DNA from: Halioglobus sp.
GTDB lineage: Bacteria > Pseudomonadota > Gammaproteobacteria > Pseudomonadales > Halieaceae
Reading direction: 5' to 3'
Assembly (NCBI GenBank): GCA_020443425.1
Contig: JAGRIE010000041.1
Coordinates: 1 to 33,829 of the forward strand
Length of the DNA: 33,829 nucleotides
The notes under the pieces were generated by a model. It had not been told where the DNA came from. It was given only the letters and a program-made list of their open reading frames with translations, and searched no databases. Every line of letters starts with the position of its first letter. The stretch's first letter is position 1. The translations under genes and the position numbers were made by a program. Positions 1 to 33,829 of the stretch are shown here, piece after piece.

Positions 1-1
1 G

Positions 2-523
2 ATCGATATTCAGGAATGTGTCCTCAGTGGTGGCTGGGAGGCACTGGAAATGGACAGCATTGACTTACTGGTGGGAGCTCCCGCGCCGGTACCATTGCAA
101 AAGGGCTTCCGAGCATTGCCCATCGCGCCTGCGGATATGGTGTTAGTGGCTGCGGCCAGTCATCCTCTTGCGGGCCTCGCGCACGATCCCCGCACTATCG
201 CCGAGCAGTTACCCCACTATCGACGCATCGTAACCCACGATACAGCCAAGCATAGTGTTATGCGGGCAGCGGGATTAACCACAGGGAAACAGGTGCTCTA
301 TGTGCAAACCATGGAACAAAAAATACAGGCGCAATTGGCGGGACTGGGCGTCGGTCATTTGCCGCAAAAATTCATTCAGATGTATCTGGAGAGCGGCGCG
401 CTGGTGAAACTGACCACCGAAGCGCGGACTACTGAAAACCTGGAATACTATATGGCCTGGAAAATCAGTAATAAGGGCAAGGCATTAAAACGACTCACCC
501 AACTATTGAACGACGCCTTTTAG
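2..523 (+). CDS. LysR-family transcriptional regulator, C-terminal part (5'-truncated by window edge)
   Basis: The reading frame is open from base 2 to the TAG at 521-523, so the gene begins upstream of the window; the first internal ATG at 50 is not its start. About 173 residues are visible. They look like the effector-binding (periplasmic-binding-like) half of a LysR regulator: a GGWEALEMDSIDLLVGA stretch near the window start, an HPLAG loop, then a region ending in KALKRLTQLLNDAF. The N-terminal winged-helix DNA-binding domain is outside the window, so the family rests on the effector domain alone. The effector and target are unknown. The base composition is lower in GC than the core genes to the right, and the gene lies just outside the left guaA-derived repeat at 580. 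It may therefore belong to a neighbouring accessory segment. Confidence 0.8.
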   Translation: MDIQECVLSGGWEALEMDSIDLLVGAPAPVPLQKGFRALPIAPADMVLVAAASHPLAGLAHDPRTIAEQLPHYRRIVTHDTAKHSVMRAAGLTTGKQVLYVQTMEQKIQAQLAGLGVGHLPQKFIQMYLESGALVKLTTEARTTENLEYYMAWKISNKGKALKRLTQLLNDAF

Positions 524-579
524 CGATCAGTTTTTCCGAGTAAAAAAAGCGGCGACAGACTTTGCCAGTGAGCAGCCGT

Positions 580-607
580 CGTTACCAGCTCACTCCCACT
601 CGATTGT
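580..607 (-). repeat. Displaced copy of the guaA 3' end (attachment-site-like direct repeat, left copy)
   Basis: Positions 580-607 match 7122-7149 at 26 of 28 bases in the same orientation, with 22 consecutive identical bases at 580-601. Read on the minus strand the segment encodes T-I-E-W-E followed by TGA, exactly the last five codons and stop of guaA, plus 10 bases beyond the stop. The two differences fall in third codon positions and are synonymous. Homology stops abruptly on both sides. The guaA 3' end is a known integration site for genomic islands, so I read this as an att site left by site-specific integration. Confidence 0.75.
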
Positions 608-720
608 AAATAAGCAGGTTTTATCTTTTATTTTCAATAGGTTATTTTCCTGATAAACAGTAATACCATGAAAAATACCATGCTCAGTAATTTCTTCAAA
701 AATCCACAATCGTTGCCACC

Positions 721-1968
721 TTATAATTTCAATGCCGCCTGTAGATCCTCGTGTTCGAATGCACTGGCCATGCGTGCTATCTCAGCACGCTTGGCTCCGA
801 CTTCTGCTGCTACTGCCTGCCAGGTGCGTGTCACCTCTGCCACTTCACGGATAATTGTGTGTACCTGTTTGGCACTGAGTCCAAAATAACCAGCCGTTTC
901 CTGCAGCAGTTCCACCGAGCAAGTGCCTTCATCAAGGTCGATATTCGTAGTCAGAATTCGCGCCTTCACATCCACCGGCGTCGGATTGAGATCATAGGCA
1001 GGCGAAAGCACCCAACCATCCTGCCCTGACCACAGGAACCCGTGGTTGCGCAAGTGATCGTCAACGTTGGACACCAGAACATTGAACACCACTCGGCGAT
1101 AAAGCTGCCGCGCGTCTCCTTTGGCTTGGGCACCATGCGCAGTCAAAGCATCTACCAGTTCGGGGTAACTGCCTCGTTCACCATCCTGTGATCCTGTCAT
1201 CGACATCGCAGACAGAAAGGGAATACGCCAATCGTTGTCCCGATCAAAACGACGTGACAACAGCACCGGTTTTCCGGCAACTTGCAGCAGCTCATGCTTG
1301 GGTGTTTGTATACCCGCCCGCTCCGCCAGCCTGAGCGCGATTTCTTCCCAGGTTTCAATGCTGTAGTCGTCGGACTCCTTGGGGAATTTTGCGATCGACA
1401 GATGGCCATGCTGATCGATCACGGATGCTTTAGGCCGGGCACCACCCAGTGATGACCCCGGTGCGAATATCAACTGCAGATCATCGTCCGTCTCCTCGTC
1501 ACGCTCTATCCGTTCAGTGATCTGAAGCAGACGACCCAGCTCAATAAGCGCAGGGACTCCGTGACGTACGGGTGACTGAAATACCTCCTCACCGCGCCAC
1601 CGAAACCTGAGTGCACCGAGACGGGTCACATCTGCCACACCAAGCAGATAATGCAGTTCCCCCAGCGTACGCACCTGCCGTCCCTCGCGTTGCGCCAGAA
1701 GTCGTTCAGCACGCTGCATCAGGCGCCTGCCCCAGGTATCCGGTGCCGAGTCACCAATCGACCCGAATATGGGCTGCCCCGCCACCGGCGGGAATGTCCC
1801 TGCAGTCAGCGTCAGTGCCGGCTCGATCGAAAACCGGTTCGCATCTCCAAGCCAGGCCTCATCATATTCAAAGGTAACGGTCTCTCCCCGGCGTGATGCC
1901 TGCCGATGAAGTATTCCCAGAGGACGTACCTGACCTTCCAGATCAATATGGACCTCAACGTCAGTCAT
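721..1968 (-). CDS. hipA: HipA-type serine/threonine kinase toxin
   Basis: A 415-residue protein of the HipA family, kinases that phosphorylate targets such as glutamyl-tRNA synthetase and cause growth arrest or persistence. Visible family features are an N-terminal coupling domain (about 1-110), the nucleotide-binding GGARPKA motif at 175-181 preceded by two serines in the loop where HipA autophosphorylates, a lysine in AKFPKE near 194, the catalytic SNVDDHLRN motif at about 300-308, and YDL near 325. All key residues appear intact, so an active kinase is likely. The start at 1968 was chosen because the ATG overlaps the hipB stop by 8 nt; extending upstream would run into hipB. The gene sits 113 nt inside the left guaA-derived repeat. 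The actual target is unknown. Confidence 0.88.
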   Translation of the reverse strand: MTDVEVHIDLEGQVRPLGILHRQASRRGETVTFEYDEAWLGDANRFSIEPALTLTAGTFPPVAGQPIFGSIGDSAPDTWGRRLMQRAERLLAQREGRQVRTLGELHYLLGVADVTRLGALRFRWRGEEVFQSPVRHGVPALIELGRLLQITERIERDEETDDDLQLIFAPGSSLGGARPKASVIDQHGHLSIAKFPKESDDYSIETWEEIALRLAERAGIQTPKHELLQVAGKPVLLSRRFDRDNDWRIPFLSAMSMTGSQDGERGSYPELVDALTAHGAQAKGDARQLYRRVVFNVLVSNVDDHLRNHGFLWSGQDGWVLSPAYDLNPTPVDVKARILTTNIDLDEGTCSVELLQETAGYFGLSAKQVHTIIREVAEVTRTWQAVAAEVGAKRAEIARMASAFEHEDLQAALKL

Positions 1969-2317
1969 CTGATTGCTTCCTGCGCTTCGTCGACATACGC
2001 ACACGCTGGGGCAGTTCCCCGGAAGACAACGAACGTCCGATTTCATCATGGGCGGGATCTGCGAGCTGATCCAGCCTGTCCAGCAAGCCCAGCGACTGCA
2101 GCACAGCAGCATAAATCCCCATACTCACACCCGGATCGCCCGCCTCAACCCGTTGCAGGGTTGCCCGGCTGGTAAAGGCCCGCTCTGCTACCACTGCCAT
2201 GGTCAATCGGCGGCGCTGCCGGGCTTCACGGAGATCGGCACCCAGCTTTCGCAAGACTCGCCTTACTGCGGAGGACGGAATATGCGGCTTTGGCATAAAG
2301 TAACATTCATAAGACAC
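1961..2317 (-). CDS. hipB: HipB-like helix-turn-helix antitoxin/repressor
   Basis: A 118-residue small XRE-type DNA-binding protein directly upstream of hipA and overlapping it by 8 nt, the usual antitoxin-first, translationally coupled order. The helix-turn-helix lies around residues 25-75, including LREARQRRRLTMAVVAERAFTS and a TLQRVEAGDPGVS recognition segment; it continues into AAVLQSLGLLDRL, which is typical of HipB-like proteins. The C-terminus is basic. The frame opens with a GTG at 2317; an ATG at 2296 (MPKPHIP) is an alternative, and neither has a good Shine-Dalgarno sequence. It should neutralise HipA and repress the operon through the inverted repeat at 2326-2353. The functional link is inferred from family and gene arrangement. 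Confidence 0.82.
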   Translation of the reverse strand: MSYECYFMPKPHIPSSAVRRVLRKLGADLREARQRRRLTMAVVAERAFTSRATLQRVEAGDPGVSMGIYAAVLQSLGLLDRLDQLADPAHDEIGRSLSSGELPQRVRMSTKRRKQSDD

Positions 2318-2325
2318 TAAATGAT

Positions 2326-2353
2326 ATTAATGTAGCATGAATAATACATTAAT
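2326..2353. promoter_or_regulatory. Candidate HipB operator (inverted repeat upstream of hipB)
   Basis: A perfect 9-bp inverted repeat, ATTAATGTA and TACATTAAT, separated by 10 bases, lies 9 bases upstream of the hipB GTG start in AT-rich DNA. HipB proteins bind as dimers to inverted repeats of similar arm-spacer-arm layout in front of their own operon. The site is in the right place to overlap the promoter. The symmetry is seen directly; the role as operator is inference. Confidence 0.5.
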
Positions 2354-2611
2354 CAATAATTCTTCTTTAATAAATGTGACCATCACAAAGGAATAAGGTG
2401 ACGCCACCCTTGGTTGTTGGTGGACCAAGCAGGAAAACCCGGGCCAGAGAGTTTGGTGAAGTCGCACATATGAAATTCTCAAATCACTATAGCCAGCGAG
2501 TGATTACGTTGACCCAAAATCTGGGGGCATACTGCCACTGTTGCGGACCCGCCGTAACCGATTATGTGGTGCGTGGGTTGATAAGTCTGCCTGGCAGGCA
2601 ACGGCTGACCG
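2354..2611. other. Intergenic region between hipB and the DUF1254 gene, no convincing gene
   Basis: The 258 bases hold an AT-rich part next to the hipB operator, including TGTGA-N3-TCACA at 2375-2387, and then a GC-richer part. An open frame on the plus strand (2398-2655) starts at a GTG and overlaps the 3' end of the DUF1254 gene. Its translation is not recognisable and has no Shine-Dalgarno sequence, so I do not call it. A GCCT-GGC-AGGC palindrome near 2590 lacks a T-tract. Confidence 0.4.
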
Positions 2612-4153
2612 CTAACGCTGCAATTCGAGATCTCCCGGTCGCCACGTCTGGTTGAACCAGGGCTCCAGAGGACCATAGAGTCTCACAGCGGCGTTGTAGC
2701 CCTTGCCGGGCCAGGTCTGCACCCAGTTATTTTCATGACCCGTCGGCGCCTCGGGGCCGAACCAGACGGTAACACCCCCATCCGGGTTCAACTCTACGCC
2801 AGGCAGCGTGCTATCGATGCCTGCCAGCTTCTGGTCGGTAGGCAGCAGCGAACGGGTCTGATTGTCATAGGCGGTAAAGGACCAAAAATTCTTCGCCGGA
2901 ATCGGTCCCGGCAGAGTGACCTTGTAGGTGCGGCTGCCATCCAGATATGCGCCACTCGAGTCACGCACGGTAATGGCATAAGCAGAACCGGTACCCGGCC
3001 GCGATTCAGTCATCGCCGGCGTGATGCCCGTCGCGTAATAAAAGAACATCATCCGCGCATCGAGAAGTCGTTCGGCACCATTAAGGAAACGATAACTGCC
3101 GCCGACGAACGGCGTAAACCATTGCCGATTTTGGTAGATTCGGGTTTGTGGATCGCGGGAGGCGAACAGGTTCGCACGAGCTATCGCGTTGCCCACCGCC
3201 ACCGCGTCGGTAAGAATTTTCTTCATCCGGGTATCGGGCGCGAACGGCTGCCCCTTACGGATACCAATTGACGCATAGAGGCCCACGGTATCCGGATCTA
3301 CCCAGTCCGCAGGCTCGTTCTGCACCACGGCGTTCAACTCATCGTAGTAACCAAAATCGTTGGCACTGATGGTGTTGAACTTAACGCCCGAAATGTTCAC
3401 GACCTGAGTTTCAGGTGGACTGGCTGCCTTGGACAGAGGAAAGATCGCGGCATTGGCCTTGACGTTCGCAACCGCTGCTGCGATGTCGCCCTTCTCCACG
3501 AAGGCACGATAGAACAACAGCATTCTGTTGGTGCGTGGTTTCGCGACGTGATAGCCCGTAGCCGGCACGGCACCCTTGTAGCCGGGCGGCACGAGCAGGT
3601 AGTCCCCGCCCGCACCCTTATCCGGACCGGTCAGGCCCACATCGGTCACCCAGCGGAAATCGGCGTCATCAACAGGCCCGAGTACACGCGGTGGCACCCG
3701 CACCACCATCGGCCCGTTGCCAACGTCGATACACTGCACCACATACACAGTGGTCGTATTCGCCGTCAGGAAGAGCGAGCGGGCATCCATGAGATTCTCG
3801 GTAATGCCGACACCCTGATTTAGTTTGATGCCCGCCTCTTCGAAACCCTTACACAGCGCGTAAATCGAGGTCGCCGATATGCCCCTGGTGAAAGCATCGA
3901 CACCGCGGCCAAAGTCGAGCTGGTCGTACGCTTTCTCAACTGTTGCCGCATCGGGCGCACCGTCTTTGAAGTGCAACGTGCCGATGCGGGTTTCAACCGT
4001 GTCGGGCGTCGTGATCTTGGCCGGCACATCAGGCGCGTACTTTGGCGGCGCGGAAGACGAGCCGCCTTGGGTCTGTGATTCCGCAGCCACCGCGGTGAGT
4101 CCAACCACCCCGATCAAAACAACACAGACAAGATTTTTAAATATTTTTTCCAT
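2612..4153 (-). CDS. Periplasmic DUF1254/DUF1214 domain protein (second of tandem pair)
   Basis: A 513-residue secreted protein. It has a signal peptide (MEKIFKNLVCVVLIGVVGLT, cleavage near AVAA), then an N-terminal DUF1254-like region (about 40-190; VETRIGTLHFKDG, LFLTANTTTVY) and a C-terminal DUF1214-like region (about 370-513; FWSFTAYDNQTRSLL, NNWVQTWPGKGYN, RLYGPLEPWF). The length suits two-domain members of this family, whose biochemical function is not established. The ATG at 4153 is preferred over the frame opening at 4180 because GAGACAGG precedes it and the signal peptide begins there. It follows its paralogue (4240-5772) by 86 nt on the same strand, so the two are probably co-transcribed. 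Both lie divergent from an AraC-type regulator, a plausible controller. Confidence 0.85.
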   Translation of the reverse strand: MEKIFKNLVCVVLIGVVGLTAVAAESQTQGGSSSAPPKYAPDVPAKITTPDTVETRIGTLHFKDGAPDAATVEKAYDQLDFGRGVDAFTRGISATSIYALCKGFEEAGIKLNQGVGITENLMDARSLFLTANTTTVYVVQCIDVGNGPMVVRVPPRVLGPVDDADFRWVTDVGLTGPDKGAGGDYLLVPPGYKGAVPATGYHVAKPRTNRMLLFYRAFVEKGDIAAAVANVKANAAIFPLSKAASPPETQVVNISGVKFNTISANDFGYYDELNAVVQNEPADWVDPDTVGLYASIGIRKGQPFAPDTRMKKILTDAVAVGNAIARANLFASRDPQTRIYQNRQWFTPFVGGSYRFLNGAERLLDARMMFFYYATGITPAMTESRPGTGSAYAITVRDSSGAYLDGSRTYKVTLPGPIPAKNFWSFTAYDNQTRSLLPTDQKLAGIDSTLPGVELNPDGGVTVWFGPEAPTGHENNWVQTWPGKGYNAAVRLYGPLEPWFNQTWRPGDLELQR

Positions 4154-4239
4154 GAACCTGTCTCTTTCAATTTTGCGCAAATGACGTGACTACTTCACCC
4201 CAAGACAATTAATAAAGGGCAAATATTAAGGGGCGCTAT

Positions 4240-5772
4240 TCAGGGTTGCAGCTCGATTTCCCCAGGACGCCAGCTCTTGTCAAACCAGGGCTCAAGCGCA
4301 CCGTACATGCGCAGCACGACATTCCAACCATTACCGGGAACAGTCTGCACCCAGTTGCTTTCCTTACCGGTCGGTGCCTTCGGTCCAAAGTAGACATCGA
4401 TTGATCCATCCGCGTTTGTCTTAAGCCCCTTCGTCTGGCTGCTCATGCTCGGGAAGCGCTGGTCAGTCTGGATCTGGGAACGTGTTTGGTCGCTATAGAG
4501 GATCAATGACCAAAAATCCTTCACCGGGACATTTGGCGGCAGGTGCAGCCGGTAGTTCTTGCCGCCGTCCAGCGGCTTGCCTTTCGCGTCGCGCGCGGTC
4601 CAAGCGTACTGAGACCCCTTGCCGATCAGTTTCTCTTCCATCGCCGGTGTGACAAGGATGGCAAGGTAGTAGTAAAAGGTCGCCGCATCAAAATCAGCAA
4701 CGCCTGGCGCCGCCAGGAAGTTGTAGCCACCGGTGAAGCCCAGCTGCCAGTTGCTGTCATCGTAGTAGTAGGCCGCCCGGTCGCGCGTATGGAACAGGAC
4801 GTTGCGCGCCGTGGCTTCGCCGACTACCGCCGCCTCCGTCAGGATTTTCTTCATCCGTGCGTCGGGAGTGAAAGGCTTGCCCTTCTGGATACCGACAGAC
4901 TGAAAGAAACCGAGGGTAACCGGGTCGAGTGAATCGCTCGGCTCCTGCTGAACCACCTGATTCAGCAGCTCCCAGAATTGATAGTTGGTCGGGAAGACTG
5001 TGTTAAAGGGCTTGCCCGACATGTTCACGACCTTGAGCGGCGGATGCGGCTTTCCCGCATCGGCCAACGGATAGATCTTCGTGAATTTCTTGACAAGATC
5101 GACACCCGGCTTAGGATTGCCGTCCACCAAAAAACTGCGCCACGGCACCCACAGTCCATACGTGGGCGACTGAACCTCGTAATAGCCGCCTGGCACCTTG
5201 CCTTTGTAGCCCGGCGGCAGAAACAGGTACTTCCCTCCCTCGCCCTTGTCCGGCCCGGTCACACCGACGTCAACTACCCAGCGTTGCCACATGTCATTGG
5301 CCGTCCCCAGCACCTTCGGGGGTACCTCAAGCACGATCGGCCCGTCGGAGAGATCGAGCCACACCCAGCTGTACACCGTGTTGTCGTTGCCGGTGAGAAT
5401 GATGGAACGTGAATCCGTCAGTTCCTCATAGATCGGCAACACCGTATTTGCCGGGCCCAGCGTCTGGAATGCCTCGCGATTGGCCACCTGGCTCACCGCC
5501 GGCATGCCAAGCAGGAAAGCCTGTACCGCACGCTGGAAGTCGAGGTTATCCCAAAGCTTTTCAGACGTGGCCTCGTCCGGAAAACCATCGAAGAAACGCA
5601 AAGTGCCGATACGGGTATCAACGCTGTCCGGTGCTGCGATGCCGGGAGGCACCGGCGTCGAGTATTTATAATTCGGGTTGGCAGGTTCGCCGGAAAGGGC
5701 CTGAGCGCTAGCAGCAGGCACAGCAGCGGCCAGCACTGCGCACAAAGCAAAGTTAGTTAGTTGGTTGGACAT
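4240..5772 (-). CDS. Periplasmic DUF1254/DUF1214 domain protein (first of tandem pair)
   Basis: A 510-residue paralogue of the downstream gene. The signal peptide starts MSNQLTNFALCAVLAAAVPA and ends at ASA-QA. The DUF1254-like region carries VDTRIGTLRFFDGFPDE and a TGNDNTVYSWVWLDL segment; the DUF1214-like region carries FWSLILYSDQTRSQIQ, NWVQTVPGNGWN and RMYGALEPWF. The shared motifs along the whole length indicate an ancient tandem duplication followed by clear divergence. The ATG at 5772 is chosen because AAGGAAAC lies just upstream and the signal peptide begins there; the frame itself opens at 5811. The role is unknown; secretion to the periplasm is the only firm prediction. Its promoter should lie in the 177-nt region shared with the divergent AraC-type gene. 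Confidence 0.85.
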   Translation of the reverse strand: MSNQLTNFALCAVLAAAVPAASAQALSGEPANPNYKYSTPVPPGIAAPDSVDTRIGTLRFFDGFPDEATSEKLWDNLDFQRAVQAFLLGMPAVSQVANREAFQTLGPANTVLPIYEELTDSRSIILTGNDNTVYSWVWLDLSDGPIVLEVPPKVLGTANDMWQRWVVDVGVTGPDKGEGGKYLFLPPGYKGKVPGGYYEVQSPTYGLWVPWRSFLVDGNPKPGVDLVKKFTKIYPLADAGKPHPPLKVVNMSGKPFNTVFPTNYQFWELLNQVVQQEPSDSLDPVTLGFFQSVGIQKGKPFTPDARMKKILTEAAVVGEATARNVLFHTRDRAAYYYDDSNWQLGFTGGYNFLAAPGVADFDAATFYYYLAILVTPAMEEKLIGKGSQYAWTARDAKGKPLDGGKNYRLHLPPNVPVKDFWSLILYSDQTRSQIQTDQRFPSMSSQTKGLKTNADGSIDVYFGPKAPTGKESNWVQTVPGNGWNVVLRMYGALEPWFDKSWRPGEIELQP

Positions 5773-5885
5773 GTTATTTGTTTCCTTGTGGCTGGGCCTC
5801 TCGGCTGACAATACCCCCCCGATGATCAGCGCAAAGAGGTCGGTAAACAGCGGGTCTGAAGTTCGCTGTGCACTGCAAGTCTAGA

Positions 5886-5910
5886 AGATTTACCAAAATC
5901 TTGTTTACCA
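5886..5910. promoter_or_regulatory. Candidate regulator-binding repeats in the divergent region
   Basis: Between the divergent DUF1254 and AraC-type genes are two direct copies of TTTACCA (5889-5895 and 5904-5910, 15 nt apart). Overlapping them is an inverted pair AGATTT-ACCA-AAATCT at 5886-5901. Such repeats are possible sites for the adjacent AraC-type protein, which usually binds direct repeats. The repeats are short, so this is a weak candidate. Confidence 0.25.
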
Positions 5911-5949
5911 AGTACGGCCTTTAATTTATCTTTAACGGCCACAGTCAAA

Positions 5950-7032
5950 ATGCCTGACGCGGTAGATTCCTTCCATGCAGCTGGAGCCCCAGAAGTGAAG
6001 CCGGCCCCGACCCCGCCACCAAAGAAACCGGCTGGAGAACTGCGTGTGCCGATCGCCACGGTGGCTAGTGTCCCGGGCTTGCTTGCTGATGCCGGTGCAT
6101 GTGCCACAAGCACTGCAAAGGCTGCTGGCTTGGACCCGAACTGGTTCGGTGATCCGACCCAAACGCTCAGCTTCGAAGAAATCGGTAAATATTTGACCGA
6201 GTGTGTCCGTGTAACGCGCGATGACAGCTTCCCGTTTCGCCTCGGATTGGCCGAGGGTCTCACCGCGCTCACGGCCATCGGCTATTTAGCTCAGAATTCA
6301 GCCGACGTGCGCGCCGCGCTCACGAACCTGAGCAATCACGTTCACCACTTCGCCGGTGCAATCGAGGTCAAAGAGCAGGATGATCTGGCCTCCCTGGAGT
6401 ACTGGTTTCTGCTCCCGTGGGTCACGGGTGCCGGGTTGATTGCCGAGGCGGGGATGGGTATCGGGGTGTCCATCCTGCGGCAGTTGTGCGGTGCCGCCTG
6501 GAAGCCGATCGAGCTTCGGCTGACGCGGAGACGTCCGCTGGGGGCATCCGAATGGCAGCAGTGCGCGCAGGCTCCCGTGCAGTTCGGGGTAAAGCACAAC
6601 TTACTGGTGTTCTCGGCAAGAGATCTGGAGCATAGGCTCGACCGCGCCAACGCTGATTTCCAACACATCCTGCTGCAGCTTGTGGCAGAGACTAACGCCA
6701 ACCGCGGCGAGGACTTCGCCCGTCAGGTCTCTGCGGTCATCCGCGAAAGCCTGTTGGCCGGAGATGTATCTGCTCAGCAAATCGCCATTCGCTTATGCAT
6801 CAGCCCGAGAACCCTGCGGCGCCGCTTGAGCGGTCAGGGCACCAACTTTGAGACGCTCCAGGAGCAGACACGATTCGAGGTCGCCCGTGAACTGCTTGAG
6901 CACTCGACCGCCTCGATAACGCACATCGCCGATCTGCTGGGTTATGCGCACTCCAGCGCACTTTCCCGCGCTTTTCGGCGGTGGGCTGGATTGTCACCCC
7001 GCAACTATCGCAACAAGCTGCTAACTGACTGA
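5950..7032 (+). CDS. AraC-family transcriptional regulator (OruR/ArgR-like, arabinose-binding-domain type)
   Basis: A 360-residue regulator. After a proline-rich N-terminus (residues 14-30) comes the large ligand-binding domain typical of the OruR subgroup (about 33-220; GLLADAGACATSTAKAAGLDP, FPFRLGLAEGLTALTAIGYLA). A C-terminal double helix-turn-helix follows (about 255-357): SAQQIAIRLCISPRTLRRRL and ITHIADLLGYAHSSALSRAF, then the closing FRRWAGLSPRNYR signature. The start has no visible Shine-Dalgarno sequence, and the conserved part begins only near residue 32, so a later start is conceivable. It is divergent from the two DUF1254 genes across 177 nt and probably controls them. It ends 89 nt before the right guaA-derived repeat, the place where a guaA-integrated element would normally carry its integrase. 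The ligand is unknown. Confidence 0.88.
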   Translation: MPDAVDSFHAAGAPEVKPAPTPPPKKPAGELRVPIATVASVPGLLADAGACATSTAKAAGLDPNWFGDPTQTLSFEEIGKYLTECVRVTRDDSFPFRLGLAEGLTALTAIGYLAQNSADVRAALTNLSNHVHHFAGAIEVKEQDDLASLEYWFLLPWVTGAGLIAEAGMGIGVSILRQLCGAAWKPIELRLTRRRPLGASEWQQCAQAPVQFGVKHNLLVFSARDLEHRLDRANADFQHILLQLVAETNANRGEDFARQVSAVIRESLLAGDVSAQQIAIRLCISPRTLRRRLSGQGTNFETLQEQTRFEVARELLEHSTASITHIADLLGYAHSSALSRAFRRWAGLSPRNYRNKLLTD

Positions 7033-7121
7033 GAGTAGATTAAGCCCACTGAAGCTCGTCTGTTTTAGGCGCTGCAGAATCGGTCGTTTTTTACAGTGTC
7101 CCGGTGCAAAACATTGTTTGC

Positions 7122-7149
7122 CGTTACCAGCTCACTCCCACTCAATCGT
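7122..7149 (-). repeat. guaA 3' end, right copy of the direct repeat (attachment-site-like)
   Basis: This copy contains the real guaA stop codon (TGA, complement of 7132-7134), the preceding codons for T-I-E-W-E, and 10 bases downstream of the stop. It matches the left copy at 580-607. The guaA reading frame is complete, as expected when an element restores the gene end on integration. The identical core is 7122-7143. Confidence 0.75.
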
Positions 7150-8709
7150 CGCAGGCGGTTTGCTGCTGATATCGTAAGTGACTCGTGACACACCGGATAT
7201 CTCATTGATAATGCGATTCGAGCAGCGTTCCAGCAAGTCGTAAGGCAGGTGCGCCCAGCGCGCTGTCATAAAGTCGATCGTCTCCACCGCGCGCAGTGCG
7301 ATAACGTATTCATAGCGGCGGCCATCGCCCACTACACCCACAGACTTCACCGGCAGGAACACGGCGAACGCCTGGCTGGTTTTGTGATAGTAATCGGCGC
7401 GGTGCAGTTCCTCGATGAAAATGGCATCGGCCTGGCGCAGCAGATCAGCGTACTCTTTCTTCACCTCGCCGAGAATGCGCACACCCAGCCCCGGGCCGGG
7501 GAATGGGTGGCGGTAGACCATATCGTAGGGCAGGCCCAGTTCCAGGCCGATGCGGCGCACTTCATCCTTGAACAATTCGCGCAGTGGCTCCACCAGTTCG
7601 AGTTCCATATCGTCCGGCAGGCCACCCACGTTGTGGTGTGACTTGATGGTGTGGGCCTTGCCGGTTTTGGCACCGGCCGATTCGATCACGTCGGGGTAGA
7701 TGGTGCCCTGTGCCAGCCATTTTACCTCGGTCAGTTTTCCCGCCTCTTCGTCGAAGACATCGATAAACGTATTGCCGATCACCTTGCGCTTGGCCTCCGG
7801 GTCAGACACTCCCTTCAAGCGCTGCAGGAACATGTCTTCGCAATCGCGGCGCAGCACTTTCACGCCCATATTGCGCGCGAACATCTCCATCACCTGATCG
7901 CCCTCGTGCAGGCGCAGCAAGCCGTTGTCCACAAACACACAGGTCAACTGGTCACCGATGGCTTTGTGCAGCAGGGCCGCCACCACAGAGGAATCCACGC
8001 CACCCGACAGGCCCAACAACACCTTGTCGCTGCCCACCTGGGCTTTCACCCGTTCTATCGCATCTTCAACGATATGCGCGGGCGTCCACAGTGCTTCACA
8101 GCCGCACTGTTCCAACACAAAATGCTCAAATATCCGCTCGCCCTGCAAGGTGTGTGTCACCTCGGGGTGGAACTGAATGCCGTAGAAGGGTTTGGTTTTA
8201 TGCGCCATACCGGCGATGGGGCAGCTGGCGGTTTCCGCGATCAACTCGAAATCAGGCGGCAGTTCCACCACCTTGTCGCCGTGGCTCATCCACACGTCCA
8301 GCAGGCCGTTGCCGTCCTCATCGAAATGATCGCGAATATCGTGCAGCAGGCCGGCGTTGCCCACCTGCCTGATCTGCGCATAGCCGAACTCGCTGACCGG
8401 CGAGCTGCTGACCTTGCCACCGAACTGCTCGGCCATTGTCTGCATGCCGTAGCAGATACCCAGCACCGGCACCCCCAGCTCGAATACCACGGCAGGCGCG
8501 CGCGGCGAGGCGTCGGCGGCGACCGATTCCGGGCCGCCGGACAGGATGATGCCGCTGGGAGCAAAGGCCCTGATCTCGTCCTCGCTCAGGTCAAAGGCGC
8601 GAATCTCGCTATAGACGCCGGCCTCGCGCACGCGACGGGCAATCAACTGGGTGTACTGGGAGCCAAAATCCAGGATAAGGATCTTGCTGGCGTGAATATC
8701 TGCGCTCAT
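7132..8709 (-). CDS. guaA: GMP synthase (glutamine-hydrolysing)
   Basis: A 525-residue enzyme converting XMP, glutamine and ATP to GMP in the cytosol. The N-terminal class I glutamine amidotransferase domain has its nucleophile in GICYGMQ (Cys86) and the HPE motif (His181, Glu183). The ATP pyrophosphatase domain has the SGGVDS P-loop at 235-240. A C-terminal dimerisation domain ends in the conserved TIEWE. The length equals that of E. coli GuaA. The ATG at 8709 is preferred because AGGA lies just upstream and [21 protein letters not shown] matches the family start; the open frame extends 14 codons further. It follows guaB by 66 nt, forming the usual guaBA operon. Its 3' end is the right border of the accessory region. 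Confidence 0.98.
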
Positions 8710-8775
8710 GTGGTGTCCTGGCTGCAAAGGGGAAACTGCGCTGCCTGCCATGCGTCGCTGCAGCGCGGTAAAAGC

Positions 8776-10245
8776 CTACCTGACGGGGTAGTTTGGCGCT
8801 TCCTTGGTGATCGAAACATCGTGTACATGGCTCTCCGCCATACCGGCATTGGTGACACGTACAAATTCGGGCCGGGTGCGCATGGCTTCCATCGTGGCAC
8901 TGCCGGTATAGCCCATCGCTGAACGCACACCACCCATCAACTGGTGGATAATCGCCGATACCGGGCCCTTGTAGGGCACGCGCCCTTCAATGCCTTCCGG
9001 CACCAGCTTTTCGCTGCCGCGACTGGCATCCTGGAAATAGCGATCCGAGGACCCCTGGGTCTGCGACATGGCGCCCAGTGAGCCCATGCCGCGGTAGGCC
9101 TTGTAGGTCCGGCCCTGGTAGAGTTCCACCTCGCCCGGCGCCTCCTCGGTACCGGCGAACATACTGCCCACCATCACCGAGTGCGCGCCTGCGACAATCG
9201 CCTTGGCGATATCGCCGGAGAAGCGGATGCCGCCGTCGGCGATCAGCGGGATATCGGTGCCCTTGAGGGCCTCACAGACATTGGCGATGGCAGTGATCTG
9301 GGGTACGCCGGTACCGGTCACAATCCGCGTCGTACAGATAGAGCCGGGGCCGATCCCGACCTTGACGCCATCGACGCCGGCCTCCGCCAGTGCCACAGCG
9401 GCGGCGGCCGTAGCGATATTGCCACCGATTACCTGTACCGAGGGGAAATGCCGCTTGATCATCTTGACCCGCTCGATGACGTTGCGGGAGTGGCCGTGGG
9501 CGGTATCCACCACCAGCACATCGACCCCGGCGGCAACCAGCGCCGCGACACGGTCGTCGGTGTCGGCGCTGGTACCCACGGAGGCGCCCACCCGCAACTG
9601 GCCGTAGGAATCCTTGCAGGCGTAGGGGAAGCTCTCTGCCTTGTCAAAATCCTTCACGGTGATCATCCCGCAGAGGTCAAAGGCGTCATTCACCACCAGG
9701 ATTTTCTCGATGCGGTGCTCGTGCAGCAGTTCCTGCACCTCCGCCATGCCGGCGCCCTCTTTCACCGTCACCAGTTTGTCACGCGGCGTCATGATCGCGG
9801 AGACGAGCTTTTGCGGGTTGGATTCAAATCGCACGTCGCGACGCGTGACAATGCCGACAAGATCGGTCCCATCCAGCACCGGCACGCCCGATATCCCGTG
9901 CGCACTGGTCAATTCGATCAACTCGGCAATGGTGGCACCCTGCTGGATGGTAATCGGGTCCTTCACCACACCGCTCTCGAATTTCTTGACCTTGCGCACC
10001 TGCTCCGCCTGTTCGGCGATGGTCATGCTCTTGTGGATGATACCGATCCCGCCTTCCTGGGCCATCGCAATCGCCAGGCGGTACTCGGTCACAGTGTCCA
10101 TGGCAGCGGATACCATGGGGATATTCAGGTCGATACCTCGAGTGAGTCGTGTGCGCAGCGATACGTCGCTGGCCACCACGTCAGAGTACCCGGGCGTCAG
10201 CAGAACATCGTCAAAAGTAAGGGCTTCCTGAGCGATACGCAGCAT
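8776..10245 (-). CDS. guaB: Inosine-5'-monophosphate dehydrogenase
   Basis: A 489-residue enzyme catalysing the NAD-dependent oxidation of IMP to XMP, the committed step to GMP. The start [20 protein letters not shown] is the canonical bacterial N-terminus, so the ATG at 10245 is used although the frame is open to 10551 and overlaps xseA there. Two CBS modules interrupt the barrel (about 95-205). The catalytic loop [15 protein letters not shown], with the thioimidate cysteine, lies near residue 305, and the flap MGSLGAM near 410. All are intact. The gene heads the guaBA operon and is divergent from xseA across a 156-nt region with a good promoter candidate at 10286-10314. Confidence 0.98.
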
Positions 10246-10285
10246 AGTGGCGGCCTCCGGCGGGCGGGATTTGATAAAACGATCA

Positions 10286-10314
10286 AGTATAAATCCAAGC
10301 GTGCTGCAGCACAA
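10286..10314 (-). promoter_or_regulatory. Candidate sigma-70 promoter of guaBA
   Basis: On the minus strand, TTGTGC at 10309-10314 and TATACT at 10286-10291 are separated by 17 bases, 40 nt upstream of the guaB ATG. No clear PurR-type palindrome was seen. Confidence 0.45.
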
Positions 10315-10401
10315 TTGGCGCGACCGGCATTTATGTACTCGGCGGTGGAATACAGTACACTGCCCGGACCCGTTTTTGGACATAATCTGGCCTGTAACTG
10401 C

Positions 10402-11763
10402 ATGAGAACGCCCGGCACACCGGATACCCCACCTGTACTGCTCACGGTAAGCCAGCTCAACCGGCAGGCGAAATCGCTGCTGGAGAGCCATTTCGACTTT
10501 GTCTGGTTGGAGGGCGAAATCAGCAACTTCGCCGCCCCCTCCTCCGGCCACTGGTATTTCTCACTGAAAGACGGCAGCGCCCAGGTGCGGTGTGCGATGT
10601 TCCGGAACCGCAACCAGCGGCTGAAGTTCACGCCACAGAACGGTGACGCGATACGGCTGCGCTGCCGGGTGTCGCTGTACGAGGGCCGCGGCGAGTTCCA
10701 GCTGATTGTCGAGTACCTCGAGCCCGCCGGGGCAGGCGCGCTGCAGGCGGCCTTCGAGAAACTCAAGGCCCGCCTGCTGGCCGAGGGGCTGTTCGACCCC
10801 GCGCGCAAGCAACCGCTGCCCGCCTCGGTGGCTCACCTGGGCATCATCACCTCCCCGACCGGCGCCGCCATCCACGATATCCTGACCGTGCTGCGCAGGC
10901 GCTGCCCCTCCATAGCGGTCTCACTGCTGCCGGTGGCGGTACAGGGAGAGGGTGCCGCCGCCCAGATCGCCGCCGCCATAGAGCGGGCCAACCGCTGGCA
11001 GACCGAGGGCAGGATACAGCTGGATGTGCTGGTGGTCGGTCGCGGTGGCGGTTCACTGGAGGATTTGTGGGCGTTCAATGAAGAAATCGTCGCGCGCGCC
11101 ATTGCCGCCAGCGCGCTGCCCGTTGTCAGCGCAGTCGGACATGAAGTGGATTTCAGCATTGCCGACCTGGTGGCGGATGTCCGCGCGGCTACGCCATCGG
11201 CGGCGGCGGAGCTGTTGAGTCCCGACCAGCGCGAGTGGCAACAGCGCCTGCAGATCGCTGAAACCAACCTGTTGCGGCTGGTGCGGCGCAAACTGGCAGA
11301 TGCCACCCTGAAGCTGACACACCTGCGACAGCGCTTGAAACACCCGGGCGCCCAGCTGCGGGAGCAGGCCCAGCGGCTTGACGACCTTGAACAGCGCCTG
11401 CTGCTGGCCCAGAAAAACCTGCTGATGCGACAGCGCAGTGCACTGGCGCTACTGGACAGCCGGCTGATGTCGCACTCGCCGCTGCCGCGCCTGCAACAGC
11501 TGCAGCGCGACAGCGCGCAGTGGCATCACCGTCTGGAGGCCGCCATGCGCCAACAACTGCAGGCGAAAGGCCACCGTCTCAGCCACCTGGCACAGATGCT
11601 GGACTCACTGAGTCCACTGGGCACCCTGCAGCGCGGCTATGCCATCGTCAGCGACAGCCAGGGCAATGTACTGCGCGACGCCAGCGTGGTGTCAGTCGGC
11701 GATGAAGTCGAGGCCAGGTTGGCCACCGGCACGCTGGGGCTGGTGGTGAAACGCACGCAGTAG
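10402..11763 (+). CDS. xseA: Exodeoxyribonuclease VII large subunit
   Basis: A 453-residue catalytic subunit of exonuclease VII, which degrades single-stranded DNA to oligonucleotides together with XseB. The N-terminal OB-fold region (about 10-110) carries [19 protein letters not shown] and [12 protein letters not shown]. The catalytic domain has the [15 protein letters not shown] segment and the [18 protein letters not shown] motif near 212-230. A long helical, glutamine- and arginine-rich coiled-coil region precedes the C-terminal GYAIV beta-rich end. The length matches E. coli XseA. The ATG at 10402 aligns with the family start, although no Shine-Dalgarno is visible. The frame stays open upstream across the antisense of guaB as far as 9181; that part is a shadow. 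XseB is not in the window. Confidence 0.97.
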
Positions 11764-11814
11764 ATGATGCCGGCGCCAGCGTGGCGCTGGCTTCGGCGCA
11801 TTGTGCCAGACGCG

Positions 11815-12462
11815 CTAGTACTTCGCCGGCAGCCTGGAGTTGATGATGATGTGCCGCCCCTCAAAACGGATGTACTCACCGATGGTGAGATCCTTGAGGA
11901 TCCGGGCCACCATTTCACGCGAGGCACCGACGCGGTCGGCGATATCCTGCTGCGTCAGCTTCTCGGGAATGTAAAGCGTACCGTCACCGCGCTCCTCGGA
12001 CAGGTCCATCAGGACATTGGCAACACGGCCGTAGACATCCTGCAGCGCCAGGCTTTTGACATCCGCGGTGAGCTTGCGGACGCGCTGCGCGAGGTTTTTA
12101 ACCAGCTGGCGACCGATATTCGGGTGCTGGTCCAGCACCCGGTTGAAATCTTCCTTGTAGATAATGCAAAACGTCGATTTTTCAACAGTGCGCACCGACG
12201 CCGAACGCGTCGAGTCATCGAGCAGTGCCAGTTCGCCGAAATAGTCTCCGGCACCCTGGGTGTTCATGATGAACTCCTTGCCGTTCTTGTCACTGCAGTA
12301 AACCTTGACCTTGCCGCTCTCGATCACGAACAGCGAATCAGCCGGGTCATTCTCGTGAATGACAACTGTATTTTTGGGGAATGATCGACTGGTACTGCTC
12401 GCCACCAGGGCGTCCAGCTCGGTCGGCGTTAAGCCCCGGAATATTTCAACTTGCTCCAACAT
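11815..12462 (-). CDS. CRP/FNR-family transcriptional regulator
   Basis: A 215-residue regulator with an N-terminal cyclic-nucleotide-binding fold (about 5-120), a dimerisation helix and a C-terminal winged helix. The binding pocket carries FGELALL (Glu77) and RSASV (Arg86, Ser87), equivalents of the CRP residues that contact cAMP ribose and phosphate. No FNR-type cysteine cluster is present. The recognition helix SREMVARILKDL keeps the Arg-Glu-x3-Arg pattern by which CRP reads TGTGA half-sites. The dimerisation-helix contacts differ (Leu-Thr where CRP has Thr-Ser), so the ligand is uncertain. The ATG at 12462 follows AGAGGG and fits the family start; the frame opens at 12582. It is divergent from a cyclase operon, which suggests that product as ligand. 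Confidence 0.92.
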   Translation of the reverse strand: MLEQVEIFRGLTPTELDALVASSTSRSFPKNTVVIHENDPADSLFVIESGKVKVYCSDKNGKEFIMNTQGAGDYFGELALLDDSTRSASVRTVEKSTFCIIYKEDFNRVLDQHPNIGRQLVKNLAQRVRKLTADVKSLALQDVYGRVANVLMDLSEERGDGTLYIPEKLTQQDIADRVGASREMVARILKDLTIGEYIRFEGRHIIINSRLPAKY

Positions 12463-12747
12463 GAGAACACTGCCCTCTTTTCGGTTTACCCGCTTTAACC
12501 GTCGCGATAATAGTACCCCAAAGTTTTGGCAAAACGCACCTTTGTACACAAATTTGATCCCGCACTGCTTCCACGGCGGCAATTTCGGGTTTCCCCGGCT
12601 CCACCTCGCTGGGTATACTCCGTTTCAGGCATCCCGTCACAGGATTCAAACGCAGTGTAAGAGCAGCGCCATATTGGTACACTCCGCACATTCCCTGACA
12701 ACAGGCTTATGGTGTCACACGCGCGGCGGTGCCCGACGCACAAAATC
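12463..12747. promoter_or_regulatory. Divergent control region between the CRP-type gene and the cyclase operon
   Basis: The 285-nt region contains a palindrome GTTTT-GGC-AAAAC at 12523-12535 and, on the minus strand, a TATTAT -10-like element at 12506-12511 in front of the CRP-type gene. I see no full TGTGA-N6-TCACA site. No coding sequence is convincing here, apart from a possible 13-codon N-terminal extension of the cyclase from 12709. Confidence 0.3.
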
Positions 12748-14193
12748 ATGAATACCCTCACTGACCCGACAGCACATCCCTGGAAAGCCGCCCTGCTGGA
12801 AGAGATCAGGGCGCTGCCCGACAATTTTCCAACGTCGGGTGAGGCGTTTGGCGAGGAGACAACCGACGACATCTCGCACCTGCTGGATGCCGCCGCCCGT
12901 CTGGAAAGCATGCTCGGCAACAGCGAGCAGGTTGCAAACACCCACGACCTGATGAACGTACTGACAGCGCTGCGCGGTTACGCGGAGATGCTGCGCGAGG
13001 ATATCGGCGCGGACAACCCCGCTCTGGATGCCAGGCTCGCCGCACTGCTGACAGCGGTCGAGGCCGCGCACAACGTCAAGGCGGCACCGGAGACTGCCGA
13101 CAACCGGATCGTGCAATCCGAGCCGGGCTTTATCCTCGCGGTGGACGATCTGCAGGAGAACCGCGAGCTGGTGGCGAGAAACCTGTCCCGCAGCGGTCAC
13201 TTTGTGATCACCGCGGCCAGCGGCGAGGAAGCGCTGCGCGCGCTGGAACAGAGCGATGTCGACGTCGTACTGCTGGACCTGCTGATGCCCGGCATGGACG
13301 GGCGCGAGGTGCTCAGGCGCATCAAGGAGCACCCGGAGTGGCGGGCGACACCCGTGATTGTAATCTCGGGCAGCCAGGACATGGACGGCATTATCGAATG
13401 TATCGAAGCCGGTGCTGACGACTATCTGTTCAAGCCCTTCAACCCCGTGCTGTTGCAGGCACGGATCAAGGCCGGGATCGAACGCAAGCGCTGGCATGAC
13501 AAGGAAGAACAGTACCGTCAGCAGCTGGAGCGCAACGAGAAGTTCATCCGCGCCACATTCGGGCGCTACCTCTCCGACGAAATCGTGACCGATATCCTGG
13601 AGCGTCCCGAGGGACTGGAATTGGGTGGCGACCTGCGCCGGGTCAGTATCATGCTGTCGGATATTCGCGGCTTCACCTCACTCAGTGAAAACCTCGCGCC
13701 GGCACAGGTGGTGAAGATGCTCAACCGCTACCTGGGCACCATGACCGACATCATCATGGCCCACCACGGCACCATTGACGAGTTCATCGGCGACGCCATT
13801 CTCGCCGTGTTCGGGGCTCCCCAGCACCGCGACGACGACGCCGACCGCGCGGTCAACTGCGCACTGGCGATGCAGGCGGCCATGGTCGACATCAACGCCC
13901 AGAACGTGGCGGAGGGTTTCCCCGCTGTCTACACCGGTATCGCCATCAACACGGGCGACGTGATCGCCGGCAATATAGGGTCCGAGCGGCGCAGCAAATA
14001 CGGCTTTGTCGGCCACCCGATGAATGTGACCTCGCGTATCGAGGACATCACCCGCGGTGGCGAGATCCTCATCTCCGACAGCACACTCACCAGCCTCAAG
14101 GGGCAGTTCACTGTCGGGCGCAGCGAGGAAATCAGCGTGAAAGGTATCGACGAAATCATCCTGGTCCACCAGATCATCGCGGAGAATGTATGA
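12748..14193 (+). CDS. Response-regulator receiver fused to class III nucleotide cyclase, with N-terminal DHp-like segment
   Basis: A 481-residue protein (494 if the ATG at 12709 is used; numbering below is for 494). A helical segment around 75-100, THDLMNVLTALRGYAEML, resembles the dimerisation/phosphotransfer helix of histidine kinases and keeps a histidine (79). A receiver domain (141-260) has the acidic pair Asp146-Asp147, phosphoacceptor Asp190 in LLDLLMPGMDG, and Lys242. A linker with FGRYLSDEIV leads to a class III cyclase domain (310-470), with metal-binding Asp318 (LSDIRGFT) and Asp362 (EFIGDAILAVFG) and the NVTSR transition-state motif (Asn439, Arg443). Glu358 sits where adenylate cyclases have the adenine-reading lysine, and Gly432 where they have Asp or Thr, so cAMP versus cGMP is open. 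It overlaps the next gene by ATGA. Confidence 0.92.
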   Translation: MNTLTDPTAHPWKAALLEEIRALPDNFPTSGEAFGEETTDDISHLLDAAARLESMLGNSEQVANTHDLMNVLTALRGYAEMLREDIGADNPALDARLAALLTAVEAAHNVKAAPETADNRIVQSEPGFILAVDDLQENRELVARNLSRSGHFVITAASGEEALRALEQSDVDVVLLDLLMPGMDGREVLRRIKEHPEWRATPVIVISGSQDMDGIIECIEAGADDYLFKPFNPVLLQARIKAGIERKRWHDKEEQYRQQLERNEKFIRATFGRYLSDEIVTDILERPEGLELGGDLRRVSIMLSDIRGFTSLSENLAPAQVVKMLNRYLGTMTDIIMAHHGTIDEFIGDAILAVFGAPQHRDDDADRAVNCALAMQAAMVDINAQNVAEGFPAVYTGIAINTGDVIAGNIGSERRSKYGFVGHPMNVTSRIEDITRGGEILISDSTLTSLKGQFTVGRSEEISVKGIDEIILVHQIIAENV

Positions 14194-14564
14194 CCCAGGA
14201 TAAGCTGGTACTGCTGGTCGAGGACAACGAGCTCAACCGCGATATGATGGTGCGGCGGCTGAAGCGCGCCGGCATGAAAGTGATCACCGCCGGCAATGGC
14301 CAGCAGGCGCTGGACATGATGCAGTCCGAGCAGCCCTGCATCGTACTGATGGATATGAACCTGCCGATACTCGACGGTTGGGCCGCCAGTCGCCGGGCCA
14401 AGGAGGATGAGCGCATCCGCCATATCCCCATCATCGCACTCACCGCCCATGCGACAGAGGGCTACCGGCAGTACGCCCTGTCTGCCGGCTGCGATGGCTA
14501 CGCCACCAAACCGGTGGACTTTCCCGGCCTGCTGATGACGATCAAGCGACTCACCCGCGCATGA
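14190..14564 (+). CDS. Single-domain response regulator (CheY/DivK-like)
   Basis: A 124-residue receiver domain with no output domain. Acidic residues Glu11-Asp12, phosphoacceptor Asp55 (LMDMNLP), Thr85 (ALTAH) and Lys107 (TKP) are all present, so it should accept phosphate. The sequence DMNLPILDGW, then AHATEGYRQYALSAGCDGYATKPVD, is typical of receivers that pair with hybrid-like kinases. Its ATG overlaps the cyclase stop (ATGA at 14190-14193), and its own stop overlaps the kinase start (ATGA at 14561-14564). The three genes are therefore translationally coupled. It probably shuttles phosphate between the kinase and another component; the partner is inferred from position only. Confidence 0.95.
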   Translation: MTQDKLVLLVEDNELNRDMMVRRLKRAGMKVITAGNGQQALDMMQSEQPCIVLMDMNLPILDGWAASRRAKEDERIRHIPIIALTAHATEGYRQYALSAGCDGYATKPVDFPGLLMTIKRLTRA

Positions 14565-16072
14565 GCCTGCGCCGCCAGCTCACACTCTCGCTGATCACAA
14601 TCCTGATTCTGTTCGCGGTGAACGTCGGCACCCACTTCTGGGGCAGCTACGCCAGGAACGAGAGTATGATCGCCTACCGCAACTCGGTGACGGCGACGCA
14701 GCTGTCCACCGAGGTTGAACAGCTGCTGGAAGACCAGCGACAGCAGATACTGATCCTGGCCACACTGCGCGAGACCACCGACGACCAGCTCGGGGATGCC
14801 GAATTGCAGCGCGCCGAGGAGTCCATCCAGACCATCAATGGCAAAATCCAGAAACTCGGCCGGCTGAGCCACAATGTCACGGAACTGGACTTCGAGCACC
14901 TGTGGGAGAAGAGCAGCCTGCTGCTCAAGCGCTGGCTGACGTTCTACCGCAACTACAATGACCCCGAGTTCCAGATGGACATGAACGACCCGCTGCCCTT
15001 TCTCGAGGTCAGCCAGCGACTGAAACAACTGGAGCAGCGGCAGGCCTTTATCGCGGCGCAGCGCGCCAATATTATCGACCGCACGATATCGCTGACTGAC
15101 AGGATCACCGTCATCGCGTTTTTCTCCTCCATCTTCCTGACGGCCACGCTGGGGTATTTCCTCGTCAGCTACACCAACACCTCCTTCAAGAGCCTGAAGA
15201 CCGGCACCGAGCGATTCGGCAGCGGCGACCTCGACTACCGCATCGACGACATCAATGATTCCGGGGAACTGGGTGCGCTGGCGGATGCGTTTAACGATAT
15301 GTCCGATAAACTGCGCAACGCGATTCACGACGTGCACAAGGCCAGGGACATCGCCGACGAGGCCAACGCCGCCAAAAGTATGTTCCTGGCCAATGTCAGC
15401 CACGAACTGCGCACCCCGCTGAATGCCATCATCGGCTACAGTGAAATGCTGCACGATGAGTTGGGCGACACCCAGGAGATAGACCGCGCGCAGTTCCAGC
15501 AGGACCTGGACACCATCATAAAATCGGGACGGCAGCTGCTGACGCTGATCGATGACATACTGGATCTGTCAAAGATCGAGACGGGCAATATGTCGCTGCA
15601 CTGCGAGCCGTTCAACCCGGCAGCGTTGCTGCGCGAGGCCTGCGATGTGTTGACGCCACTGTTGAGAAACAACGACAACACGCTGCAGATCGATGACCTG
15701 GCAGAGTTGCCGGAATTCTACAACGACGCCGCCAAGTTCAGGCAGATTTTCACCAACCTGTTGAGCAACGCCAACAAGTTTACGCACGCTGGCTTTATCA
15801 CGGTCAGCGCCCGCGAGTTGGAGGACCAGAAAGGGTGGGTCGAGTTCACCGTCAGGGATACCGGGATAGGCATGACCAGCGAACAGGTGGCTCGTATTTT
15901 CAACGCCTTCGTGCAGGCTGATTCCTCTACCAGTGCCAACTATGGCGGCACCGGGCTGGGGCTGGCGATCTGCCGGGACTTCTGCACCCTGATGGGCGGC
16001 AGTATCAGTGTCGAGAGCGAAGCGGGGGTTGGCTCGACGTTTACTGTATTGCTTCCTTCTGACCCAGCATAA
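14561..16072 (+). CDS. Membrane sensor histidine kinase (HAMP, HisKA, HATPase)
   Basis: A 503-residue inner-membrane kinase. It has TM1 at about 7-28, a helical extracytoplasmic sensor of about 150 residues rich in Gln and Glu (four-helix-bundle-like), TM2 at about 181-203, HAMP at about 204-256, and a HisKA domain with SHELRTPLNAIIGYSEML (His281). The ATPase domain has the N box FTNLLSNANKF (about 397-407), G1 DTGIGM (433-438) and G2 GGTGLGLAI (462-470). All catalytic boxes are intact and there is no receiver domain attached. It is the last gene of the cyclase/receiver/kinase operon and probably phosphorylates the two receivers. Its 3' end overlaps the convergent lipoprotein gene by 32 nt. 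The stimulus is unknown. Confidence 0.95.
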   Translation: MSLRRQLTLSLITILILFAVNVGTHFWGSYARNESMIAYRNSVTATQLSTEVEQLLEDQRQQILILATLRETTDDQLGDAELQRAEESIQTINGKIQKLGRLSHNVTELDFEHLWEKSSLLLKRWLTFYRNYNDPEFQMDMNDPLPFLEVSQRLKQLEQRQAFIAAQRANIIDRTISLTDRITVIAFFSSIFLTATLGYFLVSYTNTSFKSLKTGTERFGSGDLDYRIDDINDSGELGALADAFNDMSDKLRNAIHDVHKARDIADEANAAKSMFLANVSHELRTPLNAIIGYSEMLHDELGDTQEIDRAQFQQDLDTIIKSGRQLLTLIDDILDLSKIETGNMSLHCEPFNPAALLREACDVLTPLLRNNDNTLQIDDLAELPEFYNDAAKFRQIFTNLLSNANKFTHAGFITVSARELEDQKGWVEFTVRDTGIGMTSEQVARIFNAFVQADSSTSANYGGTGLGLAICRDFCTLMGGSISVESEAGVGSTFTVLLPSDPA

Positions 16073-16646
16073 GCTCACGCAGGCGCCGCAGTGCCTCCTC
16101 CCGTTTCTCCAGGTTCTCCGTCACGGTCGCATTCTCGCTCTGCAGGTCGTTGATCTGCATGTGCAGGTCGCTGAGGATCGCCAGCATGTCGCGCATCAGC
16201 ACAATTTGCTCATTCAGCTGGACGTTCGTCGGCGGCTTCCGCATCAGGCGCAGGTAGGATTCGCGCGCCGTGCGCCAGTTGTAATAGGGGCTCTGGGGGA
16301 TCATCTTGACATACGCCACGGCGATATTGGCCTCCCAGTCCACACCGGGGGCCGACTCCAGCCGCTGGTAGCGCCTGAAGTAATTCACGGCCTCGCGGTA
16401 ATCGCCTGCGGCCAGGTTGGCAAAGCCCTTTTCCAGAAACGTGCGGTCGACGCTGACCTGCTGTGAGCAGTCACACTTGTCCTTCGACTGGTCCGGCAGG
16501 TTCAGTGTCAGTTCCGGCACCGGACCGCGCCGCGGCTCATCTGGCGCTCCCTCGGCGGGAGCCGTCGCATCGGGCGCAGTTGCACATGCCTGTAACAGCA
16601 AAACCAGCGCCGCGGCGGCCAGAGTGTGAAGACGGGTCTCAAGCAA
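16041..16646 (-). CDS. Outer-membrane-type lipoprotein with TPR-like and coiled-coil regions (QseG-like?)
   Basis: A 201-residue lipoprotein. The signal sequence ends in a lipobox LLQAC with Cys21, followed by Ala, compatible with outer-membrane sorting. A Pro/Ala-rich linker leads to a TPR-like helical pair (FLEKGFANLAAGDYREAVNYF) and then a C-terminal coiled coil (about 150-195) ending LRRLRELMLGQKEAIQ. The only usable start is TTG at 16646: an in-frame stop lies 25-27 nt upstream, and GAGGA sits 7 nt before the TTG. The plan recalls QseG-type lipoproteins encoded beside sensor kinases, and the gene is convergent with a kinase gene, overlapping it by 32 nt. I regard that assignment as tentative; it could be a generic envelope lipoprotein. 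Confidence 0.75.
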   Translation of the reverse strand: MLETRLHTLAAAALVLLLQACATAPDATAPAEGAPDEPRRGPVPELTLNLPDQSKDKCDCSQQVSVDRTFLEKGFANLAAGDYREAVNYFRRYQRLESAPGVDWEANIAVAYVKMIPQSPYYNWRTARESYLRLMRKPPTNVQLNEQIVLMRDMLAILSDLHMQINDLQSENATVTENLEKREEALRRLRELMLGQKEAIQ

Positions 16647-16768
16647 GTTAGCATCCTCAGGAAGAGCGGTCTACCGGCAGTGTAGCGCAATAAAAACGCG
16701 CTGGCACTCCACGGGAGGAACCGCTGCACAGTTCTGCAAAATCCAGCACTGCGGGTGGCAATCTCCCG

Positions 16769-18283
16769 CTATTCCGGCCGCATATGGGGGAACAGCAACA
16801 CGTCGCGAATCGAGGCTGAATCGGTCAGCAGCATGACCAGTCGATCGATACCGATGCCCTCGCCCGCCGTCGGCGGCAAGCCGTACTCCAGCGCGCGAAT
16901 GTAATCGGAGTCGTAGTGCATGGCCTCCTCGTCACCGCTGTCTTTCTGCGCGACCTGATCGAGGAATCGCTGCGCCTGGTCTTCCGCATCGTTGAGTTCG
17001 GAAAAGCCATTGGCCAGTTCGCGGCCGCCGACGAAAAACTCAAAGCGGTCAGTCACAAACGGGTCGGCGTCGCTGCGGCGCGCCAGCGGCGATACCTCTG
17101 TCGGGTAGGCGGTAATGAAAGTTGGCTGGTCCAGCAGGTGCTCGACAGTCTTCTCGAAAATCTCGATCTGTACCTTGCCCAGCCCCCAGTTGTCCTTTAC
17201 TTCAATGCCCAGGCCGCTGGCGATGGCACGCGCGCTGGCATCATCGCGCAGTTGCGCCGCGTCGATATCCGGATTGTGCCTGAGGATGGCATCAAACACG
17301 GTGAGGCGGTCAAAGGGCTGGGAGAAATCGTAGCTGCTGCCCTGCGACTCCACGATCGTGCTTCCCAACACCGTCTGCGTCAGCTTGCGCAGCATATCCT
17401 CGGTCAGGTTCATCGCATCTTCGTAGTCGGCGTAGGCCCAGTAGAACTCCAGCATGGTGAACTCCGGGTTGTGACGCGTCGACAGGCCCTCGTTGCGAAA
17501 GCTGCGATTGATCTCAAACACACGCTCAAAGCCGCCGACAACCAGCCTCTTCAAATAGAGCTCCGGTGCAATCCTCAGGTACATATCGAGGTCGAGGGCA
17601 TTGTGATGGGTGACGAAGGGCTTCGCCGCCGCCCCACCGGGAATGCTCTGCATCATCGGTGTCTCCACCTCCATGAAGTCCAGCCCCGCCATATAGTCGC
17701 GGATGAACTCGATGACTCTGGAGCGGGTGCGGAATACCTGCCGCGCCTCGGGGTTGACGATCAGGTCCACATAGCGCTGCCGGTAGCGCAACTCCTGGTC
17801 GGCCAGGCCGTGATACTTGTCCGGCAGCGGGCGCAGCGCCTTGGTCAGCAGCCGAGCCTCTTCCATGTTGATGTACAGGTCACCCTTGCCGGATTTGTGC
17901 AACGGGCCGCTGGCGCCGACGATATCCCCGAGATCCCAGCCCTTGATCTGTGCCAGGGTGTCCTCGGTCAATCCCTTTCGATTGACGTACAACTGTATCT
18001 GGTCGGAGCCGTCCTGCAGCAACAGGAAGGCGCCGCGATTGCGCACCAGCCGGCCGGCGACCGCGAACACACGGTTGTCCTGCTCCAGTTGCTCCTTGCT
18101 GCAATCACCGTACTCGCGCTGCAGGTCGGCCGCCAGTGCAGTGCGGCGAAAATCGTTCGGGAACGCATTGCCGCGCTCGCGCAGTGCCGACAATTTACCG
18201 CGCCGCTCGGCGACCAGTTTGTTCTCTTCCGACGACTCTGCTGTCTCTGCGGCCGCCCTGCCCTGCTGCTCCTGCTCACTCAT
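16769..18283 (-). CDS. lysS: Lysyl-tRNA synthetase (class II)
   Basis: A 504-residue class II synthetase charging tRNA-Lys. The N-terminal OB-fold anticodon-binding domain (about 65-165) carries [13 protein letters not shown] and the [12 protein letters not shown] strand. The catalytic core has motif 1 ([21 protein letters not shown]), motif 2 ([20 protein letters not shown]) and motif 3 ([13 protein letters not shown]), and ends [10 protein letters not shown]. The length is that of E. coli LysS. The ATG at 18283 has GAGAG upstream and lies 7 nt after the prfB stop, the classical prfB-lysS operon. The stretch 16647-16768 between lysS and the lipoprotein gene holds no gene and no obvious terminator. 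Confidence 0.98.
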
Positions 18284-18290
18284 AGTTCTC

Positions 18291-19389
18291 TCACAGACCG
18301 CTTTTCAGCGATGCCTCTATAAATCGGTCGATATCACCATCGAGCACCGCCTGGGTGTTACTCGTCTCCACACCGGTGCGCAAATCCTTGATTCTGGAAT
18401 CATCCAGCACGTAGGAGCGGATCTGGCTGCCCCAGCCGATATCCGCCTTGCTGTCCTCCATCGCCTGTTTCTCGGCATTGCGCTTGTGCACCTCCAGCTC
18501 ATACAGCTTGCCGCGCAACAGTTTCATCGCATTATCGCGGTTCTGGTGCTGCGAGCGCTCCGTCTGGCACTGTACTACGGTACCGGTGGGCACGTGAGTG
18601 ATACGCACTGCCGAATCGGTTTTGTTGACGTGCTGGCCACCCGCGCCGCTGGCGCGATAGGTATCCGTGCGCAAGTCGGCCGGGTTGATGTCGATCTCGA
18701 TATTGTCGTCGATCTCCGGCGCGACAAACACAGAGGCGAAGGAGGTGTGGCGCCGGTTGCCCGAGTCAAACGGCGATTTGCGCACCAGGCGGTGCACGCC
18801 GGTCTCGGTGCGCAGCCAGCCGAAGGCGTACTCGCCCTCGAATTTGATGGTCGCGCTCTTGATACCGGCGACATCGCCGCCGGAGGCCTCAATCAGTTCG
18901 GTGTCGAAGCCCTTGTCCTCGCCCCAGCGCAGGTACATGCGCAGCAGCATCTCCGCCCAGTCCTGGGCCTCGGTGCCACCGGAGCCCGCCTGGATATCCA
19001 GATAGGCATTGTTGGCGTCCATCTCGCCGGCGAACATACGCCGGAACTCCAGCTTTTCCAGCAGCGCCACCAGGGCATCGATCTCCGCCTCGATTTCCGC
19101 CACCGTGGCCTCGTCGTCCTCGGACGCGGCCAGTTCCAGCAGGTCGCGGGCATCGGCGGCCCCGGCATCCAACTGCTCGATGGTATGCACGGTATTCTCC
19201 AGCGATGAGCGCTCGCGGCCCAGTTCTCGGGCGCGCTCGGGCTCATTCCAGACACTGGGTTCCGCCAGTTCCAGTTCTACCTCAGCGAGGCGTTCCTTGC
19301 GCAGATCGAAGTCAAAGATACCCCCTGAGCACGCCAGTGCGCGCCTCGATGTCCTTCAATTGATTCAGTAGAGGGTTGATCTCAAGCAT
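18291..19389 (-). CDS. prfB: Peptide chain release factor 2, expressed by programmed +1 frameshift
   Basis: RF2 recognises UGA and UAA and releases the nascent chain. The gene starts at the ATG at 19389 and runs 25 codons ([10 protein letters not shown]...LRGYL) to an in-frame TGA at 19312-19314. Skipping the T at 19314 continues the frame from 19313 to the stop at 18291, giving 365 residues, the same total and the same shift position as E. coli. The SPF tripeptide that reads the stop codon is in [12 protein letters not shown], and the GGQ hydrolysis motif is in [14 protein letters not shown]. Reading only the single large frame would wrongly start the protein at 19190 and lose the N-terminus. 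It is co-transcribed with lysS. Confidence 0.97.
19311..19326 (-). promoter_or_regulatory. prfB: RF2 programmed frameshift signal
   Basis: On the minus strand the order is AGG GGG TAT CTT TGA C. It combines an internal Shine-Dalgarno-like AGGGGG, the slippery CTT codon, and the weak TGA-C stop. This is the textbook autoregulatory element: low RF2 slows termination and favours the +1 shift. Every base of the core matches the E. coli signal. Confidence 0.96.
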
Positions 19390-19419
19390 GTCCGGAACCT
19401 GTCGTGTGCAAAGCGGGGC

Positions 19420-19448
19420 ATTCTACCTCAGCGCCCATGGCGGGGACA
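19420..19448 (-). promoter_or_regulatory. Candidate prfB-lysS promoter
   Basis: On the minus strand, TAGAAT (19420-19425) lies 17 bases downstream of TGTCCC (19443-19448) and about 30 nt before the prfB ATG. The -10 is good and the -35 is weak. Confidence 0.35.
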
Positions 19449-19462
19449 GACCCAATTCTCGC

Positions 19463-19489
19463 GGCGGCCCGCCGCAGCAACGGGCCGCC
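19463..19489. terminator. GC-rich hairpin between the permease and prfB genes
   Basis: A perfect 9-bp stem, GGCGGCCCG and CGGGCCGCC, with a 9-nt loop lies 19 nt past the permease stop. There is no T-tract on either strand, so it is at best a factor-assisted terminator or an mRNA 3'-stabilising structure. Confidence 0.3.
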
Positions 19490-19508
19490 GGCACTCCGAG
19501 GGCGGCAC

Positions 19509-20612
19509 TCAGAACTGGTTCAGCACCGCCCCGATCAGCACAATTTGCGGTACCGTTATCAGCGGCAGGAACAGGGCAATTTTCCACGACCTGGTGGTAT
19601 CGCGGATGGACATCACCTCGGTGTAGTCTGTGGCCACGCCCGCCATCAGGAATGTGAAACTGTTGCCGGGTGCGCCGGCGCGATTCATCAGGTCAGCCGC
19701 GATAGGGGTCGAACCCTCGGAGCAGACCTCGATCACAGTGGTTGCCAGCAGCGTCAGCCACAGGCCACCCATGGTGGCGCCGAACCAGGTGGCAAACGCA
19801 TCCTCGGGCACCAGTGCGCGGATCAGGCCGGCCAGCACCAGTCCAAACAGCGACCAGCGGATCACCACCCGGGAGCCGGCAAAGCCCTCGCGCAGCAACT
19901 GCACGGTGCCCCCGGCAGAGACATTCATGGATTGGCGGAACTCCCGCCACAACTCAGGCAGCGGCCGCTCCTCGCCCAGTTCGTCATGCCAGGGGTTGCC
20001 GGGGAGCTGTCCGCGCCGTACCAGCAGGTCGAATACCGCCCCCGTCACCACCCCGATCACCAGGGACAACAGGACAAACAACAGCGTCCAGCCGACCCCG
20101 ATCAGCCCGATCAGGATCAGCGTCAGGGACAGGGAATTCCAGGGACTGGCGAGCAGGAATGCCATCACCTGCCCGGCACTGGCACCGCGCTCGTACAGTT
20201 TCATCCCCACCACGAGGATGCCGTGACTGCACAGGTCGAGGAAAACACCGGCCAGCGTCGCCCGGAACAGGCCGGTGAAACCGCCGTCGCGGCCGAGCAT
20301 ACCCATCACCAGTTCGCGCGGCAGGCGACCGAGGATGCCGACAAACAGAACGCCGATGGCCATGCCCCACCACATCTGGTTGAACAAGTCGAAAATACCA
20401 CTGCTGAAAACACCGATTGCCGAGCCGGTATCGTGGTGCATCAGGGCGCCGACCGGATAGGCCACAGCGACGATAGCAAGACTGCCCCAGAACAGGTAAT
20501 CGCGACGCTGGGGTACGTCACAGCAATCATCCTGCACTGCGGCCACCTCGCCGTGGCAGGACTTTGCGCTGCTCGAACTGCAGGCGGCTGTCGTGTGATC
20601 GCACTGGTTCAT
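19509..20612 (-). CDS. Permease of the Cu/Zn efflux (SO_0444-like) type
   Basis: A 367-residue inner-membrane permease. The cytoplasmic-looking N-terminus is rich in metal ligands: Cys4, His6, Cys11, Cys19-His20, Cys30-Cys31. Some eight or nine hydrophobic segments follow, in two similar halves. The first half carries LDLCSHGILVVGMKLYERG and LLASPWNSLSLTL; the second carries TTVIEVCSEGSTPIAADL and TFLMAGVATDYTEV. These match my knowledge of the SO_0444 family of Cu/Zn exporters found beside MerR regulators. The ATG at 20612 has GAGGAG upstream and overlaps the regulator's stop by ATGA, so the two are translationally coupled. With a CueR-like regulator in front, copper or silver export is the likely role; zinc is not excluded. 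Confidence 0.82.
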   Translation of the reverse strand: MNQCDHTTAACSSSSAKSCHGEVAAVQDDCCDVPQRRDYLFWGSLAIVAVAYPVGALMHHDTGSAIGVFSSGIFDLFNQMWWGMAIGVLFVGILGRLPRELVMGMLGRDGGFTGLFRATLAGVFLDLCSHGILVVGMKLYERGASAGQVMAFLLASPWNSLSLTLILIGLIGVGWTLLFVLLSLVIGVVTGAVFDLLVRRGQLPGNPWHDELGEERPLPELWREFRQSMNVSAGGTVQLLREGFAGSRVVIRWSLFGLVLAGLIRALVPEDAFATWFGATMGGLWLTLLATTVIEVCSEGSTPIAADLMNRAGAPGNSFTFLMAGVATDYTEVMSIRDTTRSWKIALFLPLITVPQIVLIGAVLNQF

Positions 20613-21019
20613 GAGCGGCTCTCCTCTGCTGCGGTGCCGGCGAGATCCTCCAGAATAGCGCACTCCGGACCCTCATCGCCCCGGCAGCGGCTCGCCAGGT
20701 CCTGCAGGACCCGCTGCATCGCGGCCAACTGCTCGATCCGCGTTTGCAACTGCCGGCTTTTCTCCAGCACCAGCTGCCTGGCATGCCGGCTCTGGCGGCC
20801 GCTGTCGCGCTGCAACTCAAGCAGTTGCCGGCACTCCAGCAGATCAAAACCGACTTCCCTGGCGCGGGCCAGGAAATGCAGTTCCTCCACCGCCCTGCTG
20901 TCGTACTGGCGGTAGCCATTGACACCGCGGACGGCGGGGGCGATCAGGTTGATCTCCTCGTAGTAGCGGATCGTTTTGGCACTCAAACCGCTGCGACGGG
21001 CTGCTTCGGAAATATTCAT
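20609..21019 (-). CDS. MerR-family copper-type regulator (CueR-like)
   Basis: A 136-residue MerR protein. The N-terminal winged helix reads ISEAARRSGLSAKTIRYYEEINLI, followed by GVNGYRQYD, then a dimerisation helix. A C-terminal metal loop has Cys112 and Cys120, a C-x7-C pair at the same numbers as in E. coli CueR. Ser77 occupies the position that marks monovalent-ion sensors (CueR), where zinc and lead sensors have cysteine. This favours Cu(I), Ag(I) or Au(I) sensing. The ATG at 21019 follows GAGGTG and begins the conserved domain; the frame opens at 21076, inside the promoter. It is coupled to the permease (ATGA overlap) and has a 19-bp-spacer promoter upstream, so it should activate its own operon. 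Confidence 0.9.
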   Translation of the reverse strand: MNISEAARRSGLSAKTIRYYEEINLIAPAVRGVNGYRQYDSRAVEELHFLARAREVGFDLLECRQLLELQRDSGRQSRHARQLVLEKSRQLQTRIEQLAAMQRVLQDLASRCRGDEGPECAILEDLAGTAAEESRS

Positions 21020-21045
21020 AGGCACCTCACTGGACTGTTGAGGGT

Positions 21046-21076
21046 AATGTAATCCTTCCAGCCACTGTAAGGTCAA
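21046..21076 (-). promoter_or_regulatory. MerR/CueR-type promoter with 19-bp spacer and operator
   Basis: On the minus strand, -35 TTGACC (21071-21076) and -10 TACATT (21046-21051) are 19 bases apart, the over-long spacing that MerR-family activators untwist. Within it ACCTTAC and GGAAGGAT form an imperfect dyad resembling the CueR operator of copA promoters (CCTT...AAGG). It lies 26 nt upstream of the regulator ATG. Confidence 0.75.
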
Positions 21077-21171
21077 GACTGTCAGGATATTTTACACATG
21101 GCCGCCAGCGGCGCGCTCCTGGCTCCAATACCCGTATTTTGATTATTGAATTGATAGAGAAAAATACTTAC

Positions 21172-21186
21172 TGGCACACAAATTGC
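21172..21186 (+). promoter_or_regulatory. Sigma-54-type promoter of the PEP-CTERM gene
   Basis: TGGCAC at 21172-21177 and TTGC at 21183-21186 give the -24 GG and -12 GC with the invariant 10-base spacing. Transcription would start near 21198, leaving about 108 nt of leader before the ATG at 21306. PEP-CTERM genes in many proteobacteria are preceded by sigma-54 promoters controlled by PrsK/PrsR. The enhancer-binding protein is not encoded here. Confidence 0.7.
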
Positions 21187-21305
21187 GGTAAGTCCCATTG
21201 ACAGCACCGTGCAGGAAAGAATGAGGGCGTTTACGTCGGCAACAGCTGCATCACAACCGCCTCCGGACTGCATATAAACAACTATTAACTACACGGAGTT
21301 TCACC

Positions 21306-22064
21306 ATGCGTATAGCAACCCTGACATCCACCATACTCGCAGGCAGCTTGTGGCTGGCCGCGTCCAACGCCTCAGCGGTGCCGATGATCTTTTTCGGCGA
21401 AGACCTGAATCCGGGCGGCACCGTCCCGGCTGGCGGCAATGCGCAGACGGCGCGAAACAGCTTCCTCAGCAACCTGACCGGCGTCGGCAATGAAAATTTC
21501 GAGTCGTTCGGCAACCTGACCCCGATCACCGGCGGCGGGATCAACGTCAACTTCCCGGGCTCATCCGGCGCGATCACTGCCAACCTCGCGGGCAGTGATG
21601 GCGGCATCTGTAACCAGACCATCGGCGGCAATGTCGGCAACCTTGGCTGCGGGTTTTCGCGCTTCGCGACCTCCGGCAACAACTACCTGCAGAACGCCTC
21701 GAACATGCTGTTGACCTTCAGCGATGATGTGGCGGCGTTCGGCTTCTACGGCACTGACTTCGGCGACATCAACGGTGTGGTTTCCCTGACATTCACCGGT
21801 GGCGCAGTGGAGGTTTTCGACGTGCCCTCAACCCAGGGTTCATCCGCCGACGGCAACCTGATTTTCTGGGGCATCATCGACACCGACAACACGTTCGCTT
21901 CCGTCAATTTTACCGCCAGCGGTGGCAGTGATGTATTCGGTTTTGACGATATGGTGATCGGCGATCGTCAGCAGGTCACACCCGCTCCCGTCCCCGCCAC
22001 CATTGCACTGTTCGGCCTGGGGCTCGCCGGTCTGGGTTGGTCGCGACGCAAACGCCAGTCCTGA
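21306..22064 (+). CDS. PEP-CTERM sorting-domain protein, secreted
   Basis: A 252-residue exported protein. The signal peptide (1-24) ends SNASA. The mature part is Gly/Asn/Asp-rich with a beta-sandwich look (NENFESFGNLTPITGGG, SFSDD-type and FGFYGTDFGD segments, VFGFDDMVIGD); such domains are common in surface proteins of this class. The C-terminus is a sorting signal: PAPVPATIALFGLGLAGLGW followed by SRRKRQS, a variant PEP motif, membrane helix and basic tail. It should be processed by exosortase and anchored or released with exopolysaccharide. GGAG precedes the ATG at 21306. Two cysteines (in GGICNQT and GNLGCGF) could form a disulfide. No exosortase gene is nearby; the molecular function is unknown. 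Confidence 0.88.
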   Translation: MRIATLTSTILAGSLWLAASNASAVPMIFFGEDLNPGGTVPAGGNAQTARNSFLSNLTGVGNENFESFGNLTPITGGGINVNFPGSSGAITANLAGSDGGICNQTIGGNVGNLGCGFSRFATSGNNYLQNASNMLLTFSDDVAAFGFYGTDFGDINGVVSLTFTGGAVEVFDVPSTQGSSADGNLIFWGIIDTDNTFASVNFTASGGSDVFGFDDMVIGDRQQVTPAPVPATIALFGLGLAGLGWSRRKRQS

Positions 22065-22078
22065 GCACTGGCACATCG

Positions 22079-22106
22079 AAAAGCCCGCTACTACGCGGGC
22101 TTTTTT
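22079..22106. terminator. Bidirectional rho-independent terminator
   Basis: AAAAGCCCGC, a 6-nt loop, then GCGGGCTTTTTT lies between the PEP-CTERM stop (22064) and the convergent recJ stop (22119). The A-tract on one side and T-tract on the other let it serve both genes. Confidence 0.88.
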
Positions 22107-22118
22107 ATTGCCTGCAGT

Positions 22119-23843
22119 TCAGTGCGGGACCAGGTGTTCTATCATCAGTTGTACTGAGCGCTGCCCGCGGAACTCGTTGACATCCAGTCGGTACGCGATT
22201 TCGATTTCCGCTATCGAGGGGTCCGGCCACACAGCCGGGTCGATATTGAAAGCAATTGCATCCACCGCCGTGTCGCCGCCGGCCGGGGTCAATACCAGCT
22301 TGAGGTGCCTCTCTCCCACGATACGCTGGCTGACCACAGCAAAGCGGCCGTCAAACACCGGCTCCGGGAAATGCTGTCCCCAGGGACCGCCGAACCGCAG
22401 CGCCGTGGCCAGCGGCAGCTGAAACTCATCCGCCGCCAGTTCGCCGTCTGACTCCAGCACCGCCTGCAGATGCACGTCCTGCGCATGCCGTTCGACCTCC
22501 TCGACAAAAGCAGTGGCAAACTGCCGGTAGGCACTGCGCGGCAAAGTCAGGCCCGCAGCCATCGCGTGACCGCCAAACCGTGTGATCAGGCCGGGATGGC
22601 GCGTGGCCACCGCATCGAGAATATCGCGGATATGGATGCCGGGAATGGACCGCGCGGAGCCCTTGAGTTCACCCGCATCGCCGTCGGCAAAGGCAATCGT
22701 CGGCCGGTGCAGTCGATCCTTGATGCGGGAGGCGAGAATGCCGATCACCCCCTGGTGCCAGCCGCCCTGGTACAGCGTCATCGCCACGGGCGCTGCGGTA
22801 TCCTCCAGTGCGAGTTGCTCCAGGATCTGCAGCGCCTCCTCCTGCATCCCCTGCTCAATAACGCGGCGCTCCTGGTTCAGTGCGTGCAGGCGCATCGCCC
22901 GCGACCTCGCGTCCGCCATGTCCTCGCTCAGCAGGCACTCGATACCGATCGACATATCCTCCAGCCGGCCCGCCGCATTGATGCGCGGCGCCACCGCGAA
23001 GCCGAGATCGGAGGCCACGACAGAGCCGCGCTGGCGCGAGGCCACTTCCAGCAGCGCGAGAATCCCGGGGCGGCAGTGCCCGGCGCGAATACGGCGCAGC
23101 CCCTCGGCCACGAGGATGCGGTTGTTCCTGTCCAGCGGCACGACATCGGCGACGGTACCCAGCGCCACGAGATCGAGGTATTGCGCCAGGTTGACCTCGG
23201 CGCGGTGTGCAAACCAGTTACGGCTGCGCAGCTCAGCCCGCAGCGCCAGCATGATGTAGAAGATCACCCCCACACCGGCCAGCGACTTGCTGGGGAAGTT
23301 ACACCCCGGCTGATTGGGATTTACGATCACCTGCGCCTGCGGCAACTCGCGGCCGGCCAGGTGGTGATCCGTGATCAGCGTGGTGATGCCCAGTGCGGTC
23401 GCGGCCGCGACACCCTCGACGCTGGAGATGCCATTGTCGACCGTGATGATGAGGTCGGGCTGGTCCCGCGCCGCCAGCGCCACGATTTCCGGTGTCAGGC
23501 CGTAACCGTACTCAAAGCGATTGGGGACCAGGTAGTCCACGTGGCGCGCACCGAACGCCCGCAGCGCCGACACCACCACCGCTGTACTGGTGGCGCCATC
23601 GGCGTCGAAGTCCCCCACCACGACAATGCGCTTATCGGCCTCCAGCGCGTCGGCCAACAGGGTGGCCGCGCGGTCGGCATTCAGCAACAGGTCCGGCGGC
23701 AGCAGCCGCGTCAGCGCCAGATCGAGCTGCCCCGGGGACTCGATGCCACGGGCACTGTAGACCCGCGCCAACAGCGGGTGAATGTCGGCGTCGGCGAACG
23801 CCTCGATAGCGGCGACCGGTCGGCGGCGAATCAGTTTTTGCAC
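22119..23843 (-). CDS. recJ: Single-stranded-DNA-specific exonuclease RecJ
   Basis: A 574-residue 5'-3' single-strand exonuclease of recombination and mismatch repair. DHH-family motifs are visible: VVVGDFDADGATS (DFDADG at 78-83), TVDNGIS near 135, TDHH at 158-161, a later conserved LGTVADVVPL segment, and the DHHA1 GGHAMAAG motif. The OB-fold is C-terminal. I use the GTG at 23843, which gives a length close to E. coli RecJ (577) and lies 16 nt after thrC; the open frame to 23933 would overlap thrC by 74 nt. No strong Shine-Dalgarno sequence is seen. The thrC-recJ order is conserved in pseudomonads and relatives. There recJ is followed by prfB; here the metal and PEP-CTERM genes intervene. 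Confidence 0.95.
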   Translation of the reverse strand: MQKLIRRRPVAAIEAFADADIHPLLARVYSARGIESPGQLDLALTRLLPPDLLLNADRAATLLADALEADKRIVVVGDFDADGATSTAVVVSALRAFGARHVDYLVPNRFEYGYGLTPEIVALAARDQPDLIITVDNGISSVEGVAAATALGITTLITDHHLAGRELPQAQVIVNPNQPGCNFPSKSLAGVGVIFYIMLALRAELRSRNWFAHRAEVNLAQYLDLVALGTVADVVPLDRNNRILVAEGLRRIRAGHCRPGILALLEVASRQRGSVVASDLGFAVAPRINAAGRLEDMSIGIECLLSEDMADARSRAMRLHALNQERRVIEQGMQEEALQILEQLALEDTAAPVAMTLYQGGWHQGVIGILASRIKDRLHRPTIAFADGDAGELKGSARSIPGIHIRDILDAVATRHPGLITRFGGHAMAAGLTLPRSAYRQFATAFVEEVERHAQDVHLQAVLESDGELAADEFQLPLATALRFGGPWGQHFPEPVFDGRFAVVSQRIVGERHLKLVLTPAGGDTAVDAIAFNIDPAVWPDPSIAEIEIAYRLDVNEFRGQRSVQLMIEHLVPH

Positions 23844-23859
23844 GGGACTGGCGGCCGGG

Positions 23860-25264
23860 TCAGGCCTTGATATTGGCTGCAATAAAGGCCTGTACTGCCG
23901 CCAGCTCATTGGGCACGACATCCAGTCTTTCATCGCGCTCGAACAGGTCCTGCAGGTGCAGCGGCAGCGCCACTTGCTGGCTCAGCCCGGACTGCCTGAT
24001 CGCCTCCGGAAACTTCGCCGGATGCGCTGTGGCCAGCGTGATCACCGGGGTGGCGACATCGACATCGCTTTGCAGCGCCGCTCTCACGCCCACCGCACTG
24101 TGCGGGTCCAACAGGTATTCACACTCACGCCAGGTGCTGGCGATCTGCTCACAGGTCTGCTCATCGGACACACAGTGGCTGCTGAACAGTGCGCGGGCGC
24201 GCTGCATGGCGGTGTCGGTGAAACGTATCTCACCGTCATCGAACTGTTGCATCAGCTGCGAGATCGCCGCGCCATCGCGATCGTAGAGGTCGAACAACAG
24301 GCGTTCGAAATTGCTCGACACCGTGATGTCCATACTCGGCGACAGCGAATGCTCCAGCGGCTGGCGGCCGTAGGCGCCAGCCGTGAGCGCCCGGTGCAAT
24401 ACATCGTTGCGATTGGTGGCAATGATCAGCCGCTCGATGGGCAGCCCCATTTTGTGCGCCAGATAGCCCGCGAAAATATCGCCGAAATTGCCGGTGGGCA
24501 CCGAAAACGCCACAGCCCGAGACGGGGCTCCCAGCGCCACCGCCGCATAGAAGTAGTAGACGATCTGCGCCATGATCCATGATGCGCGCCCAGTTGATCG
24601 AGTTCACCGCCACCAGCGAGCGCCCGTCGGCGAGAAACCCCTGGTCGCCGAAACTGGCCTTGACCATGGCCTGGCAGTCGTCGAAGTTGCCCTGCACCGC
24701 CAGGTTGTGGATATTGTCGCCGTGAACCGTTGTCATCTGGCGACGCTGCACATCCGACACCCGGTTGTGCGGGTGCAGGATGAAAATATCAATATTCTTG
24801 CAGTGCTTGCAGCCCTCGATCGCCGCCGACCCGGTATCACCCGAGGTCGCACCCAGGATCACCACTTTCTGGTGCTTGCGCTCCAGCACGTAATCCAGCA
24901 GGCGGCCCAGCAGTTGCAACGCGAAATCCTTGAACGCCAGTGTCGGCCCGTGGAACAGCTCCAGCACCCACTGGTTGCTGTCGATCTGCACCAGCGGCGC
25001 GACCGCATTGTGGCGGAACTCGGCGTAGGTATCGGCAATGATAGCGCCCAGGTCCTCTGCCGGAATACAGTCTTCCACGAACGGCGTGATAATTTTCTGT
25101 GCCAGCTGCGGGTAGTCCAGCGCCGCCATCGCGGCGATCTCATCGCGGCTAAATTCAGGCAGGGACTCGGGCACGTACAGGCCGCCGTCCGCCGCCAGGC
25201 CGGTCAGCAGGACCTGCTCAAAATTCAGGGCCGGTGCCCGGCCCCGGGTGCTGATGTATTTCAC
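23860..25264 (-). pseudogene. thrC: Threonine synthase, frameshifted by a 7-bp tandem duplication
   Basis: Threonine synthase converts O-phosphohomoserine to threonine. The first 228 residues (from the ATG at 25264) read MKYISTRGRAPALNFEQVLL and so on, with the PLP lysine in HGPTLAFKDF (Lys112) and LGATSGDTGSAA, up to NSINWARI. The frame then shifts and runs to a stop at 24236 as an unrelated 114-residue tail. The remaining 237 residues (AQIVYYFYAAV...SVPTGNFGD...) continue in another frame from 24573 to 23860. Removing one 7-bp repeat unit restores a 465-residue enzyme of normal length, with no other damage. Either the gene is recently inactivated or the assembly has an error. It stands between hom (30 nt upstream) and recJ (16 nt downstream). 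Confidence 0.9.
24570..24583 (-). repeat. 7-bp tandem duplication in thrC
   Basis: CCATGAT occurs twice in direct succession (24570-24576 and 24577-24583); on the coding strand this is ATCATGG twice. One copy encodes the expected Ile-Met-Ala junction of threonine synthase. The second shifts the frame by one. Loss of a unit by slippage would restore the gene exactly. Confidence 0.92.
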
Positions 25265-25294
25265 TTGTCACTCACTCCCGTCAATGCCCAGCGG

Positions 25295-26602
25295 CTAGCC
25301 GTCCAGCGGCTCTACGCGGATACGCGTCACCTTGCCATTGATAGCGTCCAGTGCCTCGATAAGCCCTACCGCGACATCGACACTGCCCTGCGGCGCCTTG
25401 TTCGTCAGCACAATCAGCGAGACCCGTGTCTGCCCCTGCGCCGGCGCCTTCTGGATCAGCGCCTCGATACTGATACCCTGCTCGCTGAAAATACTGGCGA
25501 CCCTGGACAGCACACCCGGCCTGTCCTCGACCTCCATGCGCAGATACCAGGGTGTCACCACCTGCGCCATTGGCACAATCGGCAGCTCCGACAAGCTGGA
25601 GCGGGCCACGGCCAGCGCTGGCACCCGGCCGCTCTGCCCAACACCGAAGTCGCGCGCCAGATCGACCAGGTCCGCCACCACCGCCGACGCGGTCGGCAGG
25701 GCACCGGCACCCGCGCCGTAATACAGCGTCGGGCCGACAGCGTTACCCTCCACCAGAATCGCATTTTTGACGCCGTCGACATCGGCCAGCAGCAAGTGGT
25801 CGGGGATCAGCGTCGGGTGCACACGCAACTCGACACCGTCACCGGTCTGTTTGGCAATGCCCAAATGCTTGATGATGTAACCCAGCTCCATCGCATAACC
25901 GACATCCTGGGTGGTCAGTTGGGTAATACCCTCAGTATAGACGGCGTCGAACTGCAGCGGCATGCCGAACGCGAGCGAGGCGAGAATGACCAGTTTGTGC
26001 GCCGCGTCGATACCCTCGACATCAAACGTGGGGTCGGCCTCCGCATACCCCCGCGCCTGTGCCTCCAACAGCACATCGGTGAACTCCCGGCCCTTGTCCC
26101 GCATTTCAGTCAGGATGAAATTACCGGTGCCGTTGATGATACCGGCCAGCCACTCAATCCGGTTCCCCGCAAGGCCCTCGCGCAGGGCCTTGACGATGGG
26201 GATGCCACCGGCGATGGCGGCCTCGTACCGCACCTCCACGCCGTGCTCGTCTGCCAGCGCAAAAATCTCGTTGCCGAACTCGGCGATCAGCGCCTTGTTG
26301 GCCGTGACCACATGCTTGCCGGCGAGAATCGCCATCTCGACCAGCTCGCGGGCCACCGTGGTACCGCCGATCAGCTCGACCAGGATCTCCACTTCAGGAT
26401 CGCGGGCCACTTCAAAAATATCGCGACTGACACGGATGCCCGACATATCACAGGCGGGGTTATCCCGGCGCGCGCCCACGTGAACTACCTGCAGGCTGGC
26501 GTGCGCGCGGGCTGCGATCAGCTCGGCGTTATCGCGCAGCACAGTGAGCGTACCACTGCCCACCGTGCCCAATCCGCAAATACCTATTTTTACTGGTTTC
26601 AA
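25295..26602 (-). CDS. hom: Homoserine dehydrogenase
   Basis: A 435-residue NAD(P)-dependent enzyme reducing aspartate semialdehyde to homoserine, the branch point to threonine and methionine. The Rossmann motif GICGLGTVGSG is at 7-17. The catalytic domain includes ANKALIAEFG and the AAIAGGIPIVKALREGL segment, and the substrate-binding region carries EADPTFDVEGIDAAHKL. A C-terminal ACT domain (about 350-430; YLRMEVEDRPGVLSRVASIF) provides threonine feedback. Length and domain order suit the monofunctional form. The start is TTG at 26602: AGGA lies 6 nt upstream and no in-frame ATG is available. It is followed after 30 nt by the broken thrC, so its threonine branch would be blocked if that frameshift is real. 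Confidence 0.97.
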   Translation of the reverse strand: MKPVKIGICGLGTVGSGTLTVLRDNAELIAARAHASLQVVHVGARRDNPACDMSGIRVSRDIFEVARDPEVEILVELIGGTTVARELVEMAILAGKHVVTANKALIAEFGNEIFALADEHGVEVRYEAAIAGGIPIVKALREGLAGNRIEWLAGIINGTGNFILTEMRDKGREFTDVLLEAQARGYAEADPTFDVEGIDAAHKLVILASLAFGMPLQFDAVYTEGITQLTTQDVGYAMELGYIIKHLGIAKQTGDGVELRVHPTLIPDHLLLADVDGVKNAILVEGNAVGPTLYYGAGAGALPTASAVVADLVDLARDFGVGQSGRVPALAVARSSLSELPIVPMAQVVTPWYLRMEVEDRPGVLSRVASIFSEQGISIEALIQKAPAQGQTRVSLIVLTNKAPQGSVDVAVGLIEALDAINGKVTRIRVEPLDG

Positions 26603-26645
26603 TCTCGATCCTGTCTTCTGGAGTGAAAGATATGTCGCGCGGTGG

Positions 26646-27836
26646 TCAGGCGAAACCGTCGCTCTTGATCATCCGCTTGATATTGCGCACGGCCTGTCGC
26701 GTCCTGTGTTCATTCTCAATCAGGCCGAAACGCACATAGCCCTCGCCGTATTCGCCGAAACCGATGCCGGGAGACACGGCCACCTGCGCTTCAGCGAGCA
26801 GCTTTTTGCTGAATTCGACAGAACCCATCTCGCGATAGCACTCGGGTATCTGCGCCCAGACAAACATGGTGGCCTTGGGTGGCGTCACCGGCCAGCCCGC
26901 TGCGTTGAGACCGCTGCACAGCACGTCGCGGCGCGACTGGTACATATCGCGAATCTCGGAGACACAGGTCTGGTCGCCCTCCAGCGCGGCGATGGCGGCG
27001 ACCTGGATGGGCGTGAACATGCCGTAGTCGAGGTAGGATTTGATCCGCGCCAGCGCGGCTACCAGTACACTGTTCCCCACACAAAAGCCGACGCGCCAGC
27101 CGGGCATATTGTAGCTCTTGGACATACTGAAAAACTCAACAGCGACCTCCCTGGCCCCCTCGACCTGCAGTATCGACGGTGCCACATACCCGTCGTAGCA
27201 CAGGTCGGCATAGGCCAGGTCCTGCACCACCCAGATGGAGTGCTCGCGGGCAATGGCGATCACCCTTTCATAGAACTCCAATTCCACGCACTGCGCGGTC
27301 GGGTTGGAGGGAAAATTCAGCACCAGCATTTTCGGGCGTGGCCAGCTGGTGTGGATGCCTTTCTCCAGTTCGGCGAAGAAGTCCTCTTCGTTGTCTCCCA
27401 TCGGCACGTGACGGATATCGGCGCCCGAGATCACAAAGCCGTAGGGGTGAATCGGGTAGGACGGATTGGGTACCAGTATGGCGTCACCCGGCCCCGTGGT
27501 GGCCAGCGCGAGGTGTGCCAGGCCCTCTTTCGAACCCAGTGTGACAATGGCCTCAGAGGCGGGATCAAGGGTCACGTCAAAACGGCGCTGGTACCAGTCA
27601 CAGATCGCCTTGCGCAGGCGCGGTATACCTTTCGACTGCGAGTAGCCGTGCGTATCACCGCGGCGGGTGGTCTCGATCAGCTTCTCTACGATGTGGTCGG
27701 GCGTGGGCTGGTCGGGATTGCCCATGCCGAAATCGATAATGTCTTCACCCGCGGCCCGCGCCTGCTGCTTGAGGTCACCGATAATATTGAAAACGTAAGG
27801 TGGCAGGCGCTCAATACGCCGAAATTGATCGTCCAC
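26646..27836 (-). CDS. alaC: Pyridoxal-phosphate aminotransferase, AlaC-type (glutamate-pyruvate)
   Basis: A 396-residue class I/II aminotransferase resembling E. coli AlaC, which makes alanine from pyruvate and glutamate. The N-terminus [20 protein letters not shown], then [15 protein letters not shown], is characteristic. PLP-site features are NFPSNPTA, the [13 protein letters not shown] strand, and the Schiff-base lysine in [15 protein letters not shown] near residue 240; the carboxylate-binding arginine is in [13 protein letters not shown]. The start is a GTG at 27836 with only a weak Shine-Dalgarno sequence. It sits 43 nt upstream of hom and 123 nt after dsbC. This placement, between dsbC and hom, supports an amino-acid biosynthetic operon. 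Substrate preference is inferred from similarity only. Confidence 0.9.
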
Positions 27837-27907
27837 GATAATCCAACTCTACAGGGTACGCAGGCGCTGGCGCCGCGTTTAAAAAGGGAGCAAACAGTAC
27901 TGAGTCA

Positions 27908-27935
27908 GCCCCATACTGTCAACGCAGTACGGGGC
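27908..27935. terminator. Hairpin between dsbC and alaC
   Basis: An 11-bp stem with one mismatch (GCCCCATACTG and CAGTACGGGGC) and a 6-nt loop lies 24 nt past the dsbC stop. No T-run follows on the minus strand. It may be a weak terminator, attenuator or RNA-processing site separating dsbC from alaC-hom. Confidence 0.35.
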
Positions 27936-27959
27936 ACATAGGCATTATTGGCGGTATTC

Positions 27960-28709
27960 TCAGTTCAGGCCGAGATCGCCCATCAGCTCGGCTGCAGTCC
28001 GGTAGCCGGTAATCATCTGGCCGCTCTGCGTGATGATGGCGGGCGTGCCGCGCACTCCCAGTTCCTGACCCAGCTTGTACTGCGCCGCGATGGGATTGCC
28101 CTGGCAGACGTTCTCGGGCACGGACTGTTTCGCGACCAGTTTGTTCAGTGTCGCCTGGGGATCGTCCGCACACCACGCGCTGGCCAACTGCTTGAACGCA
28201 TCAGAACCCAGCCCGGCGCGCGGGTAGGCGAGGTAGCGCACCTCCACACCGTTCTCGTTCAGCTCCGCCACTTCCTGGTGCAGCTTCTGGCAGTAGTAAC
28301 AGGTGTCATCAAAAAAGACGGAGACGTAGGCGCGGGTCTCGCCCTCGGGAGAGAAGATAATCATATCGTCCTTCTTCACCTTGGCCAGCTGCTCCATACG
28401 CTCGCTGTCGCGGCGCTTTTCCGCCAGATTGACATAGCCGTCGGCCGACACCGAATACAGGTCCCCGACGATGAAGAAATCGCCCGCCAGGGTTGAGTAG
28501 ACCACGGGGCCATCGGCGAGTTGCACCTCGTACAAACCGGGGATCTCACTGGTCTGCGCCGAAATGACCTTCAAACCGGTACCGGGGGCTTCCATCGCAG
28601 CGCGCAACTTGTCCAACTGGGCTTTCTCCAGCGGCGCTGCCGCGAGACTGAACGGGGCGACCCATGCGCACATCACTAACAGTGCCGACCTCAAAACTCG
28701 GTAACTCAT
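27960..28709 (-). CDS. dsbC: Periplasmic thiol:disulfide interchange protein DsbC
   Basis: A 249-residue disulfide isomerase. The signal peptide (1-24) ends SLAAA. An N-terminal dimerisation domain (about 25-95; GDFFIVGDLYSV) and linker helix precede a thioredoxin fold. The active site is C137-Y-Y-C140 in FDDTCYYCQKLH, where E. coli has CGYC. The second cysteine pair, Cys180 and Cys202, matches the structural disulfide of DsbC. The cis-proline is in RGTPAI (Pro223). The ATG at 28709 has AGGAC upstream and begins the signal peptide; the frame opens at 28736. It follows xerD by 86 nt, as in pseudomonads. The changed dipeptide may alter redox potential. Confidence 0.95.
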   Translation of the reverse strand: MSYRVLRSALLVMCAWVAPFSLAAAPLEKAQLDKLRAAMEAPGTGLKVISAQTSEIPGLYEVQLADGPVVYSTLAGDFFIVGDLYSVSADGYVNLAEKRRDSERMEQLAKVKKDDMIIFSPEGETRAYVSVFFDDTCYYCQKLHQEVAELNENGVEVRYLAYPRAGLGSDAFKQLASAWCADDPQATLNKLVAKQSVPENVCQGNPIAAQYKLGQELGVRGTPAIITQSGQMITGYRTAAELMGDLGLN

Positions 28710-28795
28710 TGCTTGTCCTCTATCATCGTGGACCACTGCCCACCGTAATTTGCCAAACCGACGCTCTTTGGAGCGCGCTTCGGCCCGTTAGTTCC

Positions 28796-29701
28796 TCACC
28801 CGCGCGGATGGTGTTTCTCGTGCAGCTCCTGCATACGCTGCTGGGCGATATGTGTGTAGATCTGGGTGGTCGACAGATCGCTATGTCCCAGCAGCATCTG
28901 CACCACCCGCAGATCGGCACCGTGGTTCAACAGATGCGTGGCAAATGCATGACGCAGGGTGTGAGGTGACAAATGCTTTCTGATGTCCGCGCGCTGGGCA
29001 TAGATTTTAATACGATACCAGAAGGTCTGGCGAGTCATTTGCGTGCCGCGGCGGCTGGGGAACAGGACATCGGAGGGAATACCCTTGAGCAACTCCGAGC
29101 GCGGCCCCATCAGGTAGCGCTGTAACCAGCGCAGTGCCTCCTCGCCCACCGGCACCAGCCGCTCCTTGCTGCCCTTCCCGAACACCCGCACCACACCCTG
29201 GTTCATGCTCAGCTGGCCGAGTTGCATACTGGTGAGCTCGGTGACCCGCAAGCCGCAGGCGTACAACAGCTCCAGCATGGTGCGATCGCGCATCTCCAGG
29301 GCGATGTCCGGATCGGGTGCCTGCAGCAGCCGCTCCACCTCGACCTCGGACAGGGCCTTGGGCAGCGGTCGTCCCAGCCTCGGGCTGTCGACATCCAGTG
29401 TCGGGTCGACCTCCAGTTTGCCCTCGCGCAATTGATAGTGGTAAAAGCCGCGCACGCAGGACAGGAAGCGCGCCGAGGAGCGCGGCGACATACCCTGTTG
29501 CAGGCGCGCGCCGAGATAGCGCTGCAGACTGGCCCTGGACGCCTCCAGCAGCGAACTGCCCTCGGTCAGTTGCAGCCAGGCATCGAACTGGGCGAGGTCG
29601 CGACGGTAGGACGACAGCGTATTGTCGCTCAGCCCCTTCTCCATCCACAGGGCATCGATGTAGCGCTCCAGATCCGTGTTGATCACTTGGGGTTGCGGCA
29701 T
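28796..29701 (-). CDS. xerD: Site-specific tyrosine recombinase XerD
   Basis: A 301-residue recombinase that resolves chromosome dimers at dif together with XerC, under FtsK control. The N-terminal SAM-like core-binding domain (about 5-95) reads LERYIDALWMEKGLSDNTLSS. The catalytic domain carries the full set Arg152 (LRVTEL), Lys176 (GKGSKER), His247 and Arg250 (HTLRHAFATHLL), His273 (LLGHSDL) and Tyr282 (IYTHI). The length is typical (E. coli 298). The chromosomal context (rplS side, followed by dsbC) shows it is the housekeeping recombinase, not an island integrase. It is far from the guaA repeats, so it does not supply the missing integrase locally. Confidence 0.97.
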   Translation of the reverse strand: MPQPQVINTDLERYIDALWMEKGLSDNTLSSYRRDLAQFDAWLQLTEGSSLLEASRASLQRYLGARLQQGMSPRSSARFLSCVRGFYHYQLREGKLEVDPTLDVDSPRLGRPLPKALSEVEVERLLQAPDPDIALEMRDRTMLELLYACGLRVTELTSMQLGQLSMNQGVVRVFGKGSKERLVPVGEEALRWLQRYLMGPRSELLKGIPSDVLFPSRRGTQMTRQTFWYRIKIYAQRADIRKHLSPHTLRHAFATHLLNHGADLRVVQMLLGHSDLSTTQIYTHIAQQRMQELHEKHHPRG

Positions 29702-29795
29702 CCTTTCACCCTACCACGATTCGGCGGCTGGCATGACTGCCACGGGCAGCACCCGGGGCCCACGAACTGCAGCACCGCCGCCAATCCGCCGGCAC

Positions 29796-29820
29796 AAAAA
29801 AGCGGCCACGCGGGCCGCTT
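29796..29820 (-). terminator. Rho-independent terminator after rplS
   Basis: On the minus strand the stem AGCGGCC / GGCCGCT with a 5-nt loop is followed by six T residues, 32 nt after the rplS stop. It ends the rpsP-rimM-trmD-rplS operon. xerD begins 95 nt beyond it. Confidence 0.9.
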
Positions 29821-29851
29821 CCGGGAAACACCGATACCGGGGTATCGACGC

Positions 29852-30202
29852 TTACAATTTTTCCTTGATACGTGCAGCGCGACCGCTGAGCTCACGCAGG
29901 TAGTAGAGCTTGGCCTGGCGCACGTCACCGCGACGCTTGACCGTGATGCTTTCCACCAGCGGGCTGTAGGCCTGGAAAGTCCGCTCAACGCCGACACCGT
30001 GTGACATCTTGCGCACTGTGAAGGCGGAGTTCAGGCCGCGGTTGCGCTTGCCAATGCAAATACCTTCAAACGCCTGCAGACGCTCGCGAGTACCTTCTTT
30101 TACTCGCACCTGCACAACGACGGTGTCACCGGGGCTGAACTCGGGGAGTTCCTTGCCCATCTGCTCCGCATTCAGCTCGGATATGATCTTGTTAGTGCTC
30201 AT
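29852..30202 (-). CDS. rplS: 50S ribosomal protein L19
   Basis: A 116-residue ribosomal protein at the 30S-50S interface. [41 protein letters not shown] and the basic C-terminal part with [20 protein letters not shown] are diagnostic. AGGAG stands before the ATG. It is the last gene of the rpsP-rimM-trmD-rplS operon, 36 nt after trmD, with a terminator downstream. Confidence 0.98.
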
Positions 30203-30238
30203 GGTGGTACTCCTGTCAAAAACGGTGCAGCTTCACAG

Positions 30239-30991
30239 CTAGCGCTTGGTTGATAATTCCCGCTCGCGGATATAGTCCGCCAGCAATGTCTGTTCCTCGG
30301 CCGTCATGGCCCGATCCTGTAATAACCCGGGACGACGCTCCAGCGTTCTTCCCAATGCCTGTTTCAGGCGCCAGCGGCGAATCTCTTCGTGATTCCCGCT
30401 GAGCAATACGTCCGGTACGCACCTGCCCTGGTACTCTTCCGGCCGGGTGTAGTGCGGGCAGTCGAGCAGCCCCTCCACAAACGAATCCTCCACCGCCGAG
30501 GCCTCGTGCCCCAGCACGCCGGGCAACTGGCGCGTCACCGCGTCGATCACCACCATCGCGGCCAGTTCACCGCCGCTGAGGACGTAATCGCCGATGGACA
30601 ACTCCTCGTCCACCTCGGCCTCGATCAGGCGCTCATCGACGCCTTCGTAGCGGCCCGCGACCAGTACCATGCCCGCCAGCTGTGCCAGCTCCACCGCTTT
30701 GCGGTGGTGGAATGGCCGCCCCTGGGGTGACAGGTAAATCACCCTGGCACCGGCGCCGGCCACCTCCCTGCCAGCGGCAATCGCCTGCTGCAGGGGATCA
30801 ATCTTCATCAACATCCCCGGACCGCCACCGTAGGGCCGGTCATCCACGGTCCGGTGTTTATCGGTGGTGTAATCCCTGGGATTACAGCAGGCCAGGCTCA
30901 CCTGCCCCTGCCTGCACGCCCTGCCCGTGACACCGTGCTCACTGACAGCGGCAAACATCTCCGGAAACAGGCTCACCAGCGCGATGCGCAT
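30239..30991 (-). CDS. trmD: tRNA (guanine-N1)-methyltransferase
   Basis: A 250-residue SPOUT-class enzyme that methylates G37 of tRNAs reading CNN/CGG-type codons, preventing +1 frameshifts. [21 protein letters not shown] is the normal start; the trefoil-knot SAM site shows [12 protein letters not shown] and [19 protein letters not shown]. The conserved [11 protein letters not shown] loop is present. The ATG at 30991 is chosen because GAGGTG precedes it; the open frame from 31033 would overlap rimM. Ten bases separate it from the rimM stop, indicating co-transcription and likely coupling. Confidence 0.97.
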
Positions 30992-31001
30992 GCTGTGCAC
31001 C

Positions 31002-31547
31002 TCATTCCTCGTCGACGAACCAGTCGACCTCAATCACACCCTCGTCCAGGTCCACCCGCAACACCGTGTCGTCGGGCAGGTACGGGATCAGGCGTTCCCG
31101 CTCATCAATACTGCCCTCGCAGGCTTTCACCACCAACACGTCGTTGGCGCCGGTTTCGATCAGGTAGTCAACGCTGCCCAGCAGCACCCTGTCGTCCCCG
31201 TCCCGGCACCACACCTGCAGACCCTGCAGGTCGCGCCAGTAATACTCCCCGGTGGGCAGCGCTGGCAGCGCGCGCGCCGGTACTACAATTTCGAGCCCCC
31301 GGTACTGCTCGGCGAGGGTGCGGTCATCCACACCGCGGATGTGCGCCACCAACCCCTTGCCCTGGGGCTTGACCGCATCGAACACGACACTCTCGTATTC
31401 GCCGCGGCGCTTCAATTGCCAGCTGCCGAATGCGCCGAAACTCTCCGGCACCTCGGTATAGGGGTGGACCTTGACCCAGCCCTTGATACCGAAACAGCCG
31501 GTAATCTTACCGACCACCAGCAACTCGTCACCATCGACTGCGTGCAT
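31002..31547 (-). CDS. rimM: 16S rRNA processing protein RimM
   Basis: A 181-residue factor for maturation of the 30S head that binds S19. The N-terminal RimM barrel carries [19 protein letters not shown] and the central strand [27 protein letters not shown]. The C-terminal PRC-barrel-like part carries [12 protein letters not shown] and NDVLVVK. The length and the place between rpsP and trmD are canonical. The ATG at 31547 has GGA upstream and starts 31 nt after the rpsP stop. Confidence 0.97.
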
Positions 31548-31578
31548 CGATTCCGTCCCGAGCGCCGGCCCTGGCCGA

Positions 31579-31827
31579 TCAGGCCGCTTCAGCGACGTCC
31601 TTCAGCAGTTTTGCAACGCGCTCAGACACTTGCGCGCCCTGGCTGCGCCAGTACTCAACGCGATCGGTATCGATGCGCAGACGCTCATCCTGGCCGCGAG
31701 CGGTCGGGTTGAAGAAGCCCACACGCTCGATAAATCGACCGTTACGTGAGTTGCGGCTATCGGTCACCGTAAGGTGATAAAAGGGGCGTTTTTTGGCGCC
31801 ACCACGAGCAAGACGAATTGTAACCAT
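31579..31827 (-). CDS. rpsP: 30S ribosomal protein S16
   Basis: An 82-residue small-subunit protein. [41 protein letters not shown] and the region [21 protein letters not shown] are diagnostic of bS16. The ATG at 31827 is preceded by AGGA. It is the first gene of the rpsP-rimM-trmD-rplS operon and lies downstream of ffh on the same strand, with a terminator and a promoter candidate between them. Confidence 0.98.
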
Positions 31828-31918
31828 TTGATGTGTTCCTAAAAATGGGTGGGGATCCGCTGCGATCTGACATCAACGCCCACGACAAAAACCGGCTGGC
31901 AGGCCGGAAAGGTGGCGT

Positions 31919-31947
31919 ATCATACGGAAAATGCGCGGGAGTTTAAA
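31919..31947 (-). promoter_or_regulatory. Candidate rpsP operon promoter
   Basis: On the minus strand, TTTAAA (31942-31947) and TATGAT (31919-31924) are 17 bases apart, about 90 nt before rpsP. The -35 lies in the loop of the upstream ffh terminator, a compact arrangement. The -10 is strong and the -35 mediocre. Confidence 0.4.
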
Positions 31948-31956
31948 GCCCGCGCA
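31928..31956 (-). terminator. Rho-independent terminator after ffh
   Basis: On the minus strand the 8-bp stem TGCGCGGG / CCCGCGCA with a 9-nt loop is followed by TTTT, 34 nt after the ffh stop. It separates ffh from rpsP. Confidence 0.8.
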
Positions 31957-31990
31957 CCATTATTTTTTAACCAAAACGGGAACTTACGAT

Positions 31991-33376
31991 TCAGCGGAAC
32001 GGGAAGCCGCCACCGGAGCCGCCACCGCCGCCGGGAGGCAGCATGCCGCCGAGGCCGCGCATCATCTTCTCCATGCCGCCGCCCTTCATTTTCTTCATCA
32101 TTTTCTGCATCTGCTTGTGCTGCTTCAGCAGGCGGTTGAGGTCCTGCACCTGGGTGCCGGAGCCCTGGGTGATGCGGCGCTTGCGACCGCCCTGGATCAA
32201 CTCCGGGTTGCGGCGCTCCTTGGGTGTCATGGAGTTGATCATCACCTCCATGCGTGCAAACATTTTCATATCGAGATTCTGTTGCGCCATTTGCGCCATA
32301 TTGCCCATGCCCGGCAGTTTGTCCAACATGCTGGCCATGCCGCCCATGTTGTTCATCTGTTGCAACTGGTCGCGGAAATCCTCCAGATCGAACTTCTGGC
32401 CCTTCTTGACCTTGCGCGCCAGCTTGGCGGCCTTGGCCTTGTCGACTTTCTGCTCGACCTCCTCGATCAGCGACAACACGTCGCCCATACCGAGGATGCG
32501 TGAGGCCAGCCGGTCCGGGTGGAAGGGGTCCAGCGCCGTGGTCTTCTCGCCGACGCCGAGGAACTTGATCGGCTTGCCGGTGATGGAGCGCACCGACAGC
32601 GCCGCCCCGCCCCGCGTATCCGCATCCACCTTGGTCAGCACCACACCGGTCAGCGGCAGGGCTTCGCCGAAGGCCTTGGCGGTATTGGCGGCGTCCTGGC
32701 CTGTCATCGCGTCCACCACGAACAGCGTCTCCACCGGCTTGACCGCTGCGTGCAGTTCGGCGATCTCCGCCATCATCGCCTCGTCGACAGCCAGCCGGCC
32801 CGCTGTGTCCACAATCAGGACATCGCTGAACTTGATGCGGGCGTGCGCCAGTGCCGCCTCGACGATGTCCACCGGCTTCTGGCCGACATCGCTGGGGAAG
32901 AAATCGACCCCGACCTCCGCGGCCAGGGTTTCCAGCTGCTTGATCGCCGCCGGCCGGTAAACGTCGGTACTGACCAGCAGCGTCGATTTCTTCGGATTGT
33001 TTTTCAGCCACAGGGACAGCTTGGCTGCCGTGGTAGTTTTACCCGCCCCCTGCAGACCGGCCATCAGCACAACCGCCGGCGGTACCGCCTTCAGGTCCAG
33101 TGCCTCGTTGGCGGACCCCATCAGCTGTTCCAGCTCGGCCTGGACAATCTTGATAAACGCCTGTCCCGGCGAAAGGCTCTGGGCCACTTCCTGGCCGACC
33201 GCCCGCAAGGTGACCCGGTCGATAAAATCCTTGACCACAGGGAGTGCGACGTCCGCTTCCAGCAGTGCCCTTCTCACCTCGCGCAGTGCTTCCTGAATAT
33301 TGTTTTCAGTCAGCGTAGCCTTGCCACTGAGCTTGCGCAGGGTCGAGGAAAGTCGATCGGTTAAGCTGTCAAACAT
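31991..33376 (-). CDS. ffh: Signal recognition particle protein Ffh (SRP54)
   Basis: A 461-residue SRP GTPase that binds 4.5S RNA and signal sequences and delivers ribosomes to FtsY. The N domain is at about 1-90. The G domain carries P-loop GLQGAGKTTTAAKL, DTAGRLAVDEAMM, TKVDADTRGGAAL and the closing GLG-type helix. The methionine-rich M domain (from about 330) includes RMEVMINSMTPKERRNPELI, the RNA-binding GSGTQVQDLNRLLKQHKQM, and a Met/Lys-rich stretch. The C-terminus ends in a glycine-rich tail (PPGGGGGSGGGFPFR). All functional parts are present. The ATG at 33376 is the family start. It is divergent from the ypjD-like gene. Confidence 0.98.
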   Translation of the reverse strand: MFDSLTDRLSSTLRKLSGKATLTENNIQEALREVRRALLEADVALPVVKDFIDRVTLRAVGQEVAQSLSPGQAFIKIVQAELEQLMGSANEALDLKAVPPAVVLMAGLQGAGKTTTAAKLSLWLKNNPKKSTLLVSTDVYRPAAIKQLETLAAEVGVDFFPSDVGQKPVDIVEAALAHARIKFSDVLIVDTAGRLAVDEAMMAEIAELHAAVKPVETLFVVDAMTGQDAANTAKAFGEALPLTGVVLTKVDADTRGGAALSVRSITGKPIKFLGVGEKTTALDPFHPDRLASRILGMGDVLSLIEEVEQKVDKAKAAKLARKVKKGQKFDLEDFRDQLQQMNNMGGMASMLDKLPGMGNMAQMAQQNLDMKMFARMEVMINSMTPKERRNPELIQGGRKRRITQGSGTQVQDLNRLLKQHKQMQKMMKKMKGGGMEKMMRGLGGMLPPGGGGGSGGGFPFR

Positions 33377-33500
33377 AACATCTGGTCCCTGGGGGAAAAC
33401 CCGGCATTATAGACGAATCCGAATCGGCTCAAAAGTTCAGCTTCTGTGGTCAATGGCGCTGCAGTATCAATTTCACGGTATACCGGTCTCACGGTTCGGG

Positions 33501-33535
33501 AAAAGGGGACAGTCCCTCAGGGACTGCCCCCTTTT
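33501..33535. repeat. REP-like palindrome in the ffh-ypjD intergenic region
   Basis: A near-perfect palindrome: AAAAGGGG, one unpaired base, CAGTCCC, a TCA loop, GGGACTG, one unpaired base, CCCCTTTT. The AAAAGGGGACAGTCCC core is of the kind seen as dispersed extragenic palindromes linked to REP-associated (RAYT) transposases; no transposase is present. It could also terminate transcription in either direction. The whole 296-nt intergenic stretch (33377-33672) holds no gene I can support. Confidence 0.55.
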
Positions 33536-33672
33536 CAGGTCAGCTTAAGGGGTCGGGCTGTGCACAGGATCCCGCCACATAGAACAACGGTTCGGTGGAC
33601 ATCGCCCAAAAAAGAGCTTCAACGACTTCCGCAACTGTGCGACACTTTTACGGTTTTCGCAGGACCTACACC

Positions 33673-33829
33673 ATGCCCATGACCCTGATTTCAGGATTGC
33701 TAGCTTCACTGCTCTACCTGCTGGGAACGGTTTTCCAGGGACAGAGTATTTTCGCCAACAAGCGCACCCGCAACCAGGTTTTCAGCCTCGGTTTCATGGC
33801 GGTTATTGCCCATGCGATCAGCGCCATGG
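33673..33829 (+). CDS. YpjD/CcsA-like cytochrome c assembly membrane protein, N-terminal part (cut by window end)
   Basis: An open frame from the ATG at 33673, preceded by AGGA at 8 nt, runs off the window after 52 codons. MPMTLISGLLASLLYLLGTV is a transmembrane segment, followed by FQGQSIFANKRTRNQVFSLG and the start of a second hydrophobic helix (FMAVIAHAISAM). Both the sequence style and the place, divergent from ffh, match the inner-membrane YpjD (CcsA/HemX-like) protein commonly found there in gammaproteobacteria. Only the first helices can be seen, so the assignment leans on context. A second ATG at 33679 is an alternative start. Confidence 0.7.
   Translation, partial: MPMTLISGLLASLLYLLGTVFQGQSIFANKRTRNQVFSLGFMAVIAHAISAM

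Follow-up and report, generated by a model that had tools for sequence, protein, structure and literature searches.

The 6.5-kb segment that lies behind guaA in this Halioglobus genome is, on sequence comparison, probably a member of a tandem array of GIsul2-type units at the guaA 3' end; it lacks an integrase and would have been mobilised in trans. This proposal is carried by two guaA-tail repeats, the absence of the segment from a genome of the same genus, a right end shared with other elements, copies of its cassette in other hosts and the lack of an integrase in the unit. On the whole it agrees with the sequence-only reading, in which a composite island devoid of integrase had integrated at a guaA attB. 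The window, i.e. the whole stretch analysed, is 33,829 nt long and its position 1 is the first base of its contig; the assembly to which it belongs amounts to 4.33 Mb in 222 contigs and is 94% complete.

The target gene, guaA (GMP synthase; 7132..8751, minus strand, ORF as listed, domain match), carries the guaA-proximal att copy, on the attL side, in place at its 3' end (7122..7149, minus strand), with the core GAGTGGGA on the minus strand. The displaced guaA-tail copy (580..607, minus strand) was assigned as the core of an attR-type end from the repeat match and from comparison with related ends. Re-measurement gave exactly the values first reported: the two copies are in the same orientation and identical at 26 of 28 positions, with a perfect core of 22 bp (580-601 and 7122-7143), and the differences are synonymous, both copies encoding T-I-E-W-E-stop on the minus strand. 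A match of this pair with three or fewer mismatches was never obtained in 100 dinucleotide shuffles of the window. A 201-bp guaA-end query hits only two places in the whole assembly, the repeats at 580 and 7122, at an E threshold of 0.001, which disposes of the objection that the repeat might be a dispersed sequence. With as many as two mismatches allowed, the 22-mer was found in only one of the 18 genus genomes, the source; the test is strict, since 10 of its bases are not part of guaA. Its absence from the 17 other genomes also means that the same order with the same repeats is not common to all relatives, an arrangement that, according to the sequence-only reading, would speak against integration. 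The extension of the 22-bp identity 10 bp beyond the guaA end counts against our explanation. In the displaced copy GAGTGGGA is preceded by ACAATC, the version common in related ends, and the two differences between the repeats need not reflect drift.

The displaced copy belongs to a conserved right end (R end; 591..695, minus strand) of about 105 bp, recognised by profile, alignment and plasmid matches, which carries paired CATGGTATT motifs 12 bp apart and ends in the core. It is matched by blastn in 25 of 140 family genomes, the source included, some matches being short; full R ends are present on 25 contigs from 24 family genomes, and in all 17 genomes that have both on one contig the R end is downstream of guaA and on the guaA strand. 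The window R end is 85.8% identical over 106 bases to a copy just upstream of sul2 on the A. towneri plasmid pGX3-1, where the core begins 296 bases upstream of sul2, about the place given for attR (PMC9376610), and 84.8% identical over 112 bases to a copy upstream of ISVsa3 on A. baumannii pAB04-1. A pattern search of genome contigs gave at least 118 stretches, and among the matches listed Sul2, the known unit, is found at 30 of these loci; it is also found at G014 and G058. The core is exact in 33 of 42 family-genome ends, the only set on which its conservation was judged because the pattern of the contig search includes part of the core. By its resemblance to these ends, the displaced copy is an attR-type end of the GIsul2 or CR2-sul2 kind and not simply a drifted guaA copy. 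Integration at a guaA attB, as first proposed, stands.

The sequence-only reading suggested a search in relatives for an empty site downstream of guaA: in the same-genus genome G001, which is without the segment, the guaA tail runs into the same LysR 3' end. Window positions 1-535 are 94.4% identical to G001 18417-18951 and positions 7119-7299 are 89.5% identical to G001 19036-19216, with one core only between the two aligned G001 stretches. The G001 R-end core is degenerate (GCGTGGGA), which counts against our explanation. Compared with a profile built from CTGGCACTGGC-type ends, the guaA-side left end of the window gives no significant match (E 1.3 with the iterated version, 1.1 with the seed-only one), and the window's copy may be without a good left arm. 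The left end of G001 was considered as support and rejected: its E value of 4.7e-6 was obtained with an iterated profile that may include G001 itself, and is 0.42 with the seed-only profile.

The gene content described by the sequence-only reading was recovered in full. On the far side of the displaced copy lies the 3' part of a LysR gene (2..523, plus strand), the head of the next array unit according to the LysR-DoxX-Flavodoxin_2-GST-pirin order in G046 and G001; going by these relatives, and by its place between two R ends in G046, the LysR flank belongs to a different unit of the same family. Between the repeats are a hipA-type gene (721..2112, minus strand, coordinates of the ORF as listed, with a likely start at about 1968 by inspection), a gene for a hipB-like HTH protein (1961..2317, minus strand; domain match and relatives), genes for two DUF1254/DUF1214 proteins (a, 2612..4180, and b, 4240..5811, both minus strand; domain matches, 48% amino acid identity to each other) and one for an AraC-family regulator (5950..7032, plus strand; domain match). 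The hipA-type product passes the Pfam cut-offs for HipA_C and Couple_hipA, the NCBIfam HipA model being matched only below cut-off, and shares 91% amino acid identity with its relative at L197 and 89% at L157. None of these five genes belongs to an integrase or transfer family, and neither rcr2 transposase nor sul2 lies between the repeats. PF00589 (tyrosine integrase) is likewise absent there, as had been claimed for the 6.5-kb segment, its sole match in the window being XerD, beyond guaA (28.8-29.7 kb). The window contains no tRNA or tmRNA, and positions 1-8000 gave nothing at the Rfam gathering threshold.

The composite nature of the island, also proposed earlier, is borne out by separate relatives for the hipBA cassette, the AraC-DUF1254 block and the LysR unit. 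The hipBA cassette part (590..2356, minus strand) is 87% identical in DNA to L197 and L157; homology ends at 2356, and in those two their left end comes next. In L197, a Chromatiales MAG, the approximately 2-kb hipBA cassette with its R end sits whole between guaA and tadA, with 87% DNA identity to the source for the cassette vs 68% for guaA. The AraC-DUF1254x2 block (2616..7012) is 81-82% identical to a contig of the sister genome G002 (C354), the only one of the 17 other genus genomes to carry it at high identity, away from guaA; in the 14 kb read there, neither strand contains GAGTGGGA. The stretch 2318-2660 has no second place in its own genome. As these matches indicate, the 6.5-kb segment is not uniform: hipBA and the end are a discrete cassette of about 2 kb, and the AraC-DUF1254 block was acquired separately.

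For the counts in related arrays, R-end matches were reduced from 245 to 215 by removing those with E above 1e-3, to 193 by removing identical-sequence repeats and to 179 by removing partial ends. In the contigs examined, among the matches listed, successive full R ends delimit 45 units, in none of which a tyrosine integrase was detected with a home-made profile blind to serine recombinases; a partial R-type match lies inside two of the 45. With the same scope, an integrase ORF or fragment comes after nine of the 143 cores that have 2 kb beyond them, and all 32 contigs in which at least two full ends occur have them in a single orientation (38 of 38, among the matches listed, when repeat sequences are kept). 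The cargo set, 40 of the 45 units, of at most 6.5 kb, comprises 119 ORFs of at least 70 amino acids, called mechanically and some surely not genes; cassettes of the Fic, PIN, ParDE, LysR-DoxX, AAA and hipBA types are found repeatedly, in different arrays. An integrase directly follows guaA in G016 and G002. That of G016 has Arm-DNA-bind_3, as do all three scanned integrases from such loci, and is 85.6% identical to an integrase on a 148,955-bp plasmid of A. baumannii ATCC 17978, which we take to be pAB3. pAB3 is a carrier of GIsul2 (PMC9376610). No helper integrase was seen in the source's own 94%-complete assembly, which has two PF00589 matches only, one of them XerD.

For the direction of the proposed mobilisation in trans, and for the sequence of steps, we infer the following. 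A P4-type tyrosine integrase from elsewhere, of the type found straight after guaA in sister species, would have joined a circular attP to attB, the core GAGTGGGA within the last guaA codons. Integration would have kept guaA intact and displaced the attR-type end 6.5 kb downstream of it. The nucleus of the cargo would be a hipBA-type (toxin-antitoxin-like) cassette with a conserved R end, whose original left end was presumably replaced by the AraC-DUF1254x2 block known elsewhere in the sister genome, with the LysR-headed second unit directly next in the array.

GIsul2 offers a precedent: its Int both excises and inserts the CR2-sul2 unit, which has no integrase, by way of the guaA core GAGTGGGA, and this movement requires int as well as att sites (PMC9376610). 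The same paper mentions an Aeromonas caviae guaA island with two CR2-sul2 units inside its attR (Shi et al. 2019). The window segment resembles this ISCR2-related unit of GIsul2 in having no integrase, in the guaA core and in the attR-type end (the 85.8% over 106 bases given above), but it has no rcr/ISCR transposase or resistance gene, its cargo is hipBA, AraC and DUF1254, and its left end is atypical. With GIsul2, ICERspD18B and GIflu-1 it shares insertion at the guaA 3' end, the core GAGTGGGA and direct repeats; those elements encode an integrase, whereas the segment does not. GIsul2 and ICERspD18B also encode alpA, according to their own papers. Of the GIsul2-type features, the segment thus has the guaA 3' end with GAGTGGGA and the attR-type end, and lacks the P4-type integrase and alpA.

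The segment might instead be a plain CIME (cis-mobilizable element), an integrase-bearing guaA island decayed by deletion of int and the transfer genes, with attL and attR kept and no cassette-like mobility. Tandem accretion of CIMEs would account for the lack of integration and transfer genes, the putative att sites that flank it and the second unit in tandem; PMC5704250 describes CIMEs in tandem at the 3' ends of genes, and the atypical left end and the AraC-DUF1254 block, a sign of rearrangement, would suit it. We consider this explanation unlikely, though worth retaining: unit-length cassettes recurring across hosts suggest more than decay, and that decay should have led independently, time after time, to the same units is less likely because L197 has the hipBA cassette complete and by itself between guaA and tadA, Fic, PIN and ParDE cassettes of unit length reappear beside different neighbours, and no integrase was detected in any of the 45 units examined, among the matches listed.

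Toxin-antitoxin cargo is also found in integron cassettes, and small tandem cassettes in one orientation with many toxin-antitoxin families could suggest an integron-type array, in which an IntI would act on the ends as attC-like sites folded from single-stranded DNA. This is scarcely credible here: the ends are conserved in sequence, the window end folds no better than shuffles on both strands (z -0.58 and -0.16; two other ends, -1.80 and -1.16), the paired direct motifs fit an arm-binding integrase, like the three scanned ones with Arm-DNA-bind_3, and the anchor is guaA. Partial duplication of the guaA 3' end, or homologous recombination without any site-specific event, has a possible parallel in G057, where a long guaA 3' fragment lies downstream of guaA, yet it is highly improbable for a shared stretch of only 28 bp whose displaced copy continues on its far side as in G001 and on its near side as a conserved R end. 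A chimera of assembly or binning, suggested by a contig start inside the array, is equally hard to reconcile with the match of guaA and the LysR flank to adjacent places on one G001 contig, and with the R end and hipBA being matched in independent genomes.

Beyond the GIsul2-type unit proposed for the window, we lean slightly towards a wider interpretation, for which no description was found in the open-access literature searched. The guaA 3' end would anchor a natural gene-cassette system, integron-like but independent, in gamma- and betaproteobacteria at least: integrase-less cassettes, mostly below about 6 kb and each with an R end of ~105 bp and a guaA-tail core at its end, would be shuffled by GIsul2-like integrases of the P4 type, with toxin-antitoxin, Fic and defence-type cargo prominent. 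The window's hipBA cassette and the clinical CR2-sul2 unit would both be members, the latter a captured one. CR2-sul2 units are regarded as a resistance vector, and ISCR2 is regarded as a transposon. If the attR end of CR2-sul2 is the one in which cassettes of a broad guaA family in environmental bacteria normally terminate, the resistance unit would be one cassette among many. Trans-mobilisation, which has its precedent in the CR2-sul2 case (PMC9376610), would become testable with non-resistance cargo, and the cassette family would be a natural reservoir that explains integrase-less inserts behind guaA.

The guaA 3'-end direct repeat described by the sequence-only reading is real: the copies at 580–607 and 7122–7149 lie on the same strand, are identical at 26 of 28 positions with a 22-bp perfect core, and both encode TIEWE-stop. 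A chance origin is excluded, because 100 shuffles of the window gave zero repeat matches. The possibility that the repeat is dispersed in the genome was also raised, and its own assembly holds these two places only; the 22-mer of the core is present in 1 of 18 genus genomes. The window begins at the contig start. The relative lacking the insertion that this reading called for was found in G001, a genome of the same genus (GuaA 96% identical), in which the segment is absent and the guaA tail runs straight into the LysR 3' end that lies left of 580 in the window. Window positions 1–535, 552–607 and 7119–7299 match G001 at 94.4%, 85.7% and 89.5%, and the last two matches overlap at a single G001 core, so that, relative to G001, the 6.5 kb are inserted exactly between the repeats. 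The displaced copy is G001-like on its far side and foreign on its near side and the guaA copy is the opposite, which is the pattern of attL and attR.

The approximately 105 bp before the displaced core are found again elsewhere. This attR-type end (R end; 591–695, minus strand) was matched by blastn in 25 of 140 Halieaceae genomes, own included, some matches being short; a profile gave 50 matches in fetched stretches, with full R ends on 25 contigs of 24 family genomes. Among 42 full family-genome R ends, 29 carry paired [C/T]ATGGTAT motifs 12 bp apart and 33 the exact core GAGTGGGA. Wherever one contig carries both (17/17 genomes), the R end follows guaA downstream on the same strand, at distances up to about 127 kb; of the remaining 8 of the 25, seven have guaA on another contig and G086 (a 27-base match) lay outside the guaA check.

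The proposed composite island held up, with a hipBA cassette part, an AraC-DUF1254x2 block and a LysR-headed second unit. In L197, a Chromatiales MAG, hipBA is flanked by a guaA core at 2902 and an R-end core at 4898, and TadA (NCBIfam, over cut-off) comes next; the stretch between the two cores is a complete cassette of about 2 kb. A TadA-like gene lies within 100 bp after guaA in five genomes (G004, G006, G007, G008, G009), and guaA then TadA therefore looks like the plain, uninserted locus. Window 590–2356 (1767 bp) is 87% identical to L197 whereas guaA DNA is only 68% identical, a comparison indicating that the cassette moved horizontally. The window diverges from L197 and from another locus, L157, at 2356, and their left end is missing from it; the left end of the window's unit may be defective. 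The AraC-DUF1254x2 block (2616–7012) is 81–82% identical to contig C354 of G002 (same genus), where GAGTGGGA was not found in the 14 kb inspected. The intervening 255 bp or so (2357–2611, between the hipBA break and DUF1254a) do not recur elsewhere in the window's genome. The LysR flank is the head of a further unit: LysR, DoxX, Flavodoxin_2, GST and pirin lie between two R ends in the genome G046, and in that order directly after guaA in G001, where the R end that follows is weaker and has the core GCGTGGGA; alignments between the two units total 4147 bp, the best piece at 91%. Extra guaA copies occur in two genomes: G057 (L103/L121) has an intact guaA and, about 2.2 kb further downstream, a 3' fragment (codons 339–539, 91.5% to the window's GuaA), and G152 (C7 and C18) has three near-full genes, two sharing a contig.

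When the profile was applied to 150 contigs (family genomes, viral_contigs, and genome contigs among the matches listed), the matches listed comprised 215 R ends, 193 unique and 179 full-length. Orientation is single in 32/32 contigs with at least two full R ends, which hold up to 6. Units between successive full R ends (n = 45; median 2483 bp, 40 at most 6.5 kb) include two with a partial R-type match inside and, for contigs among the matches listed, none with a tyrosine integrase by a profile able to detect XerD. Of the 143 cores that have a further 2 kb of sequence after them, 9 are followed by an integrase ORF or fragment, three of these being viral_contigs records. Entire cassettes are found again in differing contexts. 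The cargo (119 ORFs; best 25 of 76 families) includes Fic 8, DUF4172 6, PIN 5, DUF4143 4, AAA_14 4, ParD 4, ParE 4 and TacA1 2, among others, with SoFic 7 and AbiEi 2 in PADLOC (best 25 of 45). By eye, two left-end types besides the CTGGCACTGGC type were seen among the cores of loci L134, L136, L206, L217 and L170, L216, L238, one A+T-rich, the other containing a stretch similar to GTCCTTCGGGGACTATCG; the latter precedes integrases in L170 and L216.

An integrase directly follows guaA in two same-genus genomes, G016 and G002. That of G016 has an Arm-DNA-bind_3 domain and shares 85.6% identity with the integrase encoded by a 148,955-bp A. baumannii ATCC 17978 plasmid, which we take to be pAB3. 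PMC9376610 names pAB3 as a GIsul2 carrier, places attR about 304 bp upstream of sul2 with core GAGTGGGA, and shows that GIsul2 and the CR2-sul2 unit, which has no integrase of its own, are both excised and integrated by the GIsul2 integrase; PMC7775301 likewise gives GAGTGGGA as the site that the P4 integrase cuts in guaA islands. In A. towneri pGX3-1 the R-end core begins 296 bases upstream of sul2. Plasmid records matching the R end number 3930, only 38 covering at least 80% of the query, and in all three plasmid regions inspected it lies upstream of a transposase gene that is IS91-like (ISVsa3/CR-type). Sul2 copies about 99.6% identical adjoin the R end in G014 (L108), G058 (L109) and at least 30 loci (30 of 118 listed genome-contig loci), from environmental genomes and MAGs; these are the known CR2-sul2-type end. 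Sul2-free records include gamma- and betaproteobacteria, e.g. Gallionella and Duganella. A G016-type integrase lies about 280–350 bases after the R end in L242, L243 and L245 (viral_contigs, IMG/VR), possible prophage-like helpers.

The initial interpretation was right in outline, and its claim that the segment lacks an integrase stands: there is an insertion between repeats, with a common R end, recurring cassettes and no integrase in cis. On the CR2-sul2 precedent, an integrase from a co-resident island would act on the core and arms. The own genome has only two PF00589 matches, one of them XerD, and the unit may thus be stranded at present. The window's unit is best read as a member of a broad cassette family, mostly integrase-less, whose end is common to a clinical resistance vector.
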